The notes under the pieces are model-generated. The model searched no databases. It was not told the origin of the DNA and worked only from the letters and a program-made list of their open reading frames with translations. DNA of 64,000 nt from a virus: the IMG/VR virus record IMGVR_UViG_3300008267_005791, positions 1 to 64,000 of that record; one strand, written 5' to 3'. Each line of letters starts with the position of its first letter. Within the stretch, counting starts at the first letter, position 1. A program made the position numbers and the translations under genes. Below, one piece after another: positions 1 to 64,000 of this stretch.

Positions 1-54
1 GATACCACGAACATTGGGGTTAATGAATGTATAAAAAAAATATTAAACAATTAA
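1..54 (+). CDS. C-terminal end of a truncated upstream gene
   Basis: Frame 1 is open from the window edge and ends with a TAA at 52-54, giving a 17-residue tail that ends in KKILNN. Only the last codons are visible, so no function can be assigned. The next gene starts 10 bases later on the same strand and is glycosyltransferase-like, so this may be another gene of the same cluster. Confidence 0.5.
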   Translation, partial: DTTNIGVNECIKKILNN

Positions 55-64
55 AAAAATAAAG

Positions 65-940
65 ATGAATATAATATTTTCAATAGAAGGTGGATTGGGA
101 AAATCCGTAATGGGGACTGCTGTACTAAAAGCGATTAGACGACAATATCCTGACGCTTATATAATTGTAGTGTCAGGTTATCCGGATGTTTTTATTAACA
201 ATCCAAATATGAACAAGGTGTTAAACCATGGACAATTATCTGGTATTTACGCCAAATATATAATGAATCAAGAATCTAAAGTGTTTGTTGGTGAACCATA
301 TCAAACATCGGATTACATTACAGAATCAAAACATTTAATCCAAATTTGGTGTGAAATGTTCGGTATTAATTATAGAGGTGAATTACCTGAAATTTTTATA
401 TCTGAAGCCGAAAAACAATACTTCACACAATTCTATAAAGTGGATAAACCAATTATGGTTATCCAACCAAATGGTGGAGCGGCAGGACAACCATTAAAAT
501 ATAGTTGGACTCGTGATATACCTCAACCAACGATAGAGGAAGTGATTAGATATTTTAAAAATGATTATGCTATTCTTCACATTAAAAGAGAAGACCAATT
601 TGTTTATGAAGATACATTACAAGCATTAGATGATTTTAGAAGTATTGCAATTTTATTGAGTTTATCTAAAAAACGATTATTAATTGATTCAAGTGTTATG
701 CACATTGCGGCATCATTAAATCTTCCTTCAGTTGTTACTTGGGTTGGTACTAACCCCAATGTTTTCGGATATCACACCAATACCAATATAATTGCTAATA
801 CGCCAACAAAAGAGATTATGTTAGACCATAGTCATTATTCAAAATATTTACTATTTCAAGATATGACAAGTATTCCGTATAATGATTTAAATGAAATTTT
901 TGATGTAAATCAAATCATAGACTCAATTAGAAAACAATAA
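65..940 (+). CDS. GT9-like (ADP-heptose:LPS heptosyltransferase-type) glycosyltransferase
   Basis: 291 residues. The N-terminus (IFSIEGGLGKSVMGTAVLKA, then YPDAYIIVVSG) matches the GT9 heptosyltransferase start, where a Gly-rich loop after strand 1 precedes a helix of the type A(L)xxLRxxYP. The C-terminal half has the nucleotide-sugar-domain pattern: a strand (IMVIQPNGG), then LLIDSSVMHIAASLNLPSVVTW, equivalent to the GT9 D-S-x-x-x-H-x-A-x-x-L-x-x-P-x-V-x-x-x-G block. It probably transfers a heptose or other sugar in the cytoplasm; donor and acceptor cannot be read from sequence. The start at 65 follows an A-rich leader with no Shine-Dalgarno. It converges on the next gene across a shared terminator hairpin. 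Confidence 0.7.
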   Translation: MNIIFSIEGGLGKSVMGTAVLKAIRRQYPDAYIIVVSGYPDVFINNPNMNKVLNHGQLSGIYAKYIMNQESKVFVGEPYQTSDYITESKHLIQIWCEMFGINYRGELPEIFISEAEKQYFTQFYKVDKPIMVIQPNGGAAGQPLKYSWTRDIPQPTIEEVIRYFKNDYAILHIKREDQFVYEDTLQALDDFRSIAILLSLSKKRLLIDSSVMHIAASLNLPSVVTWVGTNPNVFGYHTNTNIIANTPTKEIMLDHSHYSKYLLFQDMTSIPYNDLNEIFDVNQIIDSIRKQ

Positions 941-966
941 AAAAACCCCTATTAAGGGGTTTTTTG
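941..966. terminator. Bidirectional rho-independent terminator
   Basis: Perfect hairpin: arm AAAAACCCCT (941-950), loop ATTA, arm AGGGGTTTTT (955-964). It has A-runs on one side and T-runs on the other, so it can terminate both converging genes, whose stop codons flank it at 940 and 967. Confidence 0.85.
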
Positions 967-3078
967 TTATAGTAAATGTTGTATTTGTTTTATCACCATT
1001 TCAGAGGTTATTGATTTGTGACACTCAAACTGACGAGGGGTTCCCTTATGTTCGGGACACCAATTCCAATCACCACGGTTAAACCTAAATTCTGATTTAT
1101 TCCAACATCCATTACACACAGAATCATTTATTATTCTAGTGCAGTTTGATGTAAATTCGTGGTCAGATTTGGTAAAATTAGAAATCATAACAACATGTTT
1201 TCCTAACGCCCATGAAAGCCAAGACAATCCACTTGACAACCCTATAAAAAATTCACTATGGTAAATATAGTTCATTGTATTTTCTATTGACGTATCTTTT
1301 AATTTTGTAACATTTTTATAGTTTCCTCCGTGTTTAGATATGTTAATAATTTTATAACCTAACCCAATTAAATAATCAATTAGTTCTTGCCACCCTTTTG
1401 GATTATTCCATAATTTTAATCCGGCGGTTGATTCATCGGCTATTGTAATGTATTTATCAACCATAGGTTTTTCTTTAGGTGTAAAATCAAGTTTCGGTCT
1501 AATTTCGGTATAATCTAATTTTAAAAGATTTGTTATCGTTTTTTGTAATGGTATTGTGTTGGGGTAAATAGGTTCCTTATGTTTATTTTCAAACCATCCA
1601 ATTCTATATAACGCAAATAGATTCTCCACTGTTGAACCTGGTTCAATAAATTCTAATTCAGGGTAAGATTCTTTAAATAACTTATTCCAAAAAGTTGATA
1701 CAATGACGATACAATTATGTTGTTTTTTAAATTCTAACACATACGGAATCCAAGCAATACTATCACCCAACGAACTAGATTCAAAAGAAATGAAAACTCT
1801 TCTGTTTGTTAAATCAAGGTTATATTCAAAAACAATCTCATTATCACAAGAAACTTTGATATACCAATTTGTGAAGTATTCTCTACTTACTTTTGTCCAC
1901 ATGTTTGACGATAATTCTGTGTGATGATGTAATCCATTATCGTCATAAAATTCCACATTAAATTTTTTATCACTTTCTCCTAATATTTCAAAAAAAGGTT
2001 GATTAACAAAATGAAAATTATATTTTACATTTTGGTTGTTTGGTTTTATTAATTTCATTGTTTTTGGTGTATTGTTAAAATTTTTTATAAATAAATTTTT
2101 GGTTTCTTCTGACGAGTATTCTTTTTTTATTGTGGTAACCACTTCATACATTCTAATCATTCTTTTACAAATGGTCGTCCAATCAAATTTTGTTCTATTG
2201 TTTTGAGTTAAATCAACATATTTTTCATATTCATTCATTATTTTAGATATTGATTCTGCAACTCTATCAGAGTTTCTCTCTGTTACAACCATACCATCTA
2301 TTTTTTGAGACCCCTCGTAAGTTCCAACAACAGGAAGTCCGCAAGACACCGCTTCTAATAATGTTAAATTTGGGTGTCCGGCCTCTAATATTGATGGGTG
2401 TAAAAATATTGAGTGTGATTTATATAACTCTAAAATTTCATTTTCACTTAAATTGGTTAATAATAGTGTTAATTTTTCATATTCTAATAAGTCAGGGTGA
2501 TGTTGGAAAAATAATTTATTGTTTTCCGGTCCGGCAATTGTTATTGGAAGATTTAATTTTTTTGCTGCCTCTATGGCGTATCTAAATCCTTTTCTATCAA
2601 ACGAAGAGTCACCACCAATACCATTATTGGCTATACAAAGTAATTTATGTTCTTCTCTATATAAATTATCAACTTTAAAATAATCAACTTCTACCCCATG
2701 AGATAGATAAAATAATTTATCAGTCCCTTCAAAATAATCAATTAAATATTCTGCATGACAAAATGATATCACGGATTTTTGCATTGCCTCTAAATTTTGA
2801 CGATAGTTAAACGAATCTTTTCCATAATGAACCACATGATGGTCATGTAGGGAAAAAATGTAAGGAACGCCTCTTTCAGCTGCGTCTAACGCTAAGTTAG
2901 CCACATGAATATGTACTATATCTGAATTATCGGTGATGGCATCGTTTAAATATTTTATTTTACATTCGTGACCTAATGAATTAAATTCGTTATGGTAACA
3001 CCATAATATTTTTTCGACGGCACCCCATCCATTAGGGGGGATTGGAATTAGACCCGGAGTTACTTGAGTTATTCTCAT
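967..3078 (-). CDS. Two-domain glycosyltransferase: GT4-like N-half fused to TibC/Aah-type O-heptosyltransferase-like C-half
   Basis: About 703 residues from ATG at 3078 (MRITQVTPG); an in-frame TTG at 3102 would add 8 poorly supported residues. Residues 1-320 look like a GT4 enzyme: PPNGWGAVEKILWCY near the start and the donor-binding block HPSILEAGHPNLTLLEAVSCGLPVVGT, with the usual E-x7-E spacing. A beta-rich linker follows. The C-terminal ~280 residues (RVFISFESSSLGDSIAWIPY onwards) resemble autotransporter strand-loop-strand O-heptosyltransferases. They include FIGLSSGLSWLSWALGKHVVMI and four clustered cysteines (C-x2-C-x15-C-x11-C, near residues 655-686) like the iron finger of TibC. 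Known members glycosylate serines of surface adhesins. The target here is unknown; virion adhesins nearby are possible. Confidence 0.7.
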   Translation of the reverse strand: MRITQVTPGLIPIPPNGWGAVEKILWCYHNEFNSLGHECKIKYLNDAITDNSDIVHIHVANLALDAAERGVPYIFSLHDHHVVHYGKDSFNYRQNLEAMQKSVISFCHAEYLIDYFEGTDKLFYLSHGVEVDYFKVDNLYREEHKLLCIANNGIGGDSSFDRKGFRYAIEAAKKLNLPITIAGPENNKLFFQHHPDLLEYEKLTLLLTNLSENEILELYKSHSIFLHPSILEAGHPNLTLLEAVSCGLPVVGTYEGSQKIDGMVVTERNSDRVAESISKIMNEYEKYVDLTQNNRTKFDWTTICKRMIRMYEVVTTIKKEYSSEETKNLFIKNFNNTPKTMKLIKPNNQNVKYNFHFVNQPFFEILGESDKKFNVEFYDDNGLHHHTELSSNMWTKVSREYFTNWYIKVSCDNEIVFEYNLDLTNRRVFISFESSSLGDSIAWIPYVLEFKKQHNCIVIVSTFWNKLFKESYPELEFIEPGSTVENLFALYRIGWFENKHKEPIYPNTIPLQKTITNLLKLDYTEIRPKLDFTPKEKPMVDKYITIADESTAGLKLWNNPKGWQELIDYLIGLGYKIINISKHGGNYKNVTKLKDTSIENTMNYIYHSEFFIGLSSGLSWLSWALGKHVVMISNFTKSDHEFTSNCTRIINDSVCNGCWNKSEFRFNRGDWNWCPEHKGTPRQFECHKSITSEMVIKQIQHLL

Positions 3079-3085
3079 TTTTTTT

Positions 3086-3163
3086 TTAATTAATTTTATC
3101 AATGATTGTTTTTACTTTCTCTTTAGTGTCCTCTAAATAATTAACAACTATACTATTTTTCAT
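3086..3163 (-). CDS. Possible 25-residue mini-gene
   Basis: A 25-codon frame (MKNSIVVNYLEDTKEKVKTI...) starts at an ATG sharing ATGA with the stop of the upstream gene and ends 7 bases before the ATG of the next gene. The tight coupling is suggestive. However, it is short, A/T-biased and has no recognisable family, so it could be a chance frame or a remnant. Confidence 0.25.
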   Translation of the reverse strand: MKNSIVVNYLEDTKEKVKTIIDKIN

Positions 3164-3948
3164 TTTAAATTATTTCTCATTGTTATTGATTCATTAAAGA
3201 ACCCATTGTTATAATATTCGTGAATCGTAGTGTCGTTTAGTTTATAAGTTTCCGTTTTATGTAAATTACCTTCATCATAAAACGAAACGATGATTTCAAT
3301 AGGTTCTCCATCATAATCAATATGTTTAAAATATTTTGCTCTATCGGAAATAATTATAGAATCTCTAAAAATATTATGACCGGATTTATTAATTATTAAT
3401 TCTAATCTACGATTATCAATATTATAAGTATAAAAATAGAATACCCATCTGTTTTTAGTTTCATTAACCGGTAAAATAGAATAATACTCTGAATTAGATG
3501 ACACTCCCAAACCGGAGTTTGGTAAAATTGTTTTTTGATTATTATGTACAATCCAAAGGTTTTCCTTACCTTCTAAAATTTTCATGTAATAATTTTCTAA
3601 AAAATTATGACAATTTAATTCAGAACAATGATTGTTAAAGGTTTCTTCATCAGTAATATCTAAAAAAGTATTTAAAAAATAATTAGTTTTAAACACCATT
3701 GATGTTGTCTCAATACCATTATCCATATAGGATAAACAACAATTCCAAGATGTTAATTTATTAAAATATTCCTCAATTAAAGGGATGTCCAAATCATTTA
3801 AAATAACATCATAAGTAACTATCATAAGTTTTGTTGCTCCAATATCTTTAGCCAATTTAGCTCCATTGATAAAATTCATATGTGCAGCCAAAGATTGATT
3901 TGACTTTGATAACCCATTAATGTTTATTTGACATACTCTGAATTTCAT
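3160..3948 (-). CDS. Glycosyltransferase C-terminal fragment (probably split from the preceding gene)
   Basis: 262 residues. The N-terminal part (NQSLAAHMNFINGAKLAKDIGATKLMIVTYDVI) looks like the middle of a GT-A type transferase: a family-typical H-x-x-N-x-x-x-G-x-x-x-A helix, then a strand ending YDV in the place of the nucleotide-binding acidic motif. The first half of such a domain (strand 1, IIISTYP, to SHYPVSNEIQS) sits at the end of the upstream gene in another frame, and the 32-base overlap (3917-3948) leaves no room for the expected connecting segment. It is therefore probably a fragment re-initiated at the overlapping ATG. The C-terminal ~90 residues are a beta-rich domain similar in style to the linker in the 967-3078 gene. 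Activity is doubtful. Confidence 0.5.
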   Translation of the reverse strand: MKFRVCQININGLSKSNQSLAAHMNFINGAKLAKDIGATKLMIVTYDVILNDLDIPLIEEYFNKLTSWNCCLSYMDNGIETTSMVFKTNYFLNTFLDITDEETFNNHCSELNCHNFLENYYMKILEGKENLWIVHNNQKTILPNSGLGVSSNSEYYSILPVNETKNRWVFYFYTYNIDNRRLELIINKSGHNIFRDSIIISDRAKYFKHIDYDGEPIEIIVSFYDEGNLHKTETYKLNDTTIHEYYNNGFFNESITMRNNLK

Positions 3949-5062
3949 TTGATACCGGGTAATGAGATACTAAAATAATCTTTCTACCTAATTTTTTAAA
4001 ACTTTCAATACATTCAATAGTTAAATTTTTGCGTTTAATAGTGTCAGGGTAAGTACTTATAATAATCACCTCATCATCATTTATATGTGAAGTTAATTTA
4101 TCGTCAATCTCAATACCCAAAATATTTAATAAGTTTTCTGAATCTTGTTTTAAATCGCCGGTTAAAAAAGTGATTGATTCTTCATTATTGTATTTACCAC
4201 AATAAACCTCCAAATTAAACATCATCATAGGTATTTTATATTCTAACGCTTCTTTGATAGCAATAGGGTTTAACTCCTTATTATTTCGGTCACCTTTTGA
4301 TGAAAAGAAAAATATATCTGACGCTTGAATGAAACTATCCACATCATTTCTCTCACCCCAAATAATTGCGTTTTTAGGTTTGTTATTGATTAAAGGTTCC
4401 CAATAATCTTTAAAGTTGTCCGCTTGATTCCCAATAAAATGAAATTTAATTTTATAATTCTTTAAGTATTCGGCAATCTCAAAAAGATATTTTTGGTTTT
4501 TTCTAGCGGTAAATAAACCAACATTAACCACATGTTTCCAATCAGAACTTAATTCTAATTTCTCTTGATTCTCTCTTTGATTTTTTACTTTAACATCCAC
4601 AGGATACTCAATTATCTCATATGGGATATCAAAGATGGAATATCTAAAGGCGTTAAAAGGACTTACAAATATAAATTTATCAGGGAAAAATCTTTTTGAT
4701 GTTACAGCAAAACTAGAATCGTGAGTGGTTTCAAATATGATGTATCCACGGTCTTCCTTATATATTTCTTTTGTGATATTATCATCCATAAAGAATTCAG
4801 GGAATTCTTCCATACTAATAATATCAGGATTAAAATCTTTTATAATGTCAATAATTTCAGATTTATTATCACCTAATGAATGAAAATTAGATAATAGTAT
4901 ATCTTTAATTTGATTTCGTTGAACTACATAGTTCCAAGCAACTAATGAATATTCAACGCATTTAATAATGTAATCGTCTTTCAATAACTTTATTTTATTA
5001 AGAGTGACTTGTGGAGCTCCGCCAGTACTTAAATGTGGGGTTATAATTAAAACTTTTTTCAT
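3917..5062 (-). CDS. GT4-like glycosyltransferase carrying a truncated GT2-like C-terminus
   Basis: 381 residues. Residues 1-315 are GT4/GT-B-like: VLIITPHLSTGGAPQVTLNKI at the start, VVNVGLFTARKNQKYLFEIA (donor-site strand plus K-N-x-x), and a C-terminal block with SDIFFFSSKGDRNNKELNPIAIKEALEYKIPMM, the usual acidic donor-binding region. From residue ~330 a second domain begins (EVIIISTYPDTIKRKNLTIECIESF, IILVSHYPVS) that resembles strand 1 of a GT-A enzyme. It stops after about 45 residues, and the rest continues in another frame in the next gene. The start at 5062 sits 6 bases from a possible -7 element (see promoter entry). Likely sugar transfer in the cytoplasm; substrate unknown. Confidence 0.6.
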   Translation of the reverse strand: MKKVLIITPHLSTGGAPQVTLNKIKLLKDDYIIKCVEYSLVAWNYVVQRNQIKDILLSNFHSLGDNKSEIIDIIKDFNPDIISMEEFPEFFMDDNITKEIYKEDRGYIIFETTHDSSFAVTSKRFFPDKFIFVSPFNAFRYSIFDIPYEIIEYPVDVKVKNQRENQEKLELSSDWKHVVNVGLFTARKNQKYLFEIAEYLKNYKIKFHFIGNQADNFKDYWEPLINNKPKNAIIWGERNDVDSFIQASDIFFFSSKGDRNNKELNPIAIKEALEYKIPMMMFNLEVYCGKYNNEESITFLTGDLKQDSENLLNILGIEIDDKLTSHINDDEVIIISTYPDTIKRKNLTIECIESFKKLGRKIILVSHYPVSNEIQSMSNKH

Positions 5063-5067
5063 ATCTG

Positions 5068-5097
5068 TAAAAATAACGAAACGAATATGTTTGTCAA
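5068..5097 (-). promoter_or_regulatory. Possible host-type promoter for the minus-strand glycosyltransferase genes
   Basis: Reading the minus strand, TTGACA (5097-5092) is followed after 19 bases (counted from TTG) by TATTTTTA (5075-5068). This is close to the Bacteroidota TTG-N19-TAnnTTTG promoter form. It ends 6 bases before the ATG at 5062, which would make the message nearly leaderless. AT-rich DNA gives such matches by chance. Confidence 0.3.
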
Positions 5098-5130
5098 TAA
5101 AAACAATTTAATTAAAATGATATGTAATTA

Positions 5131-5138
5131 TATTTATC
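5131..5138 (+). promoter_or_regulatory. TATTTATC box upstream of the 5142 adhesin gene
   Basis: A member of the recurrent TATTTAT(A/C) motif family, here only three bases from the ATG at 5142. If it is a -10 element, transcription would start at or just inside the gene, so a promoter role is less certain at this site than at the others. Confidence 0.35.
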
Positions 5139-5141
5139 AAT

Positions 5142-6800
5142 ATGCAATCAATAGAAATAACTAGTTTAGTAGGGAATCCACCATTTAGTATCACAGTATG
5201 TGATATTACATATACATATTGTTATTTTGCAATTAGCGGTGTGACTTCCGCACCTGTAACTGTAACACCACCAACACAACTAAATGGAGTTAATCAATTA
5301 TTAGTAGTTGTTACCGATAGTAAAGGTTGCAATACAATAAATTACATCAATTGTTTCACTCCAACTCCGACACCAACATTAACACCGACTCCAACAATAA
5401 CTCCAACAAATATTTCGTGTAATTGCATTGCATTTATTAATGTTGGGGTTGGTAATTTAAATTTTGGTTATACTCAATGTAATGGGACTATATTTAATGG
5501 TATAATTCCTCAATCAACAACTTTTTATTTTTGTGGTAAATCACCGTTCGCCGATGAAAATGTGATAATATCAATAAATGATGTTTGTGTTAATAATACT
5601 TGTCAGACAACCGAAATAACACCAACTCCAACCCCGAAAAATACTGAAACTCCAACTCAAACACCAACACAAACGGCAACAAATACTAATACTCCAACCA
5701 ATACTCCAACTAATACACCAACTAATACACCAACTAATACACCAACACCTCAATATAAATTTTTACCTAATGGTCAATATTTACTTTATTTTATTGACAA
5801 TAATAGTTCTGCGTATTTCTATGGATATTTTACTGGATATAGTGAAAATAATACATCCTCAAAACATATTATAAAATTAAATCAAGATTTAACAATTGAC
5901 ACATCATTTAATGTGGGTACAGGATTTAATTCAGTATTTTATTCTGGTGAAGGTATAATACAACAACCCGACGGTAAATTAATAGGTTTCGGTACGTTTA
6001 CATCATATAACGGAACATCAAGTGTTAGAATAATTAGATTAAATACTGATGGTAGTATTGACACTAGTTTTGTTACCGGTAGTGGGTTTTATGGGCAATC
6101 AATTAATTATGCTGCTAAATCGGATATTGATTCTTTAGGAAATATTATTGTTCCGGGAAGGTATAACCAATATAATGGTGTTAATCCACCTATGTCATTT
6201 TTAACAAAGTTAAATAGTAATGGTGTTATGGATATGACATTTTCTGCATCAACTAGTTTTAATAATATACCTTACGCGGTTTTAATTAATTCTGATGATT
6301 CTATGTTTGTTGGTGGAGTTTTTAGTAGTTTTAGTGGTGTTTCATCTAATCGTATTATAAAATTAAAATCTGATGGAAAAATAGATTTTAGTTTTACGGG
6401 TGGTACAGGATTTAATAATAACGTTAATGGATTTTTAAGAATATCTGGAGAGACCTCATTTTACGTTTTTGGAAGTTTTACAACTTATAAGGGTATTTCC
6501 GCCAACAGGATTATTAAATTAAATTTGGACGGAACAATTGACAATAGTTTTACAAGTGGTACAGGATTTAATAACATTCTTTATTATCCCTCATCTATTA
6601 TTTGGACAAATAAATTATTAATAAATGGTGATTTTACCTCTTATAATGGGATACCATCAATATATTACATAATATTAAATTCTGATGGTACAGTTTTACA
6701 ATCATTTACAACTGAATATGAGGTGATGTTTGCGATTGGTAATAAATTATATGGGTCAGAACCTGACGGCCCGTTAGTATTAATAATGACTTATCCTTAA
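5142..6800 (+). CDS. Fibre/adhesin protein with Thr-Pro linkers and delta-60 repeats
   Basis: 552 residues, no signal peptide, consistent with a virion protein. Residues 1-70 form a small beta domain ending LLVVVTDSKGCN, as in Ig-like Bacteroidota modules. A first Thr-Pro linker lies near residues 72-90, followed by a Cys-containing module to ~160. The second linker (~162-204) ends in four near-identical TNTP units. From ~225 to the end come repeats of the form RIIKLNxDGxIDxSFxxGxGFN, five or so copies about 50 residues apart. These are delta-60 repeats, which probably form a beta-propeller-like disk. It heads a same-strand run of four adhesin genes. The most likely role is receptor binding at the tail or capsid surface; which structure it decorates is unknown. 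Confidence 0.65.
   Translation: MQSIEITSLVGNPPFSITVCDITYTYCYFAISGVTSAPVTVTPPTQLNGVNQLLVVVTDSKGCNTINYINCFTPTPTPTLTPTPTITPTNISCNCIAFINVGVGNLNFGYTQCNGTIFNGIIPQSTTFYFCGKSPFADENVIISINDVCVNNTCQTTEITPTPTPKNTETPTQTPTQTATNTNTPTNTPTNTPTNTPTNTPTPQYKFLPNGQYLLYFIDNNSSAYFYGYFTGYSENNTSSKHIIKLNQDLTIDTSFNVGTGFNSVFYSGEGIIQQPDGKLIGFGTFTSYNGTSSVRIIRLNTDGSIDTSFVTGSGFYGQSINYAAKSDIDSLGNIIVPGRYNQYNGVNPPMSFLTKLNSNGVMDMTFSASTSFNNIPYAVLINSDDSMFVGGVFSSFSGVSSNRIIKLKSDGKIDFSFTGGTGFNNNVNGFLRISGETSFYVFGSFTTYKGISANRIIKLNLDGTIDNSFTSGTGFNNILYYPSSIIWTNKLLINGDFTSYNGIPSIYYIILNSDGTVLQSFTTEYEVMFAIGNKLYGSEPDGPLVLIMTYP
5626..5751 (+). repeat. Thr-Pro linker repeat, with 12-bp tandem units
   Basis: ACNCCNAC-type low-complexity DNA encoding a Thr-Pro linker. 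Its 3' part is a tandem of the 12-mer ACACCAACTAAT (encoding TPTN), about four copies at ~5700-5745. A shorter linker of the same type lies at 5358-5410. Confidence 0.85.
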
Positions 6801-6820
6801 TTAAAATAAAAAATATATCT

Positions 6821-6917
6821 ATGAGTCAAATAGTTACAATAACATCAATGACTTCCAACAATTACACCTACCAATACATTAACTCCAACACCAACTCAAA
6901 CACCAATTAATGTTTGA
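6821..6917 (+). pseudogene. Remnant of an adhesin gene start and Thr-Pro linker
   Basis: The 175-base gap between two adhesin genes contains ATG at 6821 followed by MSQIVTITSMTS, which resembles the start of the 5142 gene (MQSIEITSLVG). The frame then runs into Asn/Thr-rich nonsense and stops at 6910. In another frame, 6864-6917 reads [17 protein letters not shown] and stop, a typical linker. The simplest reading is a deleted, frameshifted remnant of a further adhesin gene. Confidence 0.5.
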
Positions 6918-6975
6918 ATTATAATTTGAGGATATATATATATAATAAAATAAGATTAACAAATAAAATTAAAAA

Positions 6976-8757
6976 ATGAATTTATTACCAACACCGGATG
7001 ATGTATGTGAATTTGGGATATCAGTTACTGAAGTCTTTCCAAGTTCCGCAACATTGGTTTTTAACACCATATTTAAATCGTCTTGTTCTTCCGGATTAAT
7101 TACAGATGGAAAAATTACAGGTACAACAATAACTAAAATTGGTAAAGAAGGTGCTCTGATTAATATAACAGTAATCCCAACAAATGGGTCTGTATTTTTA
7201 GGGTGGGGATTTGAACCCACCGGTGAACAGGGGATATTTCTTCCGGTAGGCACAAACACCTCGGAGTTCACATTCAGAAATGAAACATCTTGGTACGCAG
7301 TGTTTGATAAGGATTGTTCATATGAAAGTTCCAATTTTTGTTTTAATATTGATAAAGATAAATTATGTTCATCATGTGATGAACAAAAAAATGTATATTT
7401 TGATAACACTAATAATTTATACAACAATGTTGGTATCACCAATAACACATATTGGTATGGTAATTCAACATTAGAATCTTTAATAACTTTTTCTGGTGTG
7501 TCAACAACACATAGAGTTGGGTGGTCATTTGATATTAGTTCTTCCGAAATCAGTGGAGGGGGGACTTTTAGAGAAAAAACTGAGAGTTCTTATACGGAAG
7601 GAAGACTAATTAAATGTGATAGAAACATTGGTACAAAAATTATAGAACTTGAGTGCCGTCCATCAAATATAACAATACCATATATTGTTTTTCTATATAA
7701 AAATAATGAAAAATATTTAAGATTTGAGAGAACCGGAAATACCAATATTGAAGTGTTAAATATACAAGGAAACCCTGTTAATAGACCTATTGATGTTTAC
7801 AAATTAAAATATGTGTCTAAAAATAATCAAATAATAACCTTTAACTTAATTACCAAAACACAATTTAACAAACAAACTGTCGGAATTGGGTGTAATGGTG
7901 GTTATGTGAATTATGACTCAACAGTTAGTGTTAGACCATCATCGTCTGGTATTATAACCTCAGATGGTTTTTACTCACAATTAAATAATGGTCAATATTC
8001 CCCATATTCAGAAATATACGAAGTTAGAAATGGTGTTATTGTAAATAAAACATTTTGTGGTTCAGATATTCTTGAATGTAATAGTCAATATAATACCACC
8101 GGTTTAATCAATTCTATAACTATTAGAGGAACTCACTCATGGGGCACATATAATAGAACTTGGTCATCTAAAAATTTAGACATTACCCGTTATAATAATG
8201 GTGACCCAATACCACTTGTAACCGGAGCAACAGAGTGGGCGAATTTAACTACAGGAGCTTATTGTTATTATAATAACGATACATCTAATGGTAACACATA
8301 CGGATTATTATATAATTGGTATGCGGTAAACGATTCAAGAGGGTTAGCCCCTGTCGGTTGGAGTATTCCAACAAGAGATGACATTATATGGTTAGTGAAT
8401 AATTTTGAAAATAGTGGAGGTGTTGATTTAGGTTCCGGTGGGAGTCTGAAAGAAGTTGGATTCTCTCATTGGGATTCACCGAATTCAGGAGCCACTAATG
8501 AAAGTGGTTTTACTGCCTTACCCGGAGGTATTAGAATGATAGAAACTTTTAGTTTTGGTGTTAGACGAAGCGAGAATAAGTTTACTGACTTAAATAGATT
8601 TGGTTATTGGTGGACATCAACCGATAGAAATCTTTCAGTTAATGGGAAACCAACAGCTTATCAATATAATTTAAGTCATTCAAGTAAATTTTTAAGTGAT
8701 TCAAATTCAACTAATTGGAAAGCAGCTGGATTATCAGTTAGATTAATAAGAAATTAA
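6976..8757 (+). CDS. Adhesin with InlB-B-like repeat and C-terminal FISUMP (C-type-lectin-like) domain
   Basis: 593 residues. Residues ~20-112 carry a divergent InlB B-repeat pattern (GSVFLGWGFEPTG...FTFRNETSWYAVFD). The middle (~115-390) is a beta-rich region of unknown family with paired cysteines. Residues ~395-593 form a FISUMP domain (Fibrobacter succinogenes major paralogous domain): LDITRYNNGDPIP, YGLLYNWYAVNDSRGLAPVG, WSIPTRDDIIWLV, FTALPGGIR, YWWTSTD and a closing LSVRLIRN. FISUMP resembles C-type lectin and sulfatase-modifying folds, often used for ligand binding. The ATG at 6976 follows an A-run without Shine-Dalgarno. Likely a tail-fibre or capsid-surface adhesin. Confidence 0.65.
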   Translation: MNLLPTPDDVCEFGISVTEVFPSSATLVFNTIFKSSCSSGLITDGKITGTTITKIGKEGALINITVIPTNGSVFLGWGFEPTGEQGIFLPVGTNTSEFTFRNETSWYAVFDKDCSYESSNFCFNIDKDKLCSSCDEQKNVYFDNTNNLYNNVGITNNTYWYGNSTLESLITFSGVSTTHRVGWSFDISSSEISGGGTFREKTESSYTEGRLIKCDRNIGTKIIELECRPSNITIPYIVFLYKNNEKYLRFERTGNTNIEVLNIQGNPVNRPIDVYKLKYVSKNNQIITFNLITKTQFNKQTVGIGCNGGYVNYDSTVSVRPSSSGIITSDGFYSQLNNGQYSPYSEIYEVRNGVIVNKTFCGSDILECNSQYNTTGLINSITIRGTHSWGTYNRTWSSKNLDITRYNNGDPIPLVTGATEWANLTTGAYCYYNNDTSNGNTYGLLYNWYAVNDSRGLAPVGWSIPTRDDIIWLVNNFENSGGVDLGSGGSLKEVGFSHWDSPNSGATNESGFTALPGGIRMIETFSFGVRRSENKFTDLNRFGYWWTSTDRNLSVNGKPTAYQYNLSHSSKFLSDSNSTNWKAAGLSVRLIRN

Positions 8758-8769
8758 TAAAATATAATT

Positions 8770-11700
8770 ATGTTAGAAAGTTCATCACCAATATACACTT
8801 TTACGGAATCAGATTACGATTCATCTTCACCTAAATTTATAACGAATTCTGATTTCCCTAGAAATCTACGATTTGCAACTAAAGTAATCCCATTAAAACT
8901 AAGTAATAAAAATCATGGTGTAGTAACAATTGAGATTCACCCTTCCGATAATATAGATTACGGATGCGTGTCTTTTATACATCCTAACGGAGCCTCAACA
9001 TCAGTGTCTGCAACTAAAGATGGTTTATATGTTCCGTCAGATTCATCGTTAATGAATGTGAATGTGTTTATGAAAGATGGTCTTAGAGGAAATACAAGGT
9101 TTTATATTATAGTAAACTCCGACCAAACCAAAACTTCGGATATATTATTGATTAATATTGGTTTGGGTCAAATTAAAGTTAAAGATGAGGTATCTTCAGT
9201 TTCAATTTCATACGGGTGTCCGGTTAATGTATACTCTTATAATATGGGTATGCATGTTTATTCCCCATATGATTCTATATATTCACCTAAATTAAGGACT
9301 ATACTATATTCTTTTACAGAATTATCTCAATGGACAAATAACACTTTAGTTTATTCCTCACGATTATTTAATAATCCATCTTTACCATATTATTATGGGT
9401 ATGGTAATAAAGTATATAAAGTTGGTGGGTCACTTGATAGAGCTTTCGGTACAACTACTTATTATAGAACAATTAAAAAAAATGCCTTCTCAAAAGTAAA
9501 AACAACAACAATAACAGATGGACCTAGGTCGTATTACGATTCAATTAAAGATGAATCACCAGCTTGTGTGGTTCCAAAAATGAGTGATATTGGTAAAATT
9601 AAAGAAATAATATTATCGGAAACAATATCACAACCACTTACCTATCGTTATTATTTTGGGTTTGACAATAAAATTAGAGAAAACTCAAGTAAAAATACTT
9701 TTACTTTATATAGTTTTACCAATAAATCTCATTACCCAATCATAGGTTCTGTTCACGCGTTAATTAAATTAGGTGCGGGATTATTAAATGGTTATGATTA
9801 TAGTGAATTTGATTGGAGAAAAATAGTAAGTTTCCAAGGAATGTCAGGAATCATGAATTGGAAAAGTGGGAATAATTTTGCAGCCGCTGGTGCTGGTGTG
9901 GGTGTTGCAAGTTTAGCGTTAAACGCCATAATTGTTGCCGGTACTTGTGTTTGTACATACACAGCCGCATCAACAATTATGGGTCTGAATGTTATCCCCG
10001 GTATAGGTACAATAATAGCCATTGGACTTTTGGCGGTTTTTATAGTAATTAAACTTTTCAAAAAAACAACGATAGTTACTCAAGAAGATTGTAAAATATT
10101 CTTACATAGATATTGCTCAACACCATATATAGAAACTAATCGTAAATTGTTTAATAAAAATGGTTCCAACGCCACCGCTGGATTTTATTGTGACGGTATT
10201 TACTATTATTATCAAAATTATGACGGAATAATAACAAGTAAGACCGAATGTTCCGGAAGTTTTTATAATTATTTCCAAGAAGGGTCTACAAACATAACCT
10301 ATTCTCAACAATCTTCAATAACACCGGACAATCCAACATTAGTAACACTTTGGGAACATTTAATAGTATTACCTTACACATCAGGTAAACCAGAACCAAT
10401 CTGTAAGGGAACCATTTACTATAGTATATTATATGAAAAGGAAGTACCTAACAATTGTTGTGGTTTAGAAATATTCACCCCAACAAAAATTACGATTCCG
10501 GCTGGTCAAGAGTTTAGTTGTATTAGTCAATTAGATGCAAATAATAAGGCTAAAACATTATTAGACACATCGTATGAGTATGCTATAACACATGGAAATT
10601 ATTCAGAATCAATTCCGGATGAATATTACGGAATTTTAGATTCAAAATTTACAAACGTATCGTGGGTAGAATTTGAGCTTTTAAACTCTTCAGTTATTTC
10701 AGAATCTGTAAGATTATTTTTTGATAATAGAGATATGTTAGGATTAATAGTTGGTAAAACCGTTTATTTTGACCCTTCTGGATGTCAAAAAGCTTTAGAA
10801 GGGTATTACACCGGTGCACCATATGGAGGTAGTAATGACGAAAACCCATCAAAAATACTTATTAATCAACCGGTAAAAACATATCAAGTAGAGTCCGGTA
10901 AAATAAAAACAATCACTAATGAGACAAAAACCATAACCTTCTACCCTTCATATATTAGTAATTGGTTTTTAACTGATGTATCTATTTCATCATTACTTCA
11001 AATTAAACAATTAATGGATGATTCTAGAACTTTTGACCCAACAACACTAGAAAATAATGTTAAGTGCTACCAAGGTTTGATTAAAAAAACATCCTCAGAT
11101 TATTCAGTTGTTCAAGATTTATTACTATTTTCCGGAAATACTTATGTTCCGGCACCTGAAGGATTTTATTTACCTCTAATAGATTGGATTGAGTACAACC
11201 CTTTTTATTATAGTAAACCTGATGAAATAGTGTTAAATATTTCTGAAAATTGTGATACTAAAACTATTAAAGGATTTAATATTATTGGTATTAGTAAAAC
11301 AACAAATAGTAACACTCCGGTTCATAATGAAGTTACAGTTGAGGTTATTGTGAAAAGTGTTAACAACAAATCTAAAACATATACCGCAACAACATCCTCA
11401 ACATTAACTAAAACATTAATACCTTACGGCTCTTTCTTTAATTCATCTGATATTATAAGTGAAATTACAATAACTAAAATTTTAACAAAGTCGCCGTTAA
11501 ATAATATAACATATTCAATAGGAGGGTCATATCTATGTCCAAATATTAATAACACAATAATACCTTGTGGTGGCACATTTTCCCCAAACGCGAATAATTC
11601 AAATTTAAGTGTTGGTTATTATGAAATGATAACAAATATTGGTGAATTAACTGGTATCACATCAATAGATTTTAACGCCGGAGACACCCCTGATAGATTT

Positions 11701-12999
11701 CAAATTTACTGGAACGATAAATTAGTTGGGGATTCTTTATTTGTGGGGGATTCTTTAAATAGTTCTAATCGTCAATATTATATTAATGAAATTTTAAAAA
11801 TAAAATCATTAAATAAATTTGTATTTGAGAATAATGTGTGGAAACAAACAATACCACAAAAAATTAACACATCGTATTCATTATCTGACATAGCAAGTAA
11901 TGGCGTTAGACTTTCAGAAAATTCAGTACCTTCACCTCAAGTAGGTGTTGATAGGTATTATGGTGCCGATATTTCTGATGGGAACGTAAGATTAAAGTTT
12001 AATAAATTAACATCTTTACCATCATACATTAGAATTGTTATAATCTCACCATTAGGTGGTTCTAATTGGGTTATTGATAAATTAAATTGTAATACCCCAC
12101 CTAGTATAATACCATTCAAATACAGACTTAATGGTGATGGTACAACATTATCAAAAACTAATCAATTTGGTTTTGTTTTTAACGATGCAAAGGATTCCAT
12201 ATCATTTTCAAGATGTAACGAGTTTTCACTTTCAAGTCCATACCTAAAAAGGACAGCGTCTTTACAAATAAAATCACCAATAGGTGAAATACCAATTACA
12301 TTAAAAATATATAAAAACGACATATTTTTTTCTAGTGTAACATCAACCACAATTCAAAACGAATGGTCTTTAGGTGGTACTTTATTATCCAGTACTATTA
12401 ACTGTGAAAATGTTAATGATTATTATACATTTAGTATTGATTACACACAACCTATAACATATGTTGCTAGAGTATATATTACAACCTCCTTCAGTTCCTA
12501 TAATACATTGGGTCAATATTTGGGGGTGGGGAATAATTATAATTACATCGCACAAGAAATACCAACATTATTACCAACACCAACACCAACAACTACACCG
12601 ACACCAACACCCGCACCAGCATATTTTATAGCTACTTTAACGGTGGGTAATATTAGAGAAATAACATGGGGTTACATGTTTAATAATTTTGGGTCAATCA
12701 CTAACCAATCTATTAATCTTCCTATTGGGGGGACAAACATTATTCTTAAATCGGTGTTTTGGACGTTAAATTCCGATGGACTAGGAGGTACCTTTACAAT
12801 TAGAATATCTAACAATTCGAGTACAATAATCCCAAATTGGACAAGATTTGTTGTTCTAGGTAATTTGGAAGTTTTCCGAGCATCCATGATTGAGGTGGGG
12901 TATAAATCTTCTGGTGAATTTTGGGAGTGGTCTCAACCCGTAGCGAGGTCACCATTTGGTTTAATTAATGGACAAACGAGAACAATAACTTTAACATAA
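8770..12999 (+). CDS. Giant beta-rich adhesin with an internal hydrophobic (membrane-like) segment
   Basis: 1409 residues; starts 12 bases after the previous stop. Most of it is Ser/Thr/Asn/Tyr-rich beta sequence without a family I recognise. Residues ~370-435 are exceptional: a Gly/Ala-rich stretch (AAAGAGVGVASLALNAIIVA), then a second hydrophobic run ending GLLAVFIVIKLFKKTT. These look like two membrane-spanning helices closed by basic residues. A Thr-Pro linker (DNA 12572-12624) near residues ~1268-1285 precedes a C-terminal ~120-residue beta domain (YFIATLTVGNIREITWGYMF...). Position within the adhesin run suggests a virion surface protein; the hydrophobic segment could insert into host membrane or pack inside a trimer. 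Confidence 0.55.
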   Translation: MLESSSPIYTFTESDYDSSSPKFITNSDFPRNLRFATKVIPLKLSNKNHGVVTIEIHPSDNIDYGCVSFIHPNGASTSVSATKDGLYVPSDSSLMNVNVFMKDGLRGNTRFYIIVNSDQTKTSDILLINIGLGQIKVKDEVSSVSISYGCPVNVYSYNMGMHVYSPYDSIYSPKLRTILYSFTELSQWTNNTLVYSSRLFNNPSLPYYYGYGNKVYKVGGSLDRAFGTTTYYRTIKKNAFSKVKTTTITDGPRSYYDSIKDESPACVVPKMSDIGKIKEIILSETISQPLTYRYYFGFDNKIRENSSKNTFTLYSFTNKSHYPIIGSVHALIKLGAGLLNGYDYSEFDWRKIVSFQGMSGIMNWKSGNNFAAAGAGVGVASLALNAIIVAGTCVCTYTAASTIMGLNVIPGIGTIIAIGLLAVFIVIKLFKKTTIVTQEDCKIFLHRYCSTPYIETNRKLFNKNGSNATAGFYCDGIYYYYQNYDGIITSKTECSGSFYNYFQEGSTNITYSQQSSITPDNPTLVTLWEHLIVLPYTSGKPEPICKGTIYYSILYEKEVPNNCCGLEIFTPTKITIPAGQEFSCISQLDANNKAKTLLDTSYEYAITHGNYSESIPDEYYGILDSKFTNVSWVEFELLNSSVISESVRLFFDNRDMLGLIVGKTVYFDPSGCQKALEGYYTGAPYGGSNDENPSKILINQPVKTYQVESGKIKTITNETKTITFYPSYISNWFLTDVSISSLLQIKQLMDDSRTFDPTTLENNVKCYQGLIKKTSSDYSVVQDLLLFSGNTYVPAPEGFYLPLIDWIEYNPFYYSKPDEIVLNISENCDTKTIKGFNIIGISKTTNSNTPVHNEVTVEVIVKSVNNKSKTYTATTSSTLTKTLIPYGSFFNSSDIISEITITKILTKSPLNNITYSIGGSYLCPNINNTIIPCGGTFSPNANNSNLSVGYYEMITNIGELTGITSIDFNAGDTPDRFQIYWNDKLVGDSLFVGDSLNSSNRQYYINEILKIKSLNKFVFENNVWKQTIPQKINTSYSLSDIASNGVRLSENSVPSPQVGVDRYYGADISDGNVRLKFNKLTSLPSYIRIVIISPLGGSNWVIDKLNCNTPPSIIPFKYRLNGDGTTLSKTNQFGFVFNDAKDSISFSRCNEFSLSSPYLKRTASLQIKSPIGEIPITLKIYKNDIFFSSVTSTTIQNEWSLGGTLLSSTINCENVNDYYTFSIDYTQPITYVARVYITTSFSSYNTLGQYLGVGNNYNYIAQEIPTLLPTPTPTTTPTPTPAPAYFIATLTVGNIREITWGYMFNNFGSITNQSINLPIGGTNIILKSVFWTLNSDGLGGTFTIRISNNSSTIIPNWTRFVVLGNLEVFRASMIEVGYKSSGEFWEWSQPVARSPFGLINGQTRTITLT

Positions 13000-13028
13000 T
13001 TACATAATAAAAAAAAGAATTAAATAAA

Positions 13029-16000
13029 ATGAAACAATTTGATGTAAGATTAAATCAACAAACTAGCGATGGTATCTACTCCATTTATTATAATGTAGGA
13101 AATGTAAGAAAACTTTCATATATATATAACCCAATAGGGGTTAGCCAAGATTTGGCAACTAATATACCTGAATTGAGTTTAACAACTAACACAGGTGTTA
13201 GAGTTGAGGTACCCGATAACGCATCATATATTTCTGTGGTGAAAACTAATTTCTCTGATAAAGAATTATTAACTTTTAGTAGATATGATAAGTTACCTTT
13301 AAGTTCAGGAACTACGGATGGATTTACATATTCTACCACAAATAGTAGTTTTTCTTTTAAACCCGGGAATTATTATCTTAGAGAAGTTGAGTTAAGTATT
13401 AACATTTGGACAAACGAATCATTTGTATTTAAACTACATTTATTTAAAAATGGTGTTGAAATTAAAGAATCAACTAAAACGATTAGTTCTGTTAAAGACA
13501 ATACTAACGTTGTTCCCACTGTAAGACCTATTAGTGATTTTCCGGGAAAAATTTATAGTAGTGGATACGCCCATTGGTTTCTCCAAACTAACCCCTATAA
13601 AGAAGATTTTTATTGGGCGCCAGAAACTTTTGAGTGGGGTAGAGACGTATTAGGTCAAAATAAAGATACAATTTTTATTAGGTCTAATGTTCCTTATGTG
13701 GGAACACCTCCGTCTGGTTACACAGTTAAATCTGTACTTACTCTCCCTGGTTCTGCTAGAAGACAATCCGGTCACGATTTAATTAATGATAACCCCTCCG
13801 TTCTAAGTATTGATAATGTAAATGTTAACACTAACGATGTTTACACTTTTAAAATATCATCAACCTCTGATTTTGAGTTTTCAAGTAAATTAACCTTTAA
13901 AACGATAAGTTCGGGTAGTACATCTACGGAGTTTCGTAAAGACGTTGGACTTGGCAGTACGTATGCTAGAGGCGGTATGTACGATTTGAGAAATACTTTA
14001 TATAGGGCGGATAACCCTAATAGAACTTTTTTTTCTACAGATATTTTATATACCGAATGTCCGTCAAATCAAGAATGGATAGTAACACCAACACCGACAA
14101 GAACTCCTACAAGAACCCCTAAACCGACAAGAACTCCTACAAGAACCCCTAAACCAACAAGGACACCTACAAGGACTCCTAAACCAACACCAACACCAAC
14201 AAAAACACAAACATCAACTCCAACACAAACACCAACTCCAACACAAACACCACCAACTATTGTACCTTTATGTTCTGTTTTATATAACGATAATGACGAT
14301 AATGTATATTATTACTCTGTTTCAACAAACACATCAATAAAGTTATCCCTAACAAACGCAAATAGAGGTGGTAACACTTATAAGGGTGGTCCTGATATTG
14401 CTCACACAAAAAATAAACTTTGGTTGATGAATGAATCAGGTTTCTCTGAATATAATATAAAATTACCTAGTTTTTATTCAAATTATAATAGATTAATAAC
14501 CTACTCAGATAATTTCTATCCGGATAATGGACTTACAGCAATTTCAGATACCGTTCTTTTGGGTGTAAATAGTCTCTTTAATCCAAGAAGGGTGGTTGAG
14601 ATTAATGTGTCGGGGGCAAAAACAACCATTAAAAATAAATTTGAATTAATTGCTAATAGATATATCACCGGAGATTTTTATAAAACAACCACCAATAAAT
14701 TTTTAGCCCTTAATACAGATAGGAATAGCGATATTTGTTACTTGAGTCAATGGAATTATTTAACAGGTGAACTAGAAGTTGATACTCCACTATCTTTATC
14801 TAATAATAGTTGTGATACATATGGTATTTTTGCGAGTGATGATAATATTTATATAACCTCAATTAACTCTGGTGGTACATCGACTAATCTATATTTAATT
14901 AATAAATTGTATCCATATAACGCTGTATATGTTAATACAATTAATAATCTTGTCTTTGGTGCATCTCAAATACCTGAATGTGTTACATTAGGTTTAGGGG
15001 AATTACCTCCAACACCAACACCAACACCTACAAAAACAATTGGTTTATCCCCAACTCCAACAACAACACCAACACAAACAATTGGTTTATCCCCAACAAC
15101 AACACCAACACAAACAAAAACGCCAACACAAACAAAAACGCCAACAAAAACACCAACACCAACAAGGACTCAAACTTTAACCCCGACTCCAACAACAACA
15201 CCAACACAAACAATCGATTTATCTCCAACTACAACGCCAACACAAACAAAAACCCCAACAAAAACTCCAACACAAACACCAACACAAACACCAACACAAA
15301 CACCAACACCAACACCAACACTTAAACCTATTTATTTAACAAACGTAACATTAACATTTTCCAGTTATAATTGGACAAAACCTCCAACCGGTAAATGGAC
15401 ATTATCCAGCCCAATAAATGGGTCATTTAGAATATCTAATTGGGGTGTATATTCTGAAGGTAATTCTTCATTAGAGACTAATAGTTTTGGGATAAGTACA
15501 ATTGGATTAGATAATATAGTTGAATATGATTTACCTATGGTGGGAGGAACTAAAGGGAGAGTTACCTCAAGTGCGGATTACTATCTTAAACGAGACTACG
15601 TTACAATATCTATTTGGGATGGTACTATTTGGGTTGACACAAATTATACAGTTAAGGATGTTCCATCACCTAATTTTAAATTAAAAACTTTAAGTGGCGA
15701 TATAATTGTTGTAACTATTATTATTGATTATGGAACTAAAAATTATTTTACACCAACTACTAACGCTCGTCTTGGGAATGTCAAAAAACCTAATAATGAA
15801 TATTCCGGTGGTAATAAATGGCAAGCAACTAATTTAGATGTTACAACATATAGAGATGGTACACCTCTTATTGATGCCAGTAATTATACTAATTCACAAT
15901 GGTCATCGTTAATTGAAGGTGCTTGGTGTTACCCAAATGGTAGAATTAATTATGATTATATTGACACATTTGAAAACATACTTTTAGATGATAATTTTGA

Positions 16001-17606
16001 TTACTCCGCAACAACCAATTTATCGTATCAATCAACTATTGATTATTTAGGGAATCCTCATCAATGGTTGCCACACACAATAAACGAAGGGATTAACCCA
16101 ATTAAGGTAGTTCCTACAGGATTAACATTTTCAAATTATAATCAAGTTTTAACAAATAATTCAATTTCTTTAAATTACAGTGGAGAAAGTGTGTATAACA
16201 CATTTAATGGTTTAGGGTCAAATAATATTTATTGTTCATTCCTTATCAAATCTTCAAGGTTAACAAATAATGGTGGAAAATTCTTTAGTCTAAGGGAAAG
16301 TAAAGATGGGGATGAAAGAGGTTTAGTGTCTATAATACCAGTAACAGCATCAACATTTAGATTTGGGTTGTCATTTGGTTCATCATCAATAGTGACTCAA
16401 AGTTCCTCAACATATAATTTTAACCAAATATATCTTGTGGTTGTTAAATATAGTGTATCAACATCCATTAATTCATCACCAACAACTAGTCTCTATGTAT
16501 TTAAGGAATTTGACGATTTAACATTAGAACCTTCCATACCAACTATAGGACCATTAACCGGAAGTCAAAGTGGAATAACCCCAAATGTTATTAGTTTTAA
16601 TCAAGGTATTGGTGTAATATCTTTAATTGACGGACTTAGAGTGTCTAATATTTGGAATATTAAAATAACTATTGGTAATAAACCGGAGTACGGTAAACTT
16701 TATAATTCATATGCCGTTAATGATACAGCTCATGGTGGTTTAGCACCTGAAGGGTTTCGTATTCCGACAAGTGTTGAGTGGAATAATTTAATTGATTCTT
16801 TAGGTGGTTATTCCTCCGGTGGTAAAATGTGTGAAACGGGTTCAAAACATTGGATTCAAAATAAATCTTTTGTAACCACCGATGAAGTTGGATTACGTAT
16901 TTTACCCGCAGGTGTTAGAGGATTCAATAAAGATACAGGTTTTTTTGAATATGAGGAATCTTTTAAATATTTAGCGTCATTTTGGTCGTCAAAAGGTTTA
17001 TTAAATTATAATCAAACAATAACAATAAATTCTGCCAGTAACAATATTGAAATAGATAGTTATATAGAAAAAACAAATGGTCTCTCTGTTCGTTGTATTG
17101 TTGACGATTTTAGTAATTTACCACCAGAATTACCATCTACTGAACCTAATTTGGTTTGTGTTGAATATGAACTTGGCTCAAGTTATTATGAAGGTACTAA
17201 AGCAATAAAAACAAACGAATCAAGTTCTGTTTGGTTACTTAATAATGGTAGGAAGTACGGATTTATATCGTGGAACTCTTGGAAGGTATACGGTTTGGAT
17301 AATTCACCACCTGGCGGAAATAACTACACAAATTCCAATAATTGGACTATTGTAAGTGTTGAGGACGCTAATTCTATAACTGACGGAGGTTGGGTTGATG
17401 AAAATGGTGTTATTAATAATTATGAAGAGCAAACCCCACCAAGAGGAGGTAATGGATGTTATTTTTATTACCTTAATTGTGAAAAAGTGTTTGTAAATAT
17501 TTTTGTTGATGTTGGAACATATAAAACGGTTTTATGTTATCCAAACACAACACCAATTCTCAGTAATTGTTCAATTGTGACAAACTCGGAAATTAATCGT
17601 AAATAG
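13029..17606 (+). CDS. Giant modular adhesin: two Thr-Pro linkers, propeller-like module, FISUMP domain interrupted by LamG-like domain
   Basis: 1525 residues. Order: a beta-rich N-terminal region (1-350); linker 1 (~352-411, with repeated [10 protein letters not shown] units); a propeller-like module (~412-655) with recurrent strand motifs ([23 protein letters not shown]); linker 2 (~660-767); a beta module; then a FISUMP domain. FISUMP begins at [12 protein letters not shown] and should run from GAWCYPNG straight to [12 protein letters not shown]. Here about 240 residues (~978-1218) are inserted, ending [15 protein letters not shown], which looks like a LamG/concanavalin-type sandwich. FISUMP then resumes ([42 protein letters not shown]). 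A final ~170-residue tail has no recognised family. Last gene of the adhesin run, followed by a strong terminator. Confidence 0.6.
14084..14260 (+). repeat. Thr-Pro linker repeat 1 of the 13029 adhesin
   Basis: Low-complexity DNA encoding [13 protein letters not shown]-type sequence. A unit of about 33 bases (ACAAGAACTCCTAC...CCTAAACC) is repeated three times, then ACACCAACN units follow. The alternating Arg/Lys makes this linker more basic than the others. Confidence 0.85.
15008..15328 (+). repeat. Thr-Pro linker repeat 2 of the 13029 adhesin
   Basis: About 320 bases of ACNCCNACN repeats, the longest linker in the window. A higher-order unit encoding [10 protein letters not shown] (or TIDLSP) recurs three to four times, so the linker itself grew by duplication of a 30-45 base block. 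Confidence 0.85.
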
Positions 17607-17610
17607 GATA

Positions 17611-17652
17611 AATAACTTTAACATTATTATAGTGTTAAAGTTATTTTTTTTT
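17611..17652 (+). terminator. Rho-independent terminator of the adhesin operon
   Basis: Perfect 13-bp stem: AATAACTTTAACA (17611-17623) and TGTTAAAGTTATT (17633-17645) around a 9-base loop, running into nine T's. It lies 5 bases after the stop at 17606. Confidence 0.9.
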
Positions 17653-17703
17653 ATATTTATTTATTTTTTTAAAATTGTATTTTTTAAATAAATTAAGATA
17701 AAT

Positions 17704-18951
17704 ATGAAAATTTTTGTGCAAATCGCGTCCTATCGTGACCCCCAACTTATTCCAACAATTAAGTCAATGTTGGAGAATGCAAAAAAACCTAAAAATTTAG
17801 TAATTGGAATCTGTCGTCAATATCACCCGGAAGACGGGTTTGATGATTTATCTGAATACGCAAAAGATAAAAGATTTAGAGTTGTTGATGTTCTATACAC
17901 CGAATCTAAAGGTGTTTGTTGGGCTAGAAACCAAGTACAACAATTATATAAAGGTGAGGAATATACCTTACAAATTGATTCTCATATGAGATTTGAGAAG
18001 GATTGGGATGACACCTTAATTAAAATGATTAAACAACTTCAAAAGAAAGGATTTAAGAAACCTTTATTAACAGGATATGTTTCTTCATTTGACCCTGACA
18101 ATGACCCTGCAGGTAGAGTCAAAGAACCTTGGAGAATGTCGTTTGATAGATTTATACCAGAAGGGGCTGTCTTCTTCTTACCTGAAACAATTCCGGGGTG
18201 GGAAACTCTTACAGAACCCGTTACCTCAAGATTTTATTCTGCACATATGGCATTTACATTGGGTCAATTCAGTGTTGAGGTTCAACACGACCCTGAGTTC
18301 TATTTCCACGGTGAGGAAATATCAATCGCTGTTAGAGCGTTCACCCACGGATATGATTTATTTCACCCACACAAAACCGTTATTTGGCACGAATATACTC
18401 GTAAGGGTAGAACCAAACAATGGGATGATGATAAAGAGTGGGGTAAGAAAAATGAATTGTCTCATTTAAAAAATCGTCAATTATTTGGTATGGATGGTGA
18501 AGAGGTTACTATGGATTTTAGTTATTACGGTTTTGGGACTGAAAGAACATTAAAAGATTATGAGATTTATTCAGGTCTTAAATTTTCAAATAGAGCTGTA
18601 CAACAATATACATTAGATAAACATTACGCTCCAAATCCAACAATTTATGAAACTGAAGAAGAATGGTTGGCAAGTTATGCTAGCATCTTTAAGCATTGTA
18701 TTGATATTGGATTTACTCAAGTCCCGGAAAAGGATTATGAGTTTTGGGTTGTTGCTTTTCACGATGAAAATGATGAAACGATAAATAGAAAAGATGCTGA
18801 CATCAATGAGATTAATAATATGATGAGAGACCCTGACGGGTATTGTAAAGTTTGGAGAGAATTTCAAACAACTCATAAACCAAAATACTGGGTTGTTTGG
18901 CCGTTTAGTAAGTCAAAAGGTTGGTGTGAAAGAATAACGGGGAATTTATAA
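17704..18951 (+). CDS. GlcNAc-transferase-like glycosyltransferase (Skp1-GnT1-related, GT60-like)
   Basis: 415 residues. The N-terminus MKIFVQIASYRDPQLIPTI, followed by LVIGICRQYHPED and KGVCWARNQVQQLYKGEEYTLQIDSHMRFEKDWD, is the signature of the 'Glycosyltransferase (GlcNAc)' family. The DSH triplet stands for the metal/nucleotide-binding DxH. A later PRF/FYSAHMAFTLGQF segment and HDPEFYFHGEEISIAVRAFTHGYDLFHP also fit. The studied eukaryotic member adds GlcNAc to hydroxyproline of Skp1; bacterial and phage members have unknown targets. First gene of a six-gene glycosyltransferase run, 98 bases after the adhesin terminator region; a TATTTATT sequence at 17654-17661 may start transcription. 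Confidence 0.7.
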   Translation: MKIFVQIASYRDPQLIPTIKSMLENAKKPKNLVIGICRQYHPEDGFDDLSEYAKDKRFRVVDVLYTESKGVCWARNQVQQLYKGEEYTLQIDSHMRFEKDWDDTLIKMIKQLQKKGFKKPLLTGYVSSFDPDNDPAGRVKEPWRMSFDRFIPEGAVFFLPETIPGWETLTEPVTSRFYSAHMAFTLGQFSVEVQHDPEFYFHGEEISIAVRAFTHGYDLFHPHKTVIWHEYTRKGRTKQWDDDKEWGKKNELSHLKNRQLFGMDGEEVTMDFSYYGFGTERTLKDYEIYSGLKFSNRAVQQYTLDKHYAPNPTIYETEEEWLASYASIFKHCIDIGFTQVPEKDYEFWVVAFHDENDETINRKDADINEINNMMRDPDGYCKVWREFQTTHKPKYWVVWPFSKSKGWCERITGNL

Positions 18952-18954
18952 TAT

Positions 18955-19722
18955 ATGAAAATTTGTTTTGCAACTGAAGTTACATATCCTAATTATGTAA
19001 AAAGACTTAAGTTATCATCATTAAAAGATTTTTTAGATAAAAAATTATATGATTTTGATATATCATATTATATTTCAACAAACCTCCCTAATGAGTTTAG
19101 TGAATATGAATCAAATAATTTTATTAAAATTTTTAATATTGAGGATTTACGTAAAAATAATCTTAAATCAAAAGAGTTAGAATTATTACCGGAAGACCCT
19201 CGAGGGTTATACCCATCAAGATATCCTTGGAATTTAAGACGTTTTATCGTTGAGCAAGCGGCAATTGATGGTTTTGATTATATTATATATGTTGATGCCG
19301 ATAATCAATTTCACATACATTTAACAGGTGAGGAAATTTTTAATGAATTAAAATTAAAATATGAACCAAATACCGTTAAAACAAATTCAGCAATTTTTAA
19401 ATATTCAAATAAAACACCTGATGATGTTTTTAATTATCACGATGATTATATTAATCATTTTAATTTAAATTTTAATGTTGATGATTACGATACAATAGAT
19501 GGTCCTTGTCAAGTTTTTATTGGTGATACCAATCAAGATATTATTAGATTTGTTGATAATTGGCATAAGTACACAACTTTTGGGTATGAAAAAGAATTTG
19601 GTTATGGTTACGGTAATAATAAACACGGAAACTTATCTTTTGTTATTCCAATATCCGGATTTAAATTAAAATGGGAATCATTCCCATTTTATCCAAATCA
19701 TAAAGTAGAAGATAGATATTAA
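18955..19722 (+). CDS. GT-A-fold glycosyltransferase-like protein
   Basis: 255 residues. It begins MKICFATEVTYPNYVKRLKLSS and has FDYIIYVDADNQFHIHLTGEE near residue 110. There the D-A-D fits the DxD donor/metal motif at the end of a beta strand, and TIDGPCQVFIGDTNQDIIRFVDNW sits in the acceptor-side half. No exact family recognised. The gene starts 3 bases after the previous stop and ends 2 bases before the next start, so it is co-translated with its neighbours and probably extends the same glycan. Confidence 0.5.
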   Translation: MKICFATEVTYPNYVKRLKLSSLKDFLDKKLYDFDISYYISTNLPNEFSEYESNNFIKIFNIEDLRKNNLKSKELELLPEDPRGLYPSRYPWNLRRFIVEQAAIDGFDYIIYVDADNQFHIHLTGEEIFNELKLKYEPNTVKTNSAIFKYSNKTPDDVFNYHDDYINHFNLNFNVDDYDTIDGPCQVFIGDTNQDIIRFVDNWHKYTTFGYEKEFGYGYGNNKHGNLSFVIPISGFKLKWESFPFYPNHKVEDRY

Positions 19723-19724
19723 TT

Positions 19725-21242
19725 ATGTTTAAAATATTAGATTATAAATTAGCGGATAAGGGGTATTACATTAATTTACCATCATCTACTGATAGAAACC
19801 AAAAAATAAAAGAATTAATGTTACAATATAACATTGAGGGTTTAAATAGGTTTGAGGCATTAACAGATGAAATGATACAATATTCGTGTACAAAAAGTCA
19901 TTTAGAGATTTTTAAGCAATCATTAAATGAGGATTTGTCTATAATCTTTGTTGGTGAGGACGATTTTAATATTGAGGACGAATGTTATTTCCCGTATAAT
20001 AAAATTAAAAAATTTAGTGATGTTCTTATAGATGTTTACACCGATTTACAAAATGTAGAATGGGATGTGGTTTTATTAGGTTGTAACCCTAAATCACAAA
20101 TACGTCCAATAACTAATAATCTTGGTGTTGTAGATAAGAGTACCGGAGCTTGGAGTTATTTAATTAAGAAAAGAGCTTATGAATATATTTTAGAAAATTC
20201 AAATTATAAAAGAGACTACATTGCTATTGACGATTATCTACCTTTATTAAATAGTAAGGGGTTTATAACTTTAACTACAATACCTTTATGTATTAATCAT
20301 GCTGTTGGTTTTGAATCTACTTTACAACCCAGAGGTCCTGTTAATTATAATGGATGGATTCAAGGTAGTTATCATAAATTTTTATATGATAGATATCCAA
20401 ATGGTGTTTTTACAGATTTTAAAATAGAAAAAGAGTTAACTGTTGTTGTTGCTGGTCATTTTGTAGAAAATCATCAATACTATTTAAATTATTTATTACA
20501 TAGTTTACCTAACGAGATATTAAAATGTAAATTCATAATACATTATGATAAATCTGGAAATGAAGATATTAATAGTGAAATTGTTAAGTTAAATGCATAT
20601 TTTAGAGATGTTAAGTCAGATTTAAATACGGAGTTATCGTTTAGTTTTGGTGGTTTAATATCAACAATTGATAATATTTTACCAAAAATAAAAACACCTT
20701 ACTTTTTATTTTTAGAACACGATTGGGTTTTTTTAGAAAAAGATAATATTAATTTTAGCGACTTATTAAAAGCATTTAATAATCATAATTTTATAAATGC
20801 TGTTTGGTTTGCAAAAGATGATAACATTATGAGAGGGTTTGAAATTGCTAGAGATGTAGAAGATAAAACAACACCATTTGAAAAAGAAACTAGAGTAACA
20901 GAAATTGATTTAGTTACAACTTGTAGGTGGTCTAATAACCCCGTCATTTTTAGAACTTTAAAAATGGAAGATTGGTATTATAATATAATAAAAAACCAAT
21001 ATGTTGGTGTTTCTCATCAAAGTTGTCACAATGTTGAAGAAACTATGATACCTCATTACAGAAAGATTATTAGTGAAAATAAATGGGTTGATATTAGAGA
21101 TGATTGGGGTACCTTTTTATATGGTGATATAGGTGAAGGTCCTTATGTTGGACATACAGATGCGTCAAGACGATATCAAGGACAATCAAAATCACAACCT
21201 GAAATAAATGGTGAAAACTATATTAAAAATAATCCTCTGTAA
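19725..21242 (+). CDS. Bifunctional glycosyltransferase: GT25-like N-half plus second GT-A-like C-half
   Basis: 505 residues. Residues 1-~205 resemble GT25 (LPS beta-galactosyltransferase type): YYINLPSSTDRNQKI, then FEALTDEMIQYSCTKSHLEIFKQSLNEDLSIIFVGEDDF, with the S/C-x-x-SH helix and the E-D-D acidic motif, and WDVVLLGCNP. From ~225 a second domain starts (ELTVVVAGHFVENHQYYLNYLL...), with TPYFLFLEHDWVFLEKDNI near residue 335 as its acidic motif. It ends DWGTFLYGDIGEGPYVGHTD. Two transferases in one chain suggest consecutive sugar additions. Starts 2 bases after the previous stop. Confidence 0.6.
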   Translation: MFKILDYKLADKGYYINLPSSTDRNQKIKELMLQYNIEGLNRFEALTDEMIQYSCTKSHLEIFKQSLNEDLSIIFVGEDDFNIEDECYFPYNKIKKFSDVLIDVYTDLQNVEWDVVLLGCNPKSQIRPITNNLGVVDKSTGAWSYLIKKRAYEYILENSNYKRDYIAIDDYLPLLNSKGFITLTTIPLCINHAVGFESTLQPRGPVNYNGWIQGSYHKFLYDRYPNGVFTDFKIEKELTVVVAGHFVENHQYYLNYLLHSLPNEILKCKFIIHYDKSGNEDINSEIVKLNAYFRDVKSDLNTELSFSFGGLISTIDNILPKIKTPYFLFLEHDWVFLEKDNINFSDLLKAFNNHNFINAVWFAKDDNIMRGFEIARDVEDKTTPFEKETRVTEIDLVTTCRWSNNPVIFRTLKMEDWYYNIIKNQYVGVSHQSCHNVEETMIPHYRKIISENKWVDIRDDWGTFLYGDIGEGPYVGHTDASRRYQGQSKSQPEINGENYIKNNPL

Positions 21243-21244
21243 AT

Positions 21245-21862
21245 ATGAATATAAATTTATTTACCGGTTGGTTTTATGAACCAAAAAATACAATTAGAGA
21301 AGATGAATTTAATTTTTGTTACGAAAAAAATAAAAAATTAAATTTTGGTCAATATTATATAAATAAAACTAAAAGACCAACATATAATTCATTTTTAAAC
21401 GAAATGAAAAAATACCCTAACGATATTAATATAATTGCAAACCCCGATAATTTTTTTGATGATAAATTTTTAAATGATTTACACGAATTATATTCTAATT
21501 ATACAAAAAAAGAAAAATTATGTTTAGGTTTAACAAGATGGAATTATTTCAACGAGGATGATATTAGATATTTTAACGCTAAAGATTCTCAAGATGTTTT
21601 TATATTTTATGGTTCAGTTGATTTAAATAATTATGAAGAAATACCTTTAGGTAGACCTGGGTGTGATAATAGATTTGCGTCGATATTAATATATGATTTA
21701 AATATGGACGTATTTAATCCAAGTAAGGACTTAAAATATTATCATTACCATCCATCAGATGATTCAACAAGGACTTATTTAAATGAAAAAGGTGAAAGGA
21801 TTGAATTTGTTATAGGAGCTCACGAATTTGTTTATTTATGTTCATTAAACGACATTAAGTAA
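21245..21862 (+). CDS. Probable small glycosyltransferase-like protein
   Basis: 205 residues, family not recognised. Seen: an N-terminal strand (MNINLFTGWFYEP), then NINIIANPDNFFDDKFLNDL, which has the position and shape of a GT-A nucleotide-binding acidic motif. LGRPGCDNRFASILIYDLNMDVFNPSKDLKYYHYHPSD follows, similar to the acceptor-side end of small bacterial transferases. It starts 2 bases after the GT25-like gene and lies inside the glycosyltransferase run, so a role in the same glycan pathway is likely by context. Confidence 0.4.
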   Translation: MNINLFTGWFYEPKNTIREDEFNFCYEKNKKLNFGQYYINKTKRPTYNSFLNEMKKYPNDINIIANPDNFFDDKFLNDLHELYSNYTKKEKLCLGLTRWNYFNEDDIRYFNAKDSQDVFIFYGSVDLNNYEEIPLGRPGCDNRFASILIYDLNMDVFNPSKDLKYYHYHPSDDSTRTYLNEKGERIEFVIGAHEFVYLCSLNDIK

Positions 21863-21906
21863 CAAAATTGTAAAAATGAAGAATAAGTTAAATAAAATAA
21901 TGTTAT

Positions 21907-22458
21907 ATGAAATTATTAAACATAATAACACCTTGCAGTAGACCTCAAAATCTACACCTAATATCAAAAAGTATTAATATCCCAAGTGAAAATTATAGAT
22001 GGATTATTGTTTTTGATTCATTAACTTTACCCGATAAAAGTTATATACCGGATAATTGTGAATATTATTTACATAAAAATAAAGATAGTGTATTCGGTAA
22101 TAGTCAAAGAAATTTTGCATTAGATTTAGTGAAAATGGGACACATTTATTTTAACGATGATGATACATTAATTCATCCTGAATTATGGGATAATGTTAAA
22201 GATTGTGATGAAGACTTCATAAGTTTTAAACAATCTTATAATGATGGGGGTGTAAGATTAAATGGTAATTTAATTAAATTATGTCATATTGATAGTCATA
22301 ATTTTATAACATCATATGATTTAGTGGAAGATATTAGATTTGAATTACCTCATTATAATTCGGATGGAATATTTGCCGTTAAATGTTATGATAAGACAAA
22401 AACAAAAAAATATATAAATAAATCTTTATCAATTTATAATCAATTAAATTACATATAA
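21907..22458 (+). CDS. Small GT2-like glycosyltransferase
   Basis: 183 residues. LLNIITPCSRPQNLHLISKSI is a GT2-type opening (strand 1 plus helix), followed by YRWIIVFDS and FGNSQRNFALDLVKMGHIYFNDDDTLIHPELWDNV. There the D-D-D after a strand fits the DxD donor-binding motif. It is shorter than typical GT2 enzymes (~230-300) and lacks an evident acceptor half, as do other phage mini-transferases. A 44-base gap separates it from the previous gene. Confidence 0.55.
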   Translation: MKLLNIITPCSRPQNLHLISKSINIPSENYRWIIVFDSLTLPDKSYIPDNCEYYLHKNKDSVFGNSQRNFALDLVKMGHIYFNDDDTLIHPELWDNVKDCDEDFISFKQSYNDGGVRLNGNLIKLCHIDSHNFITSYDLVEDIRFELPHYNSDGIFAVKCYDKTKTKKYINKSLSIYNQLNYI

Positions 22459-22472
22459 TATAGTACAAAAAA

Positions 22473-24815
22473 ATGGGAAACAAATTAAATGAAATAATGA
22501 ATTTTCATAACAAACAAGTGGATTCATCAATTATTAATCAAGACCAAGTTAAAAAATTAGTTGAGTATTTGTTAGACGCTATCGAAAATAATATAGATGG
22601 TGATGTTGTTGAATTAGGTTGTTATGTTGGTGAATCAAGTAAATACTTAATGAAAACATTAGTGGAGACAAATTCTGATAAAAAATTGTATGTATATGAT
22701 TCATTTGAAGGATTACCTGATTTATCCAAATGGGAGATAAACACCGGTTGGAGACCAAGAACATTAGTGACAAGTGAAGATGTTTTAACAAGTAATTTTA
22801 TTGAAAATAATTTACCAACACCAATAATAACTAAAGGGTGGTTTAAAGATATTCCGGAAGATAAACTACCTGAAAAAATATCGTTTGCATTTCTTGATGG
22901 TGATTTTTATGACTCAATATATGATAGTTTAGTTAAAGTTTATGATAGAGTTGTTGATGGTGGTTATATATTTTTTCACGATTATAAAAGAAATGATTTA
23001 CCTGGTGTTGAGGCGGCGATTAAAGATTTCTTTGAATTAAGAGGTATTGAAAATAATGTTATTGAGGTCGTTACTCAAGTGGGTGGATATAAAAAAAATT
23101 CAAAAATAGTTAAAATTGAAAGTATGAGTTATAGTTCTAATAATACAACAACATTAGTAACCGGTTTATGGGACATAGGTAGAGGAGACCTCCAAGAAGG
23201 ATGGTCTCGTTCATTTCAACATTATTTAGACAAATTTCAACAACTATTACAAGTTGATGTGAATATGATAATTTTTGGTGATGAAGAATTGGAAAAATTT
23301 GTATTAAACAATAGACGTAGTGAAAATACACAATTTGTTCGTAGAGATTTATCTTGGTTTAAAAATAATGATTTTTACGATAAAATTCAAAAAATAAGAA
23401 CAAACCCTGATTGGTATAATCAAGTTGGGTGGTTAACGGATTCAACTCAATCTAAATTAGAAATGTATAATCCTTTAGTTATGTCAAAAGTTTATCTTTT
23501 ACATGACGCAAAGATTTTAGATAAATTTGATTCAGAATATATGTTTTGGATTGATGCCGGTTTAACTAACACAATTCACCCGGGATACTTCACTCATGAT
23601 AAAGTTTTAGATAAATTACCCCAATTAGTAAAGAGTTTTCATTTTGTTTGTTTCCCTTATGAAACCAATAGCGAAATTCACGGATTCAAATACCAAGAGT
23701 TATGTGAATTAGCCGGTAAACCTGTTAATATGGTTGCTAGAGCAGGTTTCTTTGGTGGAAAAAAAGATGTTATATCGGAAATTAACACCATTTATTACGG
23801 ATTAATGAATGAAACACTTTCAAATGGGTTAATGGGTACTGAAGAATCGTTATTCACTATTATGACATACAAGTACCCAAACTTAATTACTTATTCAGAA
23901 ATAGAGGGTAATGGGTTAATGGGTAAGTTTTTTGAAGATTTAAAAGATATGACGGTTGAGGTTAAATCGGAAATATCTAAAAATGTTATTGTAAATAATT
24001 TAGACACATCAAAAGTTGGTCTTTATGTTATTACATTTAACTCACCAAAACAATTGGAAGTTCTTATCCAATCTATGTTGGATTATGATAAAGATTTTAT
24101 AGAGAAACCAAAAAAATTCTTATTAGATAACTCAACTGATTTATCAACAACACCGAGATACATAGAATTGTGTGAACAATATGGTTTTGAACACATTAAA
24201 AAAGATAATATTGGTATTGTTGGTGGTAGAGTATTTGTTGCCGAACATTTTGATGAAACTGACTTAGATTGTTATTGGTGGTTTGAAGATGATATGGCAT
24301 TTTACCCTAAAAAGGGTGAGGTTTGTAGAAATGGGTTTCCCCGTTTTGTGGATAACTTATATCAGAAATCATTAGATATACTTGCTAAAGAAAATTTTGA
24401 TTTTCTTAAACTTAATTTTAGTGAATTTTTTGGTGACAATAGTGTACAATGGAGTTGGTATAATGTACCTCAAGATTTTAGACAAAAGCATTGGCCAAAC
24501 AATCCCAAATTACCTGTACAAGGTTTAGACCCAAATTCACCAAAAACAAAATTTGATGAAATTCATATCCACAAAGGTTTACCATATGTTACCGGAGAAG
24601 TCTATCTTTCAAATTGGCCAATTGTATTATCAAAAGAAGGTAATTACAAATGTTATTTAGAAACAAAGTGGGCTCATCCGTTTGAACAGACACTAATGTC
24701 TTATAGTTATCAAGAAACCGTTAAAGGAAAAATTTATCCGGGATTGTTGTTACTAACACCCACTGAGCACAATCGCTTTGACCATTACGACGGTTCGTTA
24801 AGAAAAGAGAGTTAA
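22473..24815 (+). CDS. Triple-domain enzyme: TylF/MycF-like methyltransferase, HtrL/YibB-like transferase, GT2-like transferase
   Basis: 780 residues. Residues ~1-210 are TylF/MycF-like SAM-dependent O-methyltransferase: GDVVELGCYVGESSKYLMK (SAM loop), KLYVYDSFEGLPDLSKW, FAFLDGDFYDSIYDSL and DGGYIFFHDYKRNDLPGVE, with the acidic metal-binding residues. Residues ~225-500 match the HtrL/YibB family: TTLVTGLWDIGRGDLQEGW, FIGDEEL-like IIFGDEELEKFVL, NPLVMSKVYLLHDA, YMFWIDAGLTNTI, ARAGFFGGKKDVI and MGTEESLFTIM. From ~512 a GT2-like domain follows (VGLYVITFNSPKQLEVLIQS, KDNIGIVGGRVFVAEHF, YWWFEDDMAF). It could both transfer and methylate sugars, for example capping a glycan. Last gene of the run, 14 bases after its neighbour. 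Confidence 0.7.
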   Translation: MGNKLNEIMNFHNKQVDSSIINQDQVKKLVEYLLDAIENNIDGDVVELGCYVGESSKYLMKTLVETNSDKKLYVYDSFEGLPDLSKWEINTGWRPRTLVTSEDVLTSNFIENNLPTPIITKGWFKDIPEDKLPEKISFAFLDGDFYDSIYDSLVKVYDRVVDGGYIFFHDYKRNDLPGVEAAIKDFFELRGIENNVIEVVTQVGGYKKNSKIVKIESMSYSSNNTTTLVTGLWDIGRGDLQEGWSRSFQHYLDKFQQLLQVDVNMIIFGDEELEKFVLNNRRSENTQFVRRDLSWFKNNDFYDKIQKIRTNPDWYNQVGWLTDSTQSKLEMYNPLVMSKVYLLHDAKILDKFDSEYMFWIDAGLTNTIHPGYFTHDKVLDKLPQLVKSFHFVCFPYETNSEIHGFKYQELCELAGKPVNMVARAGFFGGKKDVISEINTIYYGLMNETLSNGLMGTEESLFTIMTYKYPNLITYSEIEGNGLMGKFFEDLKDMTVEVKSEISKNVIVNNLDTSKVGLYVITFNSPKQLEVLIQSMLDYDKDFIEKPKKFLLDNSTDLSTTPRYIELCEQYGFEHIKKDNIGIVGGRVFVAEHFDETDLDCYWWFEDDMAFYPKKGEVCRNGFPRFVDNLYQKSLDILAKENFDFLKLNFSEFFGDNSVQWSWYNVPQDFRQKHWPNNPKLPVQGLDPNSPKTKFDEIHIHKGLPYVTGEVYLSNWPIVLSKEGNYKCYLETKWAHPFEQTLMSYSYQETVKGKIYPGLLLLTPTEHNRFDHYDGSLRKES

Positions 24816-24839
24816 ATCATTTATTTTTAAAAATCCAAC

Positions 24840-24847
24840 TATTTATA
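24840..24847 (+). promoter_or_regulatory. TATTTATA box upstream of the protease gene
   Basis: TATTTATAATAAAA lies 14 bases before the ATG at 24862; the same sequence and spacing occur upstream of 51474. The box lies in the loop between AAAATCCA (24830-24837) and TGGATTTT (24864-24871), so the start codon region could also be folded. Confidence 0.5.
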
Positions 24848-24861
24848 ATAAAAAATAATAG

Positions 24862-25965
24862 ATGGATTTTTTTATTAAGAAAAACTCGACTTTACCTGTT
24901 TTAAAATTCCAAGTCGTAAAAGATGGAAGAAGTGATTACAATAATTTTATGAAAACCATAGAGTTATCGTCAATTTTCTTCTCAATGGTAGATGTAGAAA
25001 CGGGAATACCAAAAATTACTTCAAGACCTGGCGGATTTGTTGAAAAAACCTCAATGGACCCCAATTCCGAACCAGAATATTACATATATTATCAATTCAC
25101 ATCCAAAGACACCAATCGTGTTGGTAGATATGAGGGTGAATTTATGTTAAGAAATTCTGATGGTGTACTTATCTTACCAATTAGAGAAAAACTTAATATT
25201 AATGTTCAGGAATCTTTCGTTGCCGATGATTTGGTTTATGATAGTTGTTATGTTTCAGAATTCCCTTGCTGTGTTAACGAACCAACAGTTTTGGTGGAAA
25301 GTATTAATAGAACATATCAATTAGGGAGACAATATGTTCCGGATGAAAGAGACCACAAATATTCAATTAATAATCTTTTAAGTGCAACACCTATTAAACT
25401 TACCAACAGATATTGGGATGATAATGGATGGTGGGGTAATCAAGGTAATACACCCCAATGTGTAGGATATGCTTGGGCTCATTGGTTAGAAGATGGTCCG
25501 GTTCCTCAAAGTGGTATCGCTCCAATAATACCCCCAAGAGTTATTTACGAAAACGCTCAAAAAGTTGATGAATGGGTTGGTGAGAATTATGCCGGAACCT
25601 CAGTTAGAGGTGGTGTTAAATATTTAAAAAGTGTTGGTAAAGTTTCTTCTTATTATTGGGGGTTTAATTTAACATCATTAATTAATTCTGTTTTAAATTT
25701 AGGTCCTGTTGTTGTTGGAACTAATTGGTATACCGGAATGTTTTACCCTAATAGAAATGGTTTAATTAAAATTAGTGGTCGTATCGCTGGTGGACACGCT
25801 TATGTCATCAATGGTGTTAATACGGTAACAAGACTTTTTAGAATTAAAAATAGCTGGGGACAATCTTGGGGACAATCGGGTCACGCATACATTTCATTCA
25901 CTGATATGGAAAGATTAATAAGAGAACGAGGTGAAATTTGTTTTGCTATTGAGGTATCTTCATAA
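24862..25965 (+). CDS. Papain-like (C1) cysteine protease with a virion-protein-like N-terminal domain
   Basis: 367 residues. The C-terminal part (~165-367) has the papain order: oxyanion Gln194 and nucleophile Cys200 in GNQGNTPQCVGYAWAHW (six apart, as Q19/C25 in papain), His312 in AGGHAYVINGV, and Asn330 in RIKNSWGQSWGQSGHAYIS. All catalytic residues are present, with no signal or pro-peptide recognised. Residues 1-~120 form a beta domain (LPVLKFQVVKDGRSDYNNF ... SSIFFSMVD) like the N-terminal domains of baseplate or fibre proteins such as BppU. This suggests the protease is carried on the virion. It sits between the glycosyltransferase run and the largest adhesin; it could cleave host surface proteins or process adhesins. 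Confidence 0.75.
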   Translation: MDFFIKKNSTLPVLKFQVVKDGRSDYNNFMKTIELSSIFFSMVDVETGIPKITSRPGGFVEKTSMDPNSEPEYYIYYQFTSKDTNRVGRYEGEFMLRNSDGVLILPIREKLNINVQESFVADDLVYDSCYVSEFPCCVNEPTVLVESINRTYQLGRQYVPDERDHKYSINNLLSATPIKLTNRYWDDNGWWGNQGNTPQCVGYAWAHWLEDGPVPQSGIAPIIPPRVIYENAQKVDEWVGENYAGTSVRGGVKYLKSVGKVSSYYWGFNLTSLINSVLNLGPVVVGTNWYTGMFYPNRNGLIKISGRIAGGHAYVINGVNTVTRLFRIKNSWGQSWGQSGHAYISFTDMERLIRERGEICFAIEVSS

Positions 25966-25987
25966 TATTATAATTTAAAAAAACAAT

Positions 25988-28900
25988 ATGTTAATAGGTC
26001 AAAAATTAGAGGTAGTTAATAATGGTGATGGAAAAATAATTATAAATTTTCAAAATTTATCAGATTCTACATGGAGAAGACAAGTAGAGTTAGGACCAAA
26101 ACAAATAAAAAGTATTTGGTGTATTAAGGGAACTTTTTCTTTCAGTAACGGTACTTCAGGTTTATTAAAAATTTTATCAGATATTAATTGGCCTCCGGAA
26201 GATTTAATTTATGTGAGAATAAAACCAACCCCAACTCCAACCCCAACAAACACCCCAACACCAACAAACACCCCAACACCAACTCTCGAGACAATACGAG
26301 TTAAAACATATTTAGGGCCGTACACTAATCAAAATCTATCAGGAAATACAGGTAATTTTTCCGACACTAATCTATGTAATATAAAAGTTGGTTGGTTTGC
26401 TTATGGTCCAGAAGTTATAAATCTACCAATTACATCTATTGATTGTGTTAAAGGTGATATAACAATTGATGGTTACTTTATTGAGGACACTGAGTATGTG
26501 TTTTCCGAAAATGAATTCTTAAGTAACCCTTTAATTATATCCGCAGTAGATGATAGTGTCCCATATTTTTTAACAAATAATGTAGAAATTCCAATGTCTG
26601 GTGAAACATTATTGGTAAATTATAGTTTAAATTTAGCGGAAAATAGTTCTGATAATATTTCAGATAGTGGTGGAATATATTTTAACAATATTGATTATAA
26701 TGGTATTAATCAATCCAATTATTTTGATTCTATGGTTGGTAAGAATTTTTTACTAACAATTAATCAAAATGAATCCGCAGCTGTGTTTAGTGGTGGGTCG
26801 GATTCAGTACAAATACTTAATGATGAAAGCGGTTATTTTATAGACACTGTTTCCGAAGCGGGGATAACATTATTAAATAAAACAATTACCGATTTCATTT
26901 TTGATGAAGTCGTATATGTTGACCTCACAATAATTTCTCCTATTAATATCTCAACAGAAACACCAACTCCAACTCCAACTTCTACTCCAACGATAACTCC
27001 AACGATAACTCCAACGATAACAATAACTCCAACACCAGGATTACCTCCTACTCCAACACCTACATCAGGATTATTAGTAACTTTAACACCAACTCCAACA
27101 CCCACATCAGAATTATCAATAACTTTAACACCAACACCTACTCAAACCCAAACAAAAACCCCAACACCCACACCAATATTAAATGATTTAGACTTTATAT
27201 CAATATGGAGGGTATCTTCTCCATCAAATAGTGTCACATTACCTTATGGACCATCCGGAACATATAGTGGTACGATAGATTGGGGGGATGGAACTACTTC
27301 TGTAAATAGATACGCAAATAGAAAACATGTTTATTCAAGTCCCGGAGATTATACAATAACAATAAGTGGTGTATTAGTAAGATGGTCATTTAGTAATGGG
27401 GTGGATAGATTTAAAATATTATCAATTCTTAATTGGGGATGTTTAAATTTAGGGAGTAGTATTAATTGTTTTTATGGTTGTGGTAATTTAACATTAAATA
27501 ATGTTAAGGACACTTTAAATTTAACTAACACAACTAATTTATCTAATTTATTTGTAAATTGCGATAGTTTAACGACGATTAATAATGTGAATTTATGGGA
27601 TGTTAGTAATGTAACTAATATGAATTTCATGTTTAGAAACACAAATTTTAATGACGATATCTCAAATTGGGATGTTAGTAATGTCACCACAATGCGTGCT
27701 ATGTTTTGGGATTCCCCATTTGACCAACCAATAGGTGATTGGAATGTTGGGAGTGTAACTAACATGGGTTTCATGTTTTATTCATCGTTATTTAATCAAG
27801 ATATATCAAATTGGAATACCGTTAATGTGACCGACATGATTTATATGTTTGGTCTATCACCTTTTAACCATCCTATTGGTGATTGGGATGTTAGTAATGT
27901 GACCGATATGTCTTATATGTTTTATAACACTCAATTTAACCAATCAATTGGTGATTGGAGTGTTGGGAATGTGACCACTATGAGAACTATGTTTCGTAAT
28001 TCACCATTTAACCAACCAATTGGTGATTGGGATGTTAGTAATGTTACCAGTATGCGTAGTATGTTTTGGGATTCCCCATTTGACCATCCAATAGGTGATT
28101 GGAATGTTGGGAATGTAACTAATATGGAATATATGTTCTACAAATCATTATTTAATCAAGACATTTCAAATTGGAATGTTGGGAATGTAACTAATATGGA
28201 ATATATGTTCTATGGGACACCATTTAACCAACCAATAGGTGGTTGGGATGTTGGTAATGTAACCGATATGAATCAAATGTTTTATGACACCCCATTTAAC
28301 CAACCAATAGGTGATTGGAATGTTGGTAATGTAATTGATATGAGAGGTATGTTTCGTTTTTCGTTTTTCAACGAAAGTATTGAGTATTGGAATGTTAGTA
28401 ATGTTACAACAATGCGTAGTATGTTTTGGGGTTGTCCGTTTAATCAACCAATTAATAGTTGGAATGTTGGTAATGTAACTGATATGTGGGCAATGTTTTA
28501 CAACGCATCATTTAACCAACCAATTGGTGATTGGAATGTTGGTAATGTAACTGATATGTCTTATATGTTTTACAACTCACCATTTAATCAACCAATAGGT
28601 GATTGGAATGTTGGTAATGTAACTGATATGAGTCGAATGTTTCATGAGACATCATTTAACCAACCAATAGGTGGTTGGAATGTTGGTAATGTAACAGATA
28701 TGCGTAGTATGTTTTTTAATAGTCAATTTAACCAACCAATTGGTGATTGGGATGTTAGTAATGTTACCAGTATGTGGGGTATGTTTTATTCAACAGCATT
28801 CAATCAAGATATATCAAATTGGGATATTGGTAAGGTTAGAAATATGGAATATATGCTTAACGGGACTTATATGAGTGTGATAAATTATGATAGTTTATTA

Positions 28901-31891
28901 TTAAAATGGTCGTTATTACCTGTAAAACAATATAATGTTTTGTTAGGTGTGTCAGGATTAAAATATACCCCAACAGAAGCCGACCCAAGAAGTGTACTTA
29001 GAAATGATTTTGGTTGGGCGATAATTGGAGATTCAATATCTAATATCTTAACACCAACCCCAACACCAGATTTAACAAAAACCCCAACAAAAACGCCTAC
29101 TCAAACACCGACACAAACAAAGACTCCAACAAAAACTCCAACTCAAACACCTACACCAACTAGAACACCAAACATTATTTACGAATCTCCAGTAATCTAC
29201 CATATACAAAGAGTGTATACAAACGCTTATTTAATTTATTTTACACCAGCAAATAATTCTCCTTGTAATAGTATTTTACCATACGGGTCGGTGGACAATG
29301 TAACATGGTTTAGTGGTACATCTAATAGTTGTGGTTCATACGTCCCAATAACAACCAATTTGGATACTTCAGGTACTATATATGTGAAGATTACACAAAC
29401 CTCAATTTACGGAATAGAGAGTTATTCAAATATCGCTTTATATACAAATGGTTCTTTTACAACCTCTTTACCAACACCAACTCCCACACCAACCCCTACA
29501 ATAACACCAACACAAGGATTACCTTTTCAATATCTTCCCATAATTAATAACATTGTTAGAACAGGTGGTTCTCAATATAATATATTTGTAACACCAGGAA
29601 ATTTGGGTACTTGTCAAAATATAATAATATACTATTCTTTTAATAATGTTACTTTTAATTATTATGGTGCATATAGTTGCGGTTCTTTATTCTCATTTGA
29701 TTCATTTAGTTATACAGGGATTGTCTATATTAAAATTGGTCAATCTTATGTTGGTAATCAAAACGTTTACTATTCTGACGTATCATTATACTCTAATGGG
29801 GTAATAATATCTCCGGTATTGACAACAACATGTCTTTCACCAACAATTACAAGTGTTAGTAATCCATCAGGTAGTTCATTATTAATTAATTTTACTTTAC
29901 CATTTCCCTGTAACGGTAATGGAAATAGTGTTCCCGTACAATATTCTTATGATAATATTAATTGGCAATATGGTAATATATCTAATGGAGCGACAAATTG
30001 TTCATCACCTATTATCTTTAATTCGTTTACAACAACAGGGAATGTCTACGTTAGACTTTTACAATATTGTTCTGTTAATGCTGCCTTTAGTGCTCCATCA
30101 AATGTTGTTATATATACGTTTCCCCAATTAACTCCGACACCAACCTCAACAAAAACCCCAACTCCAACACTAACATCGACAACCAACCCAATCGTACCAA
30201 TACCAATTATTACAAACATTACTCAACCAAGTTTATCAAGTTATCAAATTAGTATGGTAATTAGTAATACGTTAACTTGTAATGTTATGTCTATATATTA
30301 TTCATTTGACAATATTAGTTGGAGTATGACAAGAAATTTTGCATGTACAACTAATTCCTCTTTTTTAACATATTTACCAGCGGTGAGTTTTATTTACATA
30401 AAAATATATCAACAATATGTGGGTGGAAGTTCAGTATTTTCTGATGTTTATTTATATCAAAATGGTGAAACGACCATAGTTGTTTCTCCAACACCAACAC
30501 CAACACCGACTCCAACAATAACTCCAACAATAACCCCAACAAAAACACCGACTCCAACGCCAACACCAGCACCAATAATTCAAAATTATGGTAACGATTT
30601 TACGTCAACGTGGAGAACATTAGACTCAAACGATACAATAACACTACCCTATATTGCTGACGGGAACTATAGTGGTACAATAGATTGGGGAGATGGAACT
30701 ACTTCTGTAAATAGTTACGAAAATAGAGCCCATACTTACTCTAACGCTGGAGACTATACAATTAGAGTAACTGGTCAAGTACGTGGTTGGGAATTTAGTA
30801 GTGACGCACCTATAGAATATGAAAATGGTAGTGGTTCTGAGTATCCAAATAATTATAAAATATTATCAATACTTAATTGGGGGAACTTTTCTTTAAGAGG
30901 GGGGACAACATCACAATTCGCATATTGTATTAATTTAACGTTAGATTCAGTCAACGGAGTTTTAAACCTTACAGATTATGATGTAGAAGAAAATATTGGT
31001 TATATAACAATTGATGGTTTATTTAGAAATTGTGTTAGTATAACAACAATTAATAATTTAACATCTTGGAATTTAAGTTATATCACTAGTTTATCCAGCA
31101 TGTTTTATTACGCAACATTATTTAATCAAGATTTATCGTCTTGGGATGTAAGTAATGTTACTAATATGTCATATATGTTTGCCGGCACAGATTTCAACAG
31201 TTCAATAAGTAATTGGAATGTTGGTAATGTTACAAATATGTCTCAAATGTTTTTTAACAACCAATCGTTTAATCAAGACATTTCATTTTGGAATGTGGGT
31301 AATGTTACTAATATGTCATATATGTTTGCCGGTTCACAATTTAACAACTTAATAAATAATTGGGATGTAAGTAATGTTACTAATATGTCATTTATGTTTC
31401 AAAGTTCAAGTTTTAACCAACCAATAAATTCTTGGAATGTTAGTAATGTTACTAATATGTCGGGTATGTTTGGATATTCAAATTTTAATCAACTAATAAA
31501 TTCTTGGAATGTTAGTAATGTTACTAATATGTCAGGTATGTTTGGAATTTCACCTTTTAACCTACCTCTTAATTCTTGGAATGTCAGTAATGTTACTAAT
31601 ATGGATTATATGTTTGATGGTAACACATTTTTTAATCAAGACATTTCTGATTGGAATATAAGTAAGGTTCTATCAATGATTAATATGTTTAGGGACACAA
31701 CACCAATGAACTCAACAAATTATAATAATTTGTTGATTAAATGGTCACAATTACCTTTAATTTATAACAATTATACTATGAGATTAGATGTTCCGGGATT
31801 TGTATATACATCAATATCCGCCAGTAACGCAAGAAATATTTTAATAAATACATATAATTGGAATATAGTTGGAGATACGGGGTCAATATAA
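25988..31891 (+). CDS. 1967-residue modular adhesin with two BspA/DUF285 repeat arrays, PKD-like and FN3-like modules
   Basis: Order: small N-domain (1-77); linker; beta module; long linker (~324-398); PKD-like domain (~405-465, with [14 protein letters not shown]); BspA-type array 1 (~537-955, 24-residue units WxVxNVTxMxxMFxxxxFNQPIGD); linker; four Ig/FN3-like modules (~1063-1500) with recurrent Cys and SFDNxxW motifs, separated by short linkers; last linker (~1500-1530); a second PKD-like domain (again [14 protein letters not shown]); BspA array 2 (~1694-1905). BspA repeats form extended surfaces used by adhesins of oral and gut bacteria. The [linker-PKD-array] block is duplicated within the protein. 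No membrane anchor or signal peptide, so probably virion-borne. Last gene before the polymerase. Confidence 0.7.
26958..27179 (+). repeat. Thr-Pro linker repeat in the 1967-residue adhesin
   Basis: The longest of six linkers in this gene. Others lie at about 26223-26286, 29049-29170, 29469-29516, 30128-30183 and 30487-30574. All use ACNCCNACN-type DNA. This one includes a repeated ATAACTCCAACG 12-mer and a repeated block encoding TPTPTSxLxxTLTPTPT. Confidence 0.85.
27596..28850 (+). repeat. 72-bp tandem repeats, BspA/DUF285 array 1
   Basis: Seventeen units of exactly 72 bases (24 residues each, first Trp codon at 27596), plus a degenerate cap unit from 28820. Several adjacent units share long identical DNA runs (for example AACCAACCAATAGGTGATTG), so copies have been duplicated or homogenised recently. 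Confidence 0.9.
31067..31700 (+). repeat. BspA/DUF285 array 2
   Basis: Nine units of 72 or 75 bases beginning with Trp codons (first at 31067). Their consensus, [23 protein letters not shown], differs from array 1. The cap unit ends [25 protein letters not shown], parallel to the cap of array 1. Confidence 0.9.
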
Positions 31892-31922
31892 TTTGATTTG
31901 ACTTATAATTGTTAAATAATTA

Positions 31923-31930
31923 TATTTATA
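31923..31930 (+). promoter_or_regulatory. TATTTATA box upstream of DNA polymerase
   Basis: TATATTTATAGAAAC begins at 31921, in the 97-base gap before the polymerase start at 31989. It is part of the recurrent box family and fits a promoter about 60 bases upstream of the gene. Confidence 0.5.
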
Positions 31931-31988
31931 GAAACAAGACAAACCTGAAATTAATCAGAGCTAATATGTCATTCTAAAAAATATAATT

Positions 31989-34778
31989 ATGGTAACACAA
32001 GAAGAGATTAAGGCGTTCCTTGAAGGGAACGACCCGGAAGAACACATCGTTGCTATTGAGTATGATTACGCATCTGACTCAATCTACAAAATTAAAGAAA
32101 TCCCTGGTCAGGGAAAAATAATCAAAAAAGACACATTTACGGCATTTGCTTGGGTTGGTGATTTGAGAGATTTGAATTTTTATTCAAAGTCCAAAGACCA
32201 ACAAAAAGAAGCAATGAAGAAACACGGTATCATCATTGATAAATTAGAAACCAAAGGTAATGAGAGATTAGAAAAAGGTCTTAAGTTTATGGTTAAATCA
32301 ATGAAGGGTTATCGTTCACTTATCCAATTCTTTAGGGATGGTGGTGTTGACCCTTGGGGTGAAAAAACAAAAGGAAAATTAACGGTACTTCCACCGGTAG
32401 AACAATTCCTAATTTCAAGAGAGAAAAGATTATTCAAAGGGTATGAAGAATACAATGACATTACCAGACTCGGATTTGACTTGGAGACGACCGCTTTAGA
32501 ACCTAAAGATGGTCGTATCTTTATGATTGGAATCAAAACAAATAAAGGTTATCAAAAAGTTATTGAGTGTGCCGATGAAGACCAAGAACGAAAAGGTTTA
32601 GTGGAATTCTTTAATATTATTGATGAACTTAAACCATCAATTATTGGTGGATACAATTCAGCAAACTTTGACTGGTTTTGGATATTTGAGAGATGTAAAT
32701 CACTTAATTTAGACATTAAGAAGATTGCAAAATCTTTAAATCCATCAAGACCCATCTCACAAAAAGATGGTATGTTAAAACTAGCCAACGAAGTTGAGAG
32801 ATTCTCACAAACTCAATTATGGGGTTACAATGTTATTGATATTATTCACTCTGTTCGTAGAGCACAAGCAATCAATTCAAGTATTAAATCAGCAGGCCTT
32901 AAATACATAACTCAATATATTAAAGCTGAATCTCCCGACCGAGTTTATATTGACCATTTAGAGATTGGTCCGATGTATGCCAAAAAAGAAGAATATTGGT
33001 TAAATGTTGAGAATGGAAAATATAAGAAAGCCGACAATCCGGCATTTGATAATTTAGATACAAGATTTCCGGGTAAATATTTAAAGGTGACCGGAGATAA
33101 TATTGTTGAGAGATATCTTGACGACGATTTAGAGGAGACGTTGACTGTGGATGATGAATTCAACCAAGGAACGTTTCTACTCGCATCGATGGTACCAACA
33201 ACATATGAGAGAGTTTCCACAATGGGAACCGCAACTCTATGGAGAATGATTATGTTGGCTTGGTCTTATAAGAATAAATTGGCTATCCCCGCTAAAGAAG
33301 AGAAGACGGACTTCGTAGGGGGACTTTCAAGGTTACTTAAAGTGGGATACTCTACCAATGTATTAAAACTTGACTACTCTTCCCTATACCCATCGATTCA
33401 GTTGGTACACGATGTGTTTCCCGAGTGTGATGTAATGGGTGGAATGAAAGGTATGTTAACTTATTTCCGTAACGCTCGTATTATGTATAAAAACTTAGCG
33501 TCCGAATACAAATCAATTGATTCTAAAAAATCATTATCGTACGATAGAAAACAATTACCTTTAAAAATCTTTATTAACTCAATGTTCGGTGGATTGTCCG
33601 CTCCCCACGTTTACGAATGGGGTGAAATGAATAGTGGAGAACGAATTACTTGTACCGGACGACAATATCTTCGTCAGATGGTAAAATACTTCGTTAAAAG
33701 AGGTTATACTCCTTTGGTACTTGACACCGATGGTGTTAACTTTAGTTTACCTGAAGGTGGTGTTGATGATAGGGTTTATATTGGGAAAGGATTAAATTGG
33801 TTGGTTAAAGAGGGTCAAGAATATAGAGGATATTATGCAGACACTGCCGAGTATAACGATTTGTTTATGAAAGGTGAGATGGGATTAGATTGTGATGGAA
33901 CTTGGGATTCGTGTATTAATTTAAGTAGAAAGAATTACGCCACAATGGAATCCAATGGTAAAATTAAATTAACCGGGAACTCAATTAAATCTAAAAAATT
34001 ACCATTATATATTGAGGTGTTTTTAGATAAAGGGGTTAAATTGTTATTGGAGGGTAAAGGACAAGAGTTTATTGAGTGGTATTTTGAATATCACCAAAGA
34101 ATATTTGACCAACAAATCCCATTAAAACAAATCGCCCAAAGAGCAAGGGTTAAGTTATCTATTGATGATTATAAAAAACGATGCACTCAAAAAACAAAGG
34201 CGGGCTCTTTAATGAGTCGTATGGCTCACCTTGAACTAGCAATTAAACATGATTTAAAAGTTTCGTTGGGTGATGTTATTAGTTATGTTAATAATGGAAC
34301 TAAAGCCTCTCATGGAGATGTTCAAAAAATAACAAAAAACAATTATACTAAAAAAGAGTTAGATTTGTTTACATCTGTGAATGGTAAAGAACCGGAGGAT
34401 AAATCAACCTCAACAATACAACTAAATTGTTATCTATTAGACCAAACAGAAATTGAAAATAATCCTGATTTAACAGGTGATTATAATGTTCCGAGAGCAA
34501 TCTCAACATTTAATAAAAAAGTGGAACCATTATTAATTGTTTTTAATAAAGAATTAAGAGAAAATTTGTTAATCGCTAATCCGGAAGACAGAGGATTTTT
34601 TACTAAAACACAATGTGAATTAATTGGAGGTATTCCAAATAAAGAAGAAGACCAAGACACTATTGAGGATTTATTAACTATCACCGATTTAGAATTAAAG
34701 TTTTGGGATAGAGTTGGTGTTAGTTCCGATTATATTTATGACTTGGCAGAACCAGGGTGGGAAGAACATATTAATTAA
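31989..34778 (+). CDS. Family B DNA polymerase (T4 gp43-like replicative polymerase)
   Basis: 929 residues, close to T4 gp43 (898). Exonuclease motifs: Asp164/Glu166 in LGFDLETTAL (Exo I) and Asp228 in GGYNSANFDWFW (Exo II). Polymerase motifs: Asp462 in KLDYSSLYPSI (motif A), Lys526 and Asn530 in LKIFINSMFGG (motif B), and Asp579/Asp581 in VLDTDGVNF (motif C, DTDG where many enzymes have DTDS). Thumb-like sequence (LYIEVFLDKGVKLLLEGK ... IAQRARVKLS) follows. Full set of catalytic residues, so active proofreading polymerase is expected. It stands alone between the adhesins and a minus-strand block and ends at a shared hairpin terminator; other replication genes are not in the window apart from the helicase downstream. 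Confidence 0.92.
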   Translation: MVTQEEIKAFLEGNDPEEHIVAIEYDYASDSIYKIKEIPGQGKIIKKDTFTAFAWVGDLRDLNFYSKSKDQQKEAMKKHGIIIDKLETKGNERLEKGLKFMVKSMKGYRSLIQFFRDGGVDPWGEKTKGKLTVLPPVEQFLISREKRLFKGYEEYNDITRLGFDLETTALEPKDGRIFMIGIKTNKGYQKVIECADEDQERKGLVEFFNIIDELKPSIIGGYNSANFDWFWIFERCKSLNLDIKKIAKSLNPSRPISQKDGMLKLANEVERFSQTQLWGYNVIDIIHSVRRAQAINSSIKSAGLKYITQYIKAESPDRVYIDHLEIGPMYAKKEEYWLNVENGKYKKADNPAFDNLDTRFPGKYLKVTGDNIVERYLDDDLEETLTVDDEFNQGTFLLASMVPTTYERVSTMGTATLWRMIMLAWSYKNKLAIPAKEEKTDFVGGLSRLLKVGYSTNVLKLDYSSLYPSIQLVHDVFPECDVMGGMKGMLTYFRNARIMYKNLASEYKSIDSKKSLSYDRKQLPLKIFINSMFGGLSAPHVYEWGEMNSGERITCTGRQYLRQMVKYFVKRGYTPLVLDTDGVNFSLPEGGVDDRVYIGKGLNWLVKEGQEYRGYYADTAEYNDLFMKGEMGLDCDGTWDSCINLSRKNYATMESNGKIKLTGNSIKSKKLPLYIEVFLDKGVKLLLEGKGQEFIEWYFEYHQRIFDQQIPLKQIAQRARVKLSIDDYKKRCTQKTKAGSLMSRMAHLELAIKHDLKVSLGDVISYVNNGTKASHGDVQKITKNNYTKKELDLFTSVNGKEPEDKSTSTIQLNCYLLDQTEIENNPDLTGDYNVPRAISTFNKKVEPLLIVFNKELRENLLIANPEDRGFFTKTQCELIGGIPNKEEDQDTIEDLLTITDLELKFWDRVGVSSDYIYDLAEPGWEEHIN

Positions 34779-34781
34779 AAC

Positions 34782-34812
34782 AAAAAAGGTGTCAAATACG
34801 ACACCTTTTTTT
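34782..34812. terminator. Bidirectional rho-independent terminator
   Basis: Perfect 12-bp stem AAAAAAGGTGTC (34782-34793) / GACACCTTTTTT (34800-34811) with loop AAATAC. It lies between the convergent polymerase gene and the minus-strand 34811-35170 gene and has a T-run in both directions. Confidence 0.9.
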
Positions 34813-35170
34813 ATTCTAATTTTAACCCATCACTTGAGACTATGTACCAGTTATCTTCTATTAAATAGAACTCAACACACGCTCCTCGGTCAATAAAAAT
34901 TTCATCATAGAGTTCATCAATTTTATTTGAGCTTGGTGTTATATAAACTTTTGTTAACGCTTTAATTATTATATGTTCCGTTGTTTCTGAATCTAAAACT
35001 ATTTTACATTCACTAACACCTTTGGCCAATATTAAAACTTCACCTTTAGTATTATAAACCTCATCAGTTATAACTTTTTTTATGTTTTCAATATTAGATT
35101 CATAAACTTCATTATAAAATCTTTTATCACCGACCACTTTTTTTTCTGTCTGTCTATTTAAATCTAACAT
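34811..35170 (-). CDS. Small protein, possibly structural, of unknown function
   Basis: 119 residues. A charged helical N-third (KKVVGDKRFYNEVYESNIENIKKVI) is followed by alternating beta strands ending GACVEFYLIEDNWYIVSSDG. The WYI(V/L)SS ending resembles small beta-sandwich domains in phage surface proteins, but no family is assigned. It starts 5 bases after the neck-like gene's stop, so it is co-expressed with it; a virion decoration role is only a contextual guess. Confidence 0.5.
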   Translation of the reverse strand: MLDLNRQTEKKVVGDKRFYNEVYESNIENIKKVITDEVYNTKGEVLILAKGVSECKIVLDSETTEHIIIKALTKVYITPSSNKIDELYDEIFIDRGACVEFYLIEDNWYIVSSDGLKLE

Positions 35171-35175
35171 AATAT

Positions 35176-36288
35176 TTAAATTACATAAATTTGTCTTGGC
35201 ATTGCTCTAAATTTCAAAGACTTATTTAAATTCTCCGCTAATAAAGCTTCTCGTTCCATCATTTTATCAGGTCGTAATCTCTCCAATCTTAATTTTAATT
35301 CTTCTTCAAGTTTTGATTTTTCATCTGCACCTTCTGTAGCTAATGATGCGTAATCCATAGTTAATTCACTATCAGGTGTTTTAACATTTCCACTAAATTT
35401 ACCCCTAACTCTTGCTAATGTTTGTTTAACATATGCGGTAAACCATCTTCTAACCCATTGTTGAGCAGGGTTATTTAAATCAACCCAAGATATTTCCTCA
35501 AACGGAACATCAGAAGGAAGTGTAATAATATCAGGGTTCGCCTTTAAACATTTGTCTCTGTCTGCCGGACCAACATCATAATACCAATACCATACTTTAC
35601 CTCTAGTCATTGTTGCATTCCCAAAGTCAAATTTACCACCGGGCGTATTCATTATATGTAAAGCTTTTTTACCTTCAGGGAGTGCGGTAATTCTATATGT
35701 TAAATCACCAGCAATAATTCTTCTTTGAATATTAGTTTCTTGCATCCTCAATAATATGTCAAAGGCCGGCATCATAAAATATGACCCGGACATACCCATT
35801 TGTGAGAAACCACCAGACCCACCTAAACCACCGGCACCTAATGTTCCGAAAGTCCAAGGGTCAAACAATAAATTATTAAGTTCTGCAGGTGTAAACCATA
35901 AAACCTCATTAATTTCTCTATTCGCGGGGATTTCATATATTTGTTGATTACGTTCAAGTTGGATATAGTCTTTCTTAAGTTCCCAATCACCACCGGCTTG
36001 AAGTCCTACGATTTTAGAATAAGCGTAGGTATATCTTGTTTCAAAATCCAAACTTTTTGTTATGAAAGCTTTGGATAATGATTGAGTATCAAGATTAAGA
36101 TTATATAGTGATGTCCATTGAGATTCTATTAACCAATCTTGAACATATTGGGAATAATCACCGATAGATAATTCTAATAGACTATCCATCATTTCGTCTT
36201 CAATTTCTATTGAACGAAGTGGTGCTCCAAGTAAATGTTTAATTCTTGTGTATAACGCGGTTCTTTGAGGTTCTGGAATTACTGACAT
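35176..36288 (-). CDS. Neck protein, T4 gp13-like (tentative)
   Basis: 370 residues. Mixed alpha/beta with a Gly-rich segment (~147-167: GTLGAGGLGGSGGFSQMGMSGS). The C-terminal half, VWYWYYDVGPADRDKC ... VPFEEISWVDLNNPAQQWVRRWFTAYVKQTLARVRGKFSG, resembles the region of T4 gp13-type neck proteins where a Trp-rich helix precedes a conserved W/A-x-x-L-x-R/K-x-x-G-K-x-x-G end. A long charged coiled tail follows (EKSKLEEELKLRLERLRPDKMM). Context with a gp14/gp15-like run nearby supports a head-tail connector role. The assignment rests on pattern and context, not a clear motif. Confidence 0.5.
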   Translation of the reverse strand: MSVIPEPQRTALYTRIKHLLGAPLRSIEIEDEMMDSLLELSIGDYSQYVQDWLIESQWTSLYNLNLDTQSLSKAFITKSLDFETRYTYAYSKIVGLQAGGDWELKKDYIQLERNQQIYEIPANREINEVLWFTPAELNNLLFDPWTFGTLGAGGLGGSGGFSQMGMSGSYFMMPAFDILLRMQETNIQRRIIAGDLTYRITALPEGKKALHIMNTPGGKFDFGNATMTRGKVWYWYYDVGPADRDKCLKANPDIITLPSDVPFEEISWVDLNNPAQQWVRRWFTAYVKQTLARVRGKFSGNVKTPDSELTMDYASLATEGADEKSKLEEELKLRLERLRPDKMMEREALLAENLNKSLKFRAMPRQIYVI

Positions 36289-36301
36289 AGTTCTTTTTAT
36301 T

Positions 36302-36309
36302 TATAAATA
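36302..36309 (-). promoter_or_regulatory. TATTTATA box upstream of the neck-like gene
   Basis: On the minus strand GATATTTATAAATAAAA lies 13-23 bases before the ATG at 36288. The same 17 bases occur before the 63142 gene on the plus strand. This version also contains TATAAATA, the T4 late-promoter octamer. Confidence 0.55.
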
Positions 36310-37848
36310 TCAATTTAATGAATAAATTAAATCTCCTTTAGGAAAAACATATTGTCCATCAACTATTTTTGAATTTTTATTTCTAAAAATTAAAACCTCT
36401 TGATTATTTTTGGTGAAAATTAACCAATCGGTATAATATTTTTTAACAGCCCCTGAACCAATAACAGTAATCTCTTCATCATTTGTTTTAATACTTGAAA
36501 AAGGTTTTATTTGACTACTTAATTTTCTACCATTTATAATAACTTCACAATCTATACCACCAATCATATCCTCTTTACCACCCAATTTACCAATGGCAAT
36601 AACATTGTCTTTTCCAAATTTTTTCTTTAAAATCTCAATAGTTTTATCTTCACGAGATTGTCCCCAAGCATCAGTTTGAGTTAAAACTTTCATAATGTTT
36701 TGGAATGTTGCTGAAGTTTGTTTGAATATTCTAAATCTATATTCATATAAGAAAATGAGTAATTTTTTAGTTTCCTCAATTTGTTCTAGTGGTTTTAAAC
36801 CAACAATCTTAATTTCAGGTGAGTTTGTAGATTTTAAAAATTTATTTGTGTCGTTAAGAAGAACACAGAAACAACTATAATTGGTGTTTAATTTATTTAA
36901 GACAGAACGACCATCTCTTTCTAAATCATAAACACCTGACATTTCACCTTTAGCATATTCCCCATACCCATAATAGTTATCCGGAAAAACTTCTTTAAGG
37001 ATGTGATTAATACCTTCCATAAAAATTTGTTTAATTTTCGGGTTAATATTAAAAACCATACGTATAGCTTCGTTTTCTTCTCTACTACATCTTTCTGATT
37101 TACCTTCGGTAAGTACAGATTTAAAATTTAATGATTCATTTAATTTAGTCTCAATTCTCATTGTATATAGTTTATTAACAAATTCCCAATTAACACATTT
37201 CCAAAAATTCTTAACATAGTCATTTTTTTTATTTCTATATTTTAAATAATAAGCGTGTTCCCATAAATCTAATCCTAATATTGGATAACCTCCGTCGTCT
37301 ATAATATTCATAAGAGGATTGTCTTGATTTTCTGTGGTTACAATTTTTAAGGTATTTCGTTTTGTTAAAACTAACCAAATCCACCCTGAACCAAATTTTT
37401 CTTGAGCAATTTCCTCAAACTTATTTTTAAACTGGACAAAGGTAGTAAAATCTTTTTTAATTTGTTTAATAATTTCACCATTTGGTGTTTGTCTTTTTGG
37501 GGTTAACATTTTCCAAAACAATGCGTGGTTAAAAGCTCCTCCGGCATTGTTCCTAATTGTCTTATCAAATCTACTAATTGATTTAATAATTTCTTCTAAT
37601 TCTAAATCACCGTAATCTTTCTTTTTAAGAGCGGAATTTAATTTATCAACATATCCTTTGTAGTGTTTGTTGTAATGGTAATCCATTGTTTCAGCATCAA
37701 TAAATTGTTTTAATGCTGAGTAGGAATAGGGTAATTTATCTATCCCTATTTTTTTCATCTCATTAATGAACATTTGTTGATTTTCATAGGTTTCAACTTT
37801 TTTTAGTTCTTCAGTTATGAGATTGATTTTTTCTTCAATCTTTTTCAT
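36310..37848 (-). CDS. Mn-type superoxide dismutase domain fused to a PD-(D/E)xK nuclease-like domain
   Basis: 512 residues. Residues ~36-228 are a Fe/Mn superoxide dismutase: metal ligands His58 (TMDYHYNKHYKGYV), His108 (NNAGGAFNHALFW), Asp194 and His198 (GLDLWEHAYYLKY), plus GSGWIWLVL and TTENQDNPLM. Gly at the 103-104 site with Gln175 fits the Mn-type active site. Residues ~230-255 form a junction (ETKLNESLNFKSVLTEGKSE). The C-terminal part (~255-512) holds a helical region, then REDKTIEILKKKFG, GGIDCEVIINGRKLSSQIKPFSS (Asp433, Gln446-x-Lys448) and YYTDWLIFT, an arrangement like PD-(D/E)xK nucleases with a Q-x-K variant. Why a phage would join these is unclear; virion or DNA-protection roles are possible. 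Confidence 0.7.
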   Translation of the reverse strand: MKKIEEKINLITEELKKVETYENQQMFINEMKKIGIDKLPYSYSALKQFIDAETMDYHYNKHYKGYVDKLNSALKKKDYGDLELEEIIKSISRFDKTIRNNAGGAFNHALFWKMLTPKRQTPNGEIIKQIKKDFTTFVQFKNKFEEIAQEKFGSGWIWLVLTKRNTLKIVTTENQDNPLMNIIDDGGYPILGLDLWEHAYYLKYRNKKNDYVKNFWKCVNWEFVNKLYTMRIETKLNESLNFKSVLTEGKSERCSREENEAIRMVFNINPKIKQIFMEGINHILKEVFPDNYYGYGEYAKGEMSGVYDLERDGRSVLNKLNTNYSCFCVLLNDTNKFLKSTNSPEIKIVGLKPLEQIEETKKLLIFLYEYRFRIFKQTSATFQNIMKVLTQTDAWGQSREDKTIEILKKKFGKDNVIAIGKLGGKEDMIGGIDCEVIINGRKLSSQIKPFSSIKTNDEEITVIGSGAVKKYYTDWLIFTKNNQEVLIFRNKNSKIVDGQYVFPKGDLIYSLN

Positions 37849-37867
37849 TTGGCTTATTTGTTATTCT

Positions 37868-37875
37868 TATAAATA
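37868..37875 (-). promoter_or_regulatory. TATTTATA box upstream of the SOD-fusion gene
   Basis: The minus-strand 18-mer GATATTTATAAGAATAAC (37877-37860) is identical to the 18-mer upstream of the tail tube gene (47884-47901, plus strand). The ATG at 37848 follows 11 bases later. Confidence 0.6.
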
Positions 37876-37877
37876 TC

Positions 37878-37906
37878 TTAACAACCGAATTAGCCTCGGT
37901 TGTTAA
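37878..37906 (-). terminator. Hairpin at the end of the helicase gene
   Basis: Perfect 11-bp stem TTAACAACCGA (37878-37888) / TCGGTTGTTAA (37896-37906), overlapping the last helicase codons and stop. It has no T-run and is followed at once by the next gene's TATTTATA box, so it may be a processing or attenuation hairpin rather than a classic terminator. Confidence 0.5.
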
Positions 37907-39665
37907 TTTTATTCATAAGTTCTCCGATGAAATCACCCTTCTCTTCTATGTTATCACCCATTACGGTGTTAATGTTTTGTTTTTTATGATTCACCATATC
38001 ATAAATGATTCCCTCTATACTATTATCAAAAATTGGGTAATAAACTGAAACGGAATTTTTTTGTCCATATCTATAAGCTCTGTCTTCGGCTTGAGCTAAG
38101 TCTCCCGGAACAAATGATAAGTCATTAATAATAACGGCTTCTGCTGCGGTTAACGTTATTCCCACACCGGCAGCCTTAACATTCCCAACAAACACTTTAA
38201 TCTTTTCATTATCTTGAAATTGGTCAACAGCATATTGTCGTTGAGGTTTTGATGTAGAACCATCTAATCTAACAGCAATTTTTCCAAAATGGTCGGCAAT
38301 CTGATTTAATGTGTCCGTAAAGTTAGTAAAGATAATAACTTTTTTATCTTGTTCTAAAATATTTTCAGCTAATTCTATTGTGTCTTTAACTTTTTCTTCT
38401 GCTATCACTTGACGAACTTTCATTAACTTACTAAACTGAACGGTAAGTGATGTTGATTCATCGGGGTTTTTATTATACCAATCATAATATTCACCCATCA
38501 ACCCTTCATAAAGTTTTGATTTTAATCTTAAATAAATTGGGGTGATAATTTTTTCAGGTAAATCTAAAACCTCAGTCTTTAATCTTCTCAATACTTGTCT
38601 TGATGTTCTGTCTCTTAATTCTTCTAAATTTGATGCTCCCGAAACATTCCATATTTTTCTTTTACCCGCCATAAATTGATAACCTTGACAATATCGTATT
38701 GCGTAAGCCATCCAATTTTGGGAGACCGGACTCTCAATTAGAGATAATAGGTTAAAGTAATTCATCGGACGATTTGTCATGGGTGTCCCTGTTAACAACC
38801 ACACTCTTTCACAATTTTTAGCAAAACTATTAACAAGTTTTGTTCTTGCTGCCTGTCCATTACTTACATAGTGAGCCTCATCCAAAATAATTAAATCAAA
38901 ATTTCCTTGAGTAATTAAGGATTCTGACTTATTTTTAAGGTCGTAAAAGTTTTTAAGAATATCGTAATTCACAATCACAAAATCGTGTTCTATTGAGAAA
39001 TTCTTACCTTCAGAAATATAAACACTTCTATCACTATAATTCTCAATCTCTCTTTGCCAGTTAATCTTTAGGGATGCCGGACAAACAATTAGTATTTTCT
39101 TTGCCCCCGTTTCTAACGCTGCAATAATGGTAGAAGTTGTCTTACCAAGTCCCATATCGTCAGCTAAAATGAATCTTTTTGAACCGGCAAGTTTCTCAAT
39201 TGCAAGTTTTTGATGTTCAAGAGGGGGACGATTAGAATATTTTTTGTAATTAATAACAACATCTTTAATTGTGTGAGTTTTAATTAAAGCTCCCTTCGGT
39301 AACCAAAATTCATTAATAGTTTCACCGGATAGAACTTTACCCCAAATATGATACGATTTTTCTTTCTCAACTAATAACTTTTCCACCCATACTTGTTCAG
39401 GAATATTTGTTAATAGTTTTTCATCAGCAATTTTTTTGGCGAAGTAGGGGTCTAAATCAACCCATCTTTTAGCCACCTTTGGGATTACTTCGTGATAATT
39501 TAATATGTAGTCAGATTGTGCCCGAGTAGGGAAGAATCTTTTATTAGTTTCCTTTTGTAATTTTAATTTTAGGATATAGTTATTCGCTCCTTGATAAGTG
39601 TCGAGAAGAGATATTGCTCGTTGTTCTACTGTTAAATTAGAATTTTCAGATGTATTGTTTTCCAA
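37890..39665 (-). CDS. SNF2-family DNA helicase/translocase
   Basis: About 591 residues. SF2/SNF2 motifs in order: FILADDMGLGKTTSTIIAAL (Walker A), ILIVCPASLKINW (Ia), DLIILDEAHYVSN (Walker B, DEAH), VWLLTGTPMTNRP (III), KVIIFTNFTDTLNQIADHF (IV), IKVFVGNVKAAGVGITLTAA (V), and QAEDRAYRYGQKNSVSVYYP (VI, arginine fingers). The N-terminal ~170 residues are not recognised. It would remodel DNA or DNA-protein complexes in replication or repair, a role filled by UvsW or Dda in T4. Start: an in-frame ATG lies at 39737, but this would overlap the divergent 39716 gene and its box; the TTG at 39665 (LENNTSENSNLTVEQ) is preferred, without certainty. Confidence 0.85.
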   Translation of the reverse strand: MENNTSENSNLTVEQRAISLLDTYQGANNYILKLKLQKETNKRFFPTRAQSDYILNYHEVIPKVAKRWVDLDPYFAKKIADEKLLTNIPEQVWVEKLLVEKEKSYHIWGKVLSGETINEFWLPKGALIKTHTIKDVVINYKKYSNRPPLEHQKLAIEKLAGSKRFILADDMGLGKTTSTIIAALETGAKKILIVCPASLKINWQREIENYSDRSVYISEGKNFSIEHDFVIVNYDILKNFYDLKNKSESLITQGNFDLIILDEAHYVSNGQAARTKLVNSFAKNCERVWLLTGTPMTNRPMNYFNLLSLIESPVSQNWMAYAIRYCQGYQFMAGKRKIWNVSGASNLEELRDRTSRQVLRRLKTEVLDLPEKIITPIYLRLKSKLYEGLMGEYYDWYNKNPDESTSLTVQFSKLMKVRQVIAEEKVKDTIELAENILEQDKKVIIFTNFTDTLNQIADHFGKIAVRLDGSTSKPQRQYAVDQFQDNEKIKVFVGNVKAAGVGITLTAAEAVIINDLSFVPGDLAQAEDRAYRYGQKNSVSVYYPIFDNSIEGIIYDMVNHKKQNINTVMGDNIEEKGDFIGELMNKINNRG

Positions 39666-39702
39666 TTTTATTCTTTTAGTAGAAATATAACATATTTTAT
39701 AA

Positions 39703-39710
39703 TATTTATC
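39703..39710 (+). promoter_or_regulatory. TATTTATC box upstream of the small-gene operon
   Basis: AATATTTATCAAG lies 6 bases before the ATG at 39716, or 12 before the alternative ATG at 39722. It is the only box before the four-gene overlapping run, so it probably drives 39716-42820. Confidence 0.4.
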
Positions 39711-39715
39711 AAGAT

Positions 39716-40048
39716 ATGGGAATGAAACAAGAGACATTAGAAAAATTAATAGATAAAATGATAAAACACGTTAAACCTAATGGTGTGTCTGAACTTATTT
39801 ATACATTAAAACCTAGTGACGATACTAATGAAGAATATTATATGAAGGTAACATATATTGTCCCTGATGATAGTAAATATCTTTATAAAGTGTCATATCA
39901 GGGTCGTGAAATTCTTATAGATTACAGAAGTAAATGGAATTATGAAATACAAAAGACCATAAAAGATTATTTTGGTATCAATGTTATAATCAATAATTCA
40001 GGTACTCGCTCGGAATCAGAATATAAAAGACAAAAACAATATGACTAA
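39716..40048 (+). CDS. Small protein of unknown function
   Basis: 110 residues (108 from the in-frame ATG at 39722, which leaves better spacing from the upstream box). A helical N-terminus (MKQETLEKLIDKMIKHV) leads into a beta-rich body (YYMKVTYIVPDDSKYLYKVSYQGREILIDYR) and a short C-terminal helix. No family recognised. Its end overlaps the start of the next gene by 8 bases, pointing to translational coupling with the probable neck gene. Confidence 0.55.
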   Translation: MGMKQETLEKLIDKMIKHVKPNGVSELIYTLKPSDDTNEEYYMKVTYIVPDDSKYLYKVSYQGREILIDYRSKWNYEIQKTIKDYFGINVIINNSGTRSESEYKRQKQYD

Positions 40049-40553
40049 TAAAGTACCAATAACAAGAATAGGTAAGTTTTTCGGAGCCGAAGATTTCAAA
40101 TTAGAACAAGATTTTGGAACTGAATGGTTACACGGAGATATGAACTTTACGTTAGTTCTATATCGTGTTGATAGATATAAAACCAAGACCGATGATGTCT
40201 ATGGTGAGACCGTATCTGATGGTGTTAAATTCTTACCCCCGGTTGAGTTCAAAGGATATGTTCAAATTTTACCTCCGGAGAATAAATTTGTTGGGACATC
40301 AAGAATTGACCAATTTGAACCAGGTAATCTTAAAGTGTCGGTATATCAAAGAGATTTGGATGAATTGGAAATTGATATTAGTTTTGGTGATTACATCGGA
40401 TACTATGAAACGGAAGATAAAGTAAGATACTATACGGTGAATAATGATGGAAGGGTGACTTCTGATAATAAACACACAATAGGGGGGTATAAACCTTTTT
40501 ATCGTAGTATTATTGCTTCACCGGTAATGAATAATGAATTTAGAGGTCTATAA
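40041..40553 (+). CDS. Possible neck/head-completion protein (T4 gp14-like)
   Basis: 170 residues, mainly beta. LHGDMNFTLVLYRVDRYKT is followed by ETVSDGVKFLPPVEFKGYVQI and EIDISFGDYIGYYETEDKVRYYTVNNDG, then GGYKPFYRSIIASPV. The pattern 'D-x-I-x-Y...x-Y-x-V ... PFYR' parallels T4 gp14, where GDLIYFP and YDPFYQ are spaced in the same way. Length is shorter than gp14 (256). Position before the gp15-like and sheath genes supports a connector role. The last base of its TAA is the first base of the next ATG (TAATG). Confidence 0.4.
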   Translation: MTNKVPITRIGKFFGAEDFKLEQDFGTEWLHGDMNFTLVLYRVDRYKTKTDDVYGETVSDGVKFLPPVEFKGYVQILPPENKFVGTSRIDQFEPGNLKVSVYQRDLDELEIDISFGDYIGYYETEDKVRYYTVNNDGRVTSDNKHTIGGYKPFYRSIIASPVMNNEFRGL

Positions 40554-40942
40554 TGAAAATATTAATAACAGAAAATAAATTATATAGAACAATATATAAT
40601 TATCTTGAAGATACTTTTGATGTAAGTAACATAGATTATTTCCATCCAACCACATGGAATGATGATGAATATGATGATGAGGAAAACCCATATATACGAG
40701 AGTATTTTTACCATATATATGAAGGTGATTACGACCAAGATGGTGTTGCTTTTGTATATATTCAAAAGGAATATTATAGTGATGAACCTTCAAGTAAATC
40801 TTTTAGGGAAAAGACACCAATATTAATTGTTAATGATTATGAAAAATTAACCAATATGTTTGGAAGTTATTGGATAGAACCTATGAAAGAGTGGTTTAAA
40901 GATAACTTTGAGCTACCAGTAAAAACAATCGTAGCCGACTAA
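40553..40942 (+). CDS. MKILITE-family paralog 1, unknown function
   Basis: 129 residues. It starts MKILITENKLYRTIYNYLEDTF; the first 21 bases are identical in the next two genes. The body is acidic, and its C-terminal 55 residues (YYSDEPSSKSFREKTPIL ... MFGSYWIEPMKEWFKDNFELPVKTI) closely match paralog 2. It starts on a TAATG overlap. The I-T-E at residues 5-7 fits a T4-type prohead-protease site (I/L-x-E), as found in capsid-targeting peptides of T4 internal head proteins. A role inside the head is a hypothesis. Confidence 0.55.
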   Translation: MKILITENKLYRTIYNYLEDTFDVSNIDYFHPTTWNDDEYDDEENPYIREYFYHIYEGDYDQDGVAFVYIQKEYYSDEPSSKSFREKTPILIVNDYEKLTNMFGSYWIEPMKEWFKDNFELPVKTIVAD

Positions 40943-41346
40943 TGAAAATATTAATAACAGAAAGTAAATTATTTGATTCAATATATAAGTATATTGATGG
41001 TTATTTAGACTCAAATGAAATTGATTGGGTTTATGGTTCAATTTACGATTCGAAAAATTGGCGGGAAAATCCGGAAGATGAAAACCTTTTACATTTTTAT
41101 AAAGGTGGTACTTGGGCTGGTGAAGATTATTCTGATATTGTATTTAATCATCTTAATGTTGATTACTATAGCAATGAACCATCAAGTAAATCATTTAAAG
41201 ACAGGGCACCGATTGTAGAGGTAATGGGTGAATATGGTGAACATTTAGACACTATGTTTGGGAGTAATTGGTACGAACCTATGAAAAAATGGGTTCAAGA
41301 TAAATTTAATTTACCGGTTAAATCGGTATCAGCATATTACGAATAA
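40942..41346 (+). CDS. MKILITE-family paralog 2, unknown function
   Basis: 134 residues, the closest relative of the preceding gene: MKILITESKLFDSIYKYIDGYL at the start and YYSNEPSSKSFKDRAPIVEV ... MFGSNWYEPMKKWVQDKFNLPVKSV at the end. The pair clearly arose by tandem duplication and diverged mainly in the middle. Acidic (many Asp/Glu). TAATG overlaps at both ends. Same possible capsid-targeting N-terminus as its neighbours. Confidence 0.55.
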   Translation: MKILITESKLFDSIYKYIDGYLDSNEIDWVYGSIYDSKNWRENPEDENLLHFYKGGTWAGEDYSDIVFNHLNVDYYSNEPSSKSFKDRAPIVEVMGEYGEHLDTMFGSNWYEPMKKWVQDKFNLPVKSVSAYYE

Positions 41347-41780
41347 TGAAAATATTAATAACAGAATCTCAAGCAAAAAGATTATTTGAAATTTATTCAG
41401 ATAACGATTATATCGGTAAAAAAGTTATGGTGTATTATAACTTACACAAACACACTTTTTCGGTAACATACAAGGGTAGATTAATTTCACACTCCGATTA
41501 TGTTAAATTAGAAGATGTCGAATTTAGAGTTAGACAAGGCGGTAGAGAAAGAGTGGTTAGAGAAAAAAGTAAAAATGTACATTCATTTGTTATTGGAACT
41601 TTAATGGATTATTGTGAGTTCCCTTGTGAGAATTTACCAGAAGAACCTAACAATAATATTGTCACCTACAACCCATACAAGTATAATTCTTATGTTATGA
41701 AAGACACCGAAGAACCTATATTTCACGCCAATGAAGTGGAGATGATTAATTTAAAAAATAAAATTTTTATAACAAAATAA
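41346..41780 (+). CDS. MKILITE-family protein 3, unknown function
   Basis: 144 residues. It shares only the N-terminal MKILITES with the two upstream genes (21 identical bases from the ATG). The rest differs: a basic central region (KLEDVEFRVRQGGRERVVREKSK) and FCEFPCENLPEEP-like Cys/Pro sequence near the middle. A shared leader peptide on unrelated bodies suggests the N-terminus is a portable signal. TAATG overlap at the start; the next gene follows 2 bases after the stop. Confidence 0.5.
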   Translation: MKILITESQAKRLFEIYSDNDYIGKKVMVYYNLHKHTFSVTYKGRLISHSDYVKLEDVEFRVRQGGRERVVREKSKNVHSFVIGTLMDYCEFPCENLPEEPNNNIVTYNPYKYNSYVMKDTEEPIFHANEVEMINLKNKIFITK

Positions 41781-41782
41781 AG

Positions 41783-42820
41783 ATGCCATTACCAAACAAA
41801 ATAAAAAAACATATTCCGTTAACATCCTCAAAAACTCTTCTACCAAGAAGAGAAGAACTTTTGGATAAAATTAATAAAGACGGAACTTTCCTACCAAAAT
41901 CAATTTTACATGCGGATTTGGATAGGGGGTTTTTGGATTTTGTTAAAAATGATTTAAAAACCGTTGTTGAGGGTAAAACTATATCAATGGTTGATATTTT
42001 GGTTACAACACAAAATTGGTCACAATTCACAGAAACTTGGAATTTACAAAATATAGATAAAAATGTTGAGACCCCATTTATAACCGTGGTTAGAGTACCT
42101 GAAGTTAAATATGGTACAAATCCCGCAATAGTTTATAACATACCAAACAGAAAACAATTCTTTTATGCTCAAGTACCAACTTGGGACGGACAAAGACACG
42201 GGTCAGATGTATATAAAATACCTCAACCAGTCCCTGTTGATATTTCATTTGTTGTAAAAATAATTTGTAATAGAATGAGGGAATTAAACGAGTTTAATAA
42301 AAATGTACTTGAGAAGTTTGCATCAAAACAAGCTTATACCTCAATCAAAGGACATTACATTCCAATCGTTATGGGGAACATAACTGATGAGTCTGTTATG
42401 GAACTTGAAAAAAGAAAATACTATATCCAAAGTTATGAATTTACATTACTTGGTTTTTTAATTGATGAAAATGAATTTGAAGTTTCTCCGGCAATTAATA
42501 GAATATTACAAGTCACAGAAATTGATACAAAAACAACAAAAAAACAAAAAAAAATAAATTCAAACGCAAGTAATACAACTTTAAATGTTTTATTTACTGA
42601 AAATAATAATATTATTTCACAACTTTTTGACTACACTGCAGATTTAAATTTAGGTAAATCAATTAACATTGATTCGTTTGATATATTCATTAATAACGAA
42701 TATTATGGGTCTGATTTATCTCAAATACAAATCAACACAAACGATGTTTTAAAAATTGTTGTTGTCAAAAAAGACGACACTAAAGAGGGGTCAATTACAC
42801 TAGAAAACCACTTAATTTAG
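41783..42820 (+). CDS. Probable tail terminator / sheath stabiliser (T4 gp15-like)
   Basis: 345 residues. The central part (PVPVDISFVVKIICNRMRELNEFNKNVLEKFASKQAYTSIKGHYIPIVMG ... YYIQSYEFTLLGFLIDENEF) follows the same order as T4 gp15, where an 'x-P-I-x-I-x-Y-x-L-x-I-x-T-x-x-x-D-D' strand/helix pair precedes 'I-x-x-x-x-A...R-R-x-x-x-x-x-L-T-F-E-V-x-x-W'. A small C-terminal beta domain (~255-345) is extra. Gene order directly before the sheath gene matches gp15-gp18 in T4. It would cap the tube and sheath at the head-proximal end. Confidence 0.55.
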   Translation: MPLPNKIKKHIPLTSSKTLLPRREELLDKINKDGTFLPKSILHADLDRGFLDFVKNDLKTVVEGKTISMVDILVTTQNWSQFTETWNLQNIDKNVETPFITVVRVPEVKYGTNPAIVYNIPNRKQFFYAQVPTWDGQRHGSDVYKIPQPVPVDISFVVKIICNRMRELNEFNKNVLEKFASKQAYTSIKGHYIPIVMGNITDESVMELEKRKYYIQSYEFTLLGFLIDENEFEVSPAINRILQVTEIDTKTTKKQKKINSNASNTTLNVLFTENNNIISQLFDYTADLNLGKSINIDSFDIFINNEYYGSDLSQIQINTNDVLKIVVVKKDDTKEGSITLENHLI

Positions 42821-42981
42821 TGTTCACCATAGATATCCTTTTTCGGTGAACATTTTTCAACAATTAATCTTTCTAAAAAACGATACATTTTAATACCATT
42901 TTTTTCACAATAAGTTTTAAGTATTTCGTGGGTTTCCACGGATATTTTTAAATTTTTAATCTTTTTAATGTCTTTATCCAT
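42817..42981 (-). CDS. Ribbon-helix-helix-like small DNA-binding protein
   Basis: 54 residues from the ATG at 42981 (MDKDIKKIKNLKISVETHEI). The frame is open further upstream, but that would read through the operator-like repeats. KNLKISVETHEILKTYCEKNGIKMYRFLERLIVEK has the strand (LKISV), helix, turn (NGIKM) and second-helix layout of RHH repressors (Arc/MetJ/CopG type). It is the only minus-strand gene between the plus-strand neck and tail genes, and its start is abutted by three AGGTAGA copies. A likely autoregulator or local regulator of sheath-operon transcription. Confidence 0.6.
   Translation of the reverse strand: MDKDIKKIKNLKISVETHEILKTYCEKNGIKMYRFLERLIVEKCSPKKDIYGEH
42821..42857 (+). 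terminator. Rho-independent terminator after the gp15-like gene
   Basis: TGTTCACC (42821-42828) pairs perfectly with GGTGAACA (42845-42852), followed by TTTTT. It lies immediately after the plus-strand stop at 42820 and inside the 3' end of the minus-strand RHH-like gene. Confidence 0.6.
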
Positions 42982-43012
42982 AGGTAGAAAAAAGGTAGAA
43001 AAAAGTCTACCT
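42982..43012. promoter_or_regulatory. Operator-like cluster of three AGGTAGA copies
   Basis: AGGTAGA occurs at 42982-42988 and 42993-42999 (direct, 11 bases apart, one helical turn) and inverted as TCTACCT at 43006-43012. The second and third copies form an inverted repeat. The cluster abuts the RHH-like start codon and lies 50 bases before the sheath gene's TATTTATC box. Confidence 0.6.
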
Positions 43013-43061
43013 AAAATATAAATAGTTCGCACAAAGTAAAGTCTTTTGTTTTTTTTCAGAA

Positions 43062-43069
43062 TATTTATC
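43062..43069 (+). promoter_or_regulatory. TATTTATC box upstream of the tail sheath gene
   Basis: AATATTTATCAATAAAAAT, 37 bases before the ATG at 43107, with a long A-rich leader between. The distance suits a -10-like element of a strongly expressed late gene. Confidence 0.6.
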
Positions 43070-43106
43070 AATAAAAATAAATTAATAAATAAAAACAACA
43101 AAAAAA

Positions 43107-46100
43107 ATGGCATCAAACAGTAAAGTATTCGTATCTCCTGGAGTATATACTTCTGAAGTTGATTTAAGTTTCGTAGCCCAAAGTGTGGGTGTAACTACAT
43201 TAGGTATTGTCGGTGAAACCTTAAAAGGTCCAGCCTTTGAACCTATTTTTATACGAAATTTTGATGAATTCTCGGCGTATTTTGGAGGAACTTCCCCTGA
43301 AAAATTTATAAACACACAAATACCAAAATATGAGGCATCCTATATTGCTAAAGCATATTTACAACAATCTAATCAATTATTTGTAACTAGAGTTTTAGGT
43401 CTTTCAGGATATGATGCAGGTCCGTCTTGGTCAATCACAACAAAAGGAAATGTTGACCCAACCACAATAGACTTTTATTGTGAAGTTTCATCAACGGTTG
43501 ATTGTGTTGATAATTGTGATGTTTATCTAACAACATCATATACATACACTTTTTCAGGTTGTAATGATGATTTATCTTCTATTAGTGTAATAGATACAGA
43601 TTTACCTAATTACTTATTAGATAGGCTAGATTTACCTTATGAATTATTTGATGGTAGTATATCAACTCTTAGGTCAGATATTAACAATTTAATATTTAAT
43701 TCTATTAGTGGACAATCAGAAAACGGTATTTCATACTTTGGTACAATACCAACAAATGTGTACACCGGATTAACCTCTTATTCACCATCAACAAACGTGT
43801 TTGGAGTTGATAATGTTAGTTCAGATTTTTCTGATTATGCTGCGGCTCAAAACGACCCTTGGTATTATTCATTGTTTGATAATATTGGAAATGGTTCTTA
43901 TACGGGGTCATCTTTTTATAGTATTGTAGATTCGTTAGACCCAACATTTACCTCATCAACCTGTTCAACATTTTTTGAATTTAGTGTTGGTGGATATGTA
44001 TTGTCATTAGACAGCTTATCTTTATCAGGTGGAACGGATTATTCAGCAGGTAGTGGTACAACAACAACAGATGGTTATGGTGTTGGATTAACCGTTAATG
44101 TAACAGTTAATTCTGGTTCAGTAACAGGGGTTACAATTAACAATCCGGGAACAGGGTATCAAGTTGGTGATACAATTACTATAATACAAGGAGGTTCTGA
44201 AAATGACGCTCAAATTGTTATTTCGGATATTGATACAACAACAATTGGTAATATAAATTATAATACTTATAAGATAGATGTTATTGTTCCGGTTGGAACA
44301 GATTTATCAAACATTGTTTGTGGATTTGAAACTTGTGTTCCAGAAGGGAATGTAACAATTTCATCAACAATTCAAACAAGTGGTGAAACGGCTAACGATT
44401 TCTCTAGCGGATGTTTAGAATATAAAGTACTTTCTCAAGACGAATCAATAGAAACTACTTGGACTGTTTGTGTTCAAACAGAAGTACCTTGTAATGTTAA
44501 TGTTAGTGGAAACATTGGAACACCTAATACTGGAACAACAAAATCTTGTTATTCAGGAACGGTTTTTGGTGAAGTATTTGTTTATACAGGAACATCATAT
44601 ACAGATTTTGACGATTTAGTTATTGCAACACTTCGTTCAAGAGGTATCGCAACTTACGGTAATGATAACGGAGCTGTTTATGAGGTATCAGGTTTAACAG
44701 ATGTGTCAATGGATTGTACATCAATTTATTCAGGAGTAACTAAAAATCCATTCTCAACTTTTGGATTAAATATTACAAATAAAGACGGTGAACAATATTT
44801 CTTTGAAACTTCGTTTTCTAATTCTGATTCTAAATATATTAGTAAAGTGTTTGGTTCATCTAATTTTTCAAAATCAAGAACAACAGTTCCATTATTTGTA
44901 GAAGAAAGATTTCAAACATTATTAACATACGGATATAGAAAAGGTTACATTAGAGGTTTAAATTGTGAATTAACTGCTTTACCAAACGCAAGACAGGGTG
45001 TTGACCCAACATCTATCGCTTGGTACTTAGAAAAATATCAATCACCAACATCCCCATGGGTTGTGTCTGAATTAAGAGGTAATAAAGTTTATAACTTATT
45101 TAAATTCACAACAATTGCTGATGGTGAAACTGCTAATACAGAAGTTAAAATATCTATAGCAAATATTTCATTTAATAATGGAACATTTGATGTGTTAGTT
45201 AGAGATTTTTTCGATTCAGACAGTGCACCTGTTGTTCTTGAAAAATTCACAAATTGTAATATGAATCCTAATGATAATTCATTTGTGGCTAAGAAAATTG
45301 GTACTATGGATGGAGAATACGAATTGAATTCTAAATATGTTATGTTAGAACTTAATGAGGATGCTCCAATAGATGCACTTCCTTGTGGATTTTTAGGGTT
45401 TAATTCTAGAGATTACTCAGGTGTTAAATCACCATTCCCTATTATAAAAACTAAATATGATTACCCTGGTGAGGTTGTTTATAACCCCCCATTTGGATTA
45501 GGTTCGGGAGACGATGACGCAACTAGAAGTGGTGGTGATAATGTTAGAAGAACTTATCTTGGTATATCAGATAGTATTGGTATTGATGCTGATTTCTTCG
45601 GTTATAAAGGTAAACAACTTCCTTTAGACGTTTGTAATGATAGTACAGGTGATGAATGGTCAACTAGAACTAAAGGTTTCCATATGGATAAAGACGCTAA
45701 TAGTATCTTAATCCCTAATACTTTTGCAACAAGTGGTACACCGGCATTCTATGTTGGGGACGCAACATTCACAAAAGACCCTGATAACGAATCAAGTCCT
45801 TATTATAGACTATTTTCTCGTAAATTCAGTTTCCTTGTTCAAGGAGGTTTTGACGGGTGGGATATCTATAGAGAACACAGAACAAATGGGGATACATTTA
45901 TATTAGGTAGAAATGGTTACTTACACGGTTCTTGTCCTTCTATTAAATACCCTACAGCAACAGGTTGGGGAGCATTTAAACAAATCTCAGTTGGAGACAA
46001 CACTCAAGATTATGGTAACACTGATTATTACGCATATAAATTAGGTCAACAAACTTTTTCTAATCCTGAGGCGGTTAACATCAATCTTTTTGTAACTCCA

Positions 46101-46910
46101 GGTATTGATTATCTTAACCATTCAGATTTAGTTGAAACGGCTATTGATATGATTGAGAACGATAGAGCGGATTCGTTGTATATTACAACAACACCTGATT
46201 ACAATATGTTTGTACCATCTACCGGAGACCAATTAGATTTAATTTACCCACAAGAAGCTGTAGATAATTTAGACCAAACAGGCATAGATTCAAACTATAC
46301 AGCAACTTACTACCCTTGGGTATTAACGAGAGATAGTGTTAATAACACTCAAATCTACTTACCGGCAACGGCTGAGGTTACAAGAAATTTAGCGTTAACT
46401 GATAACATTGCTTTCCCTTGGTTCGCTGCGGCGGGTTACACAAGAGGTATTGTAAATGCGATTAAAGCGAGACGTAAACTAACTCAAGAAGATAGAGATA
46501 CACTTTATCAAGGTCGTATTAACCCAATTGCTACTTTCTCTGATGTTGGTACTGTAATTTGGGGTAATAAAACTCTTCAAATAAGACAATCGGCTTTAGA
46601 TAGAATTAATGTTAGAAGATTATTACTTCAAGCTCGTAAATTGATTTCTGCGGTATCTGTAAGATTATTGTTTGAACAAAACGATGCTAAAGTAAGACAA
46701 GATTTCTTGGACGCTGTTAATCCGATTTTAGATTCTATCAGAAGAGATAGAGGTTTATATGATTTCCGTGTAACAGTATCATCAGATGCTGCTGATTTAG
46801 ACAGAAATCAAATGACAGGTAAGATTTATATCAAACCAACTAAATCATTAGAATTTATAGATATTACATTCTATATTACTCCAACCGGAGCTTCTTTTGA
46901 GAATATATAA
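43107..46910 (+). CDS. Tail sheath protein (gp18-like), unusually long
   Basis: 1267 residues, about twice T4 gp18 (659). N-terminus: VFVSPGVYTSEVDLSFVAQS, TTLGIVGETLKGPAFEPIFI and FDEFSAYFGG, the classic sheath start. C-terminal ~220 residues: YPWVLTRDSVNNTQIYLPAT, NIAFPWFAAAGYTRGIVNAI, RINPIATFSDVGTVIWGNKT, INVRRLLLQARKLISAV and a final beta strand hairpin (KSLEFIDITFYITPTG), the conserved contractile-sheath core. Between ~110 and ~520 lies an insertion containing Cys pairs and a Gly-rich beta module (~308-361: AGSGTTTTDGYGVGLTVNVT ... GTGYQVGDTITI). It probably protrudes from the sheath surface. Sheath subunits form the contractile outer tail. Confidence 0.88.
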   Translation: MASNSKVFVSPGVYTSEVDLSFVAQSVGVTTLGIVGETLKGPAFEPIFIRNFDEFSAYFGGTSPEKFINTQIPKYEASYIAKAYLQQSNQLFVTRVLGLSGYDAGPSWSITTKGNVDPTTIDFYCEVSSTVDCVDNCDVYLTTSYTYTFSGCNDDLSSISVIDTDLPNYLLDRLDLPYELFDGSISTLRSDINNLIFNSISGQSENGISYFGTIPTNVYTGLTSYSPSTNVFGVDNVSSDFSDYAAAQNDPWYYSLFDNIGNGSYTGSSFYSIVDSLDPTFTSSTCSTFFEFSVGGYVLSLDSLSLSGGTDYSAGSGTTTTDGYGVGLTVNVTVNSGSVTGVTINNPGTGYQVGDTITIIQGGSENDAQIVISDIDTTTIGNINYNTYKIDVIVPVGTDLSNIVCGFETCVPEGNVTISSTIQTSGETANDFSSGCLEYKVLSQDESIETTWTVCVQTEVPCNVNVSGNIGTPNTGTTKSCYSGTVFGEVFVYTGTSYTDFDDLVIATLRSRGIATYGNDNGAVYEVSGLTDVSMDCTSIYSGVTKNPFSTFGLNITNKDGEQYFFETSFSNSDSKYISKVFGSSNFSKSRTTVPLFVEERFQTLLTYGYRKGYIRGLNCELTALPNARQGVDPTSIAWYLEKYQSPTSPWVVSELRGNKVYNLFKFTTIADGETANTEVKISIANISFNNGTFDVLVRDFFDSDSAPVVLEKFTNCNMNPNDNSFVAKKIGTMDGEYELNSKYVMLELNEDAPIDALPCGFLGFNSRDYSGVKSPFPIIKTKYDYPGEVVYNPPFGLGSGDDDATRSGGDNVRRTYLGISDSIGIDADFFGYKGKQLPLDVCNDSTGDEWSTRTKGFHMDKDANSILIPNTFATSGTPAFYVGDATFTKDPDNESSPYYRLFSRKFSFLVQGGFDGWDIYREHRTNGDTFILGRNGYLHGSCPSIKYPTATGWGAFKQISVGDNTQDYGNTDYYAYKLGQQTFSNPEAVNINLFVTPGIDYLNHSDLVETAIDMIENDRADSLYITTTPDYNMFVPSTGDQLDLIYPQEAVDNLDQTGIDSNYTATYYPWVLTRDSVNNTQIYLPATAEVTRNLALTDNIAFPWFAAAGYTRGIVNAIKARRKLTQEDRDTLYQGRINPIATFSDVGTVIWGNKTLQIRQSALDRINVRRLLLQARKLISAVSVRLLFEQNDAKVRQDFLDAVNPILDSIRRDRGLYDFRVTVSSDAADLDRNQMTGKIYIKPTKSLEFIDITFYITPTGASFENI

Positions 46911-46924
46911 TTAAAATTGTTATG

Positions 46925-46948
46925 ACTGACCGGTTAATCCCGGTCGGT
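46925..46948 (+). terminator. GC-rich hairpin after the sheath gene
   Basis: ACTGACCGG (46925-46933) pairs with CCGGTCGGT (46940-46948), with one G-U pair. This is 9 bp, unusually GC-rich for this genome and 15 bases after the sheath stop. No T-run follows, so it may slow or process transcription rather than terminate it fully. Confidence 0.5.
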
Positions 46949-46972
46949 TGTAATATAGCCATACAAAAACAT

Positions 46973-47794
46973 ATGTTAAAAACTAAAAAATTAATAGAAG
47001 GTATTGATGAAACAGGGGCTCCTGATGAAAAATACTACGCATTTGATTGGGATGATAATATTGTCTCAATGCCAACAAAAATAATCTTAAAAGATGAAGA
47101 TGGTGATGAGGTAGGTATGTCAACTGAAGATTTTGCTGAATATAGAGAACAAATAGGTAAAGAACCATTTGAATATGATGGACATAAAATTGTTGGGTTT
47201 GCTAACGAACCATTTAGATTTTTCGGTATAAAAGGTGATAAACAATTTATTGTTGATGCTATGTTAGCTAAACCAGGACCAGCTTGGCCTGATTTTGTTG
47301 AGGCAATTAACAACGGGTCAATTTTCTCAATCGTGACAGCTAGGGGACATACTCCGTCAGTTCTAAAAGAGGGTTGTTATAACTTTATTGTTTCTAATTT
47401 TAATGGGATTGATTCAGAAGAATTAATTAAAAATTTAGAAAAATATAGAGATTTAGCTGATGAAGAAGAAATCTCTAAAAGTGAGATGATTAAAGAATAT
47501 TTAAATTTATGTAAATTTTACCCGGTAACTTTTGGTGAGGGTTCTGCTGTCAACCCGGAAGAAGGTAAAATTAAAGCGTTAAAAGAATTTGTAGAATATG
47601 TTAAAAAAGTTTCTAATCATATACAGAAAAAAGCATTTTTAAAAAATAAGATAAGTAATTATTTTATACCTAAAGTAGGATTTTCAGATGATGATGTAAA
47701 AAATGTTGATGTAGTAAAAAAACATTTTGAAAAAGAACCAGAAAACATAATTAAAACATATTCAACAGCAGGAGGAATAAAAAAAGAATATTAA
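46973..47794 (+). CDS. HAD-superfamily phosphatase-like protein
   Basis: 273 residues from ATG 46973; an in-frame ATG at 46922 would add 17 residues that translate the GC-rich hairpin and is less likely. HAD motif I: YYAFDWDDNIVSMPTKI (D-x-D in a hydrophobic strand). Motif II-like: IFSIVTARGHTPSVLKEG. A Lys-containing helix (KIKALKEFVEYVKK) and GFSDDDVKNVDVV fit motifs III/IV. This resembles the phosphatase half of polynucleotide kinases and other phage HAD proteins. The N-terminal half carries an acidic insertion. It sits between sheath and tube, where T4 has no such gene. Substrate unknown: nucleic-acid end, nucleotide or protein are all possible. Confidence 0.6.
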   Translation: MLKTKKLIEGIDETGAPDEKYYAFDWDDNIVSMPTKIILKDEDGDEVGMSTEDFAEYREQIGKEPFEYDGHKIVGFANEPFRFFGIKGDKQFIVDAMLAKPGPAWPDFVEAINNGSIFSIVTARGHTPSVLKEGCYNFIVSNFNGIDSEELIKNLEKYRDLADEEEISKSEMIKEYLNLCKFYPVTFGEGSAVNPEEGKIKALKEFVEYVKKVSNHIQKKAFLKNKISNYFIPKVGFSDDDVKNVDVVKKHFEKEPENIIKTYSTAGGIKKEY

Positions 47795-47885
47795 ATAAAA
47801 AAACTAGTAATAAAAATCTAGTTAGTTATGCTTAATTATAATTTTTAAAGTTTTAAAAGTAAATAGAAAAAATTTTAATTGAGGA

Positions 47886-47893
47886 TATTTATA
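47886..47893 (+). promoter_or_regulatory. TATTTATA box upstream of the tail tube gene
   Basis: GATATTTATAAGAATAAC (47884-47901), 34 bases before the tube ATG. It is identical over 18 bases to the box of the minus-strand SOD-fusion gene. The gap also has a weak AACTAG/CTAGTT hairpin (47802-47823) after the HAD-like gene. Confidence 0.6.
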
Positions 47894-47934
47894 AGAATAA
47901 CAATAAAATAAAATAAAACTAAAAACAATTTAAA

Positions 47935-48423
47935 ATGGCTGATTTATTAATGAAAATGCCCATACCGTATGAACCTAAAAGACAGAATAGGTTTATTGTT
48001 CGTTTTCCATCTACTTTGGGAATTAATGAATGGTTTGTTGAAACCGCGGCTAGACCACATATTACAATTAACCCAACAGAAATTCCTTTTCTAAACACTT
48101 CAACATATGTTGCGGGTCGTTTTACTTGGGGAACAATTAATGTTAAATTTAGAGACCCAATTGGACCATCAGCGTCTCAAGCTCTTATGGAGTGGGTTAG
48201 ATTATGTGCTGAATCTGTAACAGGTAGAATGGGATATGCTGCTGGATATAAGAAAAACATTGACCTTGAGATGTTAGACCCAACAGGTGTTGTTGTGGAA
48301 AAATGGATTTTAGAGGGTTCTTTCTTAAGTGATGTTAACTTTGATTCGTTAGGTTATTCAACTGACGCTCTAGCATCTATTACGGCAACAATTCGTATGG
48401 ACCGTTGTATATTAGTTTACTAA
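47935..48423 (+). CDS. Tail tube protein (T4 gp19-like)
   Basis: 162 residues, essentially the size of T4 gp19 (163). MPIPYEPKRQNRFIVRFPST, then VETAARPHITINP, YVAGRFTWGTINVKFRDPIGPSASQALMEWVRLC, a YAAGYKKNIDLEMLDPTG strand pair, and VVEKWILEGSFLSDVNFDSLGYSTD. These are the beta-barrel features of gp19/Hcp-type tube subunits. It has its own box upstream and a terminator downstream, fitting very high expression of a subunit present in many copies. Confidence 0.88.
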   Translation: MADLLMKMPIPYEPKRQNRFIVRFPSTLGINEWFVETAARPHITINPTEIPFLNTSTYVAGRFTWGTINVKFRDPIGPSASQALMEWVRLCAESVTGRMGYAAGYKKNIDLEMLDPTGVVVEKWILEGSFLSDVNFDSLGYSTDALASITATIRMDRCILVY

Positions 48424-48453
48424 TTTTCAAAAAATCTATATAATTAAAATATG

Positions 48454-48496
48454 AATCCATATGTTGTGTAAATGATGTATGGATTTTATTTTTTAA
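48454..48496 (+). terminator. Terminator after the tail tube gene
   Basis: AATCCATA (48454-48461) and TATGGATT (48478-48485) form an 8-bp stem with a 16-base loop, followed by TTATTTTTT. Confidence 0.6.
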
Positions 48497-48535
48497 AATA
48501 TTTAATGTTTATAAAAAAAAGATATTAACTATAAT

Positions 48536-48543
48536 TATTTATA
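48536..48543 (+). promoter_or_regulatory. TATTTATA box upstream of the chaperone gene
   Basis: TTATTTATAAAC ends 10 bases before the ATG at 48557. Confidence 0.5.
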
Positions 48544-48556
48544 AACAATAAATTAT

Positions 48557-49312
48557 ATGGAACAAGATTTAATTAACGCTGCTACTGAAAATTTTTCATT
48601 ACCGCACGACATAGTAATGCTACCTTCTGGTGGAGTATTTTACAAATCCAAAAAGAAATCTATCAAAGTCGGTTATTTAACCGCTAATGATGAGAATTTT
48701 TTAATGGGGGCGTCTCAAAATAATAGTAATATTATTATGACCTTATTAAGAAATAAAATTTATGAGCACGATTTAAAACCTGAAGAGTTATTGGATGGTG
48801 ATGTTGAGGCTATTTTAATTTTCTTAAGAAACACTTCATTTGGTCCTGAATATAATGTAAATTTAGTTGACCCAAAGACATCTAAACAATTCCCGTATAC
48901 AGTAATTCTTGATGAATTAAATATTAAGAAAACTAGTGTTCAACCAGATGAAAATGGATTGTTTACAACAAAACTACCTAAAACAGGTCATACCGTAAAA
49001 TTAAAACCTTTATCTTACGGAGACATTCTTAATCTCTCAACATTAGAGGAATCTTACCCGGTGGGTAGAACAGCTCCTGTTGTTACTTGGAGATTAGCTA
49101 AACAAATTGTGGAAATTGACGGTAATTCAAATCCGGGAGATATTTCATTATTTGTTGAGTCATTACCAATTATGGATTCAAAATATGTTCGTAATTTTAT
49201 TAAAGAAAATCAACCATCATTAGACTTAAAACAAACAGTAAAAGCCCCTTCAGGAGACTTGGTAACTTTCGAGATTACCTTTGGGGTGGAGTTTTTTCGG
49301 CCTTTCTTCTAA
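48557..49312 (+). CDS. Tail assembly chaperone / baseplate hub protein, gp26/gp51-like (zero-frame product)
   Basis: 251 residues. FSLPHDIVMLPSGGVFYKSKKKSIKVGYLTANDENFLMG, then LLDGDVEAILIFLRNTSFGPEYNVNLVDP and KLKPLSYGDILNLSTLEE ... VVTWRLAKQIVEIDG. This is the signature of the T4 gp26/gp51 baseplate family (T4_baseplate), which also serves as a tail assembly chaperone. The zero frame ends ...EFFRPFF-stop at 49312. A +1 shift at TTT-CGG extends it by 52 residues (next entry). It lies directly before the tape-measure-like gene, where long-tailed phages keep a frameshifting chaperone pair. Confidence 0.75.
   Translation: MEQDLINAATENFSLPHDIVMLPSGGVFYKSKKKSIKVGYLTANDENFLMGASQNNSNIIMTLLRNKIYEHDLKPEELLDGDVEAILIFLRNTSFGPEYNVNLVDPKTSKQFPYTVILDELNIKKTSVQPDENGLFTTKLPKTGHTVKLKPLSYGDILNLSTLEESYPVGRTAPVVTWRLAKQIVEIDGNSNPGDISLFVESLPIMDSKYVRNFIKENQPSLDLKQTVKAPSGDLVTFEITFGVEFFRPFF
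49295..49300 (+). other. Putative +1 ribosomal frameshift site (TTT CGG)
   Basis: Zero frame reads GAG TTT TTT CGG CCT. If tRNA-Phe in the P-site slips from TTT (49295-49297) to TTC (49296-49298), with the rare Arg codon CGG waiting in the A-site, translation continues GGC CTT TCT. The +1 frame is open for 52 codons with protein-like sequence. An assembly indel in the T6 run would look the same. Confidence 0.6.
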
Positions 49313-49457
49313 TTACCGACAACTTCTAGTAGAAGAATATTATTTACTAGCTAAATTTATTCGAACATCATATAATGATTTTAATATCATGCCGACCTAT
49401 ATGAGAAAATATTTAATTGATAGAATAATCGAAGACAATACGCCAAAACAAGAATAA
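49299..49457 (+). CDS. Frameshift extension of the tail assembly chaperone
   Basis: The +1 frame from 49299 to a TAA at 49455 encodes 52 residues: GLSSNYRQLLVEEYYLLAKF, then IRTSYNDFNIMPTYMRKYLI and DRIIEDNTPKQE. This is a convincing helical sequence with the Y-Y-x-L and M-P-x-x-x-R-x-x-L-x-x-R pattern seen at the C-terminus of tail assembly chaperones. There is no start codon near its beginning (first ATG 49390, in the middle of the pattern), so expression as a ~299-residue fusion is most likely. The gap to the tape-measure gene is 42 bases. Confidence 0.65.
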   Translation, partial: GLSSNYRQLLVEEYYLLAKFIRTSYNDFNIMPTYMRKYLIDRIIEDNTPKQE

Positions 49458-49474
49458 TAAAATTGTTGTTGGCG

Positions 49475-49482
49475 TATTTATA
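49475..49482 (+). promoter_or_regulatory. TATTTATA box upstream of the tape-measure-like gene
   Basis: GTATTTATATATAAAC, 17 bases before the ATG at 49500. Confidence 0.5.
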
Positions 49483-49499
49483 TATAAACACAATTTGAT

Positions 49500-51434
49500 A
49501 TGGCAAATATAGACGATAAGGATGGTATTATAGGTTCATTCAAGCAAACTATTAAAGAACTTGGTGATGCCTTTTATACTAATTTAGACCCAGCAAGTAT
49601 TAAAGGAATTTTACATGAGGTAGATACCGCGGCATCTGAAGTTATGAGAACTATGGGTGCTAGTGATAAAAATTTGGTTGCTATAAAAGCGTCGATGGGT
49701 GATGCGGCAAATAGTGTTGCTATTTTAGGTGGTAAATTTAATGATATTGTTGATATACAAAATAAAGCGGCAACAACTTTAGGTAGAAATTTAATACTTA
49801 CTTCAGAGTCTTATTCTAAATTATATGCTGCTCAAAAAGTGTCAGGTCAAGGTGTTGATAGTATTATATCGGGATTTAAAGATGCCGGATTTTCTATGTA
49901 TGACGCGTCTTCCCAAATGGAAAAAGTTGTTTTAAAAGCAAATAGTTTAGGGGTTAATTCTTTAACGGTTTCTAAACAGGTTGTTGAAAATATGTCATCG
50001 CTTAACAAATTTAATTTTGCTAATGGTGTTGATGGTTTGGCAAAAATGGCCGCACAAGCGACAAGTTTAAGAATTGATATGAGAAGTACTTTAGACATTG
50101 CTGATAAATTGTTTGACCCTGAAGAAGCTATTAAAATGGCGGCGTCAATGCAAAGATTAGGTGTGGCTCAAGGTGATTTATTAGACCCGCTTAGATTAAT
50201 GGATTTGGCTCAAAATGACCCAGCAGAACTTCAGAATCAAATTGCTAAAATGAGTGAACAATTTGTCCGATTGAATAAAGATGGTAATTTTGAAATTATG
50301 CCGGGGGCTAAACGTCAAATGAGAGAGATAGAATCCGCGATGGGATTACCGGCGGGACAATTGGCTAAAATGGCTTTAGGTAGTGCTGAATTGGCTGAAA
50401 AAATGAAATCTATTAAGTTTCCGGGTGGGGATGTAACTGAAGACCAAAAAACTATGATTGCCAATATGGCTGAAATGAATAAAGGTACGGGAAAATATGA
50501 AGTTAGTTTTACAGGTGAAAAAGGTGAAAAAGTAATAAAAAGTGTTGCTGAATTAAATAAAGGTGATATTGAAGCATTGTCTAAACAACCTAAAACACTT
50601 GAAGATGTTGCAAAATCACAACTTACTCAACAAGAGGCAATATATGCTTCTCTGGAGACTATTAAAAATAGAACGGGACGAGCTATTGCGGGAACAAAAG
50701 TTGGTCAAGCATCATTAGACGCTCCAAGAGAATTATATAAACAATTAGAAAAAACTCTTAGTGCCGAATCTGCGTCTATTAAAACTATGAGGGAAGGAAT
50801 TGATAAAAATGTTGGGGGAGTTTTAGAAGACTTTAATAAGTTCATTAAAGGAGAATCTTCATTATCTAAAGTTTTAGAGAGTTTACAATCTGCGAGTAAG
50901 AACATTCAACAAGGAGCTAAAACAGCGTTTAATGACACTAGTGATAAGGCTGAAGAATCAATGAAAGATTTAACAAAATCTCAAAATATATTTTTAAAAA
51001 TACTAACTAGTACTGGTGAAGCGTTACAAGAAACACTAAAATCTATGCCTGAATTAAAAAAATATTTTAAACCCGATGAGGTTAATGCTAACACACAGGC
51101 AATTAATATGGGTAATTCTACAACAAATGTGACTAATGTGACTAAAGTTGTTAACACAACAAAAATAGATAATCAGATTAAGGATGATTTGAAAAAAGTT
51201 GGTATGAATAATAATCAGTTAGCCGAAACAAACACTAAACACACTCTTGATTCAAATGTTAATTTAAATATCAAGATAGACTCTAATAATCCAAATATTG
51301 ATACGGCTCAATTAGCGTTGGCGTTTAAAGACCCCCAAATGATTCAGGCGATATATTCTATTGGTAAATTAGACCCAAACAATAATTTAACAAGTAGTAA
51401 AACAGGGTCTCCAACAAAACAAATGTACGCTTAA
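49500..51434 (+). CDS. Tape measure protein-like (T4 gp29 position and size)
   Basis: 644 residues (T4 gp29 is 590). Largely alpha-helical: long amphipathic helices (SKLYAAQKVSGQGVDSIISG, LSKVLESLQSASKNIQQGAK), many Ala/Ser/Lys/Met, few aromatics and almost no Cys. An internal region (EVDTAASEVMRTMGASDKNL ... NKAATTLGRNLILTSESYSK) is typical of tape-measure N-halves. C-terminus is Asn/Thr-rich and probably disordered or extended. It follows the frameshifted chaperone gene, the standard tape-measure position. It would fill the tube lumen, set tail length and leave first at ejection. Confidence 0.65.
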   Translation: MANIDDKDGIIGSFKQTIKELGDAFYTNLDPASIKGILHEVDTAASEVMRTMGASDKNLVAIKASMGDAANSVAILGGKFNDIVDIQNKAATTLGRNLILTSESYSKLYAAQKVSGQGVDSIISGFKDAGFSMYDASSQMEKVVLKANSLGVNSLTVSKQVVENMSSLNKFNFANGVDGLAKMAAQATSLRIDMRSTLDIADKLFDPEEAIKMAASMQRLGVAQGDLLDPLRLMDLAQNDPAELQNQIAKMSEQFVRLNKDGNFEIMPGAKRQMREIESAMGLPAGQLAKMALGSAELAEKMKSIKFPGGDVTEDQKTMIANMAEMNKGTGKYEVSFTGEKGEKVIKSVAELNKGDIEALSKQPKTLEDVAKSQLTQQEAIYASLETIKNRTGRAIAGTKVGQASLDAPRELYKQLEKTLSAESASIKTMREGIDKNVGGVLEDFNKFIKGESSLSKVLESLQSASKNIQQGAKTAFNDTSDKAEESMKDLTKSQNIFLKILTSTGEALQETLKSMPELKKYFKPDEVNANTQAINMGNSTTNVTNVTKVVNTTKIDNQIKDDLKKVGMNNNQLAETNTKHTLDSNVNLNIKIDSNNPNIDTAQLALAFKDPQMIQAIYSIGKLDPNNNLTSSKTGSPTKQMYA

Positions 51435-51450
51435 AAATAAATATTTTGTC

Positions 51451-51458
51451 TATTTATA
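51451..51458 (+). promoter_or_regulatory. TATTTATA box upstream of the 1663-residue baseplate gene
   Basis: TATTTATAATAAAATAATAAAAAATG: 15 bases between box and ATG, matching the arrangement upstream of 24862. Confidence 0.5.
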
Positions 51459-51473
51459 ATAAAATAATAAAAA

Positions 51474-54400
51474 ATGTCAGATAGTTCATTATCCTTTACA
51501 TCATCATCATCATTTAGAAATATGCTTATGGCTAAAAATTTGGCCGCGTATAGTGTTATGGGTGTTTATACTCCCACATCATCAGATTTAAATTATGAGG
51601 TGACTTTATCTCAATCTCCGGTTATTGATTCCCCTAATGATTTAATTGCTAATGACCCGTATGCGAAATTATTATACCCATTAAATGCGTATGGTCCGGA
51701 TGGTGGTTTTAATACGGATATAACTTATAATAGAGTTTCTGTGTCTATAAACTCAAATCAGGGTGAATATAATCCAAATGATACGGTATTAGATTTAGTT
51801 AATGAATTTTATATTGATGCGGCTTTTATCACAAACTCTTATGGTCCAGAAGGGGGTTATAATGATATGCTTATTATTACGGACACACAAAATAATGATA
51901 AATTATATTTACCATATTGGGACCCAAGTAGTTTTGTATCATCAACCTATAGTCCGTATGATATATTATTTTCAAATAACCCAAATGGTGATAACGGGTC
52001 ATTATCTCAAGATTCGTATATTGCTAAATTAGGAGCATCTCAATTAAATTATCTTTTCCAAGAAAGAATTGCGTCTGAACTTATTAAAAATACGGTTGGA
52101 CAAGTAAATTTACAATCATTACAAGACCCGTTTGAGGTTAGTATGATGGTATCGGGGAGACAACCTTTAATATATAAAAATTGGAAAATTACGGTTCCGG
52201 AAAACCCTGTTATCGCAGCGACAGATTTTGCAACAAGATTGGCGGGGGCATATTGGCCGGTTTCATTAATTCCTGGTGAATATTTTGAAGAAAATGGTTT
52301 TAATAGTAATACTAAACAAACTTCGGTTGCGTTAAATGTAGTTAATCAATTAACGGGAGGGTTTTTAGGTCCTATCTTAAATTTAAGAAGAAATCCTTCC
52401 GAAATATTTTTAAATAATACTGGTAACGGACAAAGGTCGGCATTATTCGCTAATATTGATTATAACAGATACCAACCATCGTATGATAAAAATTATGGTG
52501 GATTATTAGGAATTGCTCAAGGATTGGTAAATCTTGCCGTTAACCTTATAAACCCTGATAATGGTACATTAATTGGTGGTTATTATGTTGGTAGTAAAAA
52601 TTCTGAACCATCAACAATAACTTCACCCCCAAATAAAGTTCCTGTGAATGCTTTTGGACAACAAGAATCGTCTCCGGTTTATGGTCCTTCTGAATTGGGT
52701 ATATTGTTTGAGGGTAACGAAGGTGTTTTAAAATTTGGTTTAGCCGGAAAATCATCAAGTGATGGTGGGGGAATTGATGGTCAATTAGTTTGGACATCAC
52801 CAAAATACAAATCAAACGCCGGATTTCACGCAACGCCTGGTGGAGGAAGTGGAAGTTTAGATACAGAGTTTAATGAAATTAGTAGTAGTTTTAGTAGTTC
52901 TGAATCTACCAATATTAGTTTCAAAGAAACTTCTATATTAGACCAAACACAACGATTAGTTGATTCTGCGGATAATGTTTCGGGAATTGCTAGATTAAAA
53001 CATGTTGGTAACGCGATTAATCAAGTTAGTAAGGTATTTCACGATGGTTATAAAGAAATTACAAAAGGTTCACAAGTTGTTTCATATACAAATCAAACAA
53101 CCGGTGAAAAAGCTGGAATTGAGTATTGTCGTGTGTTTACTAAAGATACTCCATATTATACTTATGCCGATTTACAAAAAACTGAAGGTATTACAAAGGC
53201 AAATAGAGGTTTTAACAATTCAGTTTTAGATAATACATTTAATTTAAATATTGCACCACTTTCAAATGGGTCAACGAACATTATACCGGATGTAAGTGGA
53301 ACGGGGGGTTATGCTAAAAAATATATGTTCTCTATTGAGAATTTAGCTTGGAGAACATCAAGTAAACCTGGATTTACTTATGATGAATTACCTGTTTGTG
53401 AAAAAGGTCCGAATGGGGGTAGAGTTATGTGGTTTCCACCATATGATTTAAAATTTAGTGATTCTAGTACTGCTGGTTGGAATAAACAAACTTTTTTGGG
53501 GAGACCTGAACCAATCTATACATATAAAGATACAAGTAGAACAGGTAGTTTGAGTTGGAAAATGATTGTTGACCATCCTTCTATAATGAATACGATAGTT
53601 AAAAAACAATTAAAAGATGTTAAAAACAAAGATAGAATTAACTCAATTATTGATTCATTTTTTGCCGGATGTGTTAAGTATGACATATACCAGTTAGCGA
53701 TTAAATTTAACACTATCCCAACTAAAGATTTATATACATATCAAAAAATATTAAGTAACCCTAATTTAACAGAAGAAGAACTTAAAGGAATTAAGAAAGA
53801 AATTTCGGCTGATAATGCGGGAACAAATGGTGATTTATCAAGTGAACAAAGTAAAATAACTCCTGACACATCAATATCGGATTTTGAAAAAAAATATAAA
53901 GAATTTGCTTTTTATTTTGATAATGATATTCCCGACCCAAAGACAAGACAAACAACATCTTCAGTTAGGTACGATGACACCTATGGTGATTATACGGATA
54001 CAAAAAATATTCAAGATTATCAAAATTATGCTAATGGTCTTTTTAATGATAGTAATTCTAATAGAAATGTGACGGAATTCTTTAATAATGTTGTTATTGA
54101 TAATTTTAATTTTATCACAAAAGGTGATAGTAATTTTATTGTTGATGCTTATAATATTTTAAAAGAAAAAAAAGGTAAAATAACTATTGATATGGTTGGT
54201 TCAGCATCTGCACCGGCAGACCCATCATATAATACTTTATTATCTATTAGACGAAACGACTCTGTTGTAAAATTTTTAAAAGAATATAAGGTTGGTGATG
54301 CTTGTTTAGGACCTTTTATTGATGATAAAACATTAATTATTAATCCCCCAAAAGGTGTTGGTGAAACAACATCGGTCCCGTCTACATCATTAGGTACTGG

Positions 54401-56465
54401 TCAACAGGTTAATTGTACCGAAAATATTAAAGATAAAAATGGGAAAGTAACAAGGGAATCACAAAAATTTTCGGTAAGTGCTATGGCTTGTAGAAGAGTG
54501 AAGATTAATAACATTAAAGTAACTCCATCCCCAACTCCGGTACTTGAACCACCTAAAAAAGAGGTTCCATCAGGGACTGATTATATAAAACCTATTAAAC
54601 CTGAACCAAATGTTAGGATTGAAGAAAATATTAAAAAAGGTATTAGTAAACAAATTATTAGACAATTATTATCAGAATGTGATTATTTTGAGGTAATTGC
54701 TGAAAATTCACCAATGATATATGACTCAATAAAAGAGAAAATTAAGTATTTTAACCCAGCGTTTCACTCTATGACACCTGAAGGGTTAAATTCTCGTTTA
54801 ACCTTCTTAAATCAATGTGTTAGACCTGGTGAGACTATACCAGTCATTGGGACAGATAACAAACCAAGATATAATGATGCCGTTAACACTTCTTTTGGAG
54901 CACCTCCGGTTTTAGTTTTAAGAATTGGTGATTTTTACAATAGTAAAATAATTCCAAATAGTGTTTCCTTTACTTATGAACCATTACTTTATGATTTAAA
55001 CCCTGAAGGTATTGGTGTACAACCAATGTTAGCGAATGTGACGATGAGTTTTGATTTTATTGGTGGACAAGGATTGGCTAGACCTGTAGAACAATTACAA
55101 AACGCCTTATCATTTAGTTATTATGCAAATACTGAAATATATGATGAAAGAGCGACAGCAACTGAAGATACCTCGGCATTAGATGCTAAAGTTGTAAAAG
55201 GAATATTGGATTCTCAACCTGTTGCAACAGTGAAAAATGTTGATAATAGTATTTTAAATAATGGTGGAAATACCATTGGAAATATTCTAACAAATATTCC
55301 AATAACTGATGGTCAGACAGGACAAACGGAGTATTCTTTAATTATGGATAAAGTTTTAGATGCCACAAAAGAATATTATACAAACATTCCAAATCAGTGT
55401 GAATCTATAATAAAGTCATATAATTATGGAATATGGCAATTAATGACTCAAGATAGATTATATAGTTCGGGTCATTTTACTATTGATGGTGGTAATTTAG
55501 ATGTCCCTATCTATGGTAAACCAGGTGGTGATGGAAATGTAAGTGTTGAAAATAAAATTGACACATTATTTGCAACTTTAATATCTGATATTAATTCGGA
55601 TAACCCGTCTAATAAAAATCCAATAATAAAAGGGTTAGTTGATTTTAAGTTTACCGATTCTGTAATACAAAAAGTTAAAACAAATTTAAATAACTATATT
55701 AATAGTTATAAGGGAGAGTTTAGTAATGGTATTTTTACTAAAATACAAGAAATTACAACTCAAGAAGAAAGTATGGTTCAGTATTTTAGAAAAATTAATT
55801 TACTAATAACTAAAACTGATGGTAAAATACTTGAAAATGGTAAACCTAGAGTGTACAATATTAAAGGTACAACAGAGGTTAATTCGGGTAGCGCTGGACC
55901 ACCTCAAACAACATATATTGAATTAAATAATGATTATGGGTTAATTGGTAAAAATTTACAAGAATTTGATGAATTTTTGAAAAGTGAGACTGTTAAAATA
56001 ATAACTTCTGATTATAAAGAACCTGGATTGTTTAGTCCTATATCAACAAGTTTAGTATCTATTGAAGATAAACGACAATTTATGGTATTGGCTCAAATAT
56101 TTGGAAATAAAAATAAGTACAACGAGTTTATTAATAAAATTATAACGGGAGAATTATTAACAATAAAAAGTCCGTCAAATTTAAAAAATAAATTTGAAAA
56201 AATTTGTGATAATTTTAAGAAAAATGTGGATAAAGAATTATTGGAAGAATCGAACAAAATTAAAAAGATAAAAGAATCACCTAATTATACCGATTATGTT
56301 AATAAATTAGTATATCCAAAAGGTAAATTAAGAAAATTTGAATATACAACAATTCCGGACACTACAACAGATGCTCAACAACAAAAAGATATTATGGCAT
56401 TATATAGTGGTGTAAATTCTGATACTGATAATAAAACCTACGATGGTAAAATCAAATTTAAATAA
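51474..56465 (+). CDS. Large baseplate/hub structural protein with an OmpA-like insertion
   Basis: 1663 residues. The first ~250 residues contain two similar 'Y-G-P-x-G-G-Y/F-N' beta modules. Residues ~620-720 (WFPPYDLKFSDSS ... SRTGSLSWKMIVDHPSIMNT) resemble baseplate tube-initiator domains. Residues ~890-945 (KGKITIDMVGSASAPADPSY NTLLSIRRNDSVVKFL, shown in two parts) follow the OmpA-like fold: strand, 'A...D-x-x-Y-N-x-x-L-S-x-x-R-x-x-x-V', helix. A short TPSPTP linker precedes ~1030. Residues ~1110-1230 (PPVLVLRIGDFYNSKIIPNS, SMTFDFIGGQGLARPV-like) look like the gp48/gp54/LysM-partner region that joins tube to baseplate. Position between tape measure and gp53-like gene supports a baseplate role. 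Confidence 0.6.
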   Translation: MSDSSLSFTSSSSFRNMLMAKNLAAYSVMGVYTPTSSDLNYEVTLSQSPVIDSPNDLIANDPYAKLLYPLNAYGPDGGFNTDITYNRVSVSINSNQGEYNPNDTVLDLVNEFYIDAAFITNSYGPEGGYNDMLIITDTQNNDKLYLPYWDPSSFVSSTYSPYDILFSNNPNGDNGSLSQDSYIAKLGASQLNYLFQERIASELIKNTVGQVNLQSLQDPFEVSMMVSGRQPLIYKNWKITVPENPVIAATDFATRLAGAYWPVSLIPGEYFEENGFNSNTKQTSVALNVVNQLTGGFLGPILNLRRNPSEIFLNNTGNGQRSALFANIDYNRYQPSYDKNYGGLLGIAQGLVNLAVNLINPDNGTLIGGYYVGSKNSEPSTITSPPNKVPVNAFGQQESSPVYGPSELGILFEGNEGVLKFGLAGKSSSDGGGIDGQLVWTSPKYKSNAGFHATPGGGSGSLDTEFNEISSSFSSSESTNISFKETSILDQTQRLVDSADNVSGIARLKHVGNAINQVSKVFHDGYKEITKGSQVVSYTNQTTGEKAGIEYCRVFTKDTPYYTYADLQKTEGITKANRGFNNSVLDNTFNLNIAPLSNGSTNIIPDVSGTGGYAKKYMFSIENLAWRTSSKPGFTYDELPVCEKGPNGGRVMWFPPYDLKFSDSSTAGWNKQTFLGRPEPIYTYKDTSRTGSLSWKMIVDHPSIMNTIVKKQLKDVKNKDRINSIIDSFFAGCVKYDIYQLAIKFNTIPTKDLYTYQKILSNPNLTEEELKGIKKEISADNAGTNGDLSSEQSKITPDTSISDFEKKYKEFAFYFDNDIPDPKTRQTTSSVRYDDTYGDYTDTKNIQDYQNYANGLFNDSNSNRNVTEFFNNVVIDNFNFITKGDSNFIVDAYNILKEKKGKITIDMVGSASAPADPSYNTLLSIRRNDSVVKFLKEYKVGDACLGPFIDDKTLIINPPKGVGETTSVPSTSLGTGQQVNCTENIKDKNGKVTRESQKFSVSAMACRRVKINNIKVTPSPTPVLEPPKKEVPSGTDYIKPIKPEPNVRIEENIKKGISKQIIRQLLSECDYFEVIAENSPMIYDSIKEKIKYFNPAFHSMTPEGLNSRLTFLNQCVRPGETIPVIGTDNKPRYNDAVNTSFGAPPVLVLRIGDFYNSKIIPNSVSFTYEPLLYDLNPEGIGVQPMLANVTMSFDFIGGQGLARPVEQLQNALSFSYYANTEIYDERATATEDTSALDAKVVKGILDSQPVATVKNVDNSILNNGGNTIGNILTNIPITDGQTGQTEYSLIMDKVLDATKEYYTNIPNQCESIIKSYNYGIWQLMTQDRLYSSGHFTIDGGNLDVPIYGKPGGDGNVSVENKIDTLFATLISDINSDNPSNKNPIIKGLVDFKFTDSVIQKVKTNLNNYINSYKGEFSNGIFTKIQEITTQEESMVQYFRKINLLITKTDGKILENGKPRVYNIKGTTEVNSGSAGPPQTTYIELNNDYGLIGKNLQEFDEFLKSETVKIITSDYKEPGLFSPISTSLVSIEDKRQFMVLAQIFGNKNKYNEFINKIITGELLTIKSPSNLKNKFEKICDNFKKNVDKELLEESNKIKKIKESPNYTDYVNKLVYPKGKLRKFEYTTIPDTTTDAQQQKDIMALYSGVNSDTDNKTYDGKIKFK

Positions 56466-56467
56466 AA

Positions 56468-56794
56468 ATGGTAAATAAACAATATTATAATAGATATAAT
56501 GGGTTTTTAAATAATGGAGAACAAAGTGTTGTTCCCTATGTTACTTTACCATCAAAAAGTACAGATAAAAGATATATCTATAAAGTTGGACAATCTAGAT
56601 TAGATAAGTTATCCCAACAATATTATGGTGCGGCGAGTTTTGGTTGGTTGATTTTACAAGCAAATCCAATCTTCGGTGGTCAAGAATGGAATATTAGTGA
56701 TGGTTCTATCTTGACAATTCCATTTCCTTTGATAGCTTCTCTACAGGATTATAAAAACGAGTTAGAAAATTATTTCTTTTATTATGGTAGATAG
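56468..56794 (+). CDS. LysM-containing baseplate protein (gp53-like)
   Basis: 108 residues. Core is a LysM-like domain: IYKVGQSRLDKLSQQYYGAA, SFGWLILQANP, then DGSILTIPFPL. This is the arrangement of the LysM part of T4 gp53 and of the small LysM baseplate proteins in contractile injection systems. It is shorter than gp53 (196). It starts 2 bases after the large baseplate gene and overlaps the next by 11 bases, so the three are coupled. It likely links the hub or tube to the wedge. Confidence 0.7.
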   Translation: MVNKQYYNRYNGFLNNGEQSVVPYVTLPSKSTDKRYIYKVGQSRLDKLSQQYYGAASFGWLILQANPIFGGQEWNISDGSILTIPFPLIASLQDYKNELENYFFYYGR

Positions 56795-59700
56795 TGGTGA
56801 AAATATATTAGTAGAGTTTGATTACAATAACATTAGCATTATTGACCCAAATAAGGTTATAGATTCTGATGGTAATGTTAGTGAAAGGTTAGTTAAACAA
56901 GAAGATTTGGTTGTTTACGCCAACTTAGAATGTAAAGTTATTCCAAGAACTAAACTAGCGGTTGGTGTTGCAAATAATGACCAAATACAAACAGTATCTG
57001 TTGCTGCGATTAATTTTCTAAACCCGGGTAATAAAGGGTTTTTAGATAATAGTTATACTGATGAATTAACAGGTAAAGATAGTTTAAAAGGTAATGGTCA
57101 AAATCAAGTAAATTTAGAATCGGTAAAAAACCCTAATAAAAGTGATGATACCTATATTAGGCAAACTTTAAAAGGTGTTACAGATAATGGACTGTTGGGT
57201 ATTACTCAAATAACTATCAGACAAGGGTTAGATTTCTTACCCCAAATCAATGTTAAATTAGAAGATATTAAAGGTAGAGCCTTATTTGAAGGTGGTGATA
57301 ATTCACCTTATGCAGCATTTTTTAATTTACCATATCCGATGTTTAATTTAACTATTAAAGGTTATTATGGTAAAGCGGTTAAATTATCTTTAATGTTGCA
57401 AAACTTTACATCAAGATACGATACATATTCAAGTAATTTTGTTATTGACTTAGTATTTTACACTTATAAATACACAATATTGAGTGAAATAACTATGGGT
57501 GCGTTGCTTGCGGTTCCCCATATGTATAAATCTAGAGTTAGTGTTCAAAACAAAGTAGTGACACCATCAACAGGAACTAATAGTGATACGACTAATACTA
57601 CAGATAGTGTTGTAGAAAGAGGTTTTCAGAAAGTGAAAGAAATGTATAGTGAATATAAATCAAAAGGTATGATATCTGATGATTTTCCGGAAATTAGTTT
57701 AATGGAATTACAAAATAGACTTGAAAATTTTGTTAAGAATGTTTTAGATTCATTTACTAAACAAAATTTGGACCCATTAACGGATTTAAATGAGTATTCA
57801 AAAATTTTAGGTGAATACGATAAAGATATTTTTGCTGAGAATGGTGAGTCTTGGAGAACTAAATATTTAGATATTAATGAATATCTTGTATTGGACAATC
57901 CTGAAAAAACTAAAGTGTATTCATTTAAAAAAGAATATACTCCCGCTAAAAAGAAAGATGAGGCGATTAATAAATTAAAAGAATATATTACAAGTTATAC
58001 AGAAAAATTAGCAAATAATAAAACTGTCGGAATACTTGGAAAGTATAAAATTAATAATACTGAAAAGTCAATTAACATTCCAAATAATATAACATACGAG
58101 ATTTTTCCAAAGACATTACTGGTTGGAGACATAAATATTAACGAAACTTATAGACAAAGAAAAAAATCGGATGTTGACCCATTACCTCAACAATTAAACG
58201 AATTTTTGGCTGAATTAACTAAAGATAGTTTTTTAAATAATTTATTAATTAAGGATGCGGCGGGAAAAGAAACACCTGTTAATGATTATTTTATTTTTGA
58301 GGGTAAAGGTACTTTTGAATTTTTTATAGATAAAATGGGTAAGGATTTAAAAACTTACCGGGAACAAATTGAAAATGAATTAACTGAGGCTCTATCGGAA
58401 TTATTACAAAATAAAGATAATGGTATTGGGTTTGTTCCTAGTATTAGAAATGTTCTTGCTGTAATATTTGCGAATGGTGAAGCCTTTTTACGATTAATGG
58501 ATGATGTTCATACTCAAGCGTGGAATGTTAGGGATGATAAAGATAGAAAAAAAGCTATATTAACAGGTGTTAGTTCTGATAATTTGACATCCGGGAATAA
58601 TAATAAAGAACCAGTATATCCTTGGCCACAAATGATTGTTGAAACAATGACACCTGATAAAGAAGAACAATTTGTTATTACTTATCCGGGTGATAGAACA
58701 GTTATTAATCAGACTAAAGCGTATTTACCTGAATTATGGCCTGAAGTAGAATTTGTTGAGGAATTTATAAAAGGGTATGTCCAAAGAAGTGAAAACCCTA
58801 AACCATCCACACCTAATTCAAACGAATTGACTGATGTACAAAGAATATCATTATCGGCGATTGAATTTCCGGTTAGTAATGTTGTTTTTGGTAATAAAGA
58901 AGAGATTAAATATATGTATGAAATTTATGAAAGGATATTTTTAACATCTTATTACTCAAAATTAAGTAGATGTAATAATTTTGTTTCAGAGTCTAGTCAA
59001 ATTTCAGATATTGTTTCTGAAGGTGAAAGTATAAATATTATTAATAGTCTATCAACGGATAACCCTTTTATTACTAAAAAATTAACGGAATATGGTATTA
59101 ACGCATCTAATTTTGAGATACTTTTAAGACATATTTCAAATGACGGTTCTGGTGTAAGTTGGCAAAATTTTATACGAGGAATTTTCAACACATCATATAT
59201 AAAAAATTTAGTTAATAATTCAAATTTTGAATTTATTGATTCTAGTATCTTAAATGATTCAATATCACAACCGTTAGTATCGTTATCAAATGAACAAGCC
59301 TTAACTGAATATATTTCGGGGTCAACAACCACTAATTCTTTTGATTTTAGTGATATATACCCATTCACTGATTTTGGTTGGTGTACTAGTGAACTAGCGG
59401 ATGGTGAAACTCTTTTTGATGCCAAAACATCTTTTGATACTAGAAAAGTATTAACATATAATGTAAATAAAAAAGTAATTTCTAATTTTTTAGATACAAC
59501 AAATGATGATACTAAAAGACCATTTACTAATTTTTCTTATAAAAATATACAACAACCAGTATTAGATAATCCCGATTTAAAAAATTTTTATAATGAAAGA
59601 GATTTTACCTCTCAGTTATTAACTGAAGGTAATTTAAACTATATTAACTATAGTGGATTGGTATCGTCTTACCAAACAGTTTCTATGTTTAATACTCCGT

Positions 59701-62700
59701 ATTTTATTAACTCAATACAGGAAGGTGTAAAAAATTTTAGAGATGATAGTGTAACTCCGTATGTAAGTTCCGCGTATCTTTTTATCAATAGTTTACCCCT
59801 ATCTACTTTAAAAGAAAAATATAAAACTTACGAGAATAAAACTGAAAAACCTTTAGATTATATTTTTGCATCATTAAAGAAATTTGGTGCTATCCATAAA
59901 ATGCCTTACGCTTGGGTTTTAAAAATTGGTTCTGTTTATCATAGATATAAAAATTATGTGGAGAATGGTGTTGACATTATTAACACATCTTGGTCCGATT
60001 TTAAATACGTTGATAATTATGACCCAACAACTAAAGACCCTACAAAAATATATAGTTTAACTATTAATAACTCAAACATTGATATTGTGTTAGAGAAAAA
60101 TACTTCGTTAGGGGTAGAAACTCAAACATTAATCAATACAGGGTTTTATCCTAAATTAATTAATGATTTTAATGTTTTTTATCAAGGTTTTGAAATTTAC
60201 TCAGCATATACAAGTACTGACATCCAAAATGGTTTTAGTTCAGGAGTAACTCTTAACTATGTTAAAGACGCAATTATTGATATGGGTAAAGGTTTTGATG
60301 AGAAAAATCTTGATAGAAATTTAAGAGTAATTCCTTGGTCGGTTGCTATCAATACTTTTGATGGTAATTTTACATATCTATTACCATCACAAGGTTCATT
60401 AATTAATCAAACCAAAGATGAGTGTATTACATCCGATAATAAATTAAAATTTGAGATTAGCGGTAATACCTCCATGTATAATGGTTCTACGAGATTATTT
60501 TGGACGGCACCTAATTATGGTTATTTTGATAATAGTAAGGTGGTAAAACCAAGTCCTCTTGAGTATTTAAAACAAGTCTTTTCAGGTCAACTTGAGCAAG
60601 AAAATTTCTCAATAAATGGAAAATCAAATGATTATACTAGTATTGATGAGATATTTTCAGTTTTTGAAAAAAATATATTAGATGGGTTTGAGAATGAGTT
60701 TTTAAAATTCTCAAAATCAATGTATGATATGGATGATAATTCATTATCAAATATTTCTATTGGTGAATTAGAAAATGGTAGTGATAAATCATTTAAGAAT
60801 TTTCAGATGTTGATGATTAGTTTAATGAAAACCACAAAACTAACTGGAACAACACCAACAGATGTAATTATTAAACAACAACAAGAACAATTAATTACAC
60901 TATCAAATACTTTAACTAAATTTATTAACACCGATGTTGTTTTCAAATATGGTAATCCGTCAAATTTTGATAAAAAATTATTTTATACTTTTTCAACATA
61001 TCAAATTTCCGACCCTTATACTTGGGAAAAATATAGTTTTAAAACACCAAATGCTTTACCGTATAGTGGAGGGTCAATTACATTAAATAATTCAAAAACG
61101 AGATACCGACAACAATGGAAAACTTTAGAGACTTATGTCGGATTTTCTGATGTTACTAAATTAAAATATAGTAATAATGGTTCATACATCACTGACTTTT
61201 TCATTGATTTAAATATTGCCTTTAATGTTGATAACATTAAAAATTTGGCTCCTATTATAAAAATTTACGCAACTCAAAAATTAAATGACCCCACTTTAGA
61301 TATATCAAAATTCACTATGTTGATGGATGAATATATTACATCCAGTGAGACATTTAAAGGTAAGGTTATTAATAATTTAATGCCAAAATTACAAACAAAA
61401 TTACCAAAGATTGTAACATCATCTCAAAAAACTATTGATATGGTTTTAGAAGGACCCGCAACTAAAGTTGAGTTATGGGAATCATTCAAAGCAATTAATG
61501 ATAAATGGATTTCAGGAAATGATTTTAAAACAAAAACATTATTTGAAGACATTATGTTAATTGATAGGGCAAGTCGTGATGTTGGGGATAAAATATTGGT
61601 GGACGTTATTAAATTAAAGGATGATATTGCAACTATTAAACCAACAATGTCAATGTTGGTTTTTGTTCAAACTATATTAGTTGAGAATAATTTTGTTGTA
61701 ATGAATTTACCATCATATGTTAATTTTTATAATGTGCAAGACGCGGTTAAAAATCCTAAACCAAGAGCGGAAGGTTCGTTAGAATTTGCCAATACAATGT
61801 TTGGAACATTTTTAAATGTTGATTATAGAAACTCTTCACCAAAATTAGTTTGTTTTTATGGTGGTAAACCAAGTGAACAATTAGATTTAAAAGATAATAT
61901 TGATTATAGGTTTAGAAATGACTCTTTTGATTTAAGACGAGCGAGTGATAATCCATTAGTTGAGAGTCAAATTGGTAAAAAAGATTGGGCAATATCAAAT
62001 AAAGTTGTCGGATTTAATGTTGATATTGGAACTCAAAATCAATCAATATTCCACGGGTTTCAAGTTGACCAAAGAGGTAGTACCGCAACGGCAGAATCGT
62101 TAGAACTTTTAAATCAAATGGCTAATTCATCTGGAAATAGAAAATCGTCAACACAAAGTGTGTCGTTATTTAATTTATATAAAAATAGAAGTTATAATTG
62201 TACCGTAAATATGATGGGTAACGCAATGATTCAACCCACAATGTATTTTAATTTACGATATGTACCGATGTTTAGTGGTCCTTATATGATTACAAGTGTT
62301 AATCATGTGATAAGTCCCGGTTCATTTGAAACGATTTTGGAGGGGGTTAGACAACCAATGGCATCATTACCTAAAGTAACAGCTTACATACAATCATTAA
62401 AAACAACTTTATTAGCAACAATAGTAGACAAAACTAAAGAAGATAAAGTTCCTAAAAAATCTGATACTAAAGTTAATAAAGGTGATATTATTAATCAAAG
62501 AAATGACGCTTTAAATAAAGGTTTAGATAATGACGCGACTATTGTGTCAGAACAACAGAGTTGTTCGGCATCAACAGAATATAACACATATAAAGCGGGT
62601 ACTCCGAATAAAACCCTTATCAGTTATAAAAACATTATTCAAATAATAAATGATATTACTAGTGACCCTAAATTAAGATACATCGTATTTGCAACAATGT

Positions 62701-63095
62701 ATCTACAATCAGATAATTCTCAAGGGTTGGAATCGTATGAACATAATTACGCTGGTGTTGATATTAGTAAATATTGGGGTGAAGGTAATTCAGGGTTCTT
62801 TAGTAGTAAGAAATTTTATTATTGTTCACCTAAACAAATACCGTATGTTTACTTTGATAATGCGACTAATCATGTTAAAATGTTAGTTGATAGGTTTAAA
62901 AATAAATTTAGTGTTTTTGGTAACTCAACACCGGAAGACATAGCTAAATTCTATATTTTATATTTTAATGCTAATAGTAATGCTCAAAATGTTTACGATT
63001 CTATAAAAAAGACAGATTCTGTAGGATTAAAAAATATTGAATCTGAGATAGGTAAATCTATTTCACTTTATAATGCGATTACTAATAAAAGATAA
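56784..63095 (+). CDS. Giant baseplate hub protein, possible C-terminal peptidoglycan hydrolase-like region
   Basis: 2103 residues. N-terminal ~250: GITQITIRQGLDFLPQINVK, FNLPYPMFNLTIKGYYGKAV, SSNFVIDLVFYTYKYTILSE, a baseplate-type beta domain. Long middle regions have no recognised family. Residues ~1600-1860 end with YNCTVNMMGNAMIQPTMYFN, VPMFSGPYMITSVNHVISPG and SFETILEGVRQPM. This is the gp27/phage late-control-D pattern (MGNxxIxP...GxYxITxVxHxxxxGxFxTxLxxxR). The last ~170 residues (YIVFATMYLQSDNSQGLESYEHNYAGVDISKY, given here only in outline: residues ~1970-2000) recall glucosaminidase/lysozyme-like domains (A-x-x-Q-S ... N-Y-x-G-V), but the catalytic residue is not certain. It probably forms the hub at the tail tip. 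Confidence 0.6.
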   Translation: MVDSGENILVEFDYNNISIIDPNKVIDSDGNVSERLVKQEDLVVYANLECKVIPRTKLAVGVANNDQIQTVSVAAINFLNPGNKGFLDNSYTDELTGKDSLKGNGQNQVNLESVKNPNKSDDTYIRQTLKGVTDNGLLGITQITIRQGLDFLPQINVKLEDIKGRALFEGGDNSPYAAFFNLPYPMFNLTIKGYYGKAVKLSLMLQNFTSRYDTYSSNFVIDLVFYTYKYTILSEITMGALLAVPHMYKSRVSVQNKVVTPSTGTNSDTTNTTDSVVERGFQKVKEMYSEYKSKGMISDDFPEISLMELQNRLENFVKNVLDSFTKQNLDPLTDLNEYSKILGEYDKDIFAENGESWRTKYLDINEYLVLDNPEKTKVYSFKKEYTPAKKKDEAINKLKEYITSYTEKLANNKTVGILGKYKINNTEKSINIPNNITYEIFPKTLLVGDININETYRQRKKSDVDPLPQQLNEFLAELTKDSFLNNLLIKDAAGKETPVNDYFIFEGKGTFEFFIDKMGKDLKTYREQIENELTEALSELLQNKDNGIGFVPSIRNVLAVIFANGEAFLRLMDDVHTQAWNVRDDKDRKKAILTGVSSDNLTSGNNNKEPVYPWPQMIVETMTPDKEEQFVITYPGDRTVINQTKAYLPELWPEVEFVEEFIKGYVQRSENPKPSTPNSNELTDVQRISLSAIEFPVSNVVFGNKEEIKYMYEIYERIFLTSYYSKLSRCNNFVSESSQISDIVSEGESINIINSLSTDNPFITKKLTEYGINASNFEILLRHISNDGSGVSWQNFIRGIFNTSYIKNLVNNSNFEFIDSSILNDSISQPLVSLSNEQALTEYISGSTTTNSFDFSDIYPFTDFGWCTSELADGETLFDAKTSFDTRKVLTYNVNKKVISNFLDTTNDDTKRPFTNFSYKNIQQPVLDNPDLKNFYNERDFTSQLLTEGNLNYINYSGLVSSYQTVSMFNTPYFINSIQEGVKNFRDDSVTPYVSSAYLFINSLPLSTLKEKYKTYENKTEKPLDYIFASLKKFGAIHKMPYAWVLKIGSVYHRYKNYVENGVDIINTSWSDFKYVDNYDPTTKDPTKIYSLTINNSNIDIVLEKNTSLGVETQTLINTGFYPKLINDFNVFYQGFEIYSAYTSTDIQNGFSSGVTLNYVKDAIIDMGKGFDEKNLDRNLRVIPWSVAINTFDGNFTYLLPSQGSLINQTKDECITSDNKLKFEISGNTSMYNGSTRLFWTAPNYGYFDNSKVVKPSPLEYLKQVFSGQLEQENFSINGKSNDYTSIDEIFSVFEKNILDGFENEFLKFSKSMYDMDDNSLSNISIGELENGSDKSFKNFQMLMISLMKTTKLTGTTPTDVIIKQQQEQLITLSNTLTKFINTDVVFKYGNPSNFDKKLFYTFSTYQISDPYTWEKYSFKTPNALPYSGGSITLNNSKTRYRQQWKTLETYVGFSDVTKLKYSNNGSYITDFFIDLNIAFNVDNIKNLAPIIKIYATQKLNDPTLDISKFTMLMDEYITSSETFKGKVINNLMPKLQTKLPKIVTSSQKTIDMVLEGPATKVELWESFKAINDKWISGNDFKTKTLFEDIMLIDRASRDVGDKILVDVIKLKDDIATIKPTMSMLVFVQTILVENNFVVMNLPSYVNFYNVQDAVKNPKPRAEGSLEFANTMFGTFLNVDYRNSSPKLVCFYGGKPSEQLDLKDNIDYRFRNDSFDLRRASDNPLVESQIGKKDWAISNKVVGFNVDIGTQNQSIFHGFQVDQRGSTATAESLELLNQMANSSGNRKSSTQSVSLFNLYKNRSYNCTVNMMGNAMIQPTMYFNLRYVPMFSGPYMITSVNHVISPGSFETILEGVRQPMASLPKVTAYIQSLKTTLLATIVDKTKEDKVPKKSDTKVNKGDIINQRNDALNKGLDNDATIVSEQQSCSASTEYNTYKAGTPNKTLISYKNIIQIINDITSDPKLRYIVFATMYLQSDNSQGLESYEHNYAGVDISKYWGEGNSGFFSSKKFYYCSPKQIPYVYFDNATNHVKMLVDRFKNKFSVFGNSTPEDIAKFYILYFNANSNAQNVYDSIKKTDSVGLKNIESEIGKSISLYNAITNKR

Positions 63096-63122
63096 AAGAT
63101 TAAATTTTTCACAATTAAACGA

Positions 63123-63130
63123 TATTTATA
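63123..63130 (+). promoter_or_regulatory. TATTTATA box upstream of the 63142 gene
   Basis: GATATTTATAAATAAAAG (63121-63138) ends 3 bases before the ATG at 63142. It matches the minus-strand box at 36291-36311 and contains TATAAATA. Confidence 0.5.
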
Positions 63131-63141
63131 AATAAAAGATT

Positions 63142-63366
63142 ATGGAAACAAAATTAATATTAGACAACTATTTAGGTAGAAAAACTAGAAGTACCGAAAA
63201 AGATATGGGAAATGGTTCTAAACAAGTTTGTGATTTAGATACAGGTGATTGTTATACAATTAGAATGAAAGATGGTCTAATTGAAAGAGTAGATAATACA
63301 ATGACAACAAATAAAAAAATTCAGGTTGAAACATTGACCGGTGTAAAACAATTATTAAACGGATAA
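63142..63366 (+). CDS. Small protein of unknown function
   Basis: 74 residues. METKLILDNYLGRKTRSTEK starts it, and the centre reads VCDLDTGDCYTIRMKDGLIERVD, with a Cys pair around an acidic turn that could be a small beta hairpin. No family recognised. It is followed after 4 bases by the Pro-rich gene and has its own upstream box, so it belongs to the next gene block, likely head or prohead genes by T4-like order; this is inference. Confidence 0.5.
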   Translation: METKLILDNYLGRKTRSTEKDMGNGSKQVCDLDTGDCYTIRMKDGLIERVDNTMTTNKKIQVETLTGVKQLLNG

Positions 63367-63370
63367 TAAA

Positions 63371-64000
63371 ATGAAAAAAATAGATAATCAAATATTAGAA
63401 GAATTAGCTAGATATAACTCAATTAATAATTATATTACGGAACAAGAGGCAGTTTTACCTCCACCACCAGGAACAGACCCAAATGCTCCGGTTGAAGACC
63501 CAAACGCTCTTCCTCCCGCTGACCCAAATGCTTTACCACCTGCAGATTTAAATGCTCCACCAGCTCCTGAAGCTCCGGTTGGACCACAACCTGTTGATGT
63601 TGCGGCTGACCCTGATGTTGAAAAAGTTGGAGAAGAAGAAAGTAATACTAAAGAAATTGATATTACTGATTTAGTCAAGTCTCAAAAAAATACTGAACAA
63701 AAACAAGAAGAATATTTCAACAATTTATTCACTCACTTAACAGATTTAGAAAGTAAACTTGGTGAAATGGATGGTATTATGAATAAATTAAATGACTTGG
63801 AGTCTAAAGTTGAAAAATATAGAGAAAAAACACCACAAGAAAAATTAGAATTAAGAAGCCTAGACTCGGGACCTTTTAATCAGAAATTAACAGATTTTTT
63901 TGTTGATAAAGAAGAAGAAATGGACAAATCGGGAAAAAATGAATATATTTTAACTCAAGACGAGGTAGAAGATTATTCACCAAATGAAATTAAAAAAACA
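63371..64000 (+). CDS. Pro-rich, coiled-coil protein, truncated by the window edge
   Basis: Open frame of 210 codons from the ATG at 63371 to the right edge without a stop. N-terminus MKKIDNQILEELARYNSINN, then YITEQEAVL, followed by a Pro/Ala/Asp repeat region (~residues 27-72: DPNALPPADPNALPPA pattern), then an acidic segment and a predicted coiled coil (DLESKLGEMDGIMNKLNDLE). The amphipathic N-terminal helix ending I-T-E resembles a T4-type prohead-targeting peptide with its cleavage site. It may be a scaffold/core or internal head protein. The C-terminal part is outside the window. Confidence 0.55.
   Translation, partial: MKKIDNQILEELARYNSINNYITEQEAVLPPPPGTDPNAPVEDPNALPPADPNALPPADLNAPPAPEAPVGPQPVDVAADPDVEKVGEEESNTKEIDITDLVKSQKNTEQKQEEYFNNLFTHLTDLESKLGEMDGIMNKLNDLESKVEKYREKTPQEKLELRSLDSGPFNQKLTDFFVDKEEEMDKSGKNEYILTQDEVEDYSPNEIKKT

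Follow-up and report, generated by a model that had tools for sequence, protein, structure and literature searches.

An open reading frame in the window, the 64,000-nucleotide stretch of viral DNA analysed here (positions 1 to 64,000 of IMG/VR record IMGVR_UViG_3300008267_005791), raised the question of why a phage would join a superoxide dismutase (SOD) to a nuclease-like domain in one polypeptide. The original prediction placed this fusion at 36310-37848, and the frame was recovered at exactly these coordinates, on the minus strand, with a length of 512 amino acids. It was further proposed that the protein was packaged in the virion and cut into an antioxidant enzyme and a nuclease. That proposal gained support and was extended by two more sites, at E30 and E238. 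Based on the evidence below, the protein is probably a head-interior precursor that is cleaved into a SOD and a nuclease during head maturation and ejected together with the DNA. The positions of all features are collected in Table 1.

The two halves of the protein

The N-terminal half was matched by two Pfam families, Sod_Fe_N (1.5e-23, residues 36-115) followed by Sod_Fe_C (1.6e-38, residues 122-226), both above the cut-offs. Its best match in the PDB was the bacterial MnSOD 1y67 (E=5.8e-56). An intact Mn-type SOD spanned residues 36-229. The ligands His58, His108, Asp194 and His198 and the Mn-type Gln175, which had been read as intact, did not vary in any of the 54 non-identical full-length relatives, and ligand loss was seen in no relative with an SOD half. 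Judged by its sequence, the SOD half is intact and under strong purifying selection (pN/pS of the module 0.11-0.18). A decayed SOD was ruled out by the invariant ligands together with this ratio.

The C-terminal half (residues 249-512) was modelled with AlphaFold2 on a 29-sequence alignment, resulting in a pLDDT of 91.5 and a pTM of 0.86. When the model was compared with the PDB by Foldseek, the top fold matches were I-Ssp6803I (probability up to 0.99) and the Hjc resolvases (up to 0.93), the entries matched being 2ost, 4tkd and 2wcw. The E-values of these fold matches were weak (0.03-0.1), probably because the nuclease core makes up only the C-terminal part of the domain. As to fold, the suggested C-terminal PD-(D/E)xK nuclease was borne out by AlphaFold2 and Foldseek, the model showing a PD-(D/E)xK fold rather than a domain devoid of such a core. 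The D...QxK pattern that had been pointed out also held, as D433, Q446 and K448 were invariant in all full-length relatives. E400 was invariant in these relatives too, and all four residues were likewise invariant in the relatives without SOD. From the alignments, E400, D433, Q446 and K448 appear to be the residues of the PD-(D/E)xK core.

The N-terminal ~150 residues of the nuclease domain were helical, and no known match was found for this part. It contains GIYDLExxGRSVINKLNTNY, the most conserved motif of the nuclease family. No Pfam family covered the nuclease domain. A search of its sequence against the PDB and Pfam gave nothing useful and no match to a solved nuclease, and PHROGs, searched with the whole protein, gave no family.

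The lack of a Pfam family and of a sequence match to a solved nuclease, as well as the Gln in place of the acidic residue of the xK pair, would be consistent with a protein that is packaged and cut and whose C-domain, a PD-(D/E)xK relative, has a structural or DNA-binding role and does not cleave. This was considered quite unlikely, since E-D-QxK was invariant across homologues of 43-94% identity, D...QxK was present in a paralogous family as well, and the top fold match was a homing endonuclease. In the preferred reading, this half would be an active nuclease. A homing endonuclease of an I-Ssp6803I-like mobile element was ruled out, as each of 15 phage records had just one copy of the gene, with no intron or intein context. 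The nuclease frame was free-standing, kept the same leader and architecture in its relatives, and had only the fold in common with I-Ssp6803I.

Table 1. Features of the SOD-nuclease locus and of related genes (window positions, unless a contig is named).
Feature	Position	Strand	Basis
Downstream co-oriented gene, T4-type head-tail adaptor (neck)	35176..36288	minus	phrog_211 head-tail adaptor Ad2, 2.8e-10
SOD-nuclease precursor gene, 512 aa	36310..37848	minus	ORF and translation; full-length in about 80 IMG/VR contigs
PD-(D/E)xK nuclease module (predicted), residues 249-512	36313..37104	minus	AlphaFold2 and Foldseek
Nuclease core Gln446-x-Lys448 (putative)	36505..36513	minus	invariant
Nuclease core Asp433 (GGID) (putative)	36550..36552	minus	invariant
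Nuclease core Glu400 (putative), helix ahead of core sheet	36649..36651	minus	invariant
Ten-residue spacer 239-248, L-N-E238 to L-T-E248, predicted twin prohead-protease sites	37105..37134	minus	invariance; low model confidence (flexible)
Mn-type superoxide dismutase module, residues 31-238 (208 aa)	37135..37758	minus	Pfam, PDB, invariant ligands, pN/pS
SOD ligand His198	37255..37257	minus	invariant 54/54
SOD ligand Asp194	37267..37269	minus	invariant 54/54
Gln175, Mn-type outer-sphere glutamine	37324..37326	minus	invariant 54/54
SOD ligand His108	37525..37527	minus	invariant 54/54
SOD ligand His58	37675..37677	minus	invariant 54/54
Leader, residues 1-30, ending with the invariant [L/I]xE site F-I-N-E30/M	37759..37848	minus	E30 invariant, P3 Leu/Ile 54/54
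TATTTATA, candidate promoter element of the late type, beginning 27 nt ahead of the start codon	37868..37875	minus	sequence read
Protein starting MKILITE/S, L5 gp82-like domain	41346..41780	plus	Pfam PF25735, 7.4e-31
Second-family members	L056:1848-3338, L036:2156-3637, L042:2123-3628	minus	MKxxITE-type leader

Sites at the module borders and the prohead protease

Three invariant (I/L)-x-E sites were found in the protein, namely F-I-N-E30/M, L-N-E238/S and L-T-E248/G, where the slash marks the predicted cut. The L-T-E site between the two halves, which had been suggested as a candidate site of a T4-type prohead protease, was present and its Glu248 was invariant. E30, E238 and E248 remained constant amid otherwise variable leader and linker segments. 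P3 was hydrophobic in 54 of 54 relatives (Leu or Ile, at E238 also Met or Val), and P2 of the three sites drifted mainly among N, T, S and D. Six other glutamates were near-invariant; P3 was acidic or Asn in four of them, mixed in E400 and Leu in E197. The linker twin site was kept in 95 and the leader site in all of the 96 distinct complete proteins, counting two that read LLTE/MKNIGI. Cuts at the three sites are predicted to bracket the SOD exactly (31-238, a SOD of normal size), to leave a spacer of 10 residues and to free the nuclease (249-512). The predicted cuts coincided with the domain borders and fell in or beside the segments of the full-length model with pLDDT <50 (residues 22-46 and 234-246).

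The contig of the window itself (71 kb, partial) held neither a protease nor a capsid gene, and the link to both runs through relatives. A relative of 322,477 b, whose precursor was 94% identical to the protein of the window, encodes a T4-type prohead protease (Peptidase_S77, 7.9e-25), and the gene for a gp23-type capsid protein lies a few genes away. The two genes were found in this 322-kb relative and in one other phage. The capsid protein of the 322-kb relative carries an N-terminal segment of ~60 residues ending in SFLINE/A, just ahead of the part that aligned to mature gp23, and this end was conserved in a second phage. The T4 capsid protein is cut at residue 65 and the cut is predicted here at residue 60, a position that the alignment does not fix exactly. 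Several observations thus supported the suggested cleavage at L-T-E: the site is invariant, sites of its kind lie at the other SOD borders, the near-identical phage has a capsid propeptide ending in this motif as well as a Peptidase_S77 gene, and in T4 gp21 cuts Alt at ITE-6 and LTE-619 (PMC5694885). The (I/L)xE motif is likely a prohead-protease site. The motif is short, which counts against this reading.

In the 322-kb relative, the pattern [IL][TNS]E occurred within the first 16 residues of 48 of the 319 proteins, compared with 14.2 +/- 3.6 in 1000 shuffles (maximum 26). Many of the carriers had MK-x-x-ITE-S leaders, and the N-terminal motif in about 48 proteins possibly marks the proteins that are packaged. 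Pairs of sites separated by a few residues recurred at N-termini and in a 484-aa protein adjoining the capsid gene, which is likely the scaffold. It was also observed that three consecutive small proteins on the plus strand of the window (40553-40942, 40942-41346 and 41346-41780) all start with MKILITE[N/S].

The (I/L)xE elements could instead be peptides that target the protein to the prohead core or dock it there, the protein being packaged uncut or cut only at the leader and the fused enzyme being delivered. We regarded this as very unlikely. The propeptides of packaged T4 proteins are removed, which argues against it, and it would be hard to see why the internal pair E238/E248 should be invariant in an uncut protein. 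Its merit lies in the wide spread of N-terminal (I/L)xE leaders in the 322-kb relative and in the capsid-targeting propeptides of 10-20 residues known in T4 (PMC9026906, PMC5694885). Cleavage at all three sites remained the preferred reading.

The gene is preceded by TATTTATA, which is likely a late promoter element, 'late' being deduced from its position only. In the 322-kb relative (loci L152-L168), 47 genes had TATTTATA within less than 80 nt on their upstream side, against 4.4 expected, and in most cases the distance to the start codon was 11-29 nt. The SOD-nuclease gene, the prohead protease, the likely scaffold and a neck gene were among the 47. In this phage, (I/L)xE leaders were over-represented among the genes preceded by TATTTATA (Fisher p=1.2e-4). 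TATTTATA reads as the reverse complement of TATAAATA of T4 and stands upstream of several other genes of the window. The T4 late promoter TATAAATA itself was rejected as a candidate, as it occurred in the window at chance level and TATTTATA was informative instead.

Tail and baseplate genes were found near the SOD-nuclease gene. A tail sheath protein of 1267 aa is encoded at 43107-46910 (plus strand), and the known sheath matched only its last ~310 residues. Positions 65-21862 hold a cluster of glycosyltransferases (GT1, GT9, GlcNAc, GT25-like) with large repeat and Fib_succ_major proteins, which suggests that surface structures are glycosylated and perhaps that the host is one of the Bacteroidota.

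Distribution and modular changes

A search of IMG/VR with the whole protein returned 80 relatives, 54-94% identical and nearly all full-length with the same architecture. The fusion was therefore recurrent in other phages, where it had been proposed to be sought. When the nuclease domain served as the query, 536 related contigs were found, and in most of them it was joined to SOD. The domain was found in none of 50,697 phage records, which cover the cultured phages, and was absent from the GTDB species genomes at the sensitivity used. Hence, the clade that carries it is large and uncultured; it is also T4-like. A chance or one-off fusion was ruled out by the about 80 full-length relatives and the 536 contigs, an assembly artefact by the same fusion in many independent metagenomes, and a host gene or bacterial contamination by the absence of the nuclease domain from GTDB at that sensitivity.

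No literature on a phage SOD-nuclease fusion was found in the searches made. In the model of the BFVD entry A0A6J5L953, a 501-aa 'superoxide dismutase' of an uncultured Caudovirales phage, the nuclease domain was present as well (TMq 0.91, 35% identity). This entry was deposited under the SOD name only and its second domain was left unnamed; thus the fusion was already in the databases under that name.

Stand-alone versions of the nuclease (277-309 aa) were found without SOD, and the leader with its [L/I]xE site was retained in these homologues. One such group reads ...SINE/MKKIEIEKL-KSIISE/GKSERC, running from leader to spacer with no SOD in between and retaining the two outer sites. In the nuclease-domain tree, rooted at the midpoint, SOD-less forms lay inside SOD-bearing groups and required at least 2 separate changes on well-supported branches. 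We infer that SOD was lost at least twice, rather than gained, and that the nuclease and the leader with its site stayed. The possibility that SOD-less phages keep a SOD elsewhere was ruled out, as none was found in the eight SOD-less contigs searched, including those of 318 kb and 308 kb. A 287-aa SOD version was also noticed (L329:2911-3774, plus strand); its C-terminal part past the linker does not match the nuclease, and the nuclease half was possibly lost or frameshifted.

These changes bear on a further alternative, in which a bifunctional enzyme is made in the cytoplasm during infection and stays uncut, with the SOD serving the nuclease as a redox guard or as a scaffold for dimerisation and the (I/L)xE elements as helix-capping or linker features. 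SOD proteins are dimers or tetramers, which would suit such a role, both domains are kept together in most relatives, and the PA5oct group and Vibrio phage 2.275.O have SODs without the nuclease half. The sequences of the two halves agree with an uncut cytoplasmic enzyme; the invariant glutamates at the borders and the leader and site that are kept after SOD loss do not. SOD was lost at least twice, the nuclease persisting with its leader and an [L/I]xE site, and the three sites flank the modules and agree with the end of the capsid propeptide. Therefore, this alternative was judged unlikely, and a precursor cut in the head was retained.

In a second family, of 471-501 aa and from the same neighbourhood, an L5-gp82-like domain is followed by twin VxE/IxE sites and then by a homologue of the SOD-linked nuclease (hhalign probability 96.9%). 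The nuclease has thus been joined to another module via twin sites twice. The protein at 41346-41780 is the homologue of the gp82-like domain in the window. Most of the second-family proteins listed in Table 1 also carry a zinc-ribbon-like Cys motif. It is evenly balanced whether a whole clade of large T4-like phages uses head-cargo polyproteins, in which enzymes joined by twin protease sites are packed as one chain, cut in the prohead and delivered together; the SOD-nuclease and the gp82-domain-nuclease would then be two cases out of dozens of proteins with an (I/L)xE tag.

Proposed role and comparison with known systems

We proposed that the full 512-aa protein would be made late and would co-assemble with the scaffold in the prohead. 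The 30-residue leader and the 10-residue spacer, each ending in an (I/L)-x-E site, would serve as capsid-targeting and cleavage elements. A T4-type prohead protease would cut after E30, E238 and E248, resulting in the release of a free Mn-type SOD (31-238) and a free PD-(D/E)xK nuclease (249-512), both of which would remain in the mature head and be ejected with the DNA into the bacterium. The SOD may then clear superoxide, either near the entering genome or inside the cell that has just been infected, and the nuclease may act on DNA at the start of infection, be it host DNA, competitor DNA or branched DNA. A role in anti-defence or DNA protection, which had been offered as an alternative, may also be conceivable. 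An active nuclease packed beside the genome needs a safeguard, and this counts against packaging.

If this reading is true, an antioxidant enzyme and a nuclease, derived from one precursor cut in the head, are delivered by phages at a fixed ratio along with their DNA, which would suggest oxidative stress as an early barrier to infection. It would also reveal a natural way to load two enzymes into one phage head. If the polyprotein reading is true, the injected proteome could be read from sequence, and there would be a rule for listing which proteins a widespread, uncultured phage clade injects.

The SOD half shares with the Fe/Mn SOD family (SodA type) both Pfam domains, all ligands, the Mn-type Gln and the NQDNPLM and WEHAYYL motifs, and differs in being joined to a leader and a nuclease. 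Cellular SODs (Sphingobacterium, Halomonas and others) were 39-48% identical to it in a pattern-limited scan. The PA5oct-like phages and Vibrio phage 2.275.O are also large phages that code for SOD, but the matches span the SOD part only, at 28-30% identity; the nuclease half was searched for in these records and none was detected. The nuclease half shares the core fold of its model and the E...D...QxK pattern with I-Ssp6803I and the Hjc Holliday-junction resolvases. It has no detectable sequence similarity to them and contains the extra helical N-terminal part of ~150 residues, for which there is no Pfam family.

A SOD borne in the virus particle, as would be the case here, is known from the Cu,Zn-SOD of Megavirus (PMC9405923). 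That enzyme has another SOD fold (Cu,Zn), belongs to a eukaryotic virus and is without a nuclease. By analogy, giant eukaryotic viruses with SOD in their virions are a precedent for the idea, in a different system. The closest parallel in the head itself was drawn with Alt and IPI-III of T4, which carry a capsid-targeting sequence and are cut by gp21. The phage precursor differs from them in holding two unrelated enzymes, a SOD and a nuclease, with predicted cleavage sites between them, and in that the contig of the window lacks a protease gene. What it shares with Alt and IPI-III is a short propeptide ending in (I/L)-x-E, a presumed enzyme cargo and, through its relatives, a Peptidase_S77 prohead protease and a gp23-type capsid.
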